Shown: positions 1-64,000 of the stretch, in pieces
Numbering within the stretch: the first letter of the stretch is position 1
Layout of the letters: the number at the start of each line of letters is the position of its first letter
NCBI RefSeq assembly: GCF_007970665.1
Contig: NZ_CP042430.1
Coordinates: forward strand, 2,914,001 to 2,978,000
Source: Baekduia soli
GTDB taxonomy: Bacteria > Actinomycetota > Thermoleophilia > Solirubrobacterales > Solirubrobacteraceae
Direction of reading: 5' to 3'
Length of the DNA: 64,000 nucleotides
Program-made: the position numbers and the translations under genes
The notes under the pieces: model-generated
Database searches by the model: none
Told to the model about the DNA's origin: nothing
What the model saw: only the letters and a program-made list of their open reading frames with translations

Positions 1-1
1 C

Positions 2-496
2 GACGGCGAAGAGCCACACGTACCAGCATCTCGCCATGAGCTTGCCCGTCAGGCGGCAGTCGACCTCTTCGTGCGGTTCCAAGGCGTCGGGCACGTCCCT
101 AATGAGAAGGCCGCCGAGTTCGTGCTCGCGCCGCTGGTGATCGCCAAGGTCCAGGCGGAGGTCCCCGACGTCGAAGCGGTACTGGCCGCCATGAGCCTTT
201 CCGGCATGAACAAAGCGCTCTGGCACCGCTCAGAGCATGAATGGTGGATGGTTCGCCACCTCGTCCATGCAGGGCTCGGAATCACCCACCAGCTCGCGAC
301 CCAACCCGGTGACCGCGGCGTGCACCAGCTCGCTCGCCTAAGCACCCCAGGAATCGACACGCAGGGCTTGCTCCTGATGATCAGCTGGGTTGCCTCTGCG
401 TTGCCGTACATCGTGGGCTACCTCAACGACAATCCCCTGGAAATTCCTGACGAACGTTTTCGCTCATCTCCACTCCCGAGGAACAAGTTAAGGTAA
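2..496 (+). CDS. hypothetical protein, 5' end outside window
   Basis: The frame is open from base 2 to the TAA at 494-496, so the start lies upstream of the window; the GTG at 71 is only an internal candidate. The visible 164 residues have ordinary globular composition, with a Trp-rich patch (HEWWMVRHL) near residue 80 of the GTG-started form and a hydrophobic stretch near the end. I do not recognise the family. The stop is 38 bp before cas1 on the same strand, so the two are probably cotranscribed, which makes this a possible partner of the solo Cas1. No function is proposed. Confidence 0.5.
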   Translation, partial: DGEEPHVPASRHELARQAAVDLFVRFQGVGHVPNEKAAEFVLAPLVIAKVQAEVPDVEAVLAAMSLSGMNKALWHRSEHEWWMVRHLVHAGLGITHQLATQPGDRGVHQLARLSTPGIDTQGLLLMISWVASALPYIVGYLNDNPLEIPDERFRSSPLPRNKLR

Positions 497-534
497 AATG
501 CGGAGCGTACACAGAACGCGAAAGGACTCGCAAC

Positions 535-1683
535 ATGGACGGCGACACTCCCCCGACCGAGCGGCCCGAACATGGCGTCATCGTCGCTGCGGGCTATGGT
601 CTCAGGCTCTACGTTCGGGGCGGCCACCTCATCGTCCACGATGGAGTGGGACGTCAACACCGCACCCGGCGATATCACCGGGCAATCAGCAAGCTCAGGC
701 GTGTCGTCGTCATCGGCCACGACGGCTACATCACCCTCGAGGCCATGCGCTGGATAAGAGACATCGGAGCCGCCTTTGTCCAGGTTGACCGCGACGCCAA
801 CCTCATCGCGCTCAGCGCGCCCGCCCGCCACCACGAGTCCGCGCTGCGCCGCGCACAGGTCCTTGCTGGCGAGCAGCGGACCGGTCGCCAGGCGACCGTC
901 GACCTCCTGAGGGCCAAACTCGAGTTGCAGGCTCAGATCGCCGAGCGCCTCTCCCGTCTCAAGGCCACGGTCCGGATCAAGGACGCACACCCCATCACGG
1001 TGGCGGCGGCAATCCGAGAGAGCGCAGAGTCTATGCACGCCGATCTCAGCTACGCGGTGCTCCGTCAGCTTGAGTCAGCGGCCGGCCGCAACTACTGGCA
1101 GACGTGGGCTCGCGTTTCGGTCGAGTTCGATCCGGGTTGGGACAAACGGATCCCCGATCACTGGCGTGAGGCCGGCCCACGAACCTCCGCCGCAGAAAAC
1201 AAAGGTCGGGGGCGCAAGGCAACGACCCCTGTTCACGCGATGCTCAACTACACCTACGCGATCCTTGAGACCGAAGCGACGATCGCGGCACACAAGCTCG
1301 GCTTCGATCCGAGCCTCGGCCTGATGCACACAGACAAGCGATACCGAGGCTCACTAGCGACCGACCTGATGGAGCCCGCGCGACCCGCCGCAGACCTACT
1401 TGTGCTCGATTTCCTAGAGTGTCAGCCGCTTCGGCGCGGCGATGTCAGAGAGACGCGAGAAGGTGTCGTCCGTATCGGAGCGCCGCTCGCTCGACAGCTC
1501 GCCGCACACTCGAGCTCGCTTTTGGCCGCGGTGGCCCCGCACGCCGAACAACTCGCGCGGACGCTGCTTGGCCGGTCTGATCACCCCACACCGCTGACCC
1601 GTCGCCGCCACGCCGCAGCGATCGCGCAGACACGATCTGACACCCGCACAGCCACACGATCCGAAGGTAGCATCCAAACATGA
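535..1683 (+). CDS. cas1: solo Cas1-family integrase/endonuclease
   Basis: A 382-aa protein with Cas1 architecture. The N-terminal beta domain (about 14-95) contains GHDGYITLEAMRWIRDIG. The helical catalytic domain (about 100-300) has the family signatures LESAAGRNYW, MLNYTYAIL, GLMHTDK and DLMEPARP. The expected metal-binding residues are present: E180, H265 and D277 (or E280). The tail after about 300 is a low-complexity extension. Cas1 normally works with Cas2 to insert spacers into CRISPR arrays. Here there is no cas2, no effector gene and no repeat array in the visible 5 kb, so this is a Cas1-solo gene of unknown job, perhaps an integrase. Its TGA overlaps the next start (ATGA), implying translational coupling. 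The family call is strong; the function is open. Confidence 0.85.
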   Translation: MDGDTPPTERPEHGVIVAAGYGLRLYVRGGHLIVHDGVGRQHRTRRYHRAISKLRRVVVIGHDGYITLEAMRWIRDIGAAFVQVDRDANLIALSAPARHHESALRRAQVLAGEQRTGRQATVDLLRAKLELQAQIAERLSRLKATVRIKDAHPITVAAAIRESAESMHADLSYAVLRQLESAAGRNYWQTWARVSVEFDPGWDKRIPDHWREAGPRTSAAENKGRGRKATTPVHAMLNYTYAILETEATIAAHKLGFDPSLGLMHTDKRYRGSLATDLMEPARPAADLLVLDFLECQPLRRGDVRETREGVVRIGAPLARQLAAHSSSLLAAVAPHAEQLARTLLGRSDHPTPLTRRRHAAAIAQTRSDTRTATRSEGSIQT

Positions 1684-1910
1684 AGCCCGAGAGCGCCACC
1701 GTGAAGAAGGTACTTCGCTTCGAAACACCCCCGCTCGGAAGCCGCGGCGACAGACTCGCCATTGTGCGCTGGAGCGACGGAACCGAAGGCGCGGCGCTTC
1801 TCTGGTTCAGCGACGAGGTGCTCCTATCCGAAGGCGACTTCATCGGCAAGACTGCTGAGGAGCTGCGATCTCTCCTGTTTCGCAGGGATCGAGACTGCCT
1901 CCAGTCCTAA
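1680..1910 (+). CDS. 76-aa protein translationally coupled to cas1
   Basis: The ATG at 1680 overlaps the cas1 stop in an ATGA junction. The protein is small and looks globular: a beta-rich start (RLAIVRWSDGTEGAALLWFS) followed by an acidic/basic helix (TAEELRSLLFRRDRD). It lacks the ferredoxin-like start and the length of Cas2, so I do not call it Cas2. The tight overlap suggests that it acts with Cas1, or is at least made in step with it. The family is not recognised. Confidence 0.6.
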   Translation: MKPESATVKKVLRFETPPLGSRGDRLAIVRWSDGTEGAALLWFSDEVLLSEGDFIGKTAEELRSLLFRRDRDCLQS

Positions 1911-2286
1911 CCCACCCAAGCTCCCTCGCCAGCCGCAACTTGGAACCCTCCGACCGATCACCGACGCGCTGATACGACGGTTTCAGCACCAGCGCACTGC
2001 TCCCTCGAGCGCCACCCAACAGCAAGAAGGCCTCTTGGGACGCCCCGCAGGCCCCGGCCGCCGATCTCTCGTGCGAACCGCTTAGTCACACCACCGCTCG
2101 AGCGTTCGCGACACGATCCAGCGCCGCCCGCCCATGTGCCGGGTAATCAACGGTCACGACCGCCACGGCGAAGGGACGTCGTCGTCCAGGCCACTCCCAA
2201 GCCCTACGTCTCAAGCGTACTAGGCTTACTTTCCGCGCAAGCGCGCGGCCGCCAGGCTCACTCGAAGTAGTAACGCCACGCGGAAG
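1911..2286. other. intergenic, no gene seen
   Basis: No convincing reading frame, hairpin or direct repeat was seen here. In particular there is no CRISPR-like repeat/spacer pattern downstream of cas1. Confidence 0.5.
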
Positions 2287-2592
2287 TTAGTGCCTTTGGC
2301 TCAGAAAAACGCCGATGTTCTGTGCCACGCCGGGCATCGTCGCCATGTCCCCGTACATAGCCTCAGCCCAATTTACATCCATGACGATGGCAAGTCGGCC
2401 CGACGAGCCCACAACATCATTCTCGTCCCAGATACCAACCATGCCGTTACCCTTGCCGTCCTGGATAAGGATGTTCTGGTGGCCAACATTGCTCGCTGCG
2501 AAGGTGCCTACGAGCCCGCCAGTGAAGCTTGTGAGGTGGTTAGGCGTGGTCGCAACAGCTCCACTACGAGCTGGCACCGTTTCTACCCCCAA
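2287..2592 (-). CDS. hypothetical protein, possibly a fragment
   Basis: A 101-aa frame with balanced composition, including VGHQNILIQDGKGNG and GRLAIVMDVNWAEAMYGD. The only start at the ORF edge is a weak TTG without an obvious Shine-Dalgarno site, so it may be the C-terminal remnant of a longer protein. The alternating hydrophobic strands suggest a Rossmann-like or jelly-roll fragment, but I cannot name a family. It converges with no clear partner, and the divergent gene at 2610 begins 18 bp away. Confidence 0.35.
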   Translation of the reverse strand: MGVETVPARSGAVATTPNHLTSFTGGLVGTFAASNVGHQNILIQDGKGNGMVGIWDENDVVGSSGRLAIVMDVNWAEAMYGDMATMPGVAQNIGVFLSQRH

Positions 2593-2609
2593 AGCTGCTC
2601 GACGCGTGG

Positions 2610-2990
2610 ATGACCGAGCACCCGGCCGGCTTTGCCCAGATGGTGGAAGCTGTGGACGAGGTTTGTGCGGGCGACCTACCGTGGGATGACTGTGACGGTT
2701 TTGCTCGCTTTTATCTTCGGATATTCAACAACAGCCCCGACGCGGAGCTGCGGGTGAAGGCCTTTGAGCAGGTGCTCCGCATAGGTGCATCACACAACCG
2801 ATATCCGGTCGCCAACATGCTGCGAAGCGTCCTGGCGGATGTTACCAACGACGAGGACATTGCACTGGTCGTGAAGGCCGTCAAGCACCAACAGGGCTAC
2901 GCATACTGGTTCTCGATACCTGATCGGTTTGACAAGCGCATCATTGATGCATTTAGTGGCGCGACGGACGAGCACTCAGACATCTGGTAG
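2610..2990 (+). CDS. hypothetical protein, 126 aa
   Basis: ATG start and TAG stop. The composition is natural and acidic, with helical segments (AELRVKAFEQVLRIGASH, ANMLRSVLADVTNDEDIALVVKAV) that resemble a small HEAT-like or immunity-type helical protein. Codon use is less GC-biased than in the Tad genes, consistent with acquired DNA. The family is not recognised. Immunity proteins often look like this, but no toxin lies nearby. Confidence 0.5.
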   Translation: MTEHPAGFAQMVEAVDEVCAGDLPWDDCDGFARFYLRIFNNSPDAELRVKAFEQVLRIGASHNRYPVANMLRSVLADVTNDEDIALVVKAVKHQQGYAYWFSIPDRFDKRIIDAFSGATDEHSDIW

Positions 2991-3643
2991 GCCCGATCGC
3001 GCGCCGCGCGGACGCTCCTATGACGTGGCCCTAGCGGCGTGTGGACCAAGTCGAGCCGACGGAGCTCCGCCGGGAACATGTTAACTCGACATCGTGCCGA
3101 CTAGCTCTACGAGCCGGCTGCGGATGACCAGTATCCGCTTAGCGGGGTTCAGAGGATCTGCTAAATCGTCAGAGCGCAGGAAGCGACCGACCGTCGAATG
3201 GTCATACCCCGTCAGTGCTTTCGCGGCAAGCCTGAACTTCTCGATCAGCCACCGGCTCGGCGTGTGTCAGTACGGTCCACGCGCGCTGGCCGCAGCCCCC
3301 ACCACATCAGACCATTGACCCTCGGCAGGGCGACGCGATCGGCCAGCACCGGTGCTGGGCTAGCTCCCTGCTGGGCGAGCTCCCTGGGCGATCTGCCTCC
3401 GAGATCGTGGAAGTTCAGCGCACAGATGGGGGATCGTGTTCCCGCCAGTACCGATTCACCGCGCCGCGTACGGCGACCCCCGACCGCCCTAGCGACCCTC
3501 CAAGTTGCCGACACCTCCGCCGGAGACGGCAGACCGGTCAGTACCACGGACGGATCCGGGACGACTCGGCACCTTCGTGGCGGAACAACGCTGGTTGCTC
3601 CGCACATACTTGTTTGAGTGCTTCGGGTGCGGTGTCGCCTGTG
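2991..3643. other. gene-poor stretch
   Basis: Overlapping frames exist on both strands, but all are Arg/Pro/Ser-rich shadows without credible starts or recognisable motifs. I see nothing supportable here. Confidence 0.5.
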
Positions 3644-4837
3644 TTACGCGAGCGAGCCGCAATTCATCCGTCGGGCAAACTGCTGCAGAGGGGGAAGTCC
3701 CTGGCCTGTCAGCGGGTCGAGCAAAGACTTCTTCCTGGAGAACAAGTCTGAGAACGAAGCAGTCGTATTGGTCTTGAGATCGGTGACAGCGATTCTCAAT
3801 TCGTACAGCGGACTTACGCCGGACCCGGTGAAGGTTTCCCCGGAGAGCGTCGTCGCATACCGCGCCGGAATGAACTGCGTTAGCAGTCCAGCCCCCTGGA
3901 TCCAGCCATCAAAGACCGGATCAATCGACGGGACCCCGACCAGGTCGAGGAGGTGACGAAGTGAATTGAGCTTCTCGGGCTTGCCATCGACGTGGCAGAC
4001 GGTCCCATCGTCAACGTTGTAAAGGTTAAGCGAGGCGCTCCCGGTGTCTTGCCCGAGCTGTGCGGTGACATCGACTCTAGGCGAGACATCGACGCGAACA
4101 GGCTGCAGTAAGTGCAGCTGTCCGCTGGCGTTGGCCGTGAAATGGCCCGTCTTGCCGTTGCGGGTCACCGCGAGCGTCGCGTTTGGCGCGGGCGACCCGT
4201 CGGCCTTCGTGACCGAGATATCCAGCCACTCGAAGGCCTGATTCGCCGGATCGGTCCCCAACGCGTACGTTCTTGTCGACAACGTAACAGCCAATCCAGT
4301 TAGGTGACCCTGCCGCGCCTTGAGTGACGCGGATGTGAGTGCCCCTTCGAGGGAGAAGTAGGCGGTGGCGTTGGGCGCCAGACCGCCAGTGAAGTCCACC
4401 TCTGCGGCGTCCGGCAGCGCCGGATCGGTTACAAGCGAGGTCTTCGGTCCCTCGTAGCCGGTCGGTCCGAAGGGGCATCCAGCGACGCCGTAGGTGCAAA
4501 GTCCGTCGCCATCGAGGCCAGAGAGATCGCTGCCAGGGCCCGCAACCGTGATCGCATCCACCGGGCTCCCTGACTGGTCCCAGACGCCGACCAGAGTGTC
4601 GTCGGCACCGTCGTATTGGCCAGCGCTCTGGTCTCCGTACACGGTGACCGTTCGGTCGGGATACACCACCAGGAGGATCTCGCACGACGAGGAAAGACCA
4701 ACGGCTGGGCATTCATGGAAGGGCGGAAGGGGGATCAGCGTGGATGCCCCAGAGGCGGCACTCGCCGCAAAGACAGAAGTCAGAATCGCAAGAACAACGG
4801 GGCGCCACAATAGGTTGCACAGTCTGTGAAGATTCAT
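3644..4837 (-). CDS. secreted protein with signal peptide
   Basis: The frame is open to 4936, but the ATG at 4837 starts a classic signal peptide (hydrophobic core VVLAILTSVFAASAASGAS), so I place the start there; this gives a 397-aa precursor. Residues roughly 40-190 form a beta-rich extracellular domain with the motifs DDTLVGVWDQSG, GLDGDGLCTYG, GPTGYEGP and ANATAYFSLEG. That pattern recurs in secreted bacterial proteins, but I have no confident family name for it. A second beta domain follows. The protein is likely exported or cell-surface, with no catalytic motif. It is the last gene before the border that truncates the response regulator. Confidence 0.7.
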   Translation of the reverse strand: MNLHRLCNLLWRPVVLAILTSVFAASAASGASTLIPLPPFHECPAVGLSSSCEILLVVYPDRTVTVYGDQSAGQYDGADDTLVGVWDQSGSPVDAITVAGPGSDLSGLDGDGLCTYGVAGCPFGPTGYEGPKTSLVTDPALPDAAEVDFTGGLAPNATAYFSLEGALTSASLKARQGHLTGLAVTLSTRTYALGTDPANQAFEWLDISVTKADGSPAPNATLAVTRNGKTGHFTANASGQLHLLQPVRVDVSPRVDVTAQLGQDTGSASLNLYNVDDGTVCHVDGKPEKLNSLRHLLDLVGVPSIDPVFDGWIQGAGLLTQFIPARYATTLSGETFTGSGVSPLYELRIAVTDLKTNTTASFSDLFSRKKSLLDPLTGQGLPPLQQFARRMNCGSLA

Positions 4838-5061
4838 GGACGTATACCCCGCTGGGAGCGATGGTGCTCGCTCGCGAAAGCGGGAGCATTGGTAGACCGG
4901 CGCGCTGAGCCTACATAGCTGGCTGGCGTCTGGCAACGGCAGCAGTGTCTGGTCATGCCCTCATTCGACGGACTAAACCCGAACGTAAAGAATTGACTTG
5001 GGATGCCCGTCCGTGCCGTTACGGCTAATCCGGCTTGACGCGGCCTAGTACTACCCCGCTC

Positions 5062-5133
5062 AACGTGTGGGGCGTGGGCTACCGGCTCGTCGACGATCCC
5101 GGGACCGGGCTTGACGGGACGGTGGCGGCGTGA
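5062..5133 (+). pseudogene. C-terminal remnant of OmpR-type response regulator
   Basis: Twenty-three codons plus a stop encode NVWGVGYRLVDD and a short tail. This is the characteristic last strand and turn (VWGVGYRL) of OmpR/PhoB winged-helix DNA-binding domains. The TGA overlaps the GTG of the histidine kinase (GTGA), as expected for a regulator-kinase operon. Upstream of about 5055 the frame no longer resembles a response regulator, so the rest of the gene has been replaced by foreign DNA. It marks the border between the left accessory region and the chromosomal Tad locus. Confidence 0.75.
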
Positions 5134-5824
5134 CCGCGCTCCTGGCCGGCGCGCTGGTCCTCTCGCTGCTCGCCGCGCTGCGCGAGCGGGCGCGGGGCCG
5201 CGGCCTGCGCGAGCGCGCCGCGCGCGTGGAGCACGAGGTCCGGGGCCCCCTGACGGCCGCCGGCCTGGCGCTGCACGGCGCGGCCCGTCGCGGCGAGCTC
5301 GGCCCCGTCCTGGTGGCGGGGATCGAGCTCGAGCTCCGGCGTGCCGCCCACGCGCTCCTGGACCCCAGGGCAGCGCCGACGATCCCCGCGACGACGTCGA
5401 CCTGTCGGACCTGCTGCGCTGCCAGGCGGCGACCTGGCAGGAGGTCGCCGCCGCGCACGGCGCGCGGGTGGCGGTCATCCCGGGTCCCGGGGCCGCGGTC
5501 GTCCGCGCCGACGCGCTCCGGGTGGCCCAGGCCACGTCCAACGTGGTGGCCAACGCGATCGAGCACGGCGGCGGCCTGGTCGAGATCCGCACCCGCACCG
5601 TCGGCGACCGGGTCCGCGTCGAGGTCACCGACGGCGGCCCGGGGCTCCCGGCGGCCGTGGCCGAGCTGGCCGGGCGCCCGCGTGCGGGCCGCGGGCGGCG
5701 CGGGCGCGGCCTGGCGATCGCCGCCGGCGTCGCGGCCCGCAACGGCGGCCGGCTCCGCGCCCTGCCGTCGCCGCGCGGCGCTCGCGTGGCGCTCGAGTTC
5801 CCGGTCGCCGGGACGCGGCCGTGA
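5130..5824 (+). pseudogene. short sensor histidine kinase with a frameshift
   Basis: The GTG at 5130 begins a transmembrane helix (LLAGALVLSLLAAL) followed by an H-box (RVEHEVRGPLTAAGLALH). Around 5365-5390 the homologous reading moves to another frame, which supplies the N box (NVVANAIEHGG), G1 (DGGPGLP) and G2 (GRGLAIAAGVAARNGG) of the HATPase domain. One indel would restore a kinase of about 230 aa, so this is either a real mutation or a sequencing error. It is coupled to the truncated regulator upstream and to cpaB downstream (GTGA overlap at 5821), so this two-component pair probably regulated the Tad pilus genes. Confidence 0.75.
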
Positions 5825-6507
5825 CGCGCCGGCGCCGCGCCGCGCTCCTGCTGGGCGTCGCCATCGTCCTCGGCACCCTGGCGGCCTCCGACGTCTCGGG
5901 CCGCGAGCGGGCGCTGTCGCGGTCGCTGGGCCCGACGGTGCCCGTGGTCGTCGCCCGGGTGGCGATCGCGGCGGGCGACCCGCTCGACGCCCGCCGCCTC
6001 GCGCTGCGCCGCGTGCCCGCCCGCTACGCGCCGGCGTCGGCCTACGCGTCGGTGCCGGCGCTGGCCGGTGCCCGCGCCGCGGTGGCCCTGCGGCCGGGCG
6101 AGGACGTGGGCCCCGCGGTGGTCGACGACGGTGCGCAGGCCGCCGGGGCCCCCGTGCGCCCGGGCGAGCGCGTGGCCGAGATCGTGGCCCACGGCTCGCC
6201 CGAGCTGGTGCGGCCCGGCGGCCGCGTCGACGTGCTCGTCACCCGCCAGGGCGGAGACGGATCGGGCTCGACGACGCTGGCCCTCCAGGACGCCGAGGTG
6301 CTGGCCGCGGCACCCGCCGCCGTCGAGGGCCAGGACGCCGCGAGCGGCGGGCCCAGCGTGGCCGTGTCACTGCGGGTCACGCTGCGCCAGGCCGTGTACC
6401 TGGCCGCCGCGCAGGCCTTCGCGCGCGAGCTGCGGATCCTGCCGCGGGCGGCCGGCGACCACCGCCGCAGCGCCGCGGCGACGACCGTCGGGACGGCCCT
6501 CGGGTGA
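5821..6507 (+). CDS. cpaB: Flp/Tad pilus assembly protein CpaB (SAF domain)
   Basis: A 228-aa protein. The GTG start overlaps the kinase stop. An N-terminal signal anchor (ALLLGVAIVLGTLAA) is followed by a SAF/AFP-III domain, in which the mature part begins VPVVVARVAIAAGDPLD, with RLALRRVPARYAPASAY and ALRPGEDV typical of CpaB/RcpC. The C-terminal RcpC part contains RPGGRVDVLV. In Tad systems CpaB is an envelope-spanning assembly factor that works with the secretin and the CpaF motor. Its place upstream of the interrupted cpaF supports the call. Confidence 0.85.
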   Translation: MTRRRRAALLLGVAIVLGTLAASDVSGRERALSRSLGPTVPVVVARVAIAAGDPLDARRLALRRVPARYAPASAYASVPALAGARAAVALRPGEDVGPAVVDDGAQAAGAPVRPGERVAEIVAHGSPELVRPGGRVDVLVTRQGGDGSGSTTLALQDAEVLAAAPAAVEGQDAASGGPSVAVSLRVTLRQAVYLAAAQAFARELRILPRAAGDHRRSAAATTVGTALG

Positions 6508-6584
6508 GCTCGGTCACCCGTCCAGCGCCTCCGCGCAACCTCAAGACCGGCCCCACACGACCGATACCCGGGTCCGAGGCTCAC

Positions 6585-8078
6585 ATGCTGCGAATCCTTC
6601 GTCCTCTTCCTCTCGCCCTCGTGGCCGCCAGCGTCCTGGCTCCCACGGCTGCCAACGCCGCGACGTACCCGAAGGTCTCGAGCGTCGCGCCGCTCAAGCT
6701 CGCCGTCGGCGATCTCCTGACGATCAAGGGCAGCGGGTTCCGCGCCGGGGCCTGGAAGACGACCGTCGTCTTCCAGCGCGACGGCAAGCCCGCCGTGTTC
6801 GTGAAGGCCAGGAGCGCCAGCGCGACGAAGATCACGGTGCGCCTGCCCGAGAAGCTCGGCGTGTTCCTCAGGACGAGCAACCTCGTGCCGGTCGCGACGA
6901 AGTTCAAGCTCCGCGTCCTGACGACCCGCTTCTCCAGGACCTGGACCTCGGACAGGCTCTCGCCGTCCGTCGCGCCCAGGGCCGGCGCCCCGGGGACGAC
7001 GGGCATCACCGGCACGACGGGCATCACCGGCACGGCCGGCGGCACCGGCTCGAGCCTGACCGGCACGCCCGCCGGGACCCCGGCCGCGGCGCTCTCGGCC
7101 TACCAGGTGTGCGAGCGCGACGCCGCCTCGAGCCCCGACGTCGACGCCGACGGCGACGGCCTCACCAACGCGGTCGAGCTCGCCGCCAAGACCGACCCCT
7201 GCCTCGCCGACACCGACGGCGACGGCATCGTGGACGGCTACGAGTACTTCTCGGCGGTCGACCTCAACGGCAACGCGGTGCCCTACCCGGGCAAGCGACC
7301 GTGGCCCAACCCGCTCGATCCCACCGACTCCAACTTCGACTTCGACGGCGACGGCCTGACCATGAGCCAGGAGTACCAGCTCTGGCAGTTCACCGGCGCG
7401 CACTTCCCGCTGACCGCCTACAGCGACGGCAAGCAGGCCACGGCGGGCAGCCATCCGGTCACCACGCCGGCCGAGCACAACCTCGACCTCGACGGCAACG
7501 GCTACCTCACCGACGACGAGCTGGACGCCGACAACGACGGCCTCTCCAACATGGTGGAGTACAACTCCACCGGCACGCAGGTCTGGTGGAACTCGGTCAA
7601 GTGGTACAGGCCGCATCCCGACTCCCCGCCCTCCGCCGGCTCCAAGCCCGACTACACCGAGAAGCCCTACTCGATCCGCGCCTTCTCGCAGACGAGCCCG
7701 GTCGACGCCGACACCGACGGCGACGGCATCCCCGACGGCGCCGACGACCAGGACAACGACGGCTGGTCGAACTTCTGGGAGATGCAGATCGGCCGCACCC
7801 GCGTGCCGTACGGCTCGGGGCTCAGCACGCCCTACCGCGTGCACCCGTTCAACCCCTGCCTGCCGGACCCGCACGCGCTGACCTGCAGCCGCTGGCTCCC
7901 GCTCGACAGCGACCCGTGGCCTCCGTTCGACGGCACGCAGCAGATCGGCGACGCGCTGCCCTTCGGCTTCGACTACGCGAGCATGGATCCGTCGGTCGTC
8001 TACACGGGCTCGATGGCAAGCGAGTCGCCGCTGACCTTCGTCGGCCCGTGGGACGGACGCCACGGCAACCCGAACTGA
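6585..8078 (+). CDS. secreted protein with IPT-like and calcium-binding TSP3-type repeats
   Basis: A 497-aa precursor with signal peptide (LALVAASVLAPTAANA). Residues about 30-130 resemble an IPT/TIG fold (VGDLLTIKGSGFRAGAW). A Gly/Thr-rich linker repeats TTGITG. From about 185 onward there are at least five DxDxDG-type calcium loops (DVDADGDGLTNAVE, DTDGDGIVDGYE, DFDGDGLTMSQE, DLDGNGYLTDDE, DTDGDGIPDGADD), as in thrombospondin type-3/EF-hand-like repeats. It is likely an extracellular calcium-stabilised adhesin or structural protein. Its position between cpaB and cpaF suggests a surface role alongside the pilus. It reads cleanly without frameshift. Confidence 0.75.
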   Translation: MLRILRPLPLALVAASVLAPTAANAATYPKVSSVAPLKLAVGDLLTIKGSGFRAGAWKTTVVFQRDGKPAVFVKARSASATKITVRLPEKLGVFLRTSNLVPVATKFKLRVLTTRFSRTWTSDRLSPSVAPRAGAPGTTGITGTTGITGTAGGTGSSLTGTPAGTPAAALSAYQVCERDAASSPDVDADGDGLTNAVELAAKTDPCLADTDGDGIVDGYEYFSAVDLNGNAVPYPGKRPWPNPLDPTDSNFDFDGDGLTMSQEYQLWQFTGAHFPLTAYSDGKQATAGSHPVTTPAEHNLDLDGNGYLTDDELDADNDGLSNMVEYNSTGTQVWWNSVKWYRPHPDSPPSAGSKPDYTEKPYSIRAFSQTSPVDADTDGDGIPDGADDQDNDGWSNFWEMQIGRTRVPYGSGLSTPYRVHPFNPCLPDPHALTCSRWLPLDSDPWPPFDGTQQIGDALPFGFDYASMDPSVVYTGSMASESPLTFVGPWDGRHGNPN

Positions 8079-8229
8079 GCCGACGGCAGCACCACAGCAG
8101 TGACGATGACGGCCGGGCGGCCCACGGCCCGGCCGTCGCCGTTCCGGGGCCCGACGCCGCGCCGAGCCGCGCTGTCCGGCCCCTGACGCCAGGGGGGAGG
8201 ATCGCGGCGGCCGGCGCCCTCAAGAGGGC

Positions 8230-8642
8230 GTGGACCCTGCGCTCGAAGACCTCGCCTCCCGCCTCCGCGACCGCCTCCTGGCCGAGGCCGGGGACGCGGG
8301 CCCGCCCGCCTCGCTGCCCGAGCGCATCCGCGCCCTGGTCGACCGCGAGGCCGGCCTGCTGGACGCGGCCACCCGCGAGCTGCTCGTCGCGGGCATCGCC
8401 CGGCGGTCGTTCGGGCTCGGCCCGCTCGAGCCGCTGCTCGCCGATCCCGACGTCGACGAGATCATGGTCAACGGGGCCGGCGGCCCGGGAACCGTCTGGG
8501 TCGAGCGCGCCGGCCGGCTCGAGCCCACCGCGGTCGCCTTCGCCGACGAGGCCCAGCTGCGCCACGCCATCGAGCGGATCCTCGCGCCGGTCGGCCGTCG
8601 CGTCGACGAGGCCGAGCCGCTGGCCGACGCGCGCCTGGCCGA
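8230..8642 (+). pseudogene. cpaF: cpaF/tadA pilus ATPase, 5' fragment (interrupted)
   Basis: Starts at GTG 8230 and encodes the CpaF N-terminal domain: RSFGLGPLEPLLADPDVDEIMVNG is the family signature, followed by VDEAEPLADARLAD. At the point where CpaF proteins continue as DGSRVN the frame runs into unrelated DNA and stops at 8668-8670. The missing part resumes at 60013. CpaF is the cytoplasmic hexameric secretion ATPase that powers Tad pilus assembly. This half lacks the Walker A motif and cannot be active alone. Confidence 0.92.
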
Positions 8643-8663
8643 TAGGACTTGCCGCATGCGTCG
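8629..8663. other. attL of the integrative element
   Basis: Left half is cpaF (ends CTGGCC); the probable crossover dinucleotide GA is at 8641-8642; right half is element DNA with the attP arm GGACT (8645-8649) and GCGTCG (8658-8663). Confidence 0.8.
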
Positions 8664-8670
8664 GTCGTAG

Positions 8671-9159
8671 ATCTTAGGCGAGATGCCTAGTGTTGGCCCC
8701 GGTGGTGACGGATCGGGTTCAAGCGGTCGGGACGGTGGCCGCTCGCATCGGCGCTCGGCATGATGGCCCCTGCGCGCGCTCAAGCGGAGGCAAGGCCGGC
8801 GGGACCGTTCGGCTCAGGCGTGCTGGCGCGGCGCGTGGCCTACGGCACGGATGCCGTCAGCGGGGCCGGCCGGCGCCGCAGTTCATGCGCTCGGCCGATC
8901 GCCTGCTCCGAAGGAGCTCCCGTTGCGCCGTGAGTTCGGGTTCTCGTATGGGCTCCGCCGTGATCGACGACGAGACAGGCGCGCCCATGCACGCGACGTC
9001 GCTGCGGCGAAACGGGGGATGGATCGTGAGGCTGCGGCCAAGGCTCGCCGAGCGGCGCAACGAAGCGGCGACTAGTCCACGGGGGTGGGCAGGAACGTTC
9101 CGCGCTGACCCGACATCAGACAGTCGATCGCTACCGGGGTATAAGCACAGCAGTCAGCG
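8671..9159. other. left end of element, no convincing gene
   Basis: Frames are present, but they are Arg/Ala-rich and lack starts or motifs. I see no gene between attL and the RsbW-like gene. Confidence 0.5.
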
Positions 9160-9561
9160 GTGACCACCCGGAATATGGCGAATTCCGGCACGTGGCGGTT
9201 CTCCGCAGAGGCGTGCGAGCTTCGCGGCGCCCGAACAGCCGTCGGGCAGTTTGCGGCATCTCACGGAGTCCAGGACGTCGACGCTGTGCGATTGGCGGTC
9301 TCCGAGGCGGTCACTAACGTGATCTTGCACGCGTATCGTGATGACGACCGACCGGGCGAATGCTTGGTCAGTGCGTGGCGCGACCCTGAGGATGGCCTCG
9401 TCGTCTGGGTCTGTGACGACGGACAGGGTATGCGACCTCGCCCCGATAGCCCAGGCGTAGGCGCGGGGCTCCCGCTGATCGCCTCAGTAGTCCAGAGCCT
9501 CCAGGTTGAACGCCGCCCGACCGGCGGTACACGAATTATGATGTCGTTCGCCGCGGGTTAG
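9160..9561 (+). CDS. RsbW/SpoIIAB-like anti-sigma ATP-binding kinase
   Basis: A 133-aa HATPase_c_2 protein. It has the N-box AVSEAVTNVILHAYRDD and the G1-like VCDDGQGMRPRPDSPGVGAGLPLI, and ends with GGTRIMMSF. GTG 9160 is the first start; ATG 9175 is equally possible. Proteins of this family phosphorylate STAS anti-anti-sigma factors and hold sigma factors inactive. No sigma factor or STAS gene is adjacent here, but a STAS protein and a second RsbW-like kinase lie at 56507-57346 near the other end of the element, so the partner may be there. Confidence 0.8.
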   Translation: MTTRNMANSGTWRFSAEACELRGARTAVGQFAASHGVQDVDAVRLAVSEAVTNVILHAYRDDDRPGECLVSAWRDPEDGLVVWVCDDGQGMRPRPDSPGVGAGLPLIASVVQSLQVERRPTGGTRIMMSFAAG

Positions 9562-9910
9562 GCGGTCCACGTCCGGTCGCTGTACGCCCGGGATTGCGGC
9601 GGCACAACGGGTGGGCACGCGTCAACTCGACATAGTTATCTGCACACGCGACTGAACGCGCCTTATCGGAGGCCCGGGTTCAGCAGGTCGAGGAATCCGC
9701 GAGGGAGGGCGTCGCGGCCAAAGTTGTTGCCCCCTGTGCGCTGCGCGCAGGTGAAGACCGGACAGAACCGACTTCGACCCGTGTCCTCGGCGGCGCGTGT
9801 GCCAGCTCTCCAAGTTGGTCTTCGGACCGATAGAGCCGCCTGCCGCGCTGCCGATCAGAGAACTCGGGCCCCGGGTCGATAGACGATGCGTTGGAGACGA
9901 GGTCAAACGA
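9562..9910. other. intergenic, no gene seen
   Basis: No supportable reading frame. The stretch leads into two tandem hairpins at 9911-9980. Confidence 0.45.
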
Positions 9911-9980
9911 CAGCCGGATCCGCATCGGTTGATGCGGACCCGGCTGCTTCGGCGCCGGCCTCCGGTGGCGGAGGCCGGCG
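9911..9980. terminator. two tandem strong hairpins (bidirectional terminator candidate)
   Basis: Hairpin 1 (9911-9946) has a 16-bp stem with one mismatch and loop GGTT. Hairpin 2 (9953-9980) has a perfect 11-bp GC stem with a 6-nt loop, and lies 6 bp past the stop of the minus-strand gene at 9987. There is no T tract, as is common in high-GC actinobacteria. Confidence 0.55.
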
Positions 9981-9986
9981 TGCGAT

Positions 9987-10328
9987 CTAGCGGTTGCTGT
10001 CGTCGGTGTCGTACGGCTCGCGGCTGCCGGACTTGGCCAGCCCGCGGGAGATGAAGTACGAGCCGGCGACGATCGAGACGTAGAGCCAGGCCTGGTGGGC
10101 GACGAACTCGTCGGTGCCGTTGGTGTCGCCGCCCTTGATGACAGCGGCGCTGATGAGGATGCCGACGATCACGACGACCATGCCGAAGAACTCGGTGGTC
10201 TTGGTCGAGTGCTTGGTCTCGGTCGTCAGGCGGCGCGGGCTGCGGCGCGTGTGGTCATCACTGGTAATCGGCGCGCCGAAACTGAGGCGATCGTCTTCAC
10301 CGCAGATCGACACCAGCTCCGACAGCAA
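9987..10328 (-). CDS. small two-helix membrane protein
   Basis: The C-terminal 75 residues are convincing: a first membrane helix (FFGMVVVIVGILISAAVI), a loop GGDTNGTDEF, a second helix (AWLYVSIVAGSYFISRGLA), then a charged tail (KSGSREPYDTDDSNR). The start is uncertain; the upstream 30-40 residues are less natural, and the true start may lie near 10265. Small membrane proteins of this layout are frequent in Actinobacteria, without an assigned function. The gene is followed by a strong hairpin. Confidence 0.6.
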   Translation of the reverse strand: MLSELVSICGEDDRLSFGAPITSDDHTRRSPRRLTTETKHSTKTTEFFGMVVVIVGILISAAVIKGGDTNGTDEFVAHQAWLYVSIVAGSYFISRGLAKSGSREPYDTDDSNR

Positions 10329-11283
10329 GCTCGGCGAGCTTCTTCCCGGCGTCCAGCTAAGGGTGCTGACCAGGGCAAGAACCCGGCCTCGACGAAGGGC
10401 GAAGGAATGGGTCAGCGCGATAACACGCTGGTCACCACCGGGGCCGACGACCCCGTCGACGAAGAGGTCACGGTGCTGCTCAGGGTCGATCAGGTCGGGC
10501 AGTTCGGCGCTCGCTCGAGTGATCTCCTGCTTACCCGTCTCTTCGGAATATCCATGTCCGCAGTCTCCCCGGCCACTTGGGGCCCAGGCTCCGGGCCAGA
10601 CCGAGAAAGCTTGGCTTCGGTCCGTGCGCGCACCGTGCGCTATGGCTCGGGCCTCAACCCCCCGGAAGTGGGGTGTTGCGCCGTTAGCCTCGGCCTGAGG
10701 TCTTTCTCGGGGCGGTCAAGTCTTGCCGTGGTGATGCTGGTCCTGCTCGCGGCGGTGGGGCTTGCGGCCGCTGCGTCGGCGGGGGCGGGGCAGCGTTCTT
10801 TGGTGTGTCCGGGGGTGGCCTATCAGCTATGCTTTCAAGGCGTCGCCTTCCGTATGGGGCGTCGCAAGACGGTGATGCGTGGCGCAGCAAACCAGCGCAA
10901 TGAGCATCGGCGAGACGCCCGGGGGCGCCGGGGTCGGTCCGAGGACCGTGCAGGCGACACGTTATTCAAGCCACGCTGGGGCAGAACGCCGGGGCGCCGA
11001 GACGCAGACGCCGCGGTTGCTGTCACCTGGGGGCGGTGTGGGATGACTCGGCCGGGAGGTGAGAGAGGCCCGCACGTTTGATGAGTGTCTGGAGCGGTGT
11101 CATCTCATCTCAGGGAGGCAAGAGAGGGTGGTAGACGTTCGAGGTTGCCCGTTCGAGGCTGAGCGGTCTCGGACAGCGAGGGGTCGACGCGTCGGCGAGC
11201 GCCGAGGCTTGGGACGCGTACGAGTCGCGCCCTGCGCCTGAACAGCTAGTCGCTCTGCGGTCCGACTGACCGGACGCGTACGG
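10329..11283. other. gene-poor stretch with a possible secretion-signal remnant
   Basis: No intact gene. On the plus strand around 10730-10860 there is a signal-peptide-like segment (VVMLVLLAAVGLAAAASAGAG) followed by a short Cys-containing piece (LVCPGVAYQLCFQGVAF). It runs into low-complexity Arg-rich sequence and is probably a decayed secreted protein. Nothing else is supportable. Confidence 0.4.
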
Positions 11284-11670
11284 CTACTCGTCGCGGATCT
11301 TCCAGAAGGAGTTCTTGACGGCGACTCGGCCGTCGGGCGCGAACGTCCAGATGTCGCAGCCCCGGACCTCGATGGCCGCGCCGTCGGTCGTCGTACCGCG
11401 GATCGTCCACTCCGATACGGCCCGGTCGCCGTCAACGAAGTCGCCATGGCTGTCGTACCGGACGTCGGGGATCGTCTCGAAGCGGGCCGACAGCCCGCGG
11501 TGGACCTCCTCGATTCCCTCGAACCGGCGGCCGCACGGCTCAGGCCCGCGCGGCGACTCAAAGACGCAGTCACGTGAGAAATGCCTCAGAATCGCGTCCA
11601 CGTCGTGGGCGTTGAAACCCTCAAGAATCGCCCGGAGGGTTGCCAGCTTCTGCTCCCGGTCATCCATCAC
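11284..11670 (-). CDS. SnoaL/NTF2-like protein
   Basis: A 128-aa protein (GTG 11670, or ATG 11667). The NTF2-like cone fold is suggested by the N-terminal helix LRAILEGFNAHDVDAILRHFSRDCVFESP, the central RRFEGIEEVHRGLSARFETIPDV and the alternating C-terminal strands (VSEWTIRGTTTDG, EVRGCDIWTFAPDGRVAVKNSFWK). Such proteins bind or isomerise small polar molecules, and the substrate cannot be inferred. A second, ester-cyclase-like member is at 31004. Confidence 0.8.
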   Translation of the reverse strand: MMDDREQKLATLRAILEGFNAHDVDAILRHFSRDCVFESPRGPEPCGRRFEGIEEVHRGLSARFETIPDVRYDSHGDFVDGDRAVSEWTIRGTTTDGAAIEVRGCDIWTFAPDGRVAVKNSFWKIRDE

Positions 11671-12034
11671 GTGAGCCTACGCACGCGCGGACTCGACGCC
11701 TATCCGGCACGCGCTCACGACGGACTTCCACAAGGGGCTGATCCTTCGTCATGTCGGCCCGAACGTACGACCAGCTCGCTGGGCGTAAGCGGGAGTTGCT
11801 GCGCGAGCTCCAGGCCTGAAGCGGCCGCTGACCAAAGTCGAGGCCGCCAGAGGTGCGTTCGGTGATGACCGTCCGGCGCCGTTCGATCGCTTCCGCGACA
11901 GCCGGCCCTTCGGCGATGAGACCGCCCGACGAGCCCGAGACGGACACCGAGCCGTGGGAGTACCGGATCGCGGCCTGGTGACCATCGCCTGCCAGCTGAA
12001 GAGCCGCGCCCCGGGTCGGACCACGAGCAATTAG
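11671..12034. other. intergenic, target region of IS copy 1
   Basis: No convincing gene. The 4-bp TTAG at 12031-12034 is the left target duplication of the IS. Confidence 0.45.
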
Positions 12035-13661
12035 CCCGGATCCACCGGTCGGGTAGGACGGTGGCGTCCGGGGCGTGGACAAGAATGACCTCCTGAGCAG
12101 GAAGAAAGCGGCCGTTCGTGGCGGTCGCGGCCTGCGTCAGGAGGTCACCTTGATGGTGCAGGATGACGAGGCCGTCGGACTGGACGCTCTGGCGGTCAGG
12201 TTCGATGACGAGCGGGTGGTCAGCGATGCCGGGGCGATGCTCGTCGCGATGGTCGCGCAGCGGCTGGGGGTCGAGGCGCTGGCGGGACGGTTGGTGGCGC
12301 TGCGGCGCGAGCGGCCCGGGGCGGCGAACGCGGGGCGCAAGGTGATGGCCTTGGTGTTCGCGATGGTGCTCGGCGCCGACAGCATCGATGACTGCGGCGT
12401 GCTGCGGGCCGGGCGCACCCGCCGGCTGTTGGGCGGCTGGCTGCCGGCGCCCTCGACGCTGGGGACGTTTCTGCGGGCGTTTACGTTCGGGCACGTGCGT
12501 CAGCTCGATCGGCTGCTGGCCGAGTCGCTGACCCGGGCGTGGCAGGCCGGGGCCGGCCCCGGCGACCGCAGGCTGATCGTCGATGTCGACAGCTTCGTCG
12601 GGCAGGTATGCGGCAAGACCAAGCAGGGCGCGGGCTACGGCTACACCAAGCTCTTTGGCTACCACCCGATCCTCGCGACCAGGGCCGACACCCGCGAGGC
12701 GCTGCATATTCGCCTCAGGAAGGGATCGGCCAACACGCAGAAGGGCATCAAGCGCTTCTGCGAGGAACTGATCGCAAGGGTCGACCGCGCCGGCGCCACC
12801 GGCACGAAGCTGCTGCGCGCCGACTCGGGGTTCTGGAACACCAAGGTGTTCAAGCTGTTGGAGGCCAAGGACTGGTAGTACTCGATCGGCGTGCGCAACA
12901 TCAAGACGGTCAAGGCGGCCGTCGAGGCGATCGACCCGGATGCCTGGCTGGCGATCGACTACCCCGACGGGGGCCTGGCGCAGATCGCCGAAACGACCTA
13001 CGCGGGACGGCGGCTGGTCGTCCGGCGCACCCGCCTGGTCGGCCCGCAGGCCGAGCTGTGGCCCGACTGGCGCCACTTCTGCCTTCTGACCAACCGCACC
13101 GACGACCTCCACACGGTGGAGGCCGAACACCGCGACCACGCCGTCGTCGAACAGGTCATCGCCGATCTCAAAGACCAAGCACTCGCGCACTTCCCCTCCG
13201 GACACTTTCACGCCAACGGCGCCTGGACCGTGCTGGCCTGCCTGGCCCACAACCTGCTCAGATGGACCCAGCTACTCGGGCTGCCCAACACCACGATCCG
13301 TGCCGCCCGCACCCTACGGCGTCGGCTGCTTGAGGTCCCCGGCCGCCTGACCAGCCACGCCCGCGGATGGACACTGCACCTGCCCGCCCGCTGGCCCTGG
13401 CACGGCGACTACCTCAACGCGCTCAACCGCATCCGCGCGCTCCCCGCCGCCTGAACCACCGCACCGACGTTCAACACCAACAACGCCAGCGAGTCCAAGG
13501 CGTCGATCACCGCCGGGCGCAAACGGCAGACCGACACCCGCCGAAGGCCTCAACCCGGCCTTGGCGGCCCGATCCGCGCCCATACCAGCCGGCGCCGTCC
13601 TCCGAGCACCCCGAAACGCCGCTTCGGTGCACCCACCCGGTCCCAATCGGTGGATCCGGGC
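12035..13661 (+). mobile_element. IS1380-family insertion sequence, copy 1
   Basis: 1627 bp. The ends are inverted repeats beginning (G)CCCGGATCCACCG. It is flanked by a perfect 4-bp direct repeat, TTAG (12031-12034 and 13662-13665), the target-site duplication length known for IS1380. An inverted copy of identical length lies at 35907-37533 with its own different duplication. Confidence 0.9.
12075..13454 (+). pseudogene. IS1380-type DDE transposase with in-frame amber codon (copy 1)
   Basis: The reading frame is continuous except for TAG at 12876-12878, between ...EAKDW and YSIGVRN. Family motifs surround the catalytic residues: LIVDVDSFVGQVCGKTKQG with GYTKLFGYHPILA (first Asp), LLRADSGFWN (second Asp) and HRDHAVVEQVIADLKD (Glu), followed by HNLLRW. 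All three catalytic regions are present, but the stop separates the last Glu from the two Asp residues, so activity would need readthrough or a helper. The same amber codon is in copy 2. Confidence 0.85.
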
Positions 13662-14654
13662 TTAGGCGTCGGCGCTCCAAAGCCCGCTCCGGCGCCTCCC
13701 GGCTGGCTGACAACAGGCTCTCTGCCCCCATCTAGGAGCTCGCGTAGTCCGGGTAACGCTCGGGTCATCGACGTCGCCCCCGACTCCGGCGACAGGAAGT
13801 AGGCCCTGTTAGCCAGCCCTTAGCAGCGTGAGATGATAGGTCGTGGACTTCCGGGCCTGGCCACGCAGCCATCTCTCGATGTCTGCCGCACACGACCTGC
13901 CTCGTTGGCAGCGCCGTCGTGGAGCGTCATCGCCTCGCGGCGGTCTCGTTCCGGGCAGCATCGATGTCGGCTTCTCCGCCCAGCGTCGACGTTTCGTCGC
14001 CTCGGAGGCCTGCGTGCAACGCCGCCGGCAAGAGGGCTCGAATGCCGCCGATTCGCCCGGTGACGCCACGGCGCAGATCGGCCAGATGAGCCTCGATCAG
14101 TCCGGCAACCGCCTCGTCCGGAACTTCGGCCAAGAGGTCAGGAAAGTGGCCTCGCACTTTGAGGACCGCTTCTCGGCTAGCCCTGCGTCTCATCAGGCTG
14201 TCCTCCGCGGGTCGTGTAGCTGGCTCCGAGTCATGACCAGACATACGCGCGACGTCGGGATGACCTTCCCACATCGAGTGCCGGGAAGATAGGGCCACCG
14301 GACGACTGTCGTCGCGGGTCGCGCCTGCTCGGTGAGACCGACGGCGGGTTCGCCCGCGGGCGCCCCCGGGCCGTCGGCAATGCATATCGTGTCGGGTCGT
14401 ATCTCGTCACAGGGCTAGCGCGGGCCCGATCCGCGCCGGCTGGCGTCTCGGGAGCAGCTTCGGCTCTCTAGGGCCGTAGCAGAGTCACTGCGGCGTCCTG
14501 AGTGACCCCCCCGCACGAATCTCGGGCTGTAGGTCTACTCAGAGCGGGGGAGCGAGCTTCGGCAACACACGCGGGAACACATCGCAGCGCGGCTGCGTGC
14601 CGTTCGTCGCCATGGGGCGGATGGTTGACGGTCACGACGATGTTGTGAGCCACG
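13662..14654. other. gene-poor stretch, one possible protein remnant
   Basis: On the minus strand around 13990-14280 a frame has natural helical composition (REAVLKVRGHFPDLL, DEAVAGLIEAHLADL), but its flanks are low-complexity, so it may be a decayed gene. A hairpin with the 8-bp arms CCGACGGC/GCCGTCGG lies at about 14338-14377. Nothing firmer is seen. Confidence 0.35.
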
Positions 14655-15971
14655 TCACGTCTGTCGGGCCTCTGTTCCTCGGGGCAACGCCGCGTCGGGC
14701 CGCCGACAAAACCGAGAGTGCGCGTCCTCCGAACGCCGTTGATGATCCGCGGGCATGTCGCGCAGTACCCAGAGGCCCGAGGCCGCCGTCAGGCCCGCGA
14801 CGATGGCGATCGCGCCACCGTAGCCAAGCGCGTCGGCGACGCCGCCGGCGATGATCGCGCCTAGGGCGTAGCCCATGTCGCGCCAGAAGCGGTAGACCCC
14901 GACGACGGGTGCGCGCGCGACCGGAGAGACCGCGTCGGACATGGCGGCGATCAGCGTCGGGTAGACGAGCGCGGTGCCGATCCCGAGTAGCGCGGCGGTG
15001 CCGGTGGCGATCGCCACCGAACCTGCGCTGAGGGACAGCACCGCGAGCGCCCCGGCCTGGACGAGCATGCCGGCGACGATCAGCGGCTTGCGTCCGGCGC
15101 TGTCGGACCAGTGGCCGGTCGCGATCTGGGCGACGCTCCACACGGCGGGATAGACCGCGGCGACCAGGCCGATCTGGGCGGCGCCGGCGCCGTGGGCGGC
15201 CAGGAACAGCGGGACAAGTCCCCAGGCGAGGCCGTCGTTGAGGTTGTTGACCAGGCCGGCTTGCGAGCAGGACCGCAGCGCCGGGACGCGGTAGCTGGCC
15301 TGGGCGAACGCCTCGCGCAACCGCGGCGGGCTGCCGCCGGTTCCGGTGTGGTGGGCAGACTGTTCGAGCGCGACGTGCGCGGCGGTGTCGCGCACGAACA
15401 GCACCGAGAGCAGGAACGCGGTCACAGCGATCACGGCGCTCGCGACGACCAGTACGTCGCGCGCGGCAAACTGGGCAGCCATCACGCCGCTCAGTCCGGC
15501 GGCCAGCGCGACGCCGCCGTAGCCGGCGGCCTCGTTGAGGCCGAGCGCCAGCCCGCGCCGGCGGGGGCCGACCAGGTCGATCTTCATCACCACGGTCATG
15601 GACCAGGCCAGGCCCTGGTTGACGCCCAGCAGGACGTTGGCAGCGACGATCCAGCCCCAGCTCGGGGCTACCGCGATGAGCAGTGGCACGGGCAGCGCCA
15701 CGGCCCAGCCGGCGATCAGCAGTCGCCGCCGTCCGGCACGCTGCGCAAGCGCACCGGCGCCGAGGTTCGTGAACGCCTTGGCGAGGCCGAAGGCGACGAT
15801 GAACGACAGCACCGCGGCGCTGGAGGCCAAGTGGAACTCCTGGCGGCCGACCAGCGGCAGCGTCGAGCGCTCGAGGCCGACCATCGCCCCGACGAACGCG
15901 TTGACGGCGACCAGCAGCCCGAACTGCGCGGCGTTCTCGCGCAGACCGAGACGGACCGGCGGCCGGTTCAT
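14655..15971 (-). CDS. MFS transporter in the sulfur cluster
   Basis: A 438-aa protein with about 12 hydrophobic segments. The MFS loop 2-3 signature is seen as GALAQRAGRRRLLIAGW, repeated in the second half as GHWSDSAGRKPLIVAGM. The ATG at 15971 overlaps the stop of the persulfide-dioxygenase-like gene (ATGA), so the two form an operon. The substrate is unknown; by position it may export a sulfur or selenium/arsenic compound such as sulfite, thiosulfate or a methylated product (inference). Upstream extension of the frame beyond 15971 is the shadow of the neighbour. Confidence 0.85.
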   Translation of the reverse strand: MNRPPVRLGLRENAAQFGLLVAVNAFVGAMVGLERSTLPLVGRQEFHLASSAAVLSFIVAFGLAKAFTNLGAGALAQRAGRRRLLIAGWAVALPVPLLIAVAPSWGWIVAANVLLGVNQGLAWSMTVVMKIDLVGPRRRGLALGLNEAAGYGGVALAAGLSGVMAAQFAARDVLVVASAVIAVTAFLLSVLFVRDTAAHVALEQSAHHTGTGGSPPRLREAFAQASYRVPALRSCSQAGLVNNLNDGLAWGLVPLFLAAHGAGAAQIGLVAAVYPAVWSVAQIATGHWSDSAGRKPLIVAGMLVQAGALAVLSLSAGSVAIATGTAALLGIGTALVYPTLIAAMSDAVSPVARAPVVGVYRFWRDMGYALGAIIAGGVADALGYGGAIAIVAGLTAASGLWVLRDMPADHQRRSEDAHSRFCRRPDAALPRGTEARQT

Positions 15972-16732
15972 GCCACGTCGGCGAGCGGGCGCCCGGCCCG
16001 GTTGGCGGCCATGATCGCGGCCTGCCGCTCGGGCCGCGGCGGAATGTCCTGCACCAAGGCCTTCACGAACGCGTCCTCGTCGCCGTGCTGGAGTGCGACG
16101 TTGTGGCGGCGCTCGAAGCCGATCGTCGAGGTGGGGTTGGCCGACAGGCCGCGGCCGCAGACCGAGCCGGAGTAGTGCGAGGGGTACAGCAGCAGGTCGT
16201 CGGACAGTGTCAGCAGCCGCTGGGTGATCGAGCGGTACAGCTCCCGCGCCATCCCCTCGACGGTGTGCTCGCCGTGGGCGTGCAGGTCGGGGCGCCCGGC
16301 GTCGCCGACCAGCAACGCGTCGCCGGCCAGCACGAACCACGGCTCGTCGGCGCGCGTGCGATCGGTGACCAGATAGGCGTGATGGGCGACCGCGTGGCCC
16401 GGCGTCGCGATCGCCTGCACCTCGACGTTGCCGAGCACGACGACCTCCCGATCACCCATCGGACGATGGTCGAAGTCCACGCCGGCGCCCACGGGCAGGT
16501 ATGCGGTCGCGCCGGTGCGCGAGACGAGGTCCACCATCCCCGACACGTGATCGGCCTGGACATGCGTGTCGAAGACGGCCGTGATCGCCGAGCCCTGCGA
16601 CTCGGCCAGCGCGACGTAGTCGTCGACGAGATCGGCGTGCGGCTCGACGACGGCCAACGAGCCGTGCGTCTTGCAGCCGAGCACGTAGGACGCACAGGCG
16701 GTCTCGTCGTTGAGCAGCTGGCGGAAGAACAC
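15968..16732 (-). CDS. MBL-fold persulfide-dioxygenase-like hydrolase
   Basis: A 254-aa protein. GTG 16730-16732 is chosen because the Shine-Dalgarno-like GGAGCG sits just upstream and the sequence starts at VFFRQLLNDETACASYVLG, typical of ETHE1/Blh proteins. Motifs: FDTHVQADHVSG, TPGHAVAHHAYLV and LAGDALLVGDAGRPDL. The usual THxHxDH motif has Gln at its second His. In ETHE1 the iron ligands are the first His of this motif plus a later His and Asp, all present here, so activity is plausible. It would oxidise glutathione or protein persulfide in the cytoplasm. It is divergent from the ArsR-rhodanese gene and heads an operon with the MFS gene. Confidence 0.85.
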   Translation of the reverse strand: MFFRQLLNDETACASYVLGCKTHGSLAVVEPHADLVDDYVALAESQGSAITAVFDTHVQADHVSGMVDLVSRTGATAYLPVGAGVDFDHRPMGDREVVVLGNVEVQAIATPGHAVAHHAYLVTDRTRADEPWFVLAGDALLVGDAGRPDLHAHGEHTVEGMARELYRSITQRLLTLSDDLLLYPSHYSGSVCGRGLSANPTSTIGFERRHNVALQHGDEDAFVKALVQDIPPRPERQAAIMAANRAGRPLADVA

Positions 16733-16762
16733 GACGTCGCTCCTGGTCGAAGGGCTTGACAA

Positions 16763-16787
16763 GTTATCAAGTGATCGCTTGAATAAC
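16763..16787. promoter_or_regulatory. ArsR-type operator in the divergent promoter region
   Basis: Imperfect palindrome GTTATCAAGTGATCGCTTGAATAAC: arms TTATCAAG and CTTGAATAA. It sits 6 bp before the ArsR-rhodanese start and 31 bp before the divergent dioxygenase start, the usual place for ArsR/BigR-type repressor sites. Confidence 0.65.
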
Positions 16788-16792
16788 AATGG

Positions 16793-17458
16793 ATGAGTTC
16801 CCGAGTCGAGAAGACCGCGCTGTTCGAGGCCATCGCGCTGATGGGCAAGGCGTTCGCCAGTCCCCGGCGCCTCGAGTTGCTGGATCTCCTGGCCCAGGCG
16901 CCGCGGACCGTCGATGAGCTGGCCAGGGCCAGCGATCAGTCGACGGCCAACACGTCGCAGCACCTGCAGGCGCTGCACGCCGCCGGTCTCGTCACTCGAG
17001 CGCGCGAGGGCACAAGCGTGCGCTATGCGCTGGCCGGCGACGAGGTTCTGGCCCTCTGGCTCTCGCTTCGGCAGACCTCCGTCGCACAGCTGGCCGAGGT
17101 CGAGCGGGCGGCAGGCGAGTACCTCGGCGAGCACGTCGAGGCGATCGGCCGCGACGAGCTGATCGCCCGTCTACGTCGCGGCGAGGTCATCGTCATCGAC
17201 GTCCGGCCACCCGAGGAGTTCGCGGCCGGCCACATCGACGGTGCCCGCTCGATCCCGATCGACGAGCTGCGCGACCGGCTGGCCGAACTTCCCGCCGATC
17301 GCGAGGTCGTGGCCTACTGCCGCGGCCCGTTCTGCGCCTACGCCCATGAGGCGGTGCGCCAGCTGCGTGCTGCCGGCCGTGACGCCAGACGCCTCCAGGA
17401 AGGCTGGCCCGAGTGGCGGCTCGCGGCCCAACGGCGAACGCACCAGCGAGCCGCCTGA
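16793..17458 (+). CDS. ArsR-family regulator fused to a rhodanese domain
   Basis: A 221-aa protein. Residues about 1-95 form an ArsR winged helix (FASPRRLELLDLLAQAPRTVDELARA, recognition helix TANTSQHLQALHAAGLV). Residues about 115-215 form a rhodanese domain (VIVIDVRPPEEFAAGHIDGA) with active-site loop AYCRGPFCAYA, whose first Cys is the expected persulfide-carrying residue. Such fusions sense persulfide or thiol-reactive compounds and repress neighbouring sulfur genes. The palindrome just upstream and the divergent persulfide dioxygenase support autoregulation and control of both directions. The stop is 17 bp before the 44-aa gene. Confidence 0.9.
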   Translation: MSSRVEKTALFEAIALMGKAFASPRRLELLDLLAQAPRTVDELARASDQSTANTSQHLQALHAAGLVTRAREGTSVRYALAGDEVLALWLSLRQTSVAQLAEVERAAGEYLGEHVEAIGRDELIARLRRGEVIVIDVRPPEEFAAGHIDGARSIPIDELRDRLAELPADREVVAYCRGPFCAYAHEAVRQLRAAGRDARRLQEGWPEWRLAAQRRTHQRAA

Positions 17459-17475
17459 CCAACGAGGAGGACGAG

Positions 17476-17610
17476 ATGCGTGCACTCGGATTCGACGCAC
17501 TGCTGGTGGCAGCCCGGGGGCCGGTGACGGCGACCGACTTCTGCCTGCGCTGCGAGGCCGTGTGCTGGTGGGACCGCCGTACGACCCGCACGGAGAGGAT
17601 CGCCGCATGA
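17476..17610 (+). CDS. 44-aa Cys/Trp-containing small protein
   Basis: ATG 17476 is preceded by GAGGAGG at good spacing. The protein carries the motif DFCLRCEAVCWWD with three Cys and two Trp. Its stop overlaps the next ATG (ATGA), so it is coupled to the methyltransferase. The Cys cluster could bind a metal(loid) or pass sulfur/selenium to its neighbour (inference). The family is not recognised. Confidence 0.6.
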   Translation: MRALGFDALLVAARGPVTATDFCLRCEAVCWWDRRTTRTERIAA

Positions 17611-18398
17611 GCTCAGACGACATTCCCGTTGATGTCGATGTCCTGCGCGACGAGATCCGCAAGACCTACACCGATGTCTCCACCGACCAGTCCAAGGACT
17701 ACATCTTCCCCACCGGGCGCAGCTGGGCGCAAGCGCTCGGGTACCCCGAGCCGGAGCTGTCGCGGGTCCCGGACGCCACGGTGGAGAGCTTCGCCGGGGT
17801 CGCCAACCACTGGGCGCTGGGACGGATCGAGACCGCAGAGGTCGTCCTGGACCTCGGCTGCGGCGCAGGCACCGACCTGCTGATCGCGGCCCAGATGACC
17901 GGCTCAACGGGGCGAGTCATCGGCGTCGACATGACCACGACGATGCTCGCCCGCGCCCGGCAGAGCGCCACCGAGATGGGCGTCGACAACGTCGAGCTTC
18001 ACGAGTCGCTGATCGAGTCGCTGCCACTGCCCGACGCATCGGTCGACGTCGTGATCTCCAACGGTGTCATCGACCTGGTCCCCGACAAGGACGCGGTGCT
18101 CGACGAGATCGACCGCGTCCTACGGCCCGGCGGCCGGCTGCAACTGGCCGACGTGATCATCCACCACGAGGTCTCCGAGGACGCCCGCAAGCGCATCGAC
18201 CTCTGGACGGGCTGAATCGCCGGCGCGTTGCTCGAGGGCGAGCACGCGCGCCTGCTGGTCCAGCGGGCCTACACCCACATCACCCAGGGCGACCTCGTCG
18301 ACACCTACGCGCGCTCGGCCTTCGAGGACACCCGCCGCAAGGCGGCCAAGTTCGGGGCGATGGGCTCCACGATCCGCGCCATCAAGCCACGTCACTGA
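17607..18398 (+). CDS. ArsM-like SAM methyltransferase, probable selenoprotein (UGA at codon 203)
   Basis: Residues 1-202 form a class I SAM methyltransferase with VLDLGCGAGTD (80-90), GVDMTTTML (106-114), SNGVIDLVPDK and LRPGGRLQLADV. The frame meets TGA at 18213-18215 and then continues with the natural C-terminus IAGALLEGEHARLLVQ to a second TGA at 18396-18398. In arsenite-methyltransferase-like proteins this point reads W..C(I/V)(A/S)GAL, so UGA replaces a conserved, functionally important Cys. A hairpin with bulged T lies directly after the UGA. Read through, the protein is 263 aa with Sec203; otherwise it is a truncated pseudogene. A substrate such as arsenic, selenium or sulfur compounds is inference. 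Confidence 0.75.
18216..18252 (+). promoter_or_regulatory. bacterial SECIS-like hairpin after UGA
   Basis: Stem: 18223-18227 pairs with 18245-18249, one T (18228 or 18229) is bulged, then six pairs enclose the tetraloop AGGG (18235-18238). From the U of UGA as 1, the bulge is at 16-17 and the loop begins at 23. This matches the known bacterial pattern of a short stem-loop with a bulged U and a G within the first two loop bases. Confidence 0.6.
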
Positions 18399-18418
18399 CA
18401 ACCAAGGAGGACATACCC

Positions 18419-18787
18419 ATGGCAAGCAACGGACGGGTCGTCGTCGGCTGCACGCACGGCGAGGAGGACCCCGACCGCGTCGCTGTCTCCTACCTGACCG
18501 CCGTCGCCGCCCTCGACCAGGGCAAGGACGTCGTCATGTGGCTCAGCGTCGATGGCGTGCGGCTCGGCCTGCGTGGCTACGCCGACCGCATTCGCGCCGG
18601 CCAGGAGCCGCCGATCGAACGTCTGCACGGTCAGTTCATCGAGAAGGGCGGCCGGTTCTTCGTCTGCCCCATCTGCTTCCGCGAGCGTGAGCTCGACCAA
18701 GCCGAACTCGTCGACGGGGCCGAGCTCAAAGGCGCCACGCCGCTGATGGAGTTCGTCGGCGACGGCGCCACGACGTTCAACTACTGA
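18419..18787 (+). CDS. DsrE/TusD-like sulfur-relay protein
   Basis: A 122-aa protein with a strong ribosome site (AAGGAGG) 21 bp after the methyltransferase's second stop. The DsrE fold is indicated by the N-terminal strand VVVGCTHGEEDPDRVAVSYLT, then GKDVVMWLSVDGVRLGLRGYADRI, and by the conserved Cys region GGRFFVCPICFRERE. DsrE-like proteins carry persulfide sulfur (or selenide equivalents) on Cys. Its place in the operon with rhodanese, the small Cys protein and the methyltransferase points to sulfur or selenium trafficking. Confidence 0.8.
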   Translation: MASNGRVVVGCTHGEEDPDRVAVSYLTAVAALDQGKDVVMWLSVDGVRLGLRGYADRIRAGQEPPIERLHGQFIEKGGRFFVCPICFRERELDQAELVDGAELKGATPLMEFVGDGATTFNY

Positions 18788-20301
18788 GGCGAAGGCGGAG
18801 TCGCCGGACGGGGGAACGGCTGCGACGGAGGGCGGCGCATCAACCGTGGCCGCGACTAGATCACGTCTCCGGGGCGCGAGGCGCGGCTGGCGTAATACCG
18901 GTTCGCACGCCCGCGATCGCTGGTGTGAATACGGCCCTCGGCGTGGCGTCATCGCCGCCCCGAGGGTCAACGGGTGATCAGAGTCCCCACCCAGCTGATG
19001 GCCGGCGCTAGCCAAGCCTGACTCGTGGACCGGTGGCCGACCCGCCGGGAGTGTGACGGGGTGTGACGGGCGAGCGGCATGGGAGGGCCATGTCGCCGCA
19101 GACGGCGGTGGCCACGCCCGCGCAGACGGCGGCGGTGGCCTTGATGGTCGCGCCGGTGGCCAGGCCGGAGGCGGTGGTGGCCGACGCCCCGAGGGTGGGC
19201 CGGCAGCAAAGCCTGCATCGCGGCCATCCGCGGCGGCTCAAGATCGGCAGCGGCAGGGATGTCAGCGCGATGAGGACGCGCGGGCGCTGGCCCTAGGCTC
19301 GGCAGCCCACGCACGCCGCCAGGTGTGCGTCGCGGGGGCGGCCCAGACCTGCCGATGCGTCGGGCGCTGGCGATGTCGATGAGCTCGCGCGGGCGCTTGA
19401 TGGCCTGAGTGTGGGGGCGTTCGAAGCTCTTGAGCGAGATGCCGGCACCGGATCGCCCGACTTCGCGTCGCGCCCTTCCGCACGGCGGCCGGCCGGTTCG
19501 CCATCGGTCACGCCTGCTCGCATCGCGAGGGCCCGCTGGCCGACGGCATCGCCGGCCGACGGATTGGGTGATCTGTCCGCTGCACGAGCGGAGCTTCGCG
19601 CAACACCGGAGAGCCGATGGGGCAAGAAGGCCCGGCGGTACCGCCCATGGCATGGAGATCCGCGGCGGCGACGACCAGGTGGAGCTCGACCTGCCCGCGG
19701 CCGTGCCCGGGATACGACCGACGCACCCGGATGTACCGCGCTCGCCGTCCGTGACCCCGACGTGTCGGTCAATCGCGAGCGGGTGCAGCGGCTGATGTGC
19801 GGGCACCGGCTGCGCAGTCCAAGCGATCCGAACCCCATGGCAACGGGGCCGGGGCCACTCCAGGTTACCGCTCCTGGAGAGTGCTTTCACGCGTGGGTAT
19901 GACCTTGGTGTGCGTCGCCGATCCCGAGCTGCCTCTACCTCACGGATCAGCGGCTGCTCGGCCGTAAGATCATGAGCCGCGAGTGACCACCTCCGCGCCG
20001 CCGAGGCCTTGGCCGTCGTCAACCGCGCCTTCGCCAAGGGTGGAAATCGGTGCCTCCGGCGGCTGTTCGGCTTGGGCATCAGGCGATCGTTCATCGCCGC
20101 GACGGGGAGCGCCCTGATACGCAGGTTGCATGAAATGCAAGACCCCGGAGACTCGTCCGGGCCCGGCGAGAACCCATAGACCAGGCAAGCGGCCTGACTG
20201 TCCCAGACGGGCCAGGCAGGGGCTTCGGTGGGGGCGCGCCCGATTAGGCAGCCGACGAATAGGGTAAACTTACGTATAACCCATTCGCCGGAGGAAGGGC
20301 G
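18788..20301. other. decayed stretch after the sulfur operon
   Basis: No intact gene. A layered hairpin (CCCTCGG at 18935-18941 with CCGAGGG at 18960-18966, inner GGCG/CGCC) lies about 150 bp past the DsrE-like gene and may terminate it. Around 19680-19830 is a transposase remnant, listed separately. The remainder is Arg/Gly/Ala-rich in every frame. Confidence 0.45.
19680..19830 (+). pseudogene. IS3-family transposase remnant
   Basis: The short reading RDPDVSVNRERVQRLMCGHRL resembles the NRKRVxRLM(R)xxGL signature of IS3 OrfB helix-turn-helix regions. Just upstream, YDRRTRMYRA lies in another frame. It is heavily decayed and frameshifted, and no ends are recognisable. Confidence 0.4.
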
Positions 20302-20502
20302 ATGAGACCGCACCTTGCTCACTCGCCCGATGGTTTCATCAAGCGGGACGACTACTTCTTCTCCGAGCACGACCTCTACCGCGTGGTACGCGTGTTGGGC
20401 GCGGAGACTTTGGTTGAAAACTGTCGCGACGCGAAGCTGAGCTATCTGTCAGCGTCAGACCTTTTGAGGCTTGCGTGGTTAGAGCGTCCTCGGCGAATCT
20501 GA
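20302..20502 (+). CDS. hypothetical 66-aa protein
   Basis: The ATG is preceded by GGAGGAAGGGCG. The protein has natural composition (GFIKRDDYFFSEHDLYRVVRVLGAETLVENC, LSASDLLRLAWLERP). The upstream region is unusually AT-rich (GGGTAAACTTACGTATAAC), consistent with a promoter. The family is not recognised. It stands alone between decayed DNA and an ArsR gene on the other strand. Confidence 0.55.
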   Translation: MRPHLAHSPDGFIKRDDYFFSEHDLYRVVRVLGAETLVENCRDAKLSYLSASDLLRLAWLERPRRI

Positions 20503-20624
20503 TCGGGCACAGAGAGTGTCGAGCGACGGGCGACTGCTCCTGCAGCAACGCCCAGGCAGCGTCATGCGATTAGTCCGCTCGATCATGCTGCCAGCGATCG
20601 GCCGCCCCGCTGACGAGTCGCTGG

Positions 20625-20987
20625 TTAGACCGTCGGCCGGCGAGAACGGGCGCGCCGGACGCGGGGTGGCTGGCCGTCAAAAATAGCCCGAAGCCGTGGC
20701 AGGGCGTCGGGTGCGAGCCGAAAGAAGGCGTAGGGGCCGCGCTGCTCGCGCTCGAGAATGCCTGAGCGCACGAGCTTACGCAGGTGATGGCTGGCGGTTG
20801 GCTGGTGCAGGTGCAGGCGTTCTTGCAGCTCACGACTATGCAGTTCGCCTTCTGGCGCGTGCAGCAGGGTGCTGATCAGAAGTATGCGTGTGTCGTCGGC
20901 AAGCACGTGCAGCAGCCGAGCGAGTGCCGCTGCCTCTTCGCGTGTCACAGGCGCGGCCGTGATCGGGCCGTGATCGAGTCCCGACAT
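20625..20987 (-). CDS. ArsR-family transcriptional repressor
   Basis: A 120-aa protein from ATG 20987; the frame runs further up, but that part lies in promoter DNA. Winged helix: LARLLHVLADDTRILLISTLL, HSRELQERLHLHQPTASHHLRKLVRSGILE with wing GPYAFFRLAPDALPRL. No metal-binding ELCVCDL motif is present; one candidate ligand set is His/Glu residues in EGELHSRELQERLHLHQ. It is divergent from the membrane gene at 21129, with a palindrome between them, so it probably represses that gene and itself. Confidence 0.85.
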   Translation of the reverse strand: MSGLDHGPITAAPVTREEAAALARLLHVLADDTRILLISTLLHAPEGELHSRELQERLHLHQPTASHHLRKLVRSGILEREQRGPYAFFRLAPDALPRLRAIFDGQPPRVRRARSRRPTV

Positions 20988-21019
20988 CGATCCAGCATAT
21001 CGAAGTTGGTCGCTACGTA

Positions 21020-21050
21020 CATTGACATATGTCGATGTCCTCGCTATCCT
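21020..21050 (+). promoter_or_regulatory. promoter of the 21129 gene overlapped by ArsR operator
   Basis: -35 TTGACA at 21022-21027 and -10 TATCCT at 21045-21050, 17 bp apart. The near-perfect palindrome TGACATATGTCG (21023-21034) covers the -35, so a bound ArsR dimer would block RNA polymerase. Confidence 0.65.
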
Positions 21051-21128
21051 CGCTGCCCTCGAACGTGGCAGCAAAACCACTTGGAGCGAGCACGCGGCGC
21101 GACTAACAACTAAGAGAGGAGCGCGCTG

Positions 21129-21521
21129 ATGCGCCTGCACTTCGTTTCCCGCCTGGCACTGTTGGTGGCGGGCGGTTTCCTCGCTGTGGCCAGCCAGGTT
21201 TGGACCGGCGACACATTGCAGTGGATGTTCGTGGGCGGCGGTGGCGCGATGATCATCGGCGCCGCGATGGATGCGATCCGTTCCGACCTACCCCAGCGGG
21301 CCCTCGACGGCCTGATCGGCGTGCTCGGCGCGTGGACGGTGATCGAGGCGTTCTCCTTCGAAGCCTCCGACCTGAAGTGGTGGTCACTGGCCAGCGCGTG
21401 TGCGCTCGTCGGACTGGCCGGGCTCGGGCTCATCTTGCACGAGATGCGAACCGAGCGCGTCGTGCACGAACTGAGCGTGACCCCTAGCCCTGAGCGGCCG
21501 CTCGCCGGCGTCGACCGATAG
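21129..21521 (+). CDS. small integral membrane protein under ArsR control
   Basis: A 130-aa protein with an AGAGGAG ribosome site. About four hydrophobic segments: LALLVAGGFLAVASQV, WMFVGGGGAMIIGAAM, GLIGVLGAWTVIEAFSF and LASACALVGLAGLGLIL, then a hydrophilic tail. No transporter signature is seen. It is divergent from ArsR and followed by the Usp-like membrane gene, suggesting a stress-response pair in the envelope. Confidence 0.75.
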   Translation: MRLHFVSRLALLVAGGFLAVASQVWTGDTLQWMFVGGGGAMIIGAAMDAIRSDLPQRALDGLIGVLGAWTVIEAFSFEASDLKWWSLASACALVGLAGLGLILHEMRTERVVHELSVTPSPERPLAGVDR

Positions 21522-21623
21522 AAGCCGGGCCAGCGCCCTTACGCGAGCTCAGACGTCGGCTGGCCGGCTCGAGCCGGCCAGCCGACCGTATCCGCAGGGA
21601 GAACCTTGCAAAGGGGGGTTGAT

Positions 21624-22287
21624 ATGCGCAATCCCGTTCGCAACGAGAGCGACGCCTTCCATGTAACGCTCGGCGTTGCTGCTGTGATCGGTATCTCGGC
21701 TGTCCTGGGTGCTCTGGTCGATCCGCTTGCTGGCCTGGCGCTGTTGGTTACGACCATTGGCGGAGCGCTCGTGTGGGAGACGGTGACACGCGATCCCGAC
21801 CCCCGGCGCCCGCTTCGCGAGGCGGCCGATGCGGGCCGTCAGTCGGGGCGCTCGCTGCGGCGAAAGGTGTTGGTCGTTGCCAATCGGACGCTTGTAGACC
21901 ACGAGCTGAGGGCAGAGCTCGCGCGCCGCGCAGCGGCGGGATGCGAACTGCACGTGATCGCGCCGATTCTGGTCTCCCGTGCTCACTATTTCGCCTCTGA
22001 CGTGGACCAGGAGTTCCAGGAGGCGCGCGCGTTTGACCGATGTGCTCGCCTGGGCAGAGTCGCAGGACTTTGCCGTTTCCGGCAATGCCGGGGATCCGAA
22101 CACGGCTTTCGGAGCCATCGAAGATGCACTGCGCCTCGTTGGCGCCGATGAAATCATCATTTGCACCTACGTGCCGGGCAGGTCGAACTGGCTCGAATCC
22201 GGCATTGTGTCGAGGCTGAAGGAGGAGCTCGACATCCCTGTCACCCATCTCCTCGTTGACGGCGGCCACGCTGCCGCGACGGCGTGA
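21624..22287 (+). pseudogene. membrane protein with universal-stress-like C-terminal domain, frameshifted
   Basis: ATG 21624 follows an AAGGGGGG ribosome site. Two N-terminal membrane helices (VTLGVAAVIGISAVLGALV, LAGLALLVTTIGGALVW) precede a nucleotide-binding-like domain (RRKVLVVANRTLVDHELRAELARRA). After EFQEARA the homologous reading moves frame inside a CG run at 22023-22031, continuing RLTDVLAWAESQDFAVSG, ALRLVGADEIIICTYVPGRSNWLE and IPVTHLLVDGG. One small indel would restore about 221 aa. It may be a sequencing error rather than true decay. Confidence 0.7.
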
Positions 22288-22514
22288 GAACTCAGCCAGG
22301 GCACGCGAGCTGGTTAGCTCATTGTTAGCCGCAAACTCTGTGACACCGCCTCATTGAGTGGCAGCAGGGTGGTGCAGTCGGCCGAACTTCCGCAGATCCC
22401 TGAGCTATTGGTCGGCTGTAGAGCGAACCGCGCTGGGCCGGGCCACGGCCTGAGCGCTGCTGGCCGCGAGGACTTGCTGGTGGTGTTGCTGCGCGCGGAG
22501 CGGGGCATGCTTGG

Positions 22515-23228
22515 TCACAGGAGTTCGGGGAGTGTGGTGTGTGGATCGCCGTGCAGCAGCCATCCGTGGTCGTGGCGTTGTAGATCTCCGTGCTTGGTGA
22601 GGGTCCCGATGGCGGTGGTCACCGATGGTCGCTGGGCGGCCACGAGTTTGGCGATGGTTTCGTGGGTCAGCTCGAGTGGCACGTGGACGCCGTGGGGCGT
22701 TACGCGACCCCAGCGGTCGGCCAGCATCCACATCAGGGTGAGGACGCGCGCGTCAATCCGGGGCACCTGCGCGATGGTGCATTGCATGGAGACTTGTCGC
22801 GAGCGGCGCACCATCCGTTGGACCAGTACGTCTAGGATCGACGGCCAGCGTCCTGCGATCGCGGCAAAGCGCCGGTCAAGAACCACGGCGCTGGCGGGTT
22901 GTAGCACCGTCCATGACGCCCGGGTGGTGCCCGATCCGCGGGTCGCGTCGTCGTCCCAGGGACGGATGATGTCGCCTTGGCCTAGCAGTTCGGTGGTTGA
23001 CCGTTTGGCCAGATGAAGGTCGCGGGCGATCAGACCGTCCAGCACGAGAAGCCCGACCGCCGGCGGGATGTTTTCGCGGTCGGGCAGCCGCGGGGCAAGT
23101 GCGCCCGTGGGCAGGCGATGCAGGTTCACCACTACATGGCGGCGGGCGATCTCGCGAGCGTCGCCATCCAGGCCGGCGCCCATCTCGGGATCGGCGTCAA
23201 GAATCGAGATCAGAGAAGGTCGTCTCAT
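22515..23228 (-). CDS. Crp/Fnr-type transcriptional regulator
   Basis: A 237-aa protein. The N-terminal part resembles the cyclic-nucleotide-binding beta roll in layout (GLLVLDGLIARDLHLAKRSTTELLGQGDIIRPWD), but the phosphate-binding cassette is not evident, so ligand binding is uncertain. The C-terminal Crp-type winged helix is clear: VPLELTHETIAKLVAAQRPSVTTAIGTLTKHG. The gene lies just downstream of thiC on the same strand, 108 bp away. The target is unknown. Confidence 0.75.
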   Translation of the reverse strand: MRRPSLISILDADPEMGAGLDGDAREIARRHVVVNLHRLPTGALAPRLPDRENIPPAVGLLVLDGLIARDLHLAKRSTTELLGQGDIIRPWDDDATRGSGTTRASWTVLQPASAVVLDRRFAAIAGRWPSILDVLVQRMVRRSRQVSMQCTIAQVPRIDARVLTLMWMLADRWGRVTPHGVHVPLELTHETIAKLVAAQRPSVTTAIGTLTKHGDLQRHDHGWLLHGDPHTTLPELL

Positions 23229-23336
23229 CGGGTGTACTTGTGGCGGGGTTGGCTGCGGCCTCTGAGGGTGTCGGCGTCGTCTGGGTGCGGCAACAGCAAA
23301 TGGGGCGGGTTGCGCAGTCTGGACACGGGCTCTGGG

Positions 23337-24800
<1,464 letters not shown>

Positions 24801-25511
24801 GGATTAGATGACGCGGCAGCATAACGGCCGCAGCCACGGCATGCCCCATTGACCGCAAGACCCAAGTCCAGCGCGACTCCCGCGCGATGCCGGCGGTCAT
24901 CCGCGACCGCGATACGGTGCCACCGAGACGGCAAGCGGCATCGACGGGCCGGGCGTCGTTCGCCGCCCGCTTCGCAACGAGGGAACGCGTACCCGGGGCC
25001 GCGGCGCCCAGCGCGTCCTCGCCGACGTGAGTGCATCCCGAACAGGCGCCGGGTGCACTCACGTCTGGGCCCTGTCGGATCCGTTAGTCCCACTCGTATG
25101 ATGATGAGGATTTTGGAACCGCTGCGGTGCGTTCACATCTGGCCGCTGAACATCAGCTGAGAGCCTCCGCCTGTTATAGAGACCTGCTGACCAGACCTAA
25201 GTCGTTAGGCCAGCGTAAGGGGCCACGGGCTCGCCGCCGCCACACCTGTCGACGAGCACCAGTGGGAGGACCATTGGATCCGCGAGTGGCGACACGGGGA
25301 TTCGGTTCAGCCAGTCGGCTGCCGCTGTGCTCCAGAATGGACTCCCGGAGGACGCGATGCGGGCCGAGCCTTGTGTTTGCGCCCACGTGTGAAAGCAGTC
25401 CTTGCCATCAACTTCGGCGATCGGGACCAGCCCCGTTCCGGCGCAGCAACCCCATCGAGGCGACGACGCCGCTCACTCGGAAACGGGCACTGCACGCCAC
25501 CCACGCCAACG
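24801..25511. other. intergenic upstream of the thiC riboswitch
   Basis: No convincing gene. The thiC promoter must lie in the part nearest 24800. Short GAGTGCACTC-like inverted sequence occurs around 25028-25063 (GTGAGTGCATCC ... GGGTGCACTCACG), a possible hairpin. Confidence 0.45.
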
Positions 25512-26249
25512 TCATGACACCTGGATGTCGACGCGATTGCGAGACGGACCTTCCGCTTTGGCGTAGCGATCCTGTGCTTCCTGAAGGTCGACCGTTGGTT
25601 TCGCGGCCAGGCCTGGTGACCGTTGAGCATCGTCCTTGAGGCGGCGCTGTTCATCGTAGACCGCCAAAGTGAGAACCGTGCGATCGGCATCGCTGATCTC
25701 GGTAAACGCCAGCTCTCCCGAGTTGTCGCCGCTGCGTACTATCCGGGCGCTGCCGCGGATGGGTGAATGACCCGGGACGGAGAGCATGAACGCGACATCC
25801 TCTTGCCCCACATCTTCCACGATGGCTGCAGGCACCGTCATACCGTCACCGCTGATGCTCAGGGTCCTTGTCTCGTGGCGCCCGACGGGTGTCCACAGCC
25901 GCAAGCCGGCTGAGATCGGTGCACGGACATACTCGCGTCGTAGCAGCAGCTGGGGCACACGGCGATGGTCAAAGCGCCATACGGTGCCAGCTTCATCCTG
26001 GCGTGAGAAGCCGAGTGACCCAAGTAGCCGCCACACGTCGTGGTTGACGAGGTACTCAACGGTGGCGTCGGTCGCGCCGGGTTGAGTCAGCTCGTGCGGT
26101 AGTGCCCCCCGCGCGGCTAGCAGGTCGATAGAGTCGGTGGCGAGGCTGTCCGCGTAGGCTGCGAAGCTCTGCCCGTCAACAACGATCCGCACGGCGTCGC
26201 CCGGACTGGGACGATCACCCCATCCCAACGGCTGGTCAGAGCCAGCCAT
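25512..26249 (-). CDS. PilZ-domain c-di-GMP receptor (YcgR-like)
   Basis: From ATG 26249 the protein is 245 aa; the frame extends to 26312. The N-terminal beta domain (GDAVRIVVDGQSFAAYADSL) resembles YcgR-N. The PilZ domain has the c-di-GMP-binding arginine motif LLLRREYVRAP and, about 30 residues on, SISGDGMTV, matching RxxxR and (D/N)xSxxG with S-x-S-G-D-G here. PilZ proteins change motility, pili or polysaccharide on binding c-di-GMP. It is likely an effector for the cyclase and phosphodiesterases elsewhere in the element. Confidence 0.8.
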   Translation of the reverse strand: MAGSDQPLGWGDRPSPGDAVRIVVDGQSFAAYADSLATDSIDLLAARGALPHELTQPGATDATVEYLVNHDVWRLLGSLGFSRQDEAGTVWRFDHRRVPQLLLRREYVRAPISAGLRLWTPVGRHETRTLSISGDGMTVPAAIVEDVGQEDVAFMLSVPGHSPIRGSARIVRSGDNSGELAFTEISDADRTVLTLAVYDEQRRLKDDAQRSPGLAAKPTVDLQEAQDRYAKAEGPSRNRVDIQVS

Positions 26250-26607
26250 GAGCACGGCGAGTCGCGGTGAGCGTGGGCCTACGTGTGTCTGTCCTCGCAG
26301 CTTGTGGTCCAAGCGCTCGCTGCCGTCGCCGGGCGCCTCGGATCAAGGACCGAGCCCGTTGGATCGGCCTAGTCGCTGGCCCGTTGCGTGAGAGGCGTTC
26401 CTCCGTGGAGCGCAATATAGTGCGCCCTCCTGATCGGCCGGGCCGCCATTCGGGCTCCGAGACCTGGCTGAGAAGCTCATCGGCGCTGTCCGTGGTCTTG
26501 ACCATGCGCAGCCTGTGCGGGTCGCCCGTGCCGTACGTGAGAATCATCGCCTCGGGTAGCTCCAGGATGAGCGCAGTCCATCCGCGCCACCCATTCGGGC
26601 GCCGCAC
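26236..26607 (-). CDS. small hypothetical protein, overlaps PilZ gene
   Basis: The first half looks natural (RRPNGWRGWTALILELPEAMILTYGTGDPHRLRMVKTTDSADELLSQV when read in pieces along 26430-26607); the second half is Arg-rich. It may be a 5' piece of a gene truncated by decay, or a short gene ending earlier. It overlaps the PilZ start by about 14 bp. The family is not recognised. Confidence 0.35.
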   Translation of the reverse strand: MRRPNGWRGWTALILELPEAMILTYGTGDPHRLRMVKTTDSADELLSQVSEPEWRPGRSGGRTILRSTEERLSRNGPATRPIQRARSLIRGARRRQRALGPQAARTDTRRPTLTATRRAHGWL

Positions 26608-27121
26608 GATCGTGCGGGGCGTGTAGATGGTCGTCCATCCGTGCTCCGGGCATCGCGGTCAGCCTCCCGCTCGGATCCGGACTCCAGGGGTTGCCGGCAT
26701 CAGAATGATGGCTACCCTTCGCGACACTCACTAATCTGAAGGACGTGTAGAGGTGAAGAGCCCGTCTGATGGCTGACGAACGACGCAGCGCGCAGCCTTT
26801 TGGCCCGCGGAGCACGAGGGACATTCCCGGGAATCAAATGCTCCTCTCCTAGGAAGAGGGCGCCGGACCCAGACTACGTATCTCGAACCTGTGGTCTGGC
26901 ACAGCCCGGTGCAGCCGTCGACCGGGGCGTTGGCGAGCTTGCTGAGCCCAGCGTCGATCGGGAGGTCGCCGTCGACGGCGCGGGCCGACTTCGCCGCATG
27001 TCGGTAGCTGCGTGTGTGTGGTCTTCGTCGGAGCGTCGACCAGCCGTAGTCAGACCGGACCAGTGTCAGATGCGCTGCCTAGCCCTGTAGCTAGCGATGC
27101 AGGGAGCCGATCATGTAGGTC
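26608..27121. other. intergenic before the HD-GYP gene
   Basis: No convincing gene on either strand. The promoter of the PAS/HD-GYP gene should lie near the right end. Confidence 0.45.
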
Positions 27122-29014
27122 ATGGGCAGGATGACACCGGCTCGATTGACCAGGCTTGCCGACCCGACGATGGTCGCAGTCATCGTCGTCGGGGTCATGG
27201 CCGGCACCGTGCTGTTGGGCTGGGCGCTTGGCGCCGATGTCCTGAGGAGCGGTTGGCCGCGCACCGTAGCTGTCAAGCCCAACACTGCAATCGCCTTCCT
27301 GTGGAGTGCTCTTGCGCTGGCGCTCCTTTCCCCGCCGAGCGTCAGCCGGCGTCATCGCAGGGCGGGACGGTCGCTGGCGGCGGCGGCCGGCACGCTCGGT
27401 GCGCTCAGCCTCGCCGAGTACATCGGCGGCATCGATCTCGGTGTCGACCAGCTGCTCTTTAGCGAGACGCCCGGCGCGGTCGGCACGTCCAACCTTGGGC
27501 GTATGGCCCCCAACACGGCTCTGAATTTCATGCTCCTGGCTGGTGCTCTGTTTTGCTTGCACCCGCGTCGTGACTGGCAGTCCTGGGCCATGGTCGCGCT
27601 GGGCTTGCTGGTGGCCGTGCTGGCCGCGGTCGCCCTGATCGGCTACCTGAGCGGCGTCACGTCGCTGTATGCCGTCAGCAACGTGACGCAGATGGCGATC
27701 CCGACCGCGATCGCGTTCTTGGTGCTCGTAGCCGGCATGTGCTGCGCGCGGCCGGAGCGCGGGCCGCTCAGACTGGTCAACAGCGACACGGCCGGCGGGA
27801 CAGTAATCCGCGTGGTCTTTCCTGCCACGGTAGCGCTGCCGCTGCTGCTCGGCGTGCTGCGTCTCATCGGCCACAACGCGAGGCTGTATGACGCGGACAC
27901 CGGGACGTGGCTCATGGTCCTTGCCATGATGTTCCTCCTGGTCCCGTTGACGTGGGTGCTAGCCGCCTCTCTGGATCGTTCCGAGTGTGCACTCCGTCGT
28001 AGCCGGGTTATGCGCCAGGAGGCGCAGCGCGAGCGTGTGGCCTTCGAGGAGGCACCGATCGGCAGTGTGCTCACCACGCCGGACGGCACGATCCAACGCG
28101 TCAATGGCGCGATGTGCGAGATCATTGGCTACCGCGCGGATGAGCTTCTCGGTCACTGCATCTATGACTTCACCCACGGTGAGGATCAGCAGCTGACCCG
28201 TGCGACCGTGCGCGGGCTCTTGGACGGGGAGGTGGGCACGTTTCGCATCGACAAGCGCTACAGGCATCGTGATGGCCACGTCGTCGACGCCCACGTCGCC
28301 ATCACCGCGATCCTCGACGAGGACGGGCGGGTCGGGCAGCTCTTCGGACAGGTTCAGGACATCTCCGACGCTCGCCGCGCCGCCGACGACCTGCAGCACG
28401 CTCAGCTTGAGACGCTTGCGCGTCTTGGCGCCGCTGCCGAATTTCGCGACGATGACACCGGTCAGCACACACGCCGCGTCGGCGATCTCTCGGCCGCGAT
28501 CGCGGAACGTCTCGGCCTGCCCGCTGCCACCGTCGCGCTATTGCGCATGGCTGCCCCGCTGCATGATGTCGGCAAGATCGCAATCCCTGATGCTGTGCTG
28601 CTCAAGCCCGGTCGGCTGACGAGTGACGAGCTCAACCAGATGAAGGCCCACACGACCGTCGGCGCTCGGATGCTCAGTGGGGGAGCCTTTCCGCTCTTGG
28701 AGATGGCCGAGCAGATCGCGCTGACGCATCACGAACGATGGGATGGGTCCGGGTATCCCGCTGGCCTCAGCGGCGAAGGAATTCCGCTGGTCGGCCGCAT
28801 CGTCGCTGTCGCGGACGTCTTTGACGCCTTGACCCACGCCCGTCCGTACAAGAATGCATGGACGGCCAGCAAAGCCATCGCCGAGATGCGTCGGCAATCA
28901 GGCCGCCAATTCGATCCCACGGTCTTGGCCGCGTTCCTCGAACTGCGGTACCCCACGACGCCGACGGACGCACGCCGCCCTCGCCACGCGCCGCTCGTCA
29001 CCTCTGCCGCCTAA
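27122..29014 (+). CDS. membrane PAS/HD-GYP c-di-GMP phosphodiesterase
   Basis: A 630-aa protein. Seven or eight membrane helices occupy residues 1-285 (an integral sensor of MASE type). A short coiled coil leads to a PAS domain (about 305-420: [33 protein letters not shown]). The HD-GYP domain (about 430-600) has [29 protein letters not shown] and [14 protein letters not shown]. All catalytic residues expected for hydrolysing c-di-GMP to GMP are present. It is likely membrane-bound and redox-, light- or ligand-sensing through PAS. It stands alone, with a gene-poor region after it. Confidence 0.9.
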
Positions 29015-29675
29015 CTCCGGGAACCGTCGACGCTGGCACACGCGGATCGTCCTGCCGTCGTCTACCAGGTGGTGAGGTTCCTTACGGTTCGATCCAGGCC
29101 TTGGGCCGCTATGACGGATTAGCTGGCGGACGCGATCCTGCGCGGACTGAGCGGCTCAGCACGCCAAGCCCCCTATGCTCGAGGGCGCGATCATGCCGGC
29201 GGGCTGATCCTGTGTGGCGGCCTCGGGCACTTGACGCGCGGCTTTGGTCCTCCGTTGCGTCCCACGGCGGTAGGGCGCGTTGCATTTGAGGTCTAGTGTC
29301 GTGTCGCAAGCCGGGGCGTCGGGATTCTTGGTCTTGCGACATCCGTGATGTTGTACAAACATAACTAGTAGACGACCAAGATCGGTCTCCGCGGAACCCC
29401 AACCGGCGCAAGGGCGTGAATAACAGCCATAGATCGTTGCCCGGAAGACGACGCCCAATGCGCATCCCTGTGCCGGGGAGCTCGTCGTTTGATCTCGGAG
29501 CTCGTCGGTCGTTCGCAGGTTCAACTCGCCTAACCGGCCTGCTGTGGGCGAACCCGTGCATCTGGTTACGCTCTTAGTCCGGCGATCCGGAGCGTGGCGC
29601 TGTTGCGCCCAGCGCGCGCAAAGCGTCTGATGCCGGCGCTCTGCTCGGTGTAACGCGCGATTCGGTCCAGCGGCG
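29015..29675. other. gene-poor stretch
   Basis: Frames here are Arg-rich shadows. An AT-richer island around 29340-29380 (ATGTTGTACAAACATAACTAGTAG) stands out from the surroundings and contains the palindromic ATGTTGTACAAACAT. No gene was found. Confidence 0.4.
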
Positions 29676-29873
29676 TTAGGTCATTGTGGGGTAACGCGGC
29701 GGGTCAAGGCGAATCGCGGCGATGTCCTGCGGCGGCGGCAGCTTTGCAAGCGTGGCACGGATGATGTCCATGAGGTCGTGATCTTCATGACCCAAGTCTG
29801 CGAGCAGCGCGCGCAGCGCAGTATGCGTGAGCTTGAGCTCAGAAGGGGTTAACTCGAGGTGAAAGGTGTGCAT
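29676..29873 (-). CDS. small helical protein, 65 aa
   Basis: ATG 29873 is chosen because GGAGGT lies 6 bp upstream; the frame's earlier start lacks one. The sequence HTFHLELTPSELKLTHTALRALLADLGHEDHDLMDIIRATLAKLPP is strongly helical. The family is not recognised. The regular amphipathic pattern suggests a small regulatory or dimerising protein. Confidence 0.6.
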   Translation of the reverse strand: MHTFHLELTPSELKLTHTALRALLADLGHEDHDLMDIIRATLAKLPPPQDIAAIRLDPPRYPTMT

Positions 29874-30703
29874 TACGCACCTCCAGATCCATCGTCGTGC
29901 CATATGGTACAACGCCCGCTGTGTCTCAGCACCGCTGATGTGCTGAACTCGTCGCAGTAGGGAGGTCGGGCTCGATTCGACGCACAGCGACCGTGGCGCA
30001 TGTCGATGACGCCAGAGCTCTCCTGAGCGCCACGACGCAGTTGCGGTTCAGCGGAGCTCGGCGTCAACTGCCGCTGTTTTGGGGCCGCGGCCGCGTTGTT
30101 GGCCCGGCTGGGGTGGCAGCGCTGTTCAGCCCATCGAGCGGGTACTCATCTGCATCGGTCGGCCGGCAACGGAGGGACGATGCGCGAGACCGTCTAGAGA
30201 CCTTCCACGCAGTACGGCCGCCTGGCAGCCGCCGGTGTGGGACGTGGATCTTCCCGAGCCGAGGGCAACGGCTGACCGGCACAGCGCTTAGCTCGCTGGG
30301 ACGGAGCCGGGCGTGAAGTGCTGTGGTCCTCAGATGGGCATCTCGGCGACGGCCCATCAGTCGACTGTGCTGGTCGTCGGCTCGGCGCGCCCTGTCCGCT
30401 GGTGTGCGCCGGGCCCGTCGTCGGTGGGTCAGCCTCGCTGGCTATGCGCGCACCCGTCGCGAACGTAGATAGGCGACCGCTTCGGCTGGCCGCGCTGCCG
30501 TCGGCGGCCTGGGCGGTGAAGTCTGTGCAGGCTTCGCGCAGCTTGACGGACGACGATGCGACGGTCGAGATCCTGGTCCGGCCTCCGGCATGTGTCGGCG
30601 AGCGGGCGCTTGGCGCAGCGGTTGCTTTGCGCGGGGCGCGGTGGGAAGCTTGTCTGTGAGGGCGAATGGGAGCGCGCCGAGCCAGACGGAGAGGAGCTTC
30701 GAG
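29874..30703. other. gene-poor stretch
   Basis: No convincing gene. Minus- and plus-strand frames here are low-complexity and mutually overlapping. Confidence 0.45.
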
Positions 30704-31000
30704 ATGGCTGTTGGAGTGCTGATGGACTTTCCCGGCGGCGACACTGCTGCCTATGACCGCGTGATCGAACGGATGGGGCTGGCTGACGGCAAGCCGCCGG
30801 CGGGCGCGCTGTTTCACATGGCCGGCGCGACCGACGAGGGCTTCCGCGTCGTCGACATCTGGGAGTCGGTCGATGCCTACAGGCGGTTTGCTGAGCGACA
30901 GATCGGACCGTTGTCGTCGGCGGAGGGCTTTCCGTCTCCGCGGGTTTCGATCTGGGAGATCCACAATACGATGAGCACCTCCCCGCTGGTGGCAGCCTGA
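30704..31000 (+). CDS. small dimeric-barrel-like protein
   Basis: A 98-aa protein from ATG 30704, with GAGGAG upstream. The pattern (VGVLMDFPGGDTAAYDRVIERMGL, GALFHMAGATDEGFRVVDIWESVDAYRRFAERQI) is that of antibiotic-biosynthesis-monooxygenase or ferredoxin-like dimeric barrel proteins. The function is unknown. It ends 3 bp before the SnoaL-like gene, forming a two-gene operon. Confidence 0.7.
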   Translation: MAVGVLMDFPGGDTAAYDRVIERMGLADGKPPAGALFHMAGATDEGFRVVDIWESVDAYRRFAERQIGPLSSAEGFPSPRVSIWEIHNTMSTSPLVAA

Positions 31001-31003
31001 GTC

Positions 31004-31417
31004 ATGACCCGCACCGAACTTGCGCGACGCTTCTTCGAGGATGTGTGCAACGGGCGCCGGCTTGACGTTGCCGACGACATCCTCGCGGCGGATCACGTCT
31101 ACCACGATCCGCAGAGCCCGTCGCACGGAGACGGGCCAGACGGCATGAAGCAGACTGTCGCGCTGTATCAGGACGGTCTGCAAGGGCGCTGGGAGGTCCA
31201 CCAGATCGTTGAGGCCTCAGGACACGTGACGGTCCGCTGGACCGGTCACGGCGTCCATGACGCAGAGATCTTGGGCATCGCACCGACCGGACGTGAGGTT
31301 CATGTCGACGCGATCACCCTGCTTCGTATCGACGGCGAGAAGATTGCCGAAAACTGGACCTGCTGGGACACCCTCGGCATGCTGCAGCAGATCGGCGCCG
31401 TCCCCGCCCCAGCCTGA
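31004..31417 (+). CDS. SnoaL-like ester cyclase family protein
   Basis: A 137-aa protein with typical SnoaL features: RRFFEDVCNGRRLDVADDILAADHVYHDP, GPDGMKQTVALYQDGL, GHVTVRWTGHGVH, GIAPTGREVHVDAITLLRIDGEKIAENW and the C-terminal DTLGMLQQIG. The family includes polyketide cyclases and many uncharacterised NTF2-fold proteins. It is in an operon with the small barrel protein upstream. Confidence 0.85.
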   Translation: MTRTELARRFFEDVCNGRRLDVADDILAADHVYHDPQSPSHGDGPDGMKQTVALYQDGLQGRWEVHQIVEASGHVTVRWTGHGVHDAEILGIAPTGREVHVDAITLLRIDGEKIAENWTCWDTLGMLQQIGAVPAPA

Positions 31418-31883
31418 ACCGCACCGAACGACAGCCGACCGGGCTGCGCTCAGACCTGGTCGGCCGTCGGACTAGCCGAAAGCCGGCAAGGCGTTGTGAC
31501 TCGCGGACGCGGAGTCGATGTTCGAGCCGCCGCCGCCGCGCCGTTGCCGCGTTGGGGAGCGAACCGTCAGTGGCGTCGAAGATCTCGATCCCGAACGACG
31601 GGCCGCGCCTAGCTCAGCAAGCACCTGCCGGTGCCCGGGACCAATCTAGGGCCGCTACCTACTGGCTTGCCGAGGGCGTCATCGGGCTCGGCTTCACCCT
31701 GAGCCGGGCCGCCTGCCGGCGGCCCAGCGTCCAGCTGTTCGGCATGGTCCGGGCCACGGTCTCGGCCGGTGCCCCGCGTCCAGATTGCCGGTGTGCCGGA
31801 CTAGATGCCTGTTGCTTGGCGCGGTGTGGTGCCGGGGAGTAGCCTCGTTTGCGTCCGGACGCGGTGAACGAGGAGCCGAAACG
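31418..31883. other. intergenic with a terminator-like dyad
   Basis: The dyad CCGACC/GGTCGG at about 31429-31457, just past the SnoaL-like gene, is a possible terminator. No gene was seen in the remainder. Confidence 0.4.
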
Positions 31884-32534
31884 GTGGTTGCGTCCCTCAG
31901 GCGCTATCTCTTGCTCAGTGGATCGATGGTCGAGCTCGGGTCGCGGGTTGATCGCGGCTTTGCGGAGTCGCTCATCGGTCAGCCGGGATTTGAGTCTTAT
32001 GCGCTCTTGGACTGCGGCGACGGTGACGTGATCACCATCACGGTCTTTCGGGATGCGGTGGGCGCGCAGCGGTCGGCGGTCCTTGCCCGGGAGTGGGCAA
32101 AGGAGCACCTCGACGACTTGGCATTGACGCGCCGGGAGGAGCTGCTGGGCGAGATCCTCGTCAGCCGGGCGAGCGAGGAATTGCTCGAGCCCGTCCATGC
32201 CACTAGTGCGGGCAGGTTCGCGAGCCTGCGGCGCTACACGATGGCCAGTGGGTCGGTTCCCGAACTGATGCGCGGTGTCGACGACGTCTTCGCCGACGCG
32301 ATCGCAGATCTGGACGGGTTCGTCGACTTTGAGGTCATCGACACCGGTGGCGGCGAGCTGCTCTCGGTGACCGTGTTGCGTGACCGCGCGATGGTCCTGG
32401 AGACCGACGAGATGGCGCTGCGGTTCGTCACCGAGCGGCTCAGCCGCTTCCGGCTGCAGCGCACGGAGGTGGTGGGCGGCGAGGTCGTGGTCAGTCGAGC
32501 GGTAGCCGAGATGCTCGAGCCGACGCACGCTTGA
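31884..32534 (+). CDS. two-repeat protein resembling tandem monooxygenase-like domains
   Basis: GTG 31884 is chosen (GAGGAG nine bases upstream); about 216 aa. Two internal repeats align: SLRRYLLLSGSMVELGSRVDRGF with SLRRYTMASGSVPELMRGVDDVF, then FESYALLDCGDGDVITITVFRD with FVDFEVIDTGGGELLSVTVLRD, then SRASEELLEPVHA with SRAVAEMLEPTHA. This is a clear gene-internal duplication of an about 105-residue alpha/beta domain like a dimeric alpha-beta barrel. The function is unknown. Confidence 0.7.
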   Translation: MVASLRRYLLLSGSMVELGSRVDRGFAESLIGQPGFESYALLDCGDGDVITITVFRDAVGAQRSAVLAREWAKEHLDDLALTRREELLGEILVSRASEELLEPVHATSAGRFASLRRYTMASGSVPELMRGVDDVFADAIADLDGFVDFEVIDTGGGELLSVTVLRDRAMVLETDEMALRFVTERLSRFRLQRTEVVGGEVVVSRAVAEMLEPTHA

Positions 32535-33197
32535 CATGCCACAGACTTGAGAGCTGCTGGCCGGACGCCGTTCAGCGGACAGACCCCAGCTGAGCAGCGA
32601 GGAGTTCTTGCGGTAGAAACGGTGGCCGCCTGGGCGCCCGCGCTCTGGCCGCGGGCCGGTGCGCATAAGCTCTGCACGGCTACCGTGCCGGGATGCCCCG
32701 AGGTAGAACGGGTACGGCGTACGTCGTCTTGGCGCTGATGGCCACGAGGTAGCCGGTCGGGGCGCGGCCGCGCCGCAGGCGAGACGGCGGCTTGGTCGTC
32801 GATGGCCTCGACGCGGGTCAAGGGCCACGAGATTGGCCGTCCTGGCTTCGGTGAATCGTCGTGATCGAGTCCCTAGCTCCTGAGCGCGAGCCGGGCGTGG
32901 CTCACTGGCCGAGCGGTGGCGACGACTGCCGACGGCCATCCGCGCGATTGCCGGGCTGGTCAGGTGCCGCGCCCGCCCGTGCAACCCGTCAGCGCCAGTG
33001 CTCTGACGCACCAAAGATCGCAGAGGGCTGATTGATCGCTTGGACCAGGAGTGAGGGCGGCGGATTTGCGGCTCGCGGTGAATAGGGGGTCATAGGGAGC
33101 CGCGATGGCTATCTGCCGTCATCGCCTGGGCGTGGTTTTGTCGTCAACCCGACCGGCGCGCGAGGAGCGTGGCCGGGCGAAGCGTCCGCGTGCAGGT

Positions 33198-33285
33198 GCC
33201 GCGGCCGCCGCCCGGTGGCAATGGAAGGACGGCGGCCGCGGCTGTACGACGCCCTGTCCCGAGGGTGTCGCCGGGCGACGCTACT
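33198..33285 (+). repeat. structured palindromic repeat, copy D
   Basis: A perfect 13-bp stem (33198-33210 with 33230-33242) and 19-nt loop ending GGAAGGA, followed by CTGTACGACGCCCTGTCCCG AGGG. The stem sequence differs from copies A and B, but both arms have changed together, so pairing is preserved. The downstream conserved box of A and B is not clearly present. Confidence 0.55.
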
Positions 33286-33346
33286 GGGGGAGCCCCTAGC
33301 GGATCCGATGGGCAGCAGCGACGACCTCGGCGGCACGAGGAGAGAG

Positions 33347-33381
33347 AGTGCGTCCCGCTCCCCAGAGAGCGGGACGCACTT
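33347..33381. terminator. perfect 13-bp GC hairpin
   Basis: Arms AGTGCGTCCCGCT and AGCGGGACGCACT around a short CCCCAGAG-type loop. It is intergenic, with no T tract and no gene ending immediately before it, so a terminator role is uncertain. Confidence 0.4.
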
Positions 33382-33538
33382 GGCCAACCGGGATGTCCCT
33401 TCCCAACCGAGCTGTTCGGCTCGACGGGTTTGGTGTCGCTGCGCCATAGTCAGAAATCTGACGCAACGGTCAGTGGATGCGCCAAGTTTGCTGAGTTATC
33501 GCTCAGTAGTCAGCGTCACTCGGTGTATCGTGACGCCT

Positions 33539-33736
33539 GTGTTCGTGTCACAAGATGGGCGCCGCGGGTTCTTGGTCTGCGACCACCCGTCGTGTAGGTG
33601 CTCGAGCGATCCCTTCGTGGTCCATCCGGGCCGCTTTCTGCCCGACGGGTGGGCGCTGTCGGTCCGGTTCCATGGACGAGAACTGTCCGGTCACCTGTGC
33701 CCGCGACACGCAGACGCCTTCGCTCGGCGACGTTAG
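33539..33736 (+). CDS. small Cys/His protein (zinc-ribbon-like)
   Basis: GTG 33539 (or 33545), 65 aa. The metal-binding pattern FLVCDHPSCRCS and, later, HLCPRHADAF gives four Cys plus His in paired knuckles. Spacer residues are natural (VHPGRFLPDGWALSVRFHGRE). It may bind zinc and act in regulation; the family is not recognised. A similar-size Cys/His protein is at 53476. Confidence 0.55.
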   Translation: MFVSQDGRRGFLVCDHPSCRCSSDPFVVHPGRFLPDGWALSVRFHGRELSGHLCPRHADAFARRR

Positions 33737-33917
33737 TGGCGCGGCGGCACGGGCGTCCCCGGAGTCATCGACGATGGCATTTGATTGACCGCCGGTCCTG
33801 CGGGGACTGTCTGGGTGCGTGCTTCGTCTTTCGTGATCCGTCCAAGGGTGCCGATAACCGGGTCGTACCGACGGGTCGGCCATGGCCGTGCCCTGACCAA
33901 CGGAGCCCAGAGACGAC

Positions 33918-34997
33918 ATGCCCCCCGCCGCAGCCTCCACCGAAGTGACCTCATCGTCCGCCGACGTCCAGCGCCGCCACAACGAGGGCCATGGCCGTCG
34001 CCTCACCGCGGCGTTCGAGGCCCTGGAGGCGTTCCCGGCACTGGCCGAGTCGCGCAACCGCCTGCTGCGCGTCGTGCGCCAGGAGCGGATCTCGACCGGT
34101 GAGGTCGTCGCCGCGGTGGAGTCCGACGTCGCGCTGGTCATCTCCGTGCTGCGCCTGGGCAACCAGGTGGAGGGCAAGAGCCGCGGCAAGGTCGAGTCCG
34201 TCGTCCAGGCCGTCGACCTGCTGTCCCCCGAGGCCGTGCAGGCCCTGGCCACCCGCGCCCGCACCTTCGACTTCTTCGAGCGCTCCTCGGTCTGGGACGC
34301 CGCGCCCGAGCGCTTCCGGCTGCACGGCGTCGCCACCCAGCGCGCCGCCGACCGCCTGGCCACCGAGGCCGGCTACGAGGACCGCGACCGCCTCATGGTG
34401 ACCGCGCTGCTGCACGACATCGGCAAGCTCGTGCTCATGCACGCCTACCCCGGCTACCCCGGCCAGGTGCACGGCAACGCGCGCACCCCCGAGGAGCGCA
34501 TCCATCGCGAGCGCCGCGAGCTGGGTGTCGACCACGCGCTGGTCGGCGGCGTCCTGGCCCGCCGCTGGGGCCTGCCCAAGGCCGTCGCCTCGGTCATCGA
34601 GCGCCACCACGCCGACGACGCGCAGGGCGAGGCCGCCTTCGTGCGCCTGGCCGACATGCTCGCCCACTACTCCCAGGGCAGCGCCGTGTCGCCGACCGAG
34701 CTGCTCAAGTGCGCCCGCACGATCGGGCTCGGCCCGAGCGAGCTGCGCGCGGTCATGTACGACCTGCCCTACCCGACGACCGGCCGCACGCGTCAGATCG
34801 ACCCGTGCCCGCTGTCGGGCCGTGAGCTCGAGGTCCTCAAGCGCCTGGCCGAGGGCAAGGTCTACAAGCAGATCGCCCTGGAGCTGTCGCTCTCGACCTC
34901 CACGGTCCGCACCCACCTGCACAACATCTACGGCAAGCTCGGCGCCGTCGACCGCGCCCAGGCGGTCCTCATCGCGACCGAGCGCGGCTGGCTGTAG
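33918..34997 (+). CDS. HDOD-domain protein with LuxR-type DNA-binding domain
   Basis: A 359-aa protein. The HDOD domain (about 35-250) has VTALLHDIGKLVLMHAYPGYPG, GVDHALVGGVLARRWGLPKAVASVIERHH and VRLADMLAHY. The LuxR/GerE helix-turn-helix (about 293-359) has LSGRELEVLKRLAEGKVYKQIALELSLSTSTVRTHLHNIYGKLG. HDOD proteins sense signals or bind nucleotides, mostly without hydrolysis. The LuxR end suggests that this one regulates transcription directly. It is closely related, domain for domain, to the C-terminal half of the fusion at 38478. Confidence 0.88.
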   Translation: MPPAAASTEVTSSSADVQRRHNEGHGRRLTAAFEALEAFPALAESRNRLLRVVRQERISTGEVVAAVESDVALVISVLRLGNQVEGKSRGKVESVVQAVDLLSPEAVQALATRARTFDFFERSSVWDAAPERFRLHGVATQRAADRLATEAGYEDRDRLMVTALLHDIGKLVLMHAYPGYPGQVHGNARTPEERIHRERRELGVDHALVGGVLARRWGLPKAVASVIERHHADDAQGEAAFVRLADMLAHYSQGSAVSPTELLKCARTIGLGPSELRAVMYDLPYPTTGRTRQIDPCPLSGRELEVLKRLAEGKVYKQIALELSLSTSTVRTHLHNIYGKLGAVDRAQAVLIATERGWL

Positions 34998-35906
34998 GAC
35001 TGGCGGCGGGCCGCCTCGAGGTCGCGACCGCCACCGAGCCACGCTGGCCGCAGTCGCGCTCGCTGACGTCGCTCCGAACGCGGGGATCGTGACGCGCGCG
35101 GGTCTCGATCACCCACTCGATCCGAGGAACGAGACCGACGACGGTTGAAGCTCGGCGGAGGCGTGGGACGCCGGTTCGGGGGCGGTGACCGCCACCGCGA
35201 GGCGGACCAATTTATCGGGGTCGACATGGCAGCAAGAAGGACTCTGCCGCGACGGTCGCCGCCGTCGTGGCCGACGATTGCGCGTGCGGACGCGGCTGCT
35301 GACCCCGACCCCTTAGCAGCCGGAGCGGTCGCTGACATCTGCGCCGAGATCGCGCATCACGGCCCCGTCCGAGTCGCGGAGCTCCTTTTTGTGACCCCGC
35401 CTGTTTGCTGAGAGGGCCGAGATGCTCGAGGACCGGTCCGTCACGGTGTCGAGTTCCCGCAGAACGATGCCCGGCTCGTCCAGGCTCATCGACCCTATAG
35501 AAGTCGATCCGCGAGAGCCGCCTCGTTCACGACGGCCCCCGAGGTGCGCCGCGTGATGTAGGACCTCGCCGGGCTCGTCCTGTGGTCCCGCTGACGAGAC
35601 TCTCGCCTGACGAACGGGTCGCGGACCGCTGCGAACGGACTGAGAAGGGCAGCGGCCCGCGACCGTTGTCGAGCGCCCTATGCAACTTGCTCGCGAGTCG
35701 GCGGCGACGTTGCCCAAGGGGCAGCCTTTCGACCGCGAGACCGTCCCGAGGGTTCGCTCGCTGTCAACACGCTACTCATGGGGCCGCTGACGAATGCGCC
35801 AGTCGCCGCGTCCTTGAGACCCCAGCGTGAGTAGTGGCCGCTATGCGACATCGGCGCACGGCTCGCGGTCTCCTAGAATTCGCGATCTCCTGCCGTGCTC
35901 CCCTGA
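34998..35906. other. gene-poor stretch upstream of IS copy 2
   Basis: No convincing gene. It contains structured repeat copy A (35618-35806). The 4-bp CTGA at 35903-35906 is the target duplication of the IS. Confidence 0.5.
35618..35806 (+). repeat. structured palindromic repeat, copy A
   Basis: A 15-bp stem with one mismatch (35618-35632 with 35649-35663), 16-nt loop ending GAGAAGG. About 120 bp on comes GTCCCGAGGG, then CTACTCA and the 21-bp box GCTGACGAATGCGCCAGTCGC (35786-35806), one base different from the box in B and C2. Confidence 0.65.
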
Positions 35907-37533
35907 GCCCGGATCCACCGATTGGGACCGGGTGGGTGCACCGAAGCGGCGTTTCGGGGTGCTCGGAGGACGGCGCCGGCTGGTATGGGCGCGGATCGGG
36001 CCGCCAAGGCCGGGTTGAGGCCTTCGGCGGGTGTCGGTCTGCCGTTTGCGCCCGGCGGTGATCGACGCCTTGGACTCGCTGGCGTTGTTGGTGTTGAACG
36101 TCGGTGCGGTGGTTCAGGCGGCGGGGAGCGCGCGGATGCGGTTGAGCGCGTTGAGGTAGTCGCCGTGCCAGGGCCAGCGGGCGGGCAGGTGCAGTGTCCA
36201 TCCGCGGGCGTGGCTGGTCAGGCGGCCGGGGACCTCAAGCAGCCGACGCCGTAGGGTGCGGGCGGCACGGATCGTGGTGTTGGGCAGCCCGAGTAGCTGG
36301 GTCCATCTGAGCAGGTTGTGGGCCAGGCAGGCCAGCACGGTCCAGGCGCCGTTGGCGTGAAAGTGTCCGGAGGGGAAGTGCGCGAGTGCTTGGTCTTTGA
36401 GATCGGCGATGACCTGTTCGACGACGGCGTGGTCGCGGTGTTCGGCCTCCACCGTGTGGAGGTCGTCGGTGCGGTTGGTCAGAAGGCAGAAGTGGCGCCA
36501 GTCGGGCCACAGCTCGGCCTGCGGGCCGACCAGGCGGGTGCGCCGGACGACCAGCCGCCGTCCCGCGTAGGTCGTTTCGGCGATCTGCGCCAGGCCCCCG
36601 TCGGGGTAGTCGATCGCCAGCCAGGCATCCGGGTCGATCGCCTCGACGGCCGCCTTGACCGTCTTGATGTTGCGCACGCCGATCGAGTACTACCAGTCCT
36701 TGGCCTCCAACAGCTTGAACACCTTGGTGTTCCAGAACCCCGAGTCGGCGCGCAGCAGCTTCGTGCCGGTGGCGCCGGCGCGGTCGACCCTTGCGATCAG
36801 TTCCTCGCAGAAGCGCTTGATGCCCTTCTGCGTGTTGGCCGATCCCTTCCTGAGGCGAATATGCAGCGCCTCGCGGGTGTCGGCCCTGGTCGCGAGGATC
36901 GGGTGGTAGCCAAAGAGCTTGGTGTAGCCGTAGCCCGCGCCCTGCTTGGTCTTGCCGCATACCTGCCCGACGAAGCTGTCGACATCGACGATCAGCCTGC
37001 GGTCGCCGGGGCCGGCCCCGGCCTGCCACGCCCGGGTCAGCGACTCGGCCAGCAGCCGATCGAGCTGACGCACGTGCCCGAACGTAAACGCCCGCAGAAA
37101 CGTCCCCAGCGTCGAGGGCGCCGGCAGCCAGCCGCCCAACAGCCGGCGGGTGCGCCCGGCCCGCAGCACGCCGCAGTCATCGATGCTGTCGGCGCCGAGC
37201 ACCATCGCGAACACCAAGGCCATCACCTTGCGCCCCGCGTTCGCCGCCCCGGGCCGCTCGCGCCGCAGCGCCACCAACCGTCCCGCCAGCGCCTCGACCC
37301 CCAGCCGCTGCGCGACCATCGCGACGAGCATCGCCCCGGCATCGCTGACCACCCGCTCGTCATCGAACCTGACCGCCAGAGCGTCCAGTCCGACGGCCTC
37401 GTCATCCTGCACCATCAAGGTGACCTCCTGACGCAGGCCGCGACCGCCACGAACGGCCGCTTTCTTCCTGCTCAGGAGGTCATTCTTGTCCACGCCCCGG
37501 ACGCCACCGTCCTACCCGACCGGTGGATCCGGG
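35907..37533 (-). mobile_element. IS1380-family insertion sequence, copy 2 (inverted)
   Basis: 1627 bp, the same length as copy 1, in opposite orientation. The inverted-repeat ends are GCCCGGATCCACCG. It is flanked by its own 4-bp duplication CTGA (35903-35906 and 37534-37537). Separate duplications show that each copy moved on its own. Confidence 0.9.
36114..37493 (-). pseudogene. IS1380-type DDE transposase with the same amber codon (copy 2)
   Basis: Coding sequence matches copy 1 wherever compared, including the in-frame TAG (minus strand, 36690-36692) after ...EAKDW. The catalytic motifs are DVDSF, RADSGFW and HAVVEQV as in copy 1. The shared stop means either that the defect predates the copying, or that the stop is read through or tolerated during transposition. 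Confidence 0.85.
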
Positions 37534-37681
37534 CTGAGACCTAGCGGGAGTCTGAGGGGGCCACGTCCATCGAGACCGCGAAGAGCGACAGGACGCCGCG
37601 GCACGACGTTCACTCAGCGGTGGATCACGCGCAGGCTCGGGGGGCCGGCCTGCGCGGGAGGTGCGTCCCGGGTGCCTGGGT

Positions 37682-38584
37682 GTGTTCAGGCCGACGACAG
37701 GAAGACCCACGAAGCCCATCACCGCGATCGATGATCCTCGTTACGTCAAGGCCATGAGCCACCCGGTACGGGTGCGGATCATGGCCATGTTGTCGGAGCG
37801 CAAGGCGAGCCCGAACGAGCTGTCGCAGTGGCTGGGCACCACGCTGGGGGCGACGGCCTACCACGTGCGCACGCTGCACAAGCTGGGGTTGATCGAGCTC
37901 GTCGACGAGACCCGCGTGCGCGGCGCCGTCGAGCACCACTACAAGGCCAGAGCCCGCCCGAAGGTCACCGAGGAGACCTGGTCCAGCGCGTCCCCGGTCG
38001 CCAAGCAGGCGGCCGTCGGCTCGGAGCTGAAGATGCTCGAGGACGTGGCCAACGCGTCGGCCGCCTCGGGTGGGTTCGACCGTGCCGACGCGGTCCTGGA
38101 GCGCCGCACCGCCCGCGTCGACGAGCGCGGCTTCAAGGCGCTGGCCGCCGAGGCCCACAAGTTCCTGGCGCGCGTGGAGAAGATCGAGGCCGAGGCCGAG
38201 CGCCGCCTGGCCAAGGCCGGTCACAACGGCGCGCTGGACGCCGGCGTCGTGCTGTTGTCCTATGAGTCGATCGCGCTCGGGGACCAGATCCCCGAGTCGA
38301 CGAAGAAGAGCACCCGCTCAAGCGCCCGCGCCGCCGCTGAGCACGCTTGGTCACAGGGCGGTCATGGTGACCGTGGGTCACTGCCGGCTCTCGACAAATC
38401 CCTTGGTAAGCGCCGCTGCCTCCTTTGCTGCCGGAAACACGTTTGGTCGGCCAGGAGGATGCTCCTTGGCGTTTGGCTCATATCCAGCCCTGTTCAGCGC
38501 AGAGCAGGACGGCTTGGGCGCGGTCCTGGACGCCGAGCTTGCGGTAGGTGTTGTGGAGATGAGTGCGAACAGTGCTGCTGCTGA
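37682..38584 (+). CDS. winged-helix regulator, C-terminus frameshifted
   Basis: GTG 37682 is the likely start; no clear ribosome site. The ArsR-like HTH (about 15-85) has YVKAMSHPVRVRIMAMLSER, NELSQWLGTTLGATAYHVRTLHKLGLIEL. A tail of about 110 residues follows (GGFDRADAVLERRTARVDERGFKAL, RVEKIEAEAERRLAKAG). The tail's DNA (38060-38342) is repeated at 46120-46403. A one-base loss in a C run (38313-38315) shifts the end, so the natural terminus PLKRPRRR seen in the other copy is replaced by an unrelated extension running to 38584 and overlapping the convergent gene. The extension is probably artefactual or decayed. Confidence 0.75.
   Translation: MFRPTTGRPTKPITAIDDPRYVKAMSHPVRVRIMAMLSERKASPNELSQWLGTTLGATAYHVRTLHKLGLIELVDETRVRGAVEHHYKARARPKVTEETWSSASPVAKQAAVGSELKMLEDVANASAASGGFDRADAVLERRTARVDERGFKALAAEAHKFLARVEKIEAEAERRLAKAGHNGALDAGVVLLSYESIALGDQIPESTKKSTRSSARAAAEHAWSQGGHGDRGSLPALDKSLGKRRCLLCCRKHVWSARRMLLGVWLISSPVQRRAGRLGRGPGRRACGRCCGDECEQCCC
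38060..38342 (+). repeat. 283-bp direct repeat, left copy
   Basis: Identical to 46120-46403 except for one missing C near 38315. It encodes the C-terminal tail of the winged-helix regulator. The two copies flank the 7.8-kb c-di-GMP cassette. Confidence 0.9.
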
Positions 38585-40532
38585 GGCTGAGCGCGTTCGC
38601 GATTTCGCCGTAGACCTTGCCGGTTGCCAGCTCTCGGACCACGGCAAGCTCTCTGGGGCTGAGGGGGCACTCGGATGTGATGATGCGCTGTTGGTCGCCG
38701 CTGCTCGGAGCGTCGCGTTCGTACATCAGCGTGCGGAGCTGACTGTGGCTCAGGCCGATTGTGGCCGCGGCCTGCTGCAGGGTGTGTGGCTCGAGGTCTT
38801 GGCCGTGGGCGTAGTGGGCGAGGAGGTCAGCGAGACGCACGATTCCGGCTGCGCCCGAGGCGGCGGTCTTGTGGTGGTTTTCAACGATCGAGGCCAAGCG
38901 GTTTGGCAGGCCCCACCGCCGGATGAGCACGCCGCCCACGGTGGCGTGGTCAAGGCCGAGTTCGTGACGTTCGGCCTGTGCCCGAGCGTCTGGCGTCTGG
39001 GCCTGTCCGTGCTGGGCCTGGGGGTAGCCGGGGTAGGCATCGGCGAGGAGCAGCTTGCCAACGTCGTGAAGGAGTGCAGCGACGAGCAGGTCGTCGTGGG
39101 CGGCCTCGGGGTCCAAGGTTCGGGCGATGCTGGCAGCGACGTGCTTGACCGAGACGGCGTGGAGGCGCATGCGCTCCGGAGGAGCGGGCCAGCCGGGAAG
39201 CTGTTCAAAGAAGTCGACGACGGAGATGCGTAACGCCAGCTGTTTGACACCGTCGGGCGAGATCATTGCGACCGCCTGCGGAATGTTGCTGATCGTGCTG
39301 CGTGGTCGCGCTTGTTGGTTGGCGACTCGCAACACGGCGATGGCCAGGGCCAGATCGGACTCGATGGCCGACACCAAGCGCCGTGTCGTCGGCCGGCCGC
39401 CTTCTAAGACCTCGATGAGACGATCGCGCGACTCGGTCAACGCTGGCATGCCCTCAAGCCGCTCAAACGCTGCTGGCATGCGGTGCCCAGGCCGCCCCCC
39501 AGGCGAGGTCGTTACAACGGCTTGCCCGCGGCTTCGCGGTGTCCTAGATCTGGCTGCTGTGGGCGTGATACCGCGCTCGGCGCAGTCTTGACGTAGAGCG
39601 CGGACGACGGCAGGATCGAAATGGGTTCCCGAGCCCGAGCTGATGATCGTCAGCGCTTGGCCTGGCGCCAGGGCGTTTCGGTAGGGCCTTTCGCTGGTCA
39701 AGGCCCGAAAGGTCTCGGCCACGGCGATGATCATGCTCTCCGTTGGAATGTCGGGCGATCCGATCCCGGCCGGGTAGCCCGAACCGTCTACGCGTTCGTG
39801 ATGCATCCGGACGATCGCGGCAACCTGCTGGAGGGTGGGCACGTTGGCCAGAGCCTCGGCTCCCCACTCGGGATGACGCTGCACCACCAATCGCTCCTGT
39901 GCGTCTAACGGTCCCCGTTTGTGCAAGATCCGGTCGGGCACGCCGATCTTGCCCACGTCGTGGAGCCGTGCGGCCGTGGCCAAGTGCTCGAGCTGGTGTG
40001 TATCGAGTCCCAATCGACGCCCCAACCGTTCAGTCAAGTCGACCATGAAACGGCCATCGATGGCCGCGTAGCCGTCGCGCAATTCAAGCAGCGAAGCCAG
40101 CGCTCCTACTGCGGTGTTTGCGCCCCGAGCGAGCCGCTCGCGCTCGTGGGCTGCCGCGCAGATCGTGCCGGCGAGATCGACCAGACCCGAGAGAACCTTG
40201 AAGTTGGGCTTCGTGGTGATGCCATCAAGCCAGATGACGCCCTGATCAAAGGTCAGGACCTTCTCCCTCTGGCTGCCAAAGCGCCCACTCTCGTGGGCCG
40301 ACACGCGGTCCAAGACCGTATCCAGCGCTTGCGGATCTGACACGAAACCATGCTCGGCCGCCAGCCGGCGCTGCCCATCACCGTCTTCAACGACCACCAC
40401 CGACCGGGCCGCGCCCACGACTAGCGCCGCGTGTCGCGCCAACACTTTCAACAGGGCATCCGACCCGCGGCCCTCCGACGCGGCCGGAAGCTCCACGGTG
40501 CTTGGGCCGGCCTTACTGGACGAGGCTTGCAT
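38478..40532 (-). CDS. GAF/HD-GYP/HDOD/LuxR four-domain fusion
   Basis: A 684-aa protein. A GAF-like sensor (about 25-165) is followed by HD-GYP (about 175-330: [43 protein letters not shown]). An HDOD domain (about 350-590) has AALLHDVGKLLLADAYPGYP, GVLIRRWGLPNRLASIVENHH and VRLADLLAHY. A LuxR helix-turn-helix (about 615-684) ends it: LSPRELAVVRELATGKVYGEIANALSLSSSTVRTHLHN. All HD-GYP catalytic residues are present. One protein may thus sense a ligand, hydrolyse c-di-GMP and bind DNA. The C-terminal half parallels the gene at 33918. Confidence 0.9.
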   Translation of the reverse strand: MQASSSKAGPSTVELPAASEGRGSDALLKVLARHAALVVGAARSVVVVEDGDGQRRLAAEHGFVSDPQALDTVLDRVSAHESGRFGSQREKVLTFDQGVIWLDGITTKPNFKVLSGLVDLAGTICAAAHERERLARGANTAVGALASLLELRDGYAAIDGRFMVDLTERLGRRLGLDTHQLEHLATAARLHDVGKIGVPDRILHKRGPLDAQERLVVQRHPEWGAEALANVPTLQQVAAIVRMHHERVDGSGYPAGIGSPDIPTESMIIAVAETFRALTSERPYRNALAPGQALTIISSGSGTHFDPAVVRALRQDCAERGITPTAARSRTPRSRGQAVVTTSPGGRPGHRMPAAFERLEGMPALTESRDRLIEVLEGGRPTTRRLVSAIESDLALAIAVLRVANQQARPRSTISNIPQAVAMISPDGVKQLALRISVVDFFEQLPGWPAPPERMRLHAVSVKHVAASIARTLDPEAAHDDLLVAALLHDVGKLLLADAYPGYPQAQHGQAQTPDARAQAERHELGLDHATVGGVLIRRWGLPNRLASIVENHHKTAASGAAGIVRLADLLAHYAHGQDLEPHTLQQAAATIGLSHSQLRTLMYERDAPSSGDQQRIITSECPLSPRELAVVRELATGKVYGEIANALSLSSSTVRTHLHNTYRKLGVQDRAQAVLLCAEQGWI

Positions 40533-40902
40533 GCGGCTACTCAGAGCGTTGCGTGTGGTCCACTGAACTGGTTCCCGATCGTGTTCGGGCTCTGCGCGTT
40601 CGCGTCAGGGACATGAGGGCGGTGTATCAGTGCTCCGGATGACCTGGCGGCGGCCATCCGCTTTGCAGAGTAATCACGACCAAAGTTCAATCTGGCCGTG
40701 CGCCGGCTAGTTGCTGGTCCGTCAGACGCAGGACCCAGCACGGCATCCAATTCGCCCTGCTACAGACATGATTCAGGACAGATGGGCTGGTGTGGTGCGT
40801 CCGTCGACAACGGCGGACAGATTCGCTTTAGCTTCACGCGGGCAATGTCGATAGCACGCAAAGTGGCTCGTATCGATCAGGAGTTCGGAGTAGAACGGAG
40901 CT

Positions 40903-42657
40903 GTGCCGGTGGGTTCGGGTCCTGTGGAAACGCGGTCTGACGGGCAATCGGCCAATCTTGTGGTGGGGTTGGTGGCGCTGGGGCTAGTGGCGGTCCTGGT
41001 CGTGCTGGGAGTTCAGCTTCATGCGACGCAGGCGGCGGCGCGAGATGACGCAAAGACCCGTTTCCGTTTGAGGGCCGAGGTCACCGCCGCGCTCACGCAG
41101 GCCGTGTTCTCCTCCGCCGCCGAATCGCCGGAGACGGCCAAGCGTTACGGCTCCGCGGTGGTCAGCGACCGGGCTCTAGATCGCGCCGTCAGGCAGGGCG
41201 GCCTGCGATATCAGGCGTTGCTGAATGATGAGGGACAGCTCATCGCCAGATCGCGCGCGGTGAGCGGCGCCTCACAAGCGGGGCTGCTGTCGCGCTCCCC
41301 ATCACTTCTTCGCGCCCTCCAAAGCTCCCCCTACGCGTTGTCAGACGTCGTGCACAGTGGGCCCGGCGGCACGCCCGTTATCGACTTCGCCGTAGCGCTG
41401 AAGACCCCCTATGGCCGGCGAGTGCTGGTAGGTGGCTTGGTTCCGGGCGCGATCGGCACCTTCGTGAGCGACTACTTGAGGCGCATCCCGGCCGCTGTCG
41501 GAAAGGCGTACGTCATCGACGGTCGCGGTACCGTCATCGGCACGTCTGATCCGCGGCCCGTCGTGCGCCAAGCCACACAGCCAGGCTTGCTGTCGTCCGC
41601 CCGCCATGGCCACCAAGGATCGTTTGGCCAGGACGGGTACTTCGTCGCTGTCCCGGTGGCCAGCAGGTGGCGTGTCGTGCTCACGGTCCCGGCGTCGCAG
41701 CTCTTCGGGTCGGTGTCGGGACTACGTAAGTGGGTGCCCTGGCTGATCTTCGCCGCCCTCGGCCTGGTCGGCCTGTGTTCGTTGCTCCTGTTGCGGCGAA
41801 TGCTTGCCGGGAGGGCCGCGCTCGCCCGAGCCAACAGCGAGCTCGCGGAGAGCAACGCCAAGCTGCAGGGCACCAACGCGTTGCTGCGCCATGCGGCTGA
41901 GCTGGCACGCTCAAACGAGGAACTTGAGAGATTCGCCTCGATCGCCTCCCATGACCTGCAAGAGCCACTCCGCAAGGTCCAGACCTTTGCGGCGCAGCTC
42001 AACGTGCGGGAGCGTGATCGCTTGTCGGAGCAGGGCCAGGACTTTCTTCGCCGAATGACGGCGGCAGCGGGGCGCATGCGGACGCTCATCGACGATTTGC
42101 TCATGTTCTCGCGCGTCTCGACCCAGGGCCGTCCGTTCGTCACGGTCGACCTCGCCGATGTGCTCGACGAGGTGCTCTTGGACGTCGATCACACGGGCGC
42201 GCAGATCATCACCGGGGATCTGCCCACCATCGACGCAGACCCTGTGCAGATGCGTCAGTTGCTGCAGAACCTCCTCGCCAACGCCTTGAAGTTTCGACGC
42301 GAGAACGTCGTCTGTGAGATTGCTATCGCCGCCCGAGTGGTCGACGGTGTCGCCGATCTGACGGTGACGGACAACGGCATCGGGTTTGATCCCAAGTACG
42401 CCGTACGCATCTTCCGCGCGTTTGAGCGGCTGCACGGCACCTCATCCTACGCGGGCACCGGGATCGGATTGGCTCTGTGCTACAAGATCGTCGAGCGCCA
42501 CCATGGCACGATCACCGCGGACAGTCGTCCCGGCTCCGGTTCGGTGTTCCGCGTCAGGTTGCCCGTCCAGCAGCACGTCAGCTCTGCACCCCAGACGCCG
42601 GCACCATCGGCGACGCCAGCAGAGATGAGCTTCGAAACCGTGCCACCACGTGTCTAG
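40903..42657 (+). CDS. membrane sensor histidine kinase (Cph1-like HisKA)
   Basis: A 584-aa protein. Transmembrane helix 1 (LVVGLVALGLVAVLVVLGV) and helix 2 near 275-295 (WLIFAALGLVGLCSLLLL) enclose a periplasmic dCache-like region (ALLNDEGQLIARSRAV, YVIDGRGTVIGTSDP). A coiled coil (ALARANSELAESNAKLQ) is followed by the HisKA H-box FASIASHDLQEPLRKVQTF, typical of phytochrome-type kinases that pair with Rcp1-like regulators. The HATPase has NLLANALKFR, DNGIGFDP and GTGIGLALCYKIVERHHG. It overlaps the next regulator gene by 8 bp. Confidence 0.92.
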   Translation: MPVGSGPVETRSDGQSANLVVGLVALGLVAVLVVLGVQLHATQAAARDDAKTRFRLRAEVTAALTQAVFSSAAESPETAKRYGSAVVSDRALDRAVRQGGLRYQALLNDEGQLIARSRAVSGASQAGLLSRSPSLLRALQSSPYALSDVVHSGPGGTPVIDFAVALKTPYGRRVLVGGLVPGAIGTFVSDYLRRIPAAVGKAYVIDGRGTVIGTSDPRPVVRQATQPGLLSSARHGHQGSFGQDGYFVAVPVASRWRVVLTVPASQLFGSVSGLRKWVPWLIFAALGLVGLCSLLLLRRMLAGRAALARANSELAESNAKLQGTNALLRHAAELARSNEELERFASIASHDLQEPLRKVQTFAAQLNVRERDRLSEQGQDFLRRMTAAAGRMRTLIDDLLMFSRVSTQGRPFVTVDLADVLDEVLLDVDHTGAQIITGDLPTIDADPVQMRQLLQNLLANALKFRRENVVCEIAIAARVVDGVADLTVTDNGIGFDPKYAVRIFRAFERLHGTSSYAGTGIGLALCYKIVERHHGTITADSRPGSGSVFRVRLPVQQHVSSAPQTPAPSATPAEMSFETVPPRV

Positions 42658-43123
42658 CGCGCGCGACCGCTTAGTCACCATCCTGATGGCAGACGACGAT
42701 GAGGACGACCGTCTCTTGACCGCCGACGCGCTCAAACGCTCACGACTACGCAACGAGATCCGCTTTGTGGTCGACGGCGAAGACCTGATGCATTACCTGC
42801 ACGGCGAGGGCATCTACGCCGCCGACGGCATCGAGGCGCCCAAGCCGGGCATCATCCTGCTCGATCTCAACATGCCCAAGAAAGACGGCCGCGAGGCGCT
42901 CGCCGAGATCAAGGCCGACCCGGTCCTACGCAGAATTCCCGTGGTGGTGCTTACGACCTCAAAGGCCGAGGAAGACATTTTCCGCAGCTACGACCTAGGC
43001 GTCAACTCCTTCATAACCAAGCCAGTGACCTTCGAAGGGCTTGCAGAAGTCATGCAGACCCTTGCTCACTACTGGTTTGACCTCGTCGAGCTTCCTCAGG
43101 ACGGCGAAAATGACATCACCTGA
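42650..43123 (+). CDS. Rcp1-like single-domain response regulator
   Basis: A 157-aa REC domain. The acidic pocket MADDDEDD, phosphoacceptor Asp in ILLDLNMPKKDG, Thr in VVVLTTSKAEEDI and Lys in NSFITKPVTF are all intact. The insertion HGEGIYAADGIEAPKPG is typical of Rcp1/phytochrome-partner regulators. It starts inside the kinase gene and overlaps the next gene by 14 bp, so phosphate flow from the kinase to this regulator is very likely. Confidence 0.92.
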   Translation: MSSARDRLVTILMADDDEDDRLLTADALKRSRLRNEIRFVVDGEDLMHYLHGEGIYAADGIEAPKPGIILLDLNMPKKDGREALAEIKADPVLRRIPVVVLTTSKAEEDIFRSYDLGVNSFITKPVTFEGLAEVMQTLAHYWFDLVELPQDGENDIT

Positions 43124-45236
43124 GGTGCTGCGTCTGCTGCTCGTCGAGGACGACGAGGACGACTACGTCATCACGCGCAGCCTGCTCGACACGCAACGCC
43201 GCGTACGCTTCGACATCGACTGGGCTCAGAGCTACGACGCGGCACTCAACGCGATCCGCGAGGACCGCCACGACCTCTACGTCGTGGACTACCGCCTGGG
43301 GCAGCTCACCGGCCTCGATCTAATCCGCGACGCGTGGGGAAGCGATCCCAAAGCGCCGGTCATCCTGCTCACCGGTCAGGACGATTACGAGGTCGACTTG
43401 CAGGCTACCCGACTCGGCGTCACCGATTACCTGGTTAAGGGCAGCATCGATACGCCCAGCCTAGAGCGCACGATCCGCTACGCGGTACGCCATCACCAGG
43501 CGATGCTGGACCTGCGCCGAAGCGAAGAGCGCTACGCCGTCGCTGTCCGTGCAACCAACGACGGCATCTGGGACTGGGACCTCGCCGCCGGCAGCATGCA
43601 TTTCTCGCCCCGCTGGCGAGCGTTACTGGGCTACAACGAAAATCTGATCTCAGATACGCCGGCCGCATGGTTCGATCTCGTTCATCCCGATGACATCGAC
43701 CGGCTGCACTGCGCGATCGACCACCACCTCGCCGGACGCAGCGCGCACTTCGAAAACGAACATCGCATCCTCCACGCAGACGGTCGGTGGCGCTGGGTCC
43801 TGAGCCGCGGACTGGCCACCTACCATCCCTCTGGCGAGGCGGTCCGCTTAACCGGGTCACTCTCGGACGTCACCGAACGCCACGACGCTCAACAACAGCT
43901 CGTCCATGACGCCCTGCACGACAGCCTCACCGGATTGCCCAATCGGATCCTGTTCATGGACCGCCTCGCGCACTGCCTGCGCCATCACGAGCGAGACCGC
44001 GATTCTCACTGCGCCGTACTGTTCATCGACATCGACCGGTTCAAGCTGGTCAACGACAGCCTGAGCCATGCTGCGGGCGACTGCGTCCTCATCGAGCTGG
44101 CCCGCCGTACCAAAGGTGTGCTTCGACCAGATGATACCGTCGGACGCCTAGGCGGTGACGAGTTTGTCATCCTTTTGAACCGGATCGAGAGACTTACTGA
44201 CGCCGAGGCCACAGCGAACCGCGTTCAGCGGTCCATTGCCGAGCCGATACACGCCGAAGGACGCGAACTCATCATCACGGCCAGCATCGGGATCTCCCAC
44301 AGCGGCGCGGAGATCACTGCCGGCGCCGACGAGTTGATTCGCAGCGCCGACATCGCGATGTATGACGCCAAGCGCAAGGGGGGCGCGCGCTGCGAGGTGT
44401 TTGATCCCAGCATGCGCCAGCGGCTGGTCAGTCGCGTTTCGCTGGAAGCGGAGTTACGCGAAGCGATCGACACGAGGCGCATGCGAGCCTTCTTTCAGCC
44501 CATCGTTGACCTCGGTACCGGCACCATCCGCGGGTTTGAGGCTTTGGCACGCTGGCCTGCTGGACCATCCGAGGTGTCACCGGCGCGGTTCATTCCGGTC
44601 GCCGAAGAGGCGGGCCTGATCGGCGCTCTGGGTCGTCTGATGCTGCATGATGCCTGTCGCACACTCGGCGACTGGCGCGGTCGAGGTGTGGTCGAACGCG
44701 ACACAACGGTCAGCGTCAATGTCTCACCTAGGCAGTTGACCGATCCCGCCTTAATTAATGAGGTGCGTTCTGCCCTGGCTGACAGCGGTTTGCCGGGGAG
44801 CAGCCTCGTCTTAGAGATCACAGAGAGCACCCTCATCGAGCGGCCCGAACAAATCAGGGATAAGCTGCACGAGCTGCTCGCCCTCGGGGTCCACATCCAT
44901 CTAGATGATTTTGGCACCGGCTATTCGTCCTTGACCGTGTTGCACCACTTCCCTGGCAACACACTCAAGATCGATCGAGCGTTCGTCGACACTCTCGCTA
45001 ACCGCGAGGAGAGCCAGGTCATCATTCGCTCAATCATCGGACTCGCCCACAACCTCGGATTGCGCGTCATCGCCGAGGGCATCGAGCACCCCGGCCAGAT
45101 CGAAGTCTTGACCACCCTGGGCTGCGAGTACGGCCAAGGCTATTACTATGGGCGACCGCTTCCCGCAGCCGATCTCGAATTACTTCTTGCTGACGGTGGC
45201 ACGCGCCATGTGCACAGTGTCGCCGTCCGGCGCTGA
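43110..45236 (+). CDS. REC-PAS-GGDEF-EAL bifunctional c-di-GMP enzyme
   Basis: ATG 43110 is chosen; 708 aa. REC (1-125) has pocket VEDDEDD, phosphoacceptor D60 and Lys in DYLVKGS. PAS (about 135-255) has RATNDGIWDWDLAAG. GGDEF (about 265-425) has the intact signature GRLGGDEFVILL, so cyclase activity is expected. EAL (about 440-690) has GFEALARW, TESTLIE, LDDFGTGYSSL and VIAEGIE, so hydrolysis is also expected. It is the output of the kinase-regulator operon: phosphorylation of REC probably sets the balance between making and degrading c-di-GMP. Confidence 0.95.
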   Translation: MTSPEVLRLLLVEDDEDDYVITRSLLDTQRRVRFDIDWAQSYDAALNAIREDRHDLYVVDYRLGQLTGLDLIRDAWGSDPKAPVILLTGQDDYEVDLQATRLGVTDYLVKGSIDTPSLERTIRYAVRHHQAMLDLRRSEERYAVAVRATNDGIWDWDLAAGSMHFSPRWRALLGYNENLISDTPAAWFDLVHPDDIDRLHCAIDHHLAGRSAHFENEHRILHADGRWRWVLSRGLATYHPSGEAVRLTGSLSDVTERHDAQQQLVHDALHDSLTGLPNRILFMDRLAHCLRHHERDRDSHCAVLFIDIDRFKLVNDSLSHAAGDCVLIELARRTKGVLRPDDTVGRLGGDEFVILLNRIERLTDAEATANRVQRSIAEPIHAEGRELIITASIGISHSGAEITAGADELIRSADIAMYDAKRKGGARCEVFDPSMRQRLVSRVSLEAELREAIDTRRMRAFFQPIVDLGTGTIRGFEALARWPAGPSEVSPARFIPVAEEAGLIGALGRLMLHDACRTLGDWRGRGVVERDTTVSVNVSPRQLTDPALINEVRSALADSGLPGSSLVLEITESTLIERPEQIRDKLHELLALGVHIHLDDFGTGYSSLTVLHHFPGNTLKIDRAFVDTLANREESQVIIRSIIGLAHNLGLRVIAEGIEHPGQIEVLTTLGCEYGQGYYYGRPLPAADLELLLADGGTRHVHSVAVRR

Positions 45237-45639
45237 TCGGCAGCGACTGACGACACGCTGGCCCAAGCCAGCCGCAGCTGCCATGGGGCGTCCAGTAGAT
45301 GTCAGGGCGCGGGCGTCAGGTGCGGCGGCGAAGACCCATGAGGCTGTGGGCCGACCTCGTCGAGCGTTCACCAGCCCTGAAGGCGCGCCGTGGGGATCGC
45401 ACCGTGCTGTGACGGCGAAGTGGGCGCCCAAGGATGCATTGCGCCTGGACGGCGGCGGACCCGCCAAGCGGCCCCGCCGTCTGTTGGCGACCCGGGAGCC
45501 CGGGCACATTGCCGGTTGGCGGGGCCGACACGGCGACAACAAGGCAATGATGCTGCAGCGCGAGACATCTCCCTTGGGCGATCCATGACTGGCAAATCAC
45601 CGCACGCGGTCTCCGCCAGTCCTAGCGTCACACGCGGGC
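45237..45639. other. intergenic, no gene seen
   Basis: Both strands carry only Arg/Pro/Ala-rich frames. Nothing supportable. Confidence 0.5.
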
Positions 45640-45981
45640 CTACACAGTCGACTGCTGGTGGAACGCTTCGTTGTGAGAGTAAAGCCGTTCTAGCTTCCCC
45701 GGCGCCAGGACGGCGTAGGTCTGAACGCCTGTCCGAGCGCGACGGGAGACGATGAATAGCTGCTGAGCTGAACTCAGATACCCGGTGACACGGGAGGCAT
45801 GTTCGTCGCATGGTGCCGCTGCCGCGTAGATCACCGGAGACACATGGACTGTCCCGTCACCCTCAACGATCACGACGACGAACATCGGAACGTTGGTGTC
45901 GGTCTCGAGTTCGGATCGCACCGCGTCGATCAGGCGGCTGTACCCTAAGGTCGGAAGTGCATTCGGCATGTGTCTCAGCAC
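45640..45981 (-). CDS. hypothetical protein, 113 aa
   Basis: Natural composition with alternating strands (NVPMFVVVIVEGDGTVHVSPVIYAAAAP, VTGYLSSAQQLFIVSRRARTG) and an N-terminal helix (GYSRLIDAVRSELETD). The start may be ATG 45981 or 45969. The family is not recognised. It is divergent from the chimeric repeat gene at 46027. Confidence 0.5.
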   Translation of the reverse strand: MLRHMPNALPTLGYSRLIDAVRSELETDTNVPMFVVVIVEGDGTVHVSPVIYAAAAPCDEHASRVTGYLSSAQQLFIVSRRARTGVQTYAVLAPGKLERLYSHNEAFHQQSTV

Positions 45982-46026
45982 AATCGACCCTACCCATCGC
46001 GTTTCCTAAGCGAGCATGGAGACCGT

Positions 46027-46401
46027 ATGACGTTCGTTGACATCACGTCTGCGTCAGGACGCCGGCAAAGGGCAGCACGGCCGCACGTGGCGCGGAAGGA
46101 CCCTATCGGGGCGGTCGCAGCCGCCTCGGGTGGGTTCGACCGTGCCGACGCGGTCCTGGAGCGCCGCACCGCCCGCGTCGACGAGCGCGGCTTCAAGGCG
46201 CTGGCCGCCGAGGCCCACAAGTTCCTGGCGCGCGTGGAGAAGATCGAGGCCGAGGCCGAGCGCCGCCTGGCCAAGGCCGGTCACAACGGCGCGCTGGACG
46301 CCGGCGTCGTGCTGTTGTCCTATGAGTCGATCGCGCTCGGGGACCAGATCCCCGAGTCGACGAAGAAGAGCACCCCGCTCAAGCGCCCGCGCCGCCGCTG
46401 A
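46027..46401 (+). pseudogene. regulator tail duplicate lacking the HTH domain
   Basis: A new 35-residue leader (FVDITSASGRRQRAARP) is joined in frame to the duplicated C-terminal tail of the regulator at 37682, starting at AASGGFDRAD. This copy keeps the likely original terminus PLKRPRRR and stop. Without the winged helix it cannot bind DNA as the parent would. It could be a dominant-negative partner if the tail dimerises (it is rich in Glu/Ala/Arg heptads), or merely a remnant of duplication. Confidence 0.65.
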
Positions 46402-46403
46402 GC
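46120..46403 (+). repeat. 283-bp direct repeat, right copy
   Basis: Same orientation and sequence as 38060-38342, with one extra C (46373-46376 run) that keeps the frame intact. Confidence 0.9.
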
Positions 46404-46505
46404 GCCGCGCGCGGTCACAGATGTGAGCGTCGTTGCAGCAAGCCGTCTCGGGTCATCAACGCACTATGGTTTGTGTGCTGAGGTTCATCGAATGCGAGGG
46501 GCTGT

Positions 46506-46949
46506 ATGTCTGTTGTTGATGACGCGGTGAAGATGTTGAAGGGTCGTCTGGCCGAGATCGAGAAGACGATCGGACCGCTGGTCGCCGAGGCCGAAGGGCT
46601 GCGCGACGCGATCGCACGCATTGACGGCAACGGCGGCACCGCGACGCCGACGGCGCCGCGGGGGCGTCGTGGGGCCGGCGGCGCCGGTCCGTCGAAGCGC
46701 CGCGTGTCGACTCGGCGGACACCGAGCGGCCGGGCGCCTCGGGGCGCGAATCGTGAGGCGATCCTGAAGGCCATCGCGGGCGAGTCCAAGACGGCCGGCC
46801 AGGTGGCGACGGAGACGGGCATCGGTCGCGGCACCGTGGCCTCCACGTTGACCAAGCTCGTCAACGACGGCCGGGCCACGAAGGCCAGCCGGGGGTACCA
46901 GGCCTCCTCAGCACGGGAGGCCGCGGGCGGCCCGCGCGTTGCGCGCTGA
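46506..46949 (+). CDS. coiled-coil and winged-helix DNA-binding protein
   Basis: A 147-aa protein. N-terminal coiled coil (VKMLKGRLAEIEKTIGPLVAEAEGLRDAI), basic low-complexity linker (residues about 45-85, Arg/Gly/Pro-rich), then a winged helix (REAILKAIAGESKTAGQVATETGIGRGTVASTLTKLVNDGRATKA). It is likely a dimeric nucleoid- or promoter-binding regulator. The target is unknown. The AT-rich stretch ahead (ATGGTTTGTGTGC) may hold its promoter. Confidence 0.7.
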   Translation: MSVVDDAVKMLKGRLAEIEKTIGPLVAEAEGLRDAIARIDGNGGTATPTAPRGRRGAGGAGPSKRRVSTRRTPSGRAPRGANREAILKAIAGESKTAGQVATETGIGRGTVASTLTKLVNDGRATKASRGYQASSAREAAGGPRVAR

Positions 46950-47218
46950 TCCCTGCCGGGCCATGCGCCCCCCAAGCCAGCTCAACGCAGCAGGAGTCTG
47001 CCGCGACAGCCCGGGGGTGGGCGTGCCTGGGTACCTAGCGACAGTTCACGCAGCGCGCCCTCTGATCGACGTTTCTAGCAGTGGGTCGCTGATCACGGCA
47101 AGGGCGATGCGGTGGCCGTCTCCCCTCACCTTTGCCGAGGCCGGCCCGCGAGCCCGGGCGGGGTGATGCGTGCACGGGTCGGTGCACCGCGCGTCTGCGC
47201 GGCGCACCCTCCCGGTCG

Positions 47219-47485
47219 TCAGTCGTCGCCGAGGTACTCGGGGGTCTGGCACAAGATCCAGTACAGCTCGCCCGTGCCTGTGAGTGAGGTCGCCAGGACC
47301 TCGTCGGGAAACGCCGCGGTCCAGACGCGCAGCTGGGCCAGCGACAGCCGCCCCTCGCGCATCGCCGCCAGGCGGTCGGCCCGGGTCATCGCCCACAGGG
47401 CGCCGATCTTGCGCTGCTCGCGCCGGCGGCGCTCGGCCAGCTGGGTGAGCTGGCCGAGCGCTGCCACGGTGGACTGCGAGGTCAC
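47219..47485 (-). CDS. hypothetical protein, 88 aa
   Basis: The ATG overlaps the stop of the preceding gene (47482-47485), so the two are coupled. Helical, with LGQLTQLAERRRREQRKIGALWAMTRADRLAAMREGRLSLAQL. It belongs to the plasmid-like module led by the replication-relaxation protein. The family is not recognised. Confidence 0.6.
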   Translation of the reverse strand: MTSQSTVAALGQLTQLAERRRREQRKIGALWAMTRADRLAAMREGRLSLAQLRVWTAAFPDEVLATSLTGTGELYWILCQTPEYLGDD

Positions 47486-47811
47486 GCCGCCTGCGGCACG
47501 GCCTCGGTGGCCGCCTGCTTCTGGGCGTCGAGCAGCTGCTGGATGCGGGCGCTGGCCTGCTGGCGGGTGGCGGGCACCTTGTCCTCGGGGCTGAGCTTCT
47601 CGATGAGGCGCAGCTGCTTGGCGGTCGGGCGCGGCGTGTCGCCCTGGTTGGCCTGCTGCTCAGCCAAGGCGTCGCGGATGACCATGGAGGCAGCCTCGCG
47701 GCTGCGAGGCACCGCGATCTCGCGGCCCAGCTCGAGGGCCAGGTCGGTGATGAGCTGGCGCTGGCGGCGGGTGACAAAGAAGCCCTTGGGGGCGGTGGTG
47801 GTGGTGGGCAT
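47482..47811 (-). CDS. hypothetical protein, 109 aa
   Basis: Two similar segments, FFVTRRQRQLITDLALELGREIAVPRSREAASMVIRDAL and PTAKQLRLIEKLSPEDKVPATRQQASARIQQLL, indicate an internal repeat of a helical unit (T..Q..LI..L....  ..R..AS..I..LL). This arrangement is seen in small actinobacterial mobile-element proteins of unknown role, perhaps DNA- or single-strand-binding. It is coupled to the 88-aa gene downstream. Confidence 0.65.
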   Translation of the reverse strand: MPTTTTAPKGFFVTRRQRQLITDLALELGREIAVPRSREAASMVIRDALAEQQANQGDTPRPTAKQLRLIEKLSPEDKVPATRQQASARIQQLLDAQKQAATEAVPQAA

Positions 47812-48236
47812 GTGCTGCTCCTTGGGTGGTTGGTGGCGAAACAGCCATGCGTTGCGGGAAGGGTGAGACGCGAAGCGCGCGCGGCTCGATGAGCGGCCGG
47901 CGACCCCCCGGGGTCGTCGCCGTCACGAAGTGGCGGAATAGCCGGTCGTTGGGCCCAGTGCCGCAGCAACGAATCCCGACCGATCGTCAGGGATGTTCAG
48001 AACCGACCAACCCCAAGGACATCACCAACAGCAACCACACCTCCCGGGGCGCGATCGGCGCGCCCCGGGGGGCCGGTCTCACCGAGCCGCTGCGAGCTTG
48101 ACGTCGCCCGATGGCGAGCGTTCGCCGTATGCACGCCCACGGTCATGACCCCACGCGCGCCGTGCGCGCAACGCAGCGCGTGCCGCTGCGCCAGCCCGGC
48201 ACGCAGCGCCGATGGCGACGTGCTCGGGGCTGGCGC
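47812..48236. other. intergenic in the plasmid-like module
   Basis: No gene seen. It contains GC dyads such as CGCCCCGGGG, and could hold an origin, but no iteron-like direct repeats were recognised. Confidence 0.4.
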
Positions 48237-49049
48237 TCAGCGCAACCGCAGGGCGATCTGGTCGCGAACGTGGTCGGGCGCTCCGGGCCAGGCGGCGATG
48301 GTCATGGTCGTGGTCGGCGTGATGCGCTGGTTGATCAGGCGCCCGCGCTGGATGGTGCGGGTGCGTTGCAGTCGTGCGGCCAGAGCGGGGGAGGCGACCA
48401 AGAAGCGGACCTCGGCTAGCGAGCTAGCTAGGTAGCTAGCAACGATGCTTGCTAGCCGGCTCGCTGCCTTGCTCGCGAACTCGATCTCGATCGCCACCCG
48501 CCGCTGGTCGCTGCCGACGATGAGATCGGGCCACCGGCGACTCGTCATGCCGCGGTCGTCGATCAGGTCGATGCTGTGGCGACCGAGGCCGTCGGCCTCG
48601 CGGCCGCGGCAGTCACGCTCGGTCAGGATCTCGATCCCTGGGCTGGCGGCCAGCTCGAGGTCGATCGCCAGCGCCACGACGGCGAGCTCGTGCTCGCGCT
48701 GGACCGCCACGCGCGGTGCCTTGCGACGCGGCCGGCGGCCGATGGACCGCGCCCCCTTCGGCGTCAGATAGATCGCGCGCGACTGCGAAACGTGATCACG
48801 CACCCCGACCAGCAGGCCATGAGATTCCAGGCGGCTGACCCGCGCCCGCGCACGACGTCCACTGACCCCGAACCGCACCGCCAACAGATCCGTCGTCACA
48901 AACCGAAACCGGCCCACAAACTGAAGCCACCGCCAATCACGCTCCGCCTCAACAGCATCCCGCCGCCCCCGTACCACCGGCCACCGCTGCCCGGCCAACA
49001 CCGCATCGATCTTCCGCTGTCCCGTCGTCTGCTGCCCCATCGCATCCAT
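48237..49049 (-). CDS. replication-relaxation-family winged-helix protein
   Basis: ATG 49049 chosen; 270 aa. N-terminal winged helix (DWRWLQFVGRFRFVTTDLLAVRFGVSGRRARARVSRLESHGLLV, wing AIYLTPKGARSIG). The later core has VQREHELAVVALAIDLELA, RRWPDLIVGSDQRRVAIEIEFASK and FLVASPALAARL. This matches proteins linked with plasmid replication relaxation in Actinobacteria. It suggests that the element derives from, or can exist as, a plasmid. The segment EFASKAASRLASIVASYLASSLAEV uses the hexamer GCTAGC four times. Confidence 0.75.
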   Translation of the reverse strand: MDAMGQQTTGQRKIDAVLAGQRWPVVRGRRDAVEAERDWRWLQFVGRFRFVTTDLLAVRFGVSGRRARARVSRLESHGLLVGVRDHVSQSRAIYLTPKGARSIGRRPRRKAPRVAVQREHELAVVALAIDLELAASPGIEILTERDCRGREADGLGRHSIDLIDDRGMTSRRWPDLIVGSDQRRVAIEIEFASKAASRLASIVASYLASSLAEVRFLVASPALAARLQRTRTIQRGRLINQRITPTTTMTIAAWPGAPDHVRDQIALRLR

Positions 49050-49665
49050 GCGCTCTTCCCCTGTTGTTGATGTTGTTTCTGTCTTCTCTGTCTTCTGGTT
49101 CTCGTTCTGATCTCTCCAACTGACCCCCTGTCTCCTTGGGCCCACCACCGCAAGCCCTCTTGCTCTCTGACCTCTCCTGGGACTGAGTCCGACCACCCGA
49201 GCCCCGTCCGCTCTCACAACCTCCATGGTGGGCGCGGGTGGTCGGGGTCAGGCCCAGGCCCCAAACCCCCGTATTCACAGGGCGATCCGCGGTGGTGGGC
49301 CCCCCAACCGACGGACGGGGTCAACGGACGCATAGAACCCGGCCAGCGCCAAGTCCGGCCGACCGCCCAAGGACCCGCACCGACGTCGGCCCTCCTCGCC
49401 GAAGAAGTCCACGACTAGGGCTGGGGGACGCGCGCGTCGCGCCGGATCATCGAGTCCGGTTGCGTCGCCGTGAACGCCGCGTTGGCGTGCTCGCCGAGCG
49501 TTACCGGTGGGGCGGAGTCTCTGAGCTCGACGCGGGGTCACACGGAGGGCGTAGCGGTCGACCCCCTCAGCCGGTGGCTGAGGAGTACTCCGCTCGAGGA
49601 CGATCGTTCTGCGGGGTGGAACGCAGGTACAGACGTTCGCGATGCGCCAGCCGTCTGACCGGGTC
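49050..49665. other. intergenic upstream of the replication-relaxation gene
   Basis: A pyrimidine-rich run (TTGTTGATGTTGTTTCTGTCTTCTCTGTC at about 49063-49091) on the plus strand stands out, i.e. a purine-rich leader on the minus strand. No gene was found. Confidence 0.4.
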
Positions 49666-49881
49666 CTATCGACGCCGCGCTCGACGGACGCGCGCCGCAA
49701 GTCGGCCGGACTCGGCGTCCTGTCGGATCCAGACCGCAGTGGCTGGGACGATGAGCAGCCCTCCGACCGGGTTGCCCGTTCGCAGCAGCCAGATCACCGT
49801 CACCATCACGGCGGATGTGTAGACGAGGCGCATGACGACCATCACGCCAGCATCCGCCGACAGCGGGTTGTCGTCAATCAA
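49666..49881 (-). CDS. small membrane protein, 71 aa
   Basis: Two hydrophobic segments (VYTSAVMVTVIWLL and GGLLIVPATAVWI) and a basic C-terminus (RLAARVRRARRR). The only start at the edge is TTG 49881, so the 5' end is uncertain. It is downstream of no clear operon partner. Function unknown. Confidence 0.45.
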   Translation of the reverse strand: MIDDNPLSADAGVMVVMRLVYTSAVMVTVIWLLRTGNPVGGLLIVPATAVWIRQDAESGRLAARVRRARRR

Positions 49882-49947
49882 GAGCCGTCCGGAGTCGGCC
49901 AGCCACGCCTGCCGTGTGAGCTCCGTGGTCGGGGTGAAGCCATGGCG

Positions 49948-51216
49948 CTAGAGCCGGGGGATGCTTCCGCGGAGCTTTCCGGCGCAGGTGCGGTACTGGC
50001 GGGTGTTGGCGCGCAGTTGGCCGTCGGTGGTGACCGCGCTGACGCGCACGCGGTAGGTGCGCTTGGGCAGGCCTCGCAGGTCGACGAGGGCGCGGAATCG
50101 GCGCGCGTTGAGGTAGACCGCGCCGATGCGCGTCACGCGGACACGGCGCTCGCTGTAAACGTAGACCGGCACGGTTCGTCCGTTGACCGCGACGTAGGCA
50201 AACGCCCACTCCACGCCCGGGTAACGCCGCACGCGGATGGGGAAGGCACGACGGCTGACGCACCGGCGATTCGAGGGCAGCGGAAGGGCCAGCACACCTG
50301 GCGGCAGGCTCGCGGCCACCGGTGGGGCGGTCGGGATGGATGGGGCCGTCGGGGTCGGCGGCAGCTGGCCTCCGGTCACTCCGGTGGGGGAGAACACCGT
50401 CAGATGAGAGAAGGTCGCGGTGGCGCCGGGCGCCACGTTGAAGCTCCACGAGAGTCCTGCGCCGTTGTCCAGCGACGTCGCGCACTGGCAGCTGTTGGGA
50501 AACGGGGCGTGCGCGCCGATCGCCGACCACACCGAGCTGAAGCGGTCCTCGAGGTAGGTGCTGGCCGCCGTCAGCGGGACCCACTGCTCGATGCGCCCGG
50601 CCGGAGCGTTGTTGGCGTTGATGGAACAGCCGGGCCCGTTGGTCGCCGTCTCCACGAAGCCGTAGCCCACGTCGCTCTCCTGGAGGTAGCAGTCACCAGC
50701 GCGGTAGATCACGCCCGCCTGCGCCGTGGCCGCCGCGTTCTGGATCTGCACATCGGTCCGAAACGCCTCTTGGCCCGGCACGTAGCTGTCGATCTGGGTG
50801 ACCCGTAGGCCGGTGGCACCGGCCACGTAGGTCGTGGTGACGCGCAGGGGATCGGCGGCCACGCCGGAGCCGGCGACCTCGCTCTGGGCCTGGGGTGTGA
50901 ACGGCGTCAGCGCACCCAGGCCGCTGGTGGCGGCGGTCTGGTCGTGGCCGGGGAAGTTGGGGCCGTAGAGCACCCCGCCGGAGAAGATGAACGTGCCGCA
51001 GTCTCCCGGTGTGGTCTGTGACGGGAAGAGCTCGAGCTGCTGGTCGCCGACGTGCGCGACCTGACAGCTGCCTTCGTTTCCCACCGCGATGGACGGAAGG
51101 GGACCGGGGGAGGCAATCGTCTTGAACGGGATCGCGCCCTCTGCCGGGACGGGGGCGACGCTCCACGCCAAGACGCAGGCGACGACGCAAAGAGGAAACC
51201 GAGCGGCGATGGGCAT
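49948..51216 (-). CDS. secreted protein with Pro-rich linker
   Basis: A 422-aa precursor. The signal peptide LCVVACVLAWSVAPVPAEGA is followed by a large beta domain (NEGSCQVAHVGDQQLELFPSQ, YVPGQEAFRTDVQIQN). A Pro/Thr/Ala linker (near residue 285-310) leads to a C-terminal domain starting RRCVSRRAFPIRVRRYPGVEWAFAYVAVNGRTVPVY, with paired Cys, that resembles C-terminal beta domains of secreted Thermoleophilia proteins. There is no enzyme motif. It is divergent from the secreted beta-propeller gene. Confidence 0.7.
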   Translation of the reverse strand: MPIAARFPLCVVACVLAWSVAPVPAEGAIPFKTIASPGPLPSIAVGNEGSCQVAHVGDQQLELFPSQTTPGDCGTFIFSGGVLYGPNFPGHDQTAATSGLGALTPFTPQAQSEVAGSGVAADPLRVTTTYVAGATGLRVTQIDSYVPGQEAFRTDVQIQNAAATAQAGVIYRAGDCYLQESDVGYGFVETATNGPGCSINANNAPAGRIEQWVPLTAASTYLEDRFSSVWSAIGAHAPFPNSCQCATSLDNGAGLSWSFNVAPGATATFSHLTVFSPTGVTGGQLPPTPTAPSIPTAPPVAASLPPGVLALPLPSNRRCVSRRAFPIRVRRYPGVEWAFAYVAVNGRTVPVYVYSERRVRVTRIGAVYLNARRFRALVDLRGLPKRTYRVRVSAVTTDGQLRANTRQYRTCAGKLRGSIPRL

Positions 51217-51402
51217 GGATGCCGAGGATTGAGAGTTTGCCCTGCCACGCTATCCCCTGCCGTAGCGGCCGTGGGGAAAGTCTTTGGGCAAGGAGACGGT
51301 GGAACGGGCCCTGGGGGCATCCGGGTCGTGGCAGCTTGCGGTGCCGGTTGAACTCGGGTCGTGCGGGCGTAGGCTGCGTGCACCGACATCGCTGGAGGGG
51401 CC

Positions 51403-52452
51403 ATGCGCCGTGCCATCCTGTCTGCTGCCGTCGCCGTAGGAGTCTTCGGGGGTGTCGGCGCGGCTGCGGCCTCGGCCGCTACCACGGTCGTCGCTGATCA
51501 TCTTGCGCGTCCTCGAGGTCTCGCGGTGGCTCCGGATGGCACCCTGTATGCCTCGCTTCTGGGCAACGGCGGGCGGCCGTGCAACCGAGAAGGCTGCTTT
51601 GGCGCCAGCGGCCGTGTCGTACGGGTCGGCCGCGATGGTCGCCTGACCACGGTCGCCTCGGGCCTGCTGACGATGCGCGGTCGTCCCGACGGGTTCTTCT
51701 CCATCGGGGCCGATCAGCTGACGGTGCTGCCGGATGGCCGGCTGGCGACCGCCGTGACGGCCGAGTTCAACATCAACCGCACGCCGCCGGCGGCCGTTCC
51801 GCACCCGTTGCGGCCCCAGGTCGGACACGTGGTGCTCTTCGAGCCCGGTGGGGGAAAGCAGGTCGGCGCCAACATCGCCGATGTCGAGTACCGCCTGGAT
51901 CCCGACGGCAAGGGCGCGGTCTCCAACCCCTACGGGATCACGACGCTGGACGGCGTCATCTATGTCTCGGACTCCGCGGCCAACGACCTGCTCGTCGTTG
52001 ACGGGCCCGACGTCGGCGTCCTGGCGACCTTCCCTGACCCTGTGCCCAACACGGACGCCGTGCCCGACGCGCTCGCGGCCGGACCGGACGGTGCGCTGTA
52101 CGTCGGGGAGTTCACCGGCGGCGCCCAGCCACGCGGGGCCGCACGCATCTGGCGCGTGGTCCCAGGTCAGCCACCGACCCTGTTTGCCTCCGGGCTGACG
52201 AGCATCACCTCGCTGGCCTTCGGACCGGACGGCAGCCTATACGCAACGGAGTTCGGCCCTGGCGACGTCGTACGCATCGCCCCGGACGGCTCGCGCAGCG
52301 TGCTGGCCGCCGGGACGCTGCATTTCCCGGGGGGTATTGCCGTCGCACCCGACGGAACGGTGTTCGTGACCAACTGGACGGTGGCGTCGTCGACGCCGGC
52401 TACCAAGGGACGGCTCAAGGGCCGCACCGGGCAGATCGTGCGAATCTCCTGA
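51403..52452 (+). CDS. secreted beta-propeller protein (ScyD/ScyE or NHL-like)
   Basis: A 349-aa precursor with signal peptide (AVAVGVFGGVGAAAASA). Repeats of the form GLAVAPDGTLYAS, LTVLPDGRLATAV, ALAAGPDGALYVGEF, SLAFGPDGSLYATEF and GIAVAPDGTVFVTNW mark a six-bladed propeller of the ScyD/ScyE type. Extracellular; ligand unknown. A GRTGQIVRI end closes the propeller. It reads cleanly. Confidence 0.85.
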   Translation: MRRAILSAAVAVGVFGGVGAAAASAATTVVADHLARPRGLAVAPDGTLYASLLGNGGRPCNREGCFGASGRVVRVGRDGRLTTVASGLLTMRGRPDGFFSIGADQLTVLPDGRLATAVTAEFNINRTPPAAVPHPLRPQVGHVVLFEPGGGKQVGANIADVEYRLDPDGKGAVSNPYGITTLDGVIYVSDSAANDLLVVDGPDVGVLATFPDPVPNTDAVPDALAAGPDGALYVGEFTGGAQPRGAARIWRVVPGQPPTLFASGLTSITSLAFGPDGSLYATEFGPGDVVRIAPDGSRSVLAAGTLHFPGGIAVAPDGTVFVTNWTVASSTPATKGRLKGRTGQIVRIS

Positions 52453-52959
52453 CCCGGCCCGCACCACCCGTCGGCCATGACCCGTGATGTGCTCGGGGTC
52501 AGGTGCGGTAGGCACGTCTTCAGCCGGGGGTGCTGACCCTGTTCCTCGGGCGCAGGTGGAGGCAGATGTTGTCGGGAGCGTCGACGAGGGACGCTCTAGC
52601 ACGTGCGGACGGCGTTGCTGCCGCGCGCGATCGCGAGGTTGCCGCGGTTGGGCCTGGTGTACGCGTTCTGCTGGAACGGTTCGCGTCAGCGACCAGGTCG
52701 AGAGTGCCAGGCCGCGTCCAGCACGAGGTGCCGCACTCCGGCGCCGCGGGTCTCCATGCCGTCGATGACCTCGAGAGCTTTTGAGGAAGTGACGAGATGA
52801 TGTTCTGCGCGCAGCGCCACCGGGGCGGTGCGAGGTTGCGGTACAGGTCCTGGATAGCGACGGCTGGCACTTATAAGGGCGCTTCCCAAGTATTTCCTAA
52901 CGCCCCAGGATGGTTCGCAGCCCCGGCTGTTTGACCGGGGGAGTGCCCGCCCATCTCCC

Positions 52960-53175
52960 AGCGCTGCCCGGCGGGCCGTCTAGCCCGCAACGCGGGGGCC
53001 TCCAGACCGATGCACATGTCGACCCGCGTCGAGCGTCTGGGTGTCAATCCAACCTGCTCACGCATATGCCAAGGCCAGGGGCCACTGGCGGGCCGTCGGC
53101 CCTTGCCGGGGCCGACGGCGCCAGGTCCGGTCTGTGTCCGCCGCGCTTGGCGGGATATGGGGCAGAGCGCACCAC
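52960..53175 (+). repeat. structured palindromic repeat, copy C1 (degenerate)
   Basis: Contains CCAACCTGCTCACG...ATGCCAAGGCC, matching in order the CCAAACCTACTCA...ATGCGCCAGTCGCC of copy B. It then has the hairpin GTCGGCCC/GGGCCGAC and GGCCGACGGCGCCAG, which is shared with 53975-54050. Divergent but collinear. Confidence 0.45.
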
Positions 53176-53311
53176 AGACTGGTGTGGGGGAAGGATGAGA
53201 ACGCTTACGCGCTCTCTGATGGCACCTTCGTCGAGCAGCATCGCCGCTGCGTGCGGAAAGCATGCGCAGCGAGCATCTGTCGTCTGACGACAAACCCGAC
53301 GGGACGAGAGA

Positions 53312-53435
53312 GGGTCGGGGGGAACGCCGCCCGAGAGAATGAGGAGGGAGCGGCGGCCCCCGACCCGAGACCCGTTCCGTGGGAGACCACGCACCGGACG
53401 GTACTCCTGAGGTCGCTGACGGATGCGCCAGTCGC
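53312..53435 (+). repeat. structured palindromic repeat, copy C2
   Basis: A perfect 10-bp stem (53312-53321 with 53357-53366) plus an inner 5-bp stem (53325-53329 with 53351-53355), about 21-nt loop containing GAGAGAATGAGGAGGGAG. The 21-bp box GCTGACGGATGCGCCAGTCGC is at 53415-53435, identical to that of copy B. The stem sequence is unrelated to the other copies, yet pairing is kept. Confidence 0.6.
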
Positions 53436-53475
53436 ATCCCTGGGAGGTCGTTGGGCCCCGGGGCTGCGTTTACGG

Positions 53476-53688
53476 CTAGTCGTCGCGTGGGCGCAGGATG
53501 CGGGTCCGTCGTGTGGGCGCGGTGCCTGTGGACTCCCACGGACCGTTGGCGTAGCGGACGAGCTGGTGGCCCTGCTCGCAGTGCCACGTCTGGATGTGCG
53601 GGGTGCTGGAGGTGAGGAGGTACACGTCTTCGGGATAGGGCCGCACGCGGGCCGAACAGCCCTTGACGGGACAGCGGTCAGTGTTCAT
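53476..53688 (-). CDS. small Cys/His protein, 70 aa
   Basis: ATG 53688. DRCPVKGCSARVRPYPEDVYLL and, later, QTWHCEQGHQLVRYANGPWES give two paired Cys/His knuckles, a zinc-ribbon-like pattern. Natural composition. Likely a small metal-binding protein; the family is not recognised. It is bracketed by structured repeats C2 and B. Confidence 0.6.
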   Translation of the reverse strand: MNTDRCPVKGCSARVRPYPEDVYLLTSSTPHIQTWHCEQGHQLVRYANGPWESTGTAPTRRTRILRPRDD

Positions 53689-53835
53689 CCCGAACGAGCC
53701 TCAGCTATGGGGTCGGAGAATCGGGGTTCCAGCATGCTTTTCGGGCTCTAGTGTCGGGGTCGTGTCCAGCGCTGTTGGATCTTTGGCCTGCGGCGACCCG
53801 GCTTGTGCGTCTGCACTCCGGCCGGGGACAGGTGT

Positions 53836-54050
53836 CGCGGGCCGCTGCGGACCGGACAGAGAAGGGCAGCGGCCCGCGGCTGTCGAGTGCCCTGTCCCGA
53901 GGGCTCACTCCTGGCCAAACCTACTCAGGATGTGGCTGACGGATGCGCCAGTCGCCCGGCGTCGCAGGTCCGCCGGCCCCTTTCAGGGCCGACGGCGCCA
54001 GCGAGCCTCTGTCTGCACGCTCTCGACGGGGTAGGGGCCGAGAGCCCAGA
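53836..54050 (+). repeat. structured palindromic repeat, copy B
   Basis: A perfect 13-bp stem (53836-53848 with 53866-53878) with 17-nt loop ending GAGAAGG. Then CTGTCGAGTGCCCTGTCCCG AGGGC (small hairpin GCCCT/AGGGC), CCAAACCTACTCA and box GCTGACGGATGCGCCAGTCGC (53935-53955). A 3' unit follows with hairpin and GGCCGACGGCGCCAG. Confidence 0.65.
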
Positions 54051-54238
54051 GAACCGATTGGGCCAGAGGGCCGGTGTCCGACAGGTCCTCCCTGTCCCAG
54101 CCGCAGCATCGCCGTATCCGGCGGCCCCCAAGCCGCCTGGGGGAGAGCCCGTTCTCCTACGAACACCGACTGACCGTGCTGTGTCGCAGCCCTCGCGTGG
54201 CCGACTACGGATGCCGCATGACGAAGCGGCTGGGACCC

Positions 54239-54688
54239 TGACCGGATGGACCGCCGGCTTATCTGCACCCCCCGAAGACCCGGCACGCGCGACGCGACGT
54301 TCCGCTCCCCCACGACGTCGTGAGCGGCCTCAGAGCCCACCACAAAGCCACGGAGTGGCCGGGGCCCGAGGACGTGGTGTTCTCATCGCACGCCGGCACC
54401 CACCTGAACGTCCAGAACGTCCGCACGCGCTGCCTCAAGCCCGCTGCCGAAGAGATCGGCGCACTCTGGATCGGCTTCCACACTTTTCGGCACACCTGCG
54501 CCTCGTTGCTCTTCGCTCGAGGCGCGAACGCCGTTCAGGCGCAGAAGTGGCTTGGCCACCACTCCCCTAGCTTCACCCTCGACACCTACGTCCACCTGCT
54601 CACCGAGGACAGTCCCGGGGCGCTCGACCTCACCTTCGAAGCCGCCGCTCCTACGGGCGGCTGGGCGTGCGACGCAGCTGAGGCGTGA
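54239..54688 (+). pseudogene. tyrosine recombinase, C-terminal fragment
   Basis: After an in-frame stop at 54236-54238 the frame encodes KTRHARRDVPLPHDVVSGLRAH, then DVVFSSHAGTHLNVQNVRTRCLKPA and the catalytic box FHTFRHTCASLLFARGANAVQAQKWLGHHSPSFTLDTYVHLL. HxxR, the second His and the nucleophile Tyr are visible, but the N-terminal core-binding domain and probably the first Arg are missing. It is a remnant of an older tyrosine-recombinase element, next to structured repeat B. Confidence 0.8.
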
Positions 54689-54861
54689 CCATCCCGGGCC
54701 GGTTATTGGCCGGCCGCCTCCCTCGCGTGGCACCGCTCGGCCCCGTTTCTCGGCGTTTCGGGACCTTTTGCGAACGAGGCGGAGCTTGGAGAGGTCGTCG
54801 GTCGGACCGGAATGCGGAGCATGAGTTCAGGCCCCCGGTGCTCTCGGCGATCGTCTCGACC

Positions 54862-56004
54862 ATGCGGTCGAAGAGCATGTTGGCGCCAATCGGTGAGCAT
54901 CGCAGCGCCGGAGACACAGAAGCTCAGCAGGACCAGCGCCGCGACCGGCACGCACGCCTCCCGTCACGAACGGTCAGCGACGGATCGTCCTTGACCCCGT
55001 ACGCGCTTGGGATCGTCGAGCGCGGACTGTCGCTGGCGCGCGCGGAACTCGGGATGCCGATGTCGTTCCTGGGCGAGTTCGCCGATGGGCGCGAGGTCTA
55101 CCGCGCCGTGGACGGCGACTCCATGGACATCCGCGCGGGCGGCAGTTGCGCGCTGGCCGGGAGCTATTGCGAGCTAATGGTCGCCGGGAGGATCGGCGAG
55201 GTCGTGCCCGACACCCGCGCCGATCCGCTGCTGGCCGACCTCAACTACACAAACAAGGTCGGCGCCTATGTCGGCGTTCCCGTCACGCTGGCCGACGGAC
55301 GCGTCTGGGGAGCACTGTGCTGTGTCTCGCCCCACCCCGAGCCGCATCTCGTCGAGCGGGACAGTTGCGTTCTCCGTCTGCTCGCAGCACTCCTGGCCGA
55401 CCAGCTCCACGCCGCCGACCTCGAGGCTGAACGCCAGGTCCGCCACGCCGAGACCATCACCGCCCGGGCGCTGCTGGCCGCCTTGGATGCGCGCGACCCG
55501 TACACCGGCGGGCACTCTGAAGCCGTGGTGCGGCTGGCTGGGCGCGTCGCCTTTGAGTTGGGCCTCGACGAATCTCAGATCCGCGACGTCGAGCAGGTCG
55601 CACTCCTGCACGACATCGGCAAGCTGGGCATCCCGGACGCCGTGCTGCACAAGCAAGGCCCGCTCAACGACCACGAATGGGCGTTGATGAAGACTCACCC
55701 CACGGTCGGAGCCAACATCGTGCGAGCCATCCCGAGCCTCGCGCACCTGGCCCCGATCATCGAAGCCGAACACGAGCGCTGGGACGGCGCCGGCTATCCC
55801 GCCGGCCTGACCGCCCACCAGATCCCCGTCGGGGCGCGCATCATCCTGGCCTGCGATGCGTACGACGCGATGACGACCGACAGGCCCTACCGCCGGGCGG
55901 TCGAGCCCGGGACCGCCCGCGGCGAGCTCCGCGCACACTCAGGCAGCCAGTTCGACCCAACGGTCATCGCCGCGCTGGATCGCGTGCTCGGCGCCGACGC
56001 CTGA
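54862..56004 (+). CDS. GAF/HD-GYP c-di-GMP phosphodiesterase
   Basis: The frame is open from 54685; I prefer ATG 54862 because upstream sequence is low-complexity. About 380 aa. GAF domain (FLGEFADGREVYRAVDG, ELMVAGRIGEVVPDTRADPLLADL, AYVGVPVTLADGRVWGALCCVS) then HD-GYP (LLHDIGKLGIPDAVLH, EHERWDGAGYPAGL, ACDAYDAMTTDRPYR). All catalytic residues are present. Cytosolic. It probably lowers c-di-GMP in response to a GAF ligand; this is the third HD-GYP gene of the element. Confidence 0.88.
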   Translation: MRSKSMLAPIGEHRSAGDTEAQQDQRRDRHARLPSRTVSDGSSLTPYALGIVERGLSLARAELGMPMSFLGEFADGREVYRAVDGDSMDIRAGGSCALAGSYCELMVAGRIGEVVPDTRADPLLADLNYTNKVGAYVGVPVTLADGRVWGALCCVSPHPEPHLVERDSCVLRLLAALLADQLHAADLEAERQVRHAETITARALLAALDARDPYTGGHSEAVVRLAGRVAFELGLDESQIRDVEQVALLHDIGKLGIPDAVLHKQGPLNDHEWALMKTHPTVGANIVRAIPSLAHLAPIIEAEHERWDGAGYPAGLTAHQIPVGARIILACDAYDAMTTDRPYRRAVEPGTARGELRAHSGSQFDPTVIAALDRVLGADA

Positions 56005-56506
56005 CCAACCCGGATCGGCAGCTCCGAGCGCTGACGGAAAAGCGCCGTAGGTTCCTCGATGGCAACAGCGTGGCAACTTCGCCCCTCTCAGCCGGATAAG
56101 TGCGCGACCCTGATTTGGCTCTAGAAAGCCAAGGTCGCAGCCCGGTCTGGCCCCGACAAACGCCCCAAGAGTTTGGGACGGTAACCGTCTGCCATCGCCC
56201 GGCACGTTCACACCGTCGGGCAGGCCCCCCTGCATCTGCTCGGCGGGATGCCTCGTTCGCTCGCGAGATTCCGGGACCTGAGCTCCTCCGGCCCCACGTC
56301 CGAGAACGCGCACTCGGACTCGTGAGCGCTTGCGACGAGATGGCTGGGCCGAGCGACGCGCGACAACCCGCACCGTCACGCCCGAGACCCGATAACCATA
56401 CGAACCGAGCCTTCAAACGTGGGTCCGTGCTCCTCCTGAGCACCACAACGCCGCCTCAACGTATGGGTGTCAGAGAGCCGCCGACGCGCCTTGTGAGAAC
56501 GGCCCG
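56005..56506. other. intergenic, no gene seen
   Basis: Both strands have only shadow-like frames. Nothing supportable between the HD-GYP gene and the convergent STAS gene. Confidence 0.5.
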
Positions 56507-56833
56507 TTAGGCCAGCTCGTCGAACAGGAACACGCGGTCCATCGCCGTCAGCTCCAGCAGCCGCTGCACGGATGGCGACAACTGCCGGTCCAGCGCAAAC
56601 GTCCGGCCTTGGTCTCGGGCGTGCTGGTGGGCGCGGATCAAGAGATGCAGACCGCTCGAGTCCATGAACGTCACAGACTTCAGATCGATGACGATGACGT
56701 CGGCGTCGGGCATAGCGGCCTCCAAGCGTGGGGCGGAGGCTACGTCGACCTCGCCAAAGACCACGACAACGTAGGAGTCGTCCGGGCGCTTGCGTACTTC
56801 GACTCGAAAGTTGACTGAGGGCGACTCGGTCAT
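56507..56833 (-). CDS. STAS-domain anti-anti-sigma factor
   Basis: ATG 56833 is preferred (an upstream GTG at 56863 would overlap the divergent gene's start). 108 aa. STAS signature: VVVFGEVDVASAPRLEAAM, VIVIDLKSVTFMDSSGLHLLIRAH; the Ser pair in DSSG is the usual phosphorylation site. The partner is most likely the divergent RsbW-like kinase 30 bp away. Unphosphorylated STAS would sequester the kinase and free a sigma factor. Confidence 0.88.
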   Translation of the reverse strand: MTESPSVNFRVEVRKRPDDSYVVVVFGEVDVASAPRLEAAMPDADVIVIDLKSVTFMDSSGLHLLIRAHQHARDQGRTFALDRQLSPSVQRLLELTAMDRVFLFDELA

Positions 56834-56863
56834 GGAATCGCGGCACCGTACTACGTCGCTCAC

Positions 56864-57346
56864 GTGAGACTTCAGACGTTTGCGGGGACACCTGTCGGAA
56901 TGGGCGCGTCAGAACCATTCAGACAGAGTCTGGCGGCCCGTGCAGACCAAGTCGGGGTTGCTCGGCGAGCGATCGTGGCCTACGCGAAGACCCAAGGCGT
57001 GATCGATCTCGACGGCGTTGCGTTAGCCGTCTCCGAAGCCGTGACCAACGTCGTTCTTCACGCCTACCTCGACGACCAGGTGCCCGGCGTGGTCGAGGTC
57101 GTGGCGGCCAGCGACGGCGACGCGTTCGAGGTCCGGGTCTGCGACGACGGCCGCCGGAGGCGGCCACGGCCAGACAGTCCGGGCGTCGGGGCCGGCCTGC
57201 CACTGATCGCCACGCTGACGACCAGTCTGGACATCGGCTCAAAGCAGGGCGGCGGAACGCGCCTGGTAGGCCTGACCCCGCGACGGGGCCAGGGTCTAGA
57301 AGTTCGACCGTGGGCCAGATCGCATGCGTTGCGCGCGTCGCAGTGA
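56864..57346 (+). CDS. RsbW-like anti-sigma kinase
   Basis: GTG 56864, or ATG 56900 (preferred on composition, beginning MGASEPFRQSL). HATPase_c_2 motifs: ALAVSEAVTNVVLHAYLDD and VCDDGRRRRPRPDSPGVGAGLPLIA. The G1 region has RRRR where the 9160 paralogue has GQGM, so the glycine hinge is altered and ATP binding may be affected. Divergent from its likely STAS partner. The C-terminus beyond GGGTRL is Arg-rich and may result from decay. Confidence 0.8.
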   Translation: MRLQTFAGTPVGMGASEPFRQSLAARADQVGVARRAIVAYAKTQGVIDLDGVALAVSEAVTNVVLHAYLDDQVPGVVEVVAASDGDAFEVRVCDDGRRRRPRPDSPGVGAGLPLIATLTTSLDIGSKQGGGTRLVGLTPRRGQGLEVRPWARSHALRASQ

Positions 57347-57496
57347 CTCCAGCGCCATACGCGCGTGCAGAGCGCCGAGATCTGTCTCAGGGCCCGCGAA
57401 CCGCGGAGATCGGTCGGTGCGGCTGGCGGCTTGTTCAACCACTCCATCGATGCGCTGAGAGAACTCTCGCGGATCGCGGACGGAGGGCTCAGACAT
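57296..57496 (-). CDS. hypothetical 66-aa protein
   Basis: From ATG 57496: EPSVRDPREFSQRIDGVVEQ, then GPETDLGALHARMALESLRRAQRMRSG. Helical and hydrophilic. No ribosome site is evident, and it overlaps the 3' end of the RsbW-like gene by 50 bp. Possibly real; family unknown. Confidence 0.35.
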   Translation of the reverse strand: MSEPSVRDPREFSQRIDGVVEQAASRTDRSPRFAGPETDLGALHARMALESLRRAQRMRSGPRSNF

Positions 57497-58392
57497 CGAG
57501 TCAACGTACCCGGCAGTCGTGGCCTTATCGACCGATGTCCGAGCCCTGCGTCGCCTCAGGTTCTGCCCCACCCGCGCTGAGAAGGCGTGCTCGGGAAGAG
57601 TCGGCGACAACAGAGGGCTGGGTGCAGGGACGGTTTCCATGGGCTCGACGCCGGTCCGGTCAATCACCGCACAGCGGGCTCAGGATCGAGCCTGAGCACC
57701 TGTACAACCCGCAAGGATCTAGGCCGGCGCATGGCCCGCTCGAGTATCTGCATGGTGGCGTCGTCGAACGGTGACGGGTCCGCGTGCGCCCACGCATAGC
57801 ACGCGGTCTAGCCGACGCAGTGGTCCGCCGGGAAGCCCGCAGACCAGAAGCGACGAGGCTCCCCGACGAACCACACGCCCGACGAACTCGTGTGCCAGTG
57901 CCCGTAAGGCCCCGAACTCGGCGACGCAAAGAACGCCAGCGCCGAGCACTCGCGAGTAGACCACGACCGATGCCGGCCGTGGGGATCAGCGGGTCCGAAA
58001 TCGGACGCCTCGGCGGCGGCAGGTGCGCGGCGCATCGAATCGAACAGTGCTGTGGGAGCCGACAGCAACTTGCCGGCAACCTCTCTGTGAGTTACACCCG
58101 CCGACTCTTGACCTGTCAAGACGCCCAACGGCGAGATCAGGCGCCCGCCGGCCCGGCGAAGGGCCGGCGGGCGCCGCCGCGTCCGCCAGCGCCCGGTCTA
58201 CCTGTGCTCCCAGCGTCGGCTCCGGGGGCCTTTGACATCCGACTCGCCCTATCGCTCATGACCAGCATGCGTGGCGAGATCGATGTCTACAGCCGTCTCG
58301 AGGTGTCCGCCCCGAGCCGGGAACGACGCCATCGCACCCAGGTCTGTCCGGAAGGCATCCCGGCAGATGCGCTGGGCGCGGGGCTCACAGCA
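57497..58392. other. gene-poor stretch before the integrase
   Basis: No convincing gene. A repeat-like GC hairpin GCGCCCGCCGGCCCGGCGAAGGGCCGGCGGGCGCC occurs at about 58140-58174 (arms GCGCCCGCCGGCCC / GGGCCGGCGGGCGC), a strong terminator-like structure that could end integrase transcription from the right or leftward readthrough. Confidence 0.5.
58141..58174. terminator. very strong GC hairpin
   Basis: Perfect 14-bp arms GCGCCCGCCGGCCC and GGGCCGGCGGGCGC around a short loop (GGCGAA). Located about 220 bp past the stop of the minus-strand integrase gene; a probable terminator. Confidence 0.6.
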
Positions 58393-59979
58393 CTAGAGCG
58401 ACTCCTCACTGAGGTCCATCCCGGACGGTCGTTCTACTTCCGGCCAGGGCCACGAGACGATGTCGCTCCGGGCATTGGTTGAGGGCAGGCTGACCGGACC
58501 CTGGCCTCGCCAGAGGATATGAACGCGATCCGGGCCAACCGCGGCTGATTGTGGCCCACGCTGGCGGCCAGTAGGTCGGCGGACGAAGACGACGTCGATC
58601 ATCGCGGCCAGAACTTGCGCGCGCTCGTTGCGCGGCAGCGCGAGGTACGCCGCTGACGTGACGCCGGTGACATCTGGCCGTGCAGCCTTGCGTAGTTCGG
58701 CGACCCGCATCTCGGCTGCGTCGACCGCTTGGAGGTGCGGATCGAGGAAGTCGGACCAGCGCTCGCCGAGGCGTCGGCGCGCGCTCGTGTCCTGCCGGAA
58801 GGCTTCGAGATCGGCCCGGGCGTCCGTCAACGCCACGATGGCATCAGCGAGGCTGGCGACATCATCGACGCTCTCATAGGTGCCGACCAGGCGATCCAGT
58901 TCGGCACAGACAACCCGCTCGACGTACGCCTCGACCCCGTCTTGGCGATCGGCACGAATCATCGCTGGCGATCGGCACGTCCCGCTCTGACGGTGCTTGC
59001 GACAACGGTAGAAGAAGCGCGCATGCTTCATGTCGTCCGCTGAGCCGTGCCGGGCGCGAGACATGCAGAAGCGGCACCCTGCGCAGCGCATCAAGCCGTG
59101 CAGTAGCGCGACTTCGTCGCCCTTGAGCTTCTTGGAGAACGTGTGGACCTTGCGCTGCGCCGCGTGCCAGGTGTCCTCGGGGACCAGGGCCGGGTGGGCC
59201 TCAGGGTTCTCCTGATTGCCCCAGTGGGCTACACCAAGGTAGACGCGGCGGCGAATCATCGCCTCGACCGATCTCGCCGTCCATCGCTCGCCGTCTGGCC
59301 GTGCGGGCGCATTGTCGTTGAGCCACGAGGCGATGCGGGGAAATGCCACACCTCGCGCGCGTTGCTCAAAGGCCGCAAGGGCGGACGGGCCGGCGTGGTT
59401 GGGGACTAGTCGCTTGTTCGAGTCCTTCGAGTAGCCGTACGCGAGAGTGGGGGAGATATGCACGCCCCGGCCGACGGCGTGCTCGAGCGATGCAGCCCAC
59501 TGCTCTTTGGTGCGCTCGCGGAAGTACTCCGCCATCATGAGGTTCATGGACAGGAACATGCGTCCGTCGGCCGTCGTGAAGTCAAAGAGGGGCTCCGTCG
59601 CGCTTGCGAAGACGCGTCGGGCGTCGGCGATTTCGTTGAGCGTGGTGAGGCCCCCGACCAAGGTACGAGCGAAGCGATCGAGCTTGTACACGACGATGCC
59701 GCCGGTCTGATCGGCGCGAATGCGCCCCATGATCCGGTTGAAGATCGGACGGTCCATCGTGCCGCCTGACACGTTCTCTTCCGGCTCGTGGACGACGATC
59801 TCGATGCCCCGATCGGCTCCCCAGCGTTCGATGGCCTGGCGCTGAATGTCAGGCGAGATGTAGCTTTCTCCGCTGCGATCTCCGACTCTTGAGACCCGGA
59901 TGTAGCCGTCGAGCGGCAGCGTGAGCTCCTCAAGCGTGGGGAGATCTCGAAGGCTCGGCATGGGAAAGGTCGCTTTCAT
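58393..59979 (-). CDS. large serine recombinase (integrase) of the element
   Basis: A 528-aa protein. The catalytic domain (about 23-165) starts DGYIRVSRVGDRSGE, with nucleophile Ser in RVSRV; SPDIQRQAIERWGADRG and YKLDRFAR follow. The recombinase domain (about 180-290) has PTLAYGYSKD and RRRVYLGVAHWG. The zinc-ribbon domain (CAGCRFC ... YRCRKHRQSGTC) and a coiled-coil C-terminal part (DARADLEAFRQD) follow. Its start lies 34 bp from attR, the usual attP-side location. It would integrate the element into attB in cpaF; excision needs a directionality factor, which I could not identify. Confidence 0.93.
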   Translation of the reverse strand: MKATFPMPSLRDLPTLEELTLPLDGYIRVSRVGDRSGESYISPDIQRQAIERWGADRGIEIVVHEPEENVSGGTMDRPIFNRIMGRIRADQTGGIVVYKLDRFARTLVGGLTTLNEIADARRVFASATEPLFDFTTADGRMFLSMNLMMAEYFRERTKEQWAASLEHAVGRGVHISPTLAYGYSKDSNKRLVPNHAGPSALAAFEQRARGVAFPRIASWLNDNAPARPDGERWTARSVEAMIRRRVYLGVAHWGNQENPEAHPALVPEDTWHAAQRKVHTFSKKLKGDEVALLHGLMRCAGCRFCMSRARHGSADDMKHARFFYRCRKHRQSGTCRSPAMIRADRQDGVEAYVERVVCAELDRLVGTYESVDDVASLADAIVALTDARADLEAFRQDTSARRRLGERWSDFLDPHLQAVDAAEMRVAELRKAARPDVTGVTSAAYLALPRNERAQVLAAMIDVVFVRRPTGRQRGPQSAAVGPDRVHILWRGQGPVSLPSTNARSDIVSWPWPEVERPSGMDLSEESL

Positions 59980-59993
59980 ATCGAGTGGAAAGG

Positions 59994-60030
59994 CGACGCT
60001 CGCGCGGAGTCCCCGACGGCTCCCGCGTCA
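59994..60030. other. attR of the integrative element
   Basis: Element side has CGACGC (59994-59999) and AGTCC (60008-60012). The shared CCGA is at 60013-60016, with probable crossover GA at 60015-60016. Right of it cpaF resumes (CGGCTCCCGCGTCAAC). Confidence 0.8.
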
Positions 60031-60789
60031 ACGTGGGTCCTGCCGCCGCTGGCCGTCGACGGCCCCCTGCTGACGATCCGGCGCTTCCGGTCCCGGCCGC
60101 TGGACGCCGACGCGCTCGTGGCGTGCGGGACGTGGTCGCCGCCTCTGCGCGACGTGCTGGCCCGCGCCGTCCGGGCCCGGCTGAACATCCTCGTCAGCGG
60201 CGGCACGGGCTCGGGCAAGACCACGACCCTGGGCGCGCTGTCGTCGTTCGTGGGCCCCGGCGAGCGGATCGCCACGATCGAGGACACCGCGGAGCTGCGC
60301 CTGCAGCAGCCCCACGTCGTCCGCCTGGAGGCCCGCCCGCCCAACGTCGAGGGACGCGGCGAGATCACGCTGTGGCGCCTGCTGCGCAACGCGCTGCGCA
60401 TGCGCCCCGACCGCATCGTGATCGGGGAGGTCCGCGGCGGCGAGGCGCTGGAGATGCTCGCCGCGATGACCACGGGGCACGACGGGTCGCTGAGCACCGT
60501 GCACGCCGGGTCGCCGGCGGAGGCGCTGCGACGGGTCGAGACGCTCGCCCTCATGGCCGACGTCGCGCTGCCCCACGCCGCCGTGCGCGAGCAGGTCGCC
60601 GACGCGCTGGACCTCGTGGTCCACCAGGCGCGCCTGGCCGACGGGCGCCGGCAGGTCGTCGCGGTCAGCGAGGTCGTGCGCGTCGCCGGCGGCGCGGCGG
60701 CCCGCGACGTCTACACCGTGCGCGACGGCCGGCCCCGGTGGCGCGCGCCGCTCTCGGACCGCCTCGCCGCGCGCCTGGAGGCGGCGTGA
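60013..60789 (+). pseudogene. cpaF: cpaF/tadA pilus ATPase, 3' fragment with a one-base shift
   Basis: Resumes at DGSRVNV and, after one extra G in the run 60035-60037, continues LPPLAVDGPLLTIRRF, ILVSGGTGSGKTTTLGAL (Walker A), IATIEDTAELRLQQPHVVRLEARP, RPDRIVIGEVRGGEALEML (Walker B), TGHDGSLSTVHAGSP and the CpaF C-terminus. All ATPase motifs are intact in this half. The extra base may be an assembly error. The stop overlaps the tadB start. Confidence 0.92.
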
Positions 60790-61640
60790 TCGCCCCGCTG
60801 CTGGCGGGTCTGGCCGCCGCGGCGGCCGTCGGCGGCTGCTGGGAGGGCCTGGCCATCGTCGAGCAGGCCGCGCCGACGCGCGTCCTGGCCCGTGCGGTGG
60901 CGCCGCTGCGCCTCGCCGGCCGCGCGGGCCGCGAGCCCACGGCGCCCGAGCGCCGGCGGCTGGCCGTCCTCGGCGCCCTGGCCCTGCTGGCCGCCGGCTG
61001 GATGGCCGCCGGCGCGGCTGCGGGCGTGGCGCTCGGCGCGTGTGCGCCCGCCGTCGTGGGGCATCTGCTGGCCGCGCGGCGGCGCCGCTGGCGCCGCGGG
61101 CTGGCCGACGGCGTCCCCGCCGTGGCCCGGGCGCTGGCCGACGCGCTCACCGGCGGCCACAGCGTGCGCGGCGGGCTGGCCGAGGTCGCCCACGCGGACG
61201 CCGTGCCGGGCCCCGCCGGCCTCGAGCTGTGCGCCGCGGCGCGGGCCCTCGCCCTCGGGCGGCCGACCGACGACGTCCTGGAGGCGCTGCGCCGGCGCGC
61301 CGCCGACCCGGCGTGGGACACGCTCGTGGCCGCGATCGGGCTGCAGCGCCACGCCGGCGGCGACCTCGCCGCGCTGCTGCGCTCCGTCGCCGCATCGGCC
61401 GAGCACGCGCGCCGCGTCGAGTCCGACGCCCGGGGGCTGACCGCCCAGGCACGCGCGACGGCGCGCATGGTCGGCGGCCTGCCGTTCGTGGGGCTGGCGC
61501 TGGCCGAGCTCGTCGCGCCGGGGACCCTCGGCGCGCTGCTGGGCGACCCGCGGTCGCGGCTGCTCGTCGCGGCGGCGCTGGTCGTCGGCGGCGGCGGGGC
61601 GGCGGTCGTCGCCCGGCTGGCCCGCACGGAGCCGCGGTGA
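60786..61640 (+). CDS. tadB: Tad pilus inner-membrane platform protein TadB
   Basis: A 284-aa protein; GTG 60786 overlaps the cpaF stop. N-terminal helix, a second hydrophobic pair (VLGALALLAAGWMAAGAAAG), then the cytoplasmic type II secretion F domain (GLADGVPAVARALADALTGGHSVRGGLAEVA, WDTLVAAIGLQRHAGGDLAALLRSVA, ARGLTAQARATARMVGGLPFV) and C-terminal helices. It forms the platform on which CpaF acts. It overlaps tadC by 4 bp. Confidence 0.9.
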   Translation: MIAPLLAGLAAAAAVGGCWEGLAIVEQAAPTRVLARAVAPLRLAGRAGREPTAPERRRLAVLGALALLAAGWMAAGAAAGVALGACAPAVVGHLLAARRRRWRRGLADGVPAVARALADALTGGHSVRGGLAEVAHADAVPGPAGLELCAAARALALGRPTDDVLEALRRRAADPAWDTLVAAIGLQRHAGGDLAALLRSVAASAEHARRVESDARGLTAQARATARMVGGLPFVGLALAELVAPGTLGALLGDPRSRLLVAAALVVGGGGAAVVARLARTEPR

Positions 61641-62485
61641 CGGCCGCGGTCGCCTGCGCTGCGCTGGCCGGGGCGGCGGCCGCGGCCGGCCTGCTCGACG
61701 TCGTCGAGGTGCTGGCCCGGGGCCGTGCCACTGCGCGGGCACGGCCCGCGCCGGCCGGTCGGATCCCCCGGATGGCCCGCGGCCTCGCACGCCTGGGCCG
61801 GCGCTTGGGGCCGCCGGCGCCGCCCGGAGGCCTGGCGGGCCGCGTGGCCGCCGCCGGCCTGCCCGCCACGGTCCGCGCCGCCGACGTCATGGCCGTCAAG
61901 TCCGGCGCCGCGGTCGTCGGCGCGCTGCTCGCGGCGCCGGCGGCGGCCGGCTCGCCGCTGCGGATCGCGATCCTCCTGCCGGTGGCCGCCGCCGGTGGCG
62001 CCTTCGCGGCGCCCGACCTCTGGCTGGCCCGCCGCGCCCGGCGGCGTGCCGCGACCGCGGCGCTGGAGCTCGCCGACGTCCTGGACCTCCTGCGCGTCGC
62101 CGTGGAGGCCGGGCTGCCGATCGACCGTGCGCTGGCCGACGTCGGCGCGCGGCGCGGCGGGGTCGTCGGCGCCGAGATGCGCCGGATGGCCGCCCGCATG
62201 CAGCTCGGCGTCGCCCGGGCGCAGGCGCTGGACGAGCTGGGTGCCCGCCTGCCGCTGCCGCCGGTCCTGGCGCTGACCGCGGCCCTGGCGCGCGCCGACC
62301 GCCACGGCGCGCCGCCGGGGCGGGCGCTCTCGGCGCTGGCCGAGCAGGCGCGCGCCGACCGCGCCCGGCGGCTTCGCGATCAGGCGGCCGCCGCGGCCCC
62401 GAGGATCCAGCTCGCCGTCGCGCTGCTGCTCGTGCCCTCGGTCCTGCTCCTGGTCGCCGCGGGACTGGTCCACGCGCTGCGCTGA
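61637..62485 (+). CDS. tadC: Tad pilus inner-membrane platform protein TadC
   Basis: A 282-aa protein; GTG 61637 overlaps the tadB stop. Signal-anchor-like start, T2SSF domain (ALELADVLDLLRVAVEAGLPIDRALADVG, LGVARAQALDELGARL, LSALAEQARADRARRLRDQAAAAAPRIQ) and a C-terminal helix (LAVALLLVPSVLLLVAAGLV). It pairs with TadB in the pilus base. It is the last visible Tad gene; the pilin and secretin genes are not in the window. Confidence 0.88.
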   Translation: MTAAVACAALAGAAAAAGLLDVVEVLARGRATARARPAPAGRIPRMARGLARLGRRLGPPAPPGGLAGRVAAAGLPATVRAADVMAVKSGAAVVGALLAAPAAAGSPLRIAILLPVAAAGGAFAAPDLWLARRARRRAATAALELADVLDLLRVAVEAGLPIDRALADVGARRGGVVGAEMRRMAARMQLGVARAQALDELGARLPLPPVLALTAALARADRHGAPPGRALSALAEQARADRARRLRDQAAAAAPRIQLAVALLLVPSVLLLVAAGLVHALR

Positions 62486-62515
62486 GCGCGCGCGCTGTCG
62501 CTACGGTCCGACGCG

Positions 62516-63603
62516 ATGGCTCACGATCGCCTGCGACTGGACCCCGCGACCTTCCAGCTGCCGGTGGGGCGGCTGCGCGCCGGCCACTACACCGACGCCT
62601 ACTTCAACTCCACCAAGGAGCTCCTGGAGGCCGAGGGCCGCCACCCGCGGGTGATCATGCAGGTCTTCCAGAAGCAGGACTCCCTGCTGGGCGGCATCGA
62701 CGAGGCCGTCGCGGTCCTCAAGGTCGGCGCCGGCTGCGTCGGGCCCGACGGGGTGTGGGCGCCCGGGTTCGACGACCTCGTCGTGCGCGCCCTGCACGAG
62801 GGCGACCCCATCGGGCCGCGCGAGACCGTCATGACCATCGAGGGCGACTACGCGCAGTTCGCCCACCTGGAGACCGTCTACCTCGGCTGCCTCGCGCGCC
62901 GCTCGCTCGTCATGCGCAACGTGCGCGCCGTCGTCGACGCCGCCCGCGGCAAGCCCATCATGTTCTTTCCCGCGCGCCATGACCACTGGCTCGTGCAGAC
63001 CGGCGACGGCTGGGCCGCGCACATCGCCGGCGCGATCGGCGTCTCGACCGACGCCCAGGCCTCGTGGTGGGGCGGGCGCGGCATCGGCACGGTGCCCCAC
63101 GCGCTGATCGCGGCGTTCGGCGGTGACACCGTCGCCGCGGCCTCGGCCTTCGCGCGCCGCTACGGCACCCAGCTCAACGTGACCGTCCTGGTGGACTTCG
63201 AGAACCACTCGGCCCGCACGGCGGTGGCCGTCGCCGACGCCCTCGGCCCGGCGCTCTGGGGCGTCCGGCTCGACACCTCGGAGTCGCTGGTCGACGAGGC
63301 CCTGGCCGACCTCGGCCCCGATGCGCCGCGCGGGGTCAACGTCGAGCTCGCCCGCCGCGTGCGCGCCGCGCTGGACGACGCCGGGCACGGGCACGTGCGG
63401 ATCGTCGTCTCCGGCGGCTTCGACGCCGACAAGATCGCGCACTTCGAGCGCGAGGGGCCCCGGTCGACGCCTACGGCGTGGGGTCCTCGCTCCTGCGCGG
63501 CCAGAACGACTTCACGGCCGACATCGTGCGCGTCGACGGGCGGCCGTGCGCGAAGGTCGGGCGCGAGGAGCGCCCGAACCCCCGCCTGCAGCGCGTGCTC
63601 TGA
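62516..63603 (+). pseudogene. pncB: nicotinate phosphoribosyltransferase, frameshift near the 3' end
   Basis: Converts nicotinate and PRPP to nicotinate mononucleotide (NAD salvage). Motifs: HYTDAYFNSTKELLE, FQKQDSLLGGIDEAV, LAALETVYLG-like HLETVYLGCLARRS, FFPARHDHW, GIGTVPHALIAAFGGDT, VLVDFENHS, GVRLDTSESLVDEA and VVSGGFDADKI. At 63454-63461 one base is missing from a G/C run. In the other frame the expected end follows (VDAYGVGSSLLRGQNDFTADIVRVDGR ... stop at 63601-63603). Probably a sequencing error in a housekeeping gene. Full length about 362 aa. Confidence 0.9.
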
Positions 63604-63606
63604 GCC

Positions 63607-63999
63607 CTACTTGACCTGCACCGCCACCTTGACGTGGCTGACGCCGTCCTCGGTGGCCGAGCCGGCGGCCAGCGGCCCGAAGGCGTCGAGCGTCGGCTTG
63701 GCCTTCGCGAAGCTCGCGTCGCCGCCCGCGACGGCCCCGATCAGCCGCACGACCTTCGCGGTGTCGAGGAACAGCGCGGGCTTGGCGCCGTCGAGCAGGC
63801 CCGCGGCCGTCTTGTAGCCGGCGCTGTCGCCGAGCTTCTGGCCGCCGCCGAGCGCCGCGTCCAGGGCCGCGCGCCCGTAGGCGATGACGAAGCGATCGCC
63901 CTTGGCGGCGATCTCGATGGGCTCGGGGATGCCGCTCGTGCGCACCGACAGGCCCTCGGCGCCGGCCCCGCCCCGCAGTGCGCCCGGCCTGGCGCCCAA
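63607..63999 (-). CDS. DUF3352-like protein, C-terminal part (runs off window)
   Basis: Only the last 130 residues or so are visible; the gene continues past 64000. FVIAYGRAALDAALGGGQKLGDSAGYKTAAGLLDGAKPALFLDTAKVV (in pieces), KAKPTLDAFGPLAAGS and VSHVKVAVQVK match the C-terminal pattern of the DUF3352 family, common in Thermoleophilia. Function unknown; full-length members are membrane-anchored or secreted. It converges on pncB. Confidence 0.7.
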   Translation of the reverse strand: MGARPGALRGGAGAEGLSVRTSGIPEPIEIAAKGDRFVIAYGRAALDAALGGGQKLGDSAGYKTAAGLLDGAKPALFLDTAKVVRLIGAVAGGDASFAKAKPTLDAFGPLAAGSATEDGVSHVKVAVQVK

Positions 64000-64000
64000 C

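Follow-up and report, generated by a model that had tools for sequence, protein, structure and literature searches.

The window, i.e., the whole 64,000-nucleotide stretch of Baekduia soli DNA that was analyzed, contains a methyltransferase reading frame that starts with ATG at position 17607, downstream of a GGAGAGG sequence, and carries an in-frame TGA. As stated in an earlier reading of the locus made without database searches (the sequence-only reading), the frame continues past this codon, reaching a second TGA at positions 18396 to 18398. The gene is flanked by genes for an ArsR-type regulator fused to a rhodanese domain and a DsrE-family protein, and the regulator gene is divergent from the genes for an MFS transporter and an MBL-fold protein (Table 1). 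Four genes of this neighborhood, those for ArsR-rhodanese, the methyltransferase, DsrE, and MFS, end in TGA, showing that TGA still serves as a stop codon. A 44-codon ORF (positions 17476 to 17610), which encodes three Cys residues and overlaps the start of the methyltransferase gene (ATGA), was dropped as a candidate since, among the loci scanned, a full match was found only in the near-identical second copy described below; a short peptide may escape such a scan. Elsewhere in the window, a DDE transposase gene (PF13701; positions 12075 to 13454) is broken by an in-frame TAG at positions 12876 to 12878.

Table 1. Genes and sequence features of the methyltransferase locus (positions in the window)
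Feature	Position	Strand	Basis and remarks
MFS transporter	14655..15971	-	Pfam PF07690; recurring neighbor
MBL-fold protein	15968..16762	-	Structure matches; recurring neighbor; start TTG 16762 is a guess
ArsR-type regulator fused to rhodanese domain	16793..17458	+	Domain matches; recurring neighbor
Type 1 ArsM-like methyltransferase gene, very probably Sec containing	17607..18398	+	263 codons, one in-frame UGA, TGA stop
UGA, very probably read as selenocysteine (residue 203)	18213..18215	+	Homologue comparison at the codon
Putative bacterial SECIS hairpin	18219..18255	+	Bulged U16/17, loop AGGG at positions 23 to 26 from UGA
DsrE-family protein with CPIC motif	18419..18787	+	Pfam PF02635; neighbor in many relatives

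Profile searches revealed matches of the predicted protein to methyltransferase domains, and its nearest PDB chains were those of CmArsM (5eg5 and others; E value, 2.8e-23). In the PDB comparison, the UGA codon (context DLWTG-U-IAGALL, where U is residue 203) aligned with the Cys of the GECLGGAL motif of CmArsM 5eg5. We took this Cys to be C224, according to the numbering in the available part of PMC5552862. This places the UGA at a conserved Cys position, as the sequence-only reading had proposed. Furthermore, the same genome harbors a second copy of the gene, encoding a 95% identical protein and having TGA at the same codon.

Homologues were searched for in 399 genomes of the class (E value threshold, 1e-30; at most six candidates scored per genome). 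TGA was present inside all 41 listed matches that showed at least 56% identity and spanned residue 203. Thirty-eight of them were read in the DNA, and each showed W(T/A)G-UGA-IAGAL, the last one (L075) ending soon after the UGA; L108 and L109 were read additionally, and L110, the last of the 41, fell outside the motif pattern. Three more listed partial matches (62 to 63% identity) stop short of the codon. Among the matches with up to 50% identity listed for the class, all 15 that were read as Cys candidates have Cys at the codon. One of the three partial matches that stop short of the codon (L106, G251:C119) has an in-frame gap of approximately 33 codons in which the UGA and the hairpin region are gone, representing either a real deletion or an assembly fault.

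A search of 396 genomes of the phylum (E value threshold, 1e-48) detected the UGA form at 43 to 51% identity in 23 further genomes; of the relatives for which no stop was listed, four were newly read, and all four have Cys at the codon. Overall, 37 class genomes and 23 genomes beyond the class have UGA at this position. In plasmid and phage collections, every match had less than 60% identity. The comparison of homologues for Cys or UGA, suggested as a check in the sequence-only reading, resulted in 64 aligned rows of the type 1 methyltransferase (a second type is described below), 60 with UGA and 4 with Cys; alignment of the UGA with Cys or Sec in homologues is a criterion for bacterial selenoproteins. 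Three of the four Cys rows nest in the type 1 UGA clade (tree support, 100/96), which fits a change from Sec to Cys, and the fourth (L135) groups with Cys-only relatives. Deeper placements in this tree are unsure: CmArsM and some Cys rows form long branches, and 15 Cys rows lie outside the group count.

Protein-level constraint was analyzed on both sides of the codon. Across 36 sequences, pN/pS was 0.32 upstream of the UGA (60 codons) and 0.38 downstream of it (57 codons), indicating that coding constraint extends beyond the UGA. A comparison of the two copies in the genome, however, showed 3 nonsynonymous and 2 synonymous differences downstream of the UGA, against 1 and 6, respectively, upstream of it.

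For the analysis of the region 3′ of the UGA, the U of UGA was numbered as position 1. A hairpin directly after the UGA, with a bulge at positions 16 to 17 and a loop from position 23 having G in its first two bases, had been described before, and the same structure was recovered on folding: either U16 or U17 is bulged, and G is the second base of the AGGG loop. Its minimum free energy is -34.7 kcal/mol (z of -2.5 against dinucleotide shuffles, 4 of 200 being as good), and 1.3% of 1,000 synonymous recodings were as stable. When loose bSECIS rules, taken from the part of PMC13188914 at hand, were applied, they were satisfied at 65% of 8,027 other in-frame codons of these GC-rich genes, and a single hairpin is thus weak evidence. 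A scan of the 64-kb window with Rfam at the gathering threshold gave no match.

It is the family comparison, not the single hairpin, that lifts the SECIS candidate above chance. All 36 family members passed the loose rules, compared with the above-mentioned 65% of background codons, and stems of at least 8 bp were present in 31 of 36 members but at only 3.9% of background codons. Among 34 distinct rows, columns 13 to 20 were paired with columns 24 to 31 in 97.1% of cells (88.4% in shuffles), pair 15-29 changed from U-A to G-C in 9 rows, pair 18-26 changed from G-C to C-G in 8 rows, and 17 cells were changed on both sides (5.3 in shuffles, none of the 500 reaching this value, and no more than 8 in slid controls), all of these measures being inflated by kinship among the rows. 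For two of the five covariation measures, namely, the numbers of pairs with both sides changed and of further pair types, the family did not exceed the shuffles (466 of 500 as high). RNAalifold returned the same stem as the covariation columns.

Among the 36 rows of the family, GCT is used for Ala at codon 4 in 24 rows, compared with 90 of 1,049 Ala codons elsewhere, and every row has either GCT or GCG there; codon 8 ends in A in 32 of the rows, whereas A makes up 8.1% overall. In the window gene, its second copy, and L023, three of the eight family pairs are broken, and the hairpins adopt a shifted register with a still strong fold; in L023, G is absent from the first two bases of the main loop. 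The mean stability z against synonymous recoding was -1.15 in the 42 nt after the UGA, while other segments reached -0.71, so stability alone is weak and the pair counts carry the argument.

The sequence-only reading had also called for a search of the genome for Sec genes. Indeed, selD, the tRNA-Sec gene (selC), selB, and selA are clustered at 3.787 to 3.794 Mb, within 7 kb, and all score above the curated cutoffs (SelA, 397 bits; SelB, 297 bits; SelD, 376 bits; tRNA-Sec, 71 bits). The full set of SelA, SelB, SelD, and tRNA-Sec, which is a criterion for assigning a selenoprotein, is thus present in the genome, SelA with one frame slip: the assembled selA changes frame near 3,793,804 (around 9800 in L059). 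The gene is in one frame in G228, a genome of the same genus. A formate dehydrogenase alpha gene (G000:C1:3796722-3799786) adjoins the cluster and has UGA in NQARIUHSS, which we take to be the usual Sec place of this enzyme; it is likewise split over two frames, near the N terminus. The two frame slips may stem either from indel errors in the assembly or from a decaying Sec trait. A short formate dehydrogenase-like match with one in-frame TGA (G000:C1:1600137-1600448) is possibly another selenoprotein fragment.

In the class, selA was detected in 25 of 37 genomes with the UGA form, compared with 166 of 362 others (P = 0.009, all qualities). Among good-quality genomes (90% completeness, 5% contamination), the counts were 13 of 15 and 95 of 200 (Fisher P = 0.003), and outside the class, selA was found in 21 of 23 UGA genomes. 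Of the 12 UGA genomes of the class without a selA match, ten are at most 82% complete and two (G179 and G091) are at 91%; a clear tRNA-Sec (at least 58 bits) was found in three and selB (E value, 1e-60) in none. Rfam tRNA-Sec matches of 48 to 53 bits in selA-less genomes were left out of the count, because selA-negative comparison genomes give the same. Among the 12 genomes used for this comparison, G106 carries selB and a tRNA-Sec scoring 66.8 bits, showing that a missing selA match is no proof of absence. Furthermore, the three genomes carrying the nested Cys form all have selA, and thus Cys does not track the loss of the machinery. In L149 (G734:C88), the Sec methyltransferase gene (7198 to 7932) and selA (9993 to 11327) are approximately 2 kb apart on one contig.

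On the basis of the fixed UGA, the Cys/Sec exchange, the constraint beyond the UGA, the conserved RNA hairpin, and the Sec genes, we consider that the UGA codon is very probably decoded as selenocysteine. SelA, SelB, SelD, and tRNA-Sec would decode it, directed by the downstream hairpin, to yield a 263-residue SAM-dependent methyltransferase of the ArsM family. The original suggestion of a Sec-containing methyltransferase is thereby favored, in particular by the Sec genes, the UGA and Cys homologues, and the compensatory changes in the hairpin. If the UGA were an ordinary stop, a 202-residue protein would be made and the remainder would be a relic. Such a stop would suit a strain left without Sec by the selA frame slip, should the slip be real, and would suit the 3 nonsynonymous and 2 synonymous differences between the copies after the UGA; it is very improbable given the family-wide constraint after the UGA, the RNA-level constraint there, and the retention of UGA in all 41 listed matches and in both copies. 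Still less credible is that the codon is a sequencing error or stands for another amino acid genome-wide. Frame slips do occur elsewhere in the assembly, but the UGA recurs in the 37 genomes of the class and the 23 beyond it, the four neighborhood genes ending in TGA speak against reassignment, and the aligned rows without UGA carry Cys at the codon; barring a systematic artifact, the homologues already argue against this explanation.

The surroundings of the gene were compared among relatives. At least one of the four partners (MFS, MBL, ArsR-rhodanese, and DsrE) was present at 26 of 34 distinct places in the class, several of the remaining places having short flanks, and at 7 of 16 phylum loci (both are raw counts). 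The second copy of the methyltransferase gene in the genome (L058, G000:C1:2503000-2517000; 2.51 Mb) is part of a second copy of the entire group of MFS, MBL, ArsR-rhodanese, Sec methyltransferase, and DsrE genes. The nearest solved structures to the MBL protein are MBL-rhodanese proteins (3tp9; 3.1e-44), the persulfide dioxygenase ETHE1 (4chl; 9.1e-12) being further down; the NCBIfam GloB match (5.6e-16) was below the cutoff, and Pfam gave no match for this protein at 1e-6. The ArsR-rhodanese protein has only two Cys residues, C176 and C181, both in the rhodanese part and found in 9 of 9 sequences, and the ArsR part of the window regulator has none. In DsrE, C83 and C86 were present in 18 of 18 aligned sequences, including that of the window. 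Taken together, the neighbors look like sulfur-transfer company.

In 12 loci, a second type of methyltransferase (type 2), with an AWAGU-like motif where type 1 has DLWTGU, was detected near type 1. Both types have UGA in eight cases (G329, G331, G319, G003, G566, G576, G614, and G525), G319 being assigned from the number of stops alone. The G291 locus has a type 2 gene with UGA next to a truncated type 1 sequence, G507 combines a UGA type 1 gene with a Cys type 2 gene, and both types have Cys in G605 and G468. By locus, a UGA type 2 gene lies near a type 1 gene at L060, L061, L062, L063, L093, L141, L146, L150, and L151, and Cys versions of the pair are at L140 and L148. Among the matches listed for the window's genome at an E value of 1e-30, type 2 was absent. 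According to the tree, which carries long-branch warnings, the UGA forms of types 1 and 2 do not group in a single clade. The parts of the published work covered here describe arsenite methyltransferase selenoproteins and hold no account of such a pair; Haft and Tolstoy 2025 is outside this coverage. Since the neighborhood recurs, the genome holds a second copy, and some relatives have another type of UGA methyltransferase, the finding is wider than that of the sequence-only reading.

Regarding the kind of enzyme, C72, C174, and C224 of CmArsM are described as conserved and arsenite binding in the available text of PMC5552862. In the 60 type 1 UGA rows, the C174 place is occupied by Gly (59 rows) or Ser (1 row) and never by Cys, the C72 place is occupied by Cys (24 rows), Ser (33 rows), or Ala (3 rows), and 12 rows have no Cys at all. 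These rows were chosen for UGA, and it is therefore the counts of 64 rows and 41 matches that speak for the constancy of Sec. In the window protein, C85 and Sec203 are the only chalcogen residues of this kind, and the three ArsM places hold C85, Gly153, and Sec203 instead of three Cys residues. The four best named models for the protein are ArsM or ArsM-like, including ArsM parts of known selenoproteins; with NF008823 (ArsM), it scores 205 bits against a curated cutoff of 263 bits, and three relatives (223 to 232 bits) are likewise below the cutoff. The designation "ArsM-like" in the sequence-only reading is hence supported as to homology, but not as to an intact arsenite site, as Cys is missing from the C174 place and the NCBIfam score is below the cutoff. 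An AlphaFold model from four sequences was set aside (mean pLDDT, 36). The protein is very probably an ArsM-like selenoprotein; its subfamily is distinct, its active site is unusual, and arsenite methylation is putative for it.

We propose that Sec203, standing where ArsM has C224, uses its selenolate to hold or activate a soft acceptor, to which SAM would give the methyl group, and that a small thiol or a partner protein may supply the ligands missing at the C72 and C174 places. Any substrate named here is a guess. A sulfur-bound or sulfane-type acceptor, or a thio-complexed metalloid, has somewhat less than an even chance and is slightly likelier than free arsenite; it is preferred because of the neighbors, i.e., the Cys-less ArsR part with its rhodanese, the MBL protein of the MBL-rhodanese/persulfide dioxygenase group, the DsrE CPIC motif, and the MFS transporter. 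Alternatively, with Sec retained, the protein could be a true arsenite methyltransferase in which Sec takes over from C224 and small thiols assist the methylation of As(III), conferring arsenic resistance; we give this a chance of roughly one in three. Sec arsenite methyltransferases are tabulated with a UxxG motif as NF008823 in PMC13188914 and as PRK11873 in PMC2398784, and "Arsenite S-adenosylmethyltransferase" is tabulated as a selenoprotein in PMC5029168, as far as the available parts of these articles go. The ArsM names of the four best models point in the same direction, and TtArsM of Thermus, in the part of PMC8649762 covered, methylates arsenite with a single active-site Cys, so that arsenite may be a substrate. 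Against it are the lack of Cys at the C174 place in all 60 rows and its presence at the C72 place in only 24, although ArsM keeps both (PMC5552862, in part), the scores of the window protein and the three relatives under the NF008823 cutoff, and the absence of Cys from the ArsR part of the regulator.

A broader possibility, which we regard as less likely than not, is a two-enzyme selenium methyltransferase module of Actinomycetota. Types 1 and 2 of these ArsM-family enzymes, each with Sec as the key residue and type 1 in some cases free of Cys, would act with ArsR-rhodanese, MBL, DsrE, and MFS in methylating and exporting sulfur, selenium, or thio-metalloid species passed as persulfide, Sec being the acceptor-holding selenolate in a non-arsenite methyl transfer.

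Ordinary gene calling stops at UGA, and such Sec genes are therefore likely annotated as truncated. With Sec as its most conserved chalcogen residue and with some Cys-free members, such a methyltransferase clade offers a system for studying the role of selenium in methyl transfer, with the Cys versions in relatives as natural controls. Most selenoproteins of known function are oxidoreductases, according to the available part of PMC2398784.

Selenoproteins of the ArsM-like kind are already known, and the variant described here is a subfamily with an unusual active site and recurring sulfur-related neighbors. The Sec arsenite methyltransferase of NF008823/PRK11873 (WP_011987699.1) has a UxxG motif (PMC13188914, in part), and the window protein is alike, with UIAG; it differs in scoring under the NF008823 cutoff, the published Sec members being known here by table entry. 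The fusions ArsM/AhpD (NF041537), ArsM/DUF2284 (NF041536), and methyltransferase/UXPK-star (NF047649) are among the four best-scoring models, match residues 8 to 227 of the window protein, and share UxxG, but in the part of PMC13188914 considered, they are listed with two or three Sec residues, whereas the window protein corresponds to the methyltransferase part, with one Sec. It remained under their cutoffs (210.9 versus 510, 206.1 versus 575, and 203.7 versus 460 bits, respectively). CmArsM (5eg5, 4fr0, and 4kw7) is aligned over 51 to 224, with C72 corresponding to C85 and C224 to Sec203, and differs at C174, which is Gly153 in the window protein. TtArsM of Thermus thermophilus is of the ArsM type and is said to work with one active-site Cys (PMC8649762, in part); that residue is C77, together with two His residues, while the window protein has its Sec at the C224 place.
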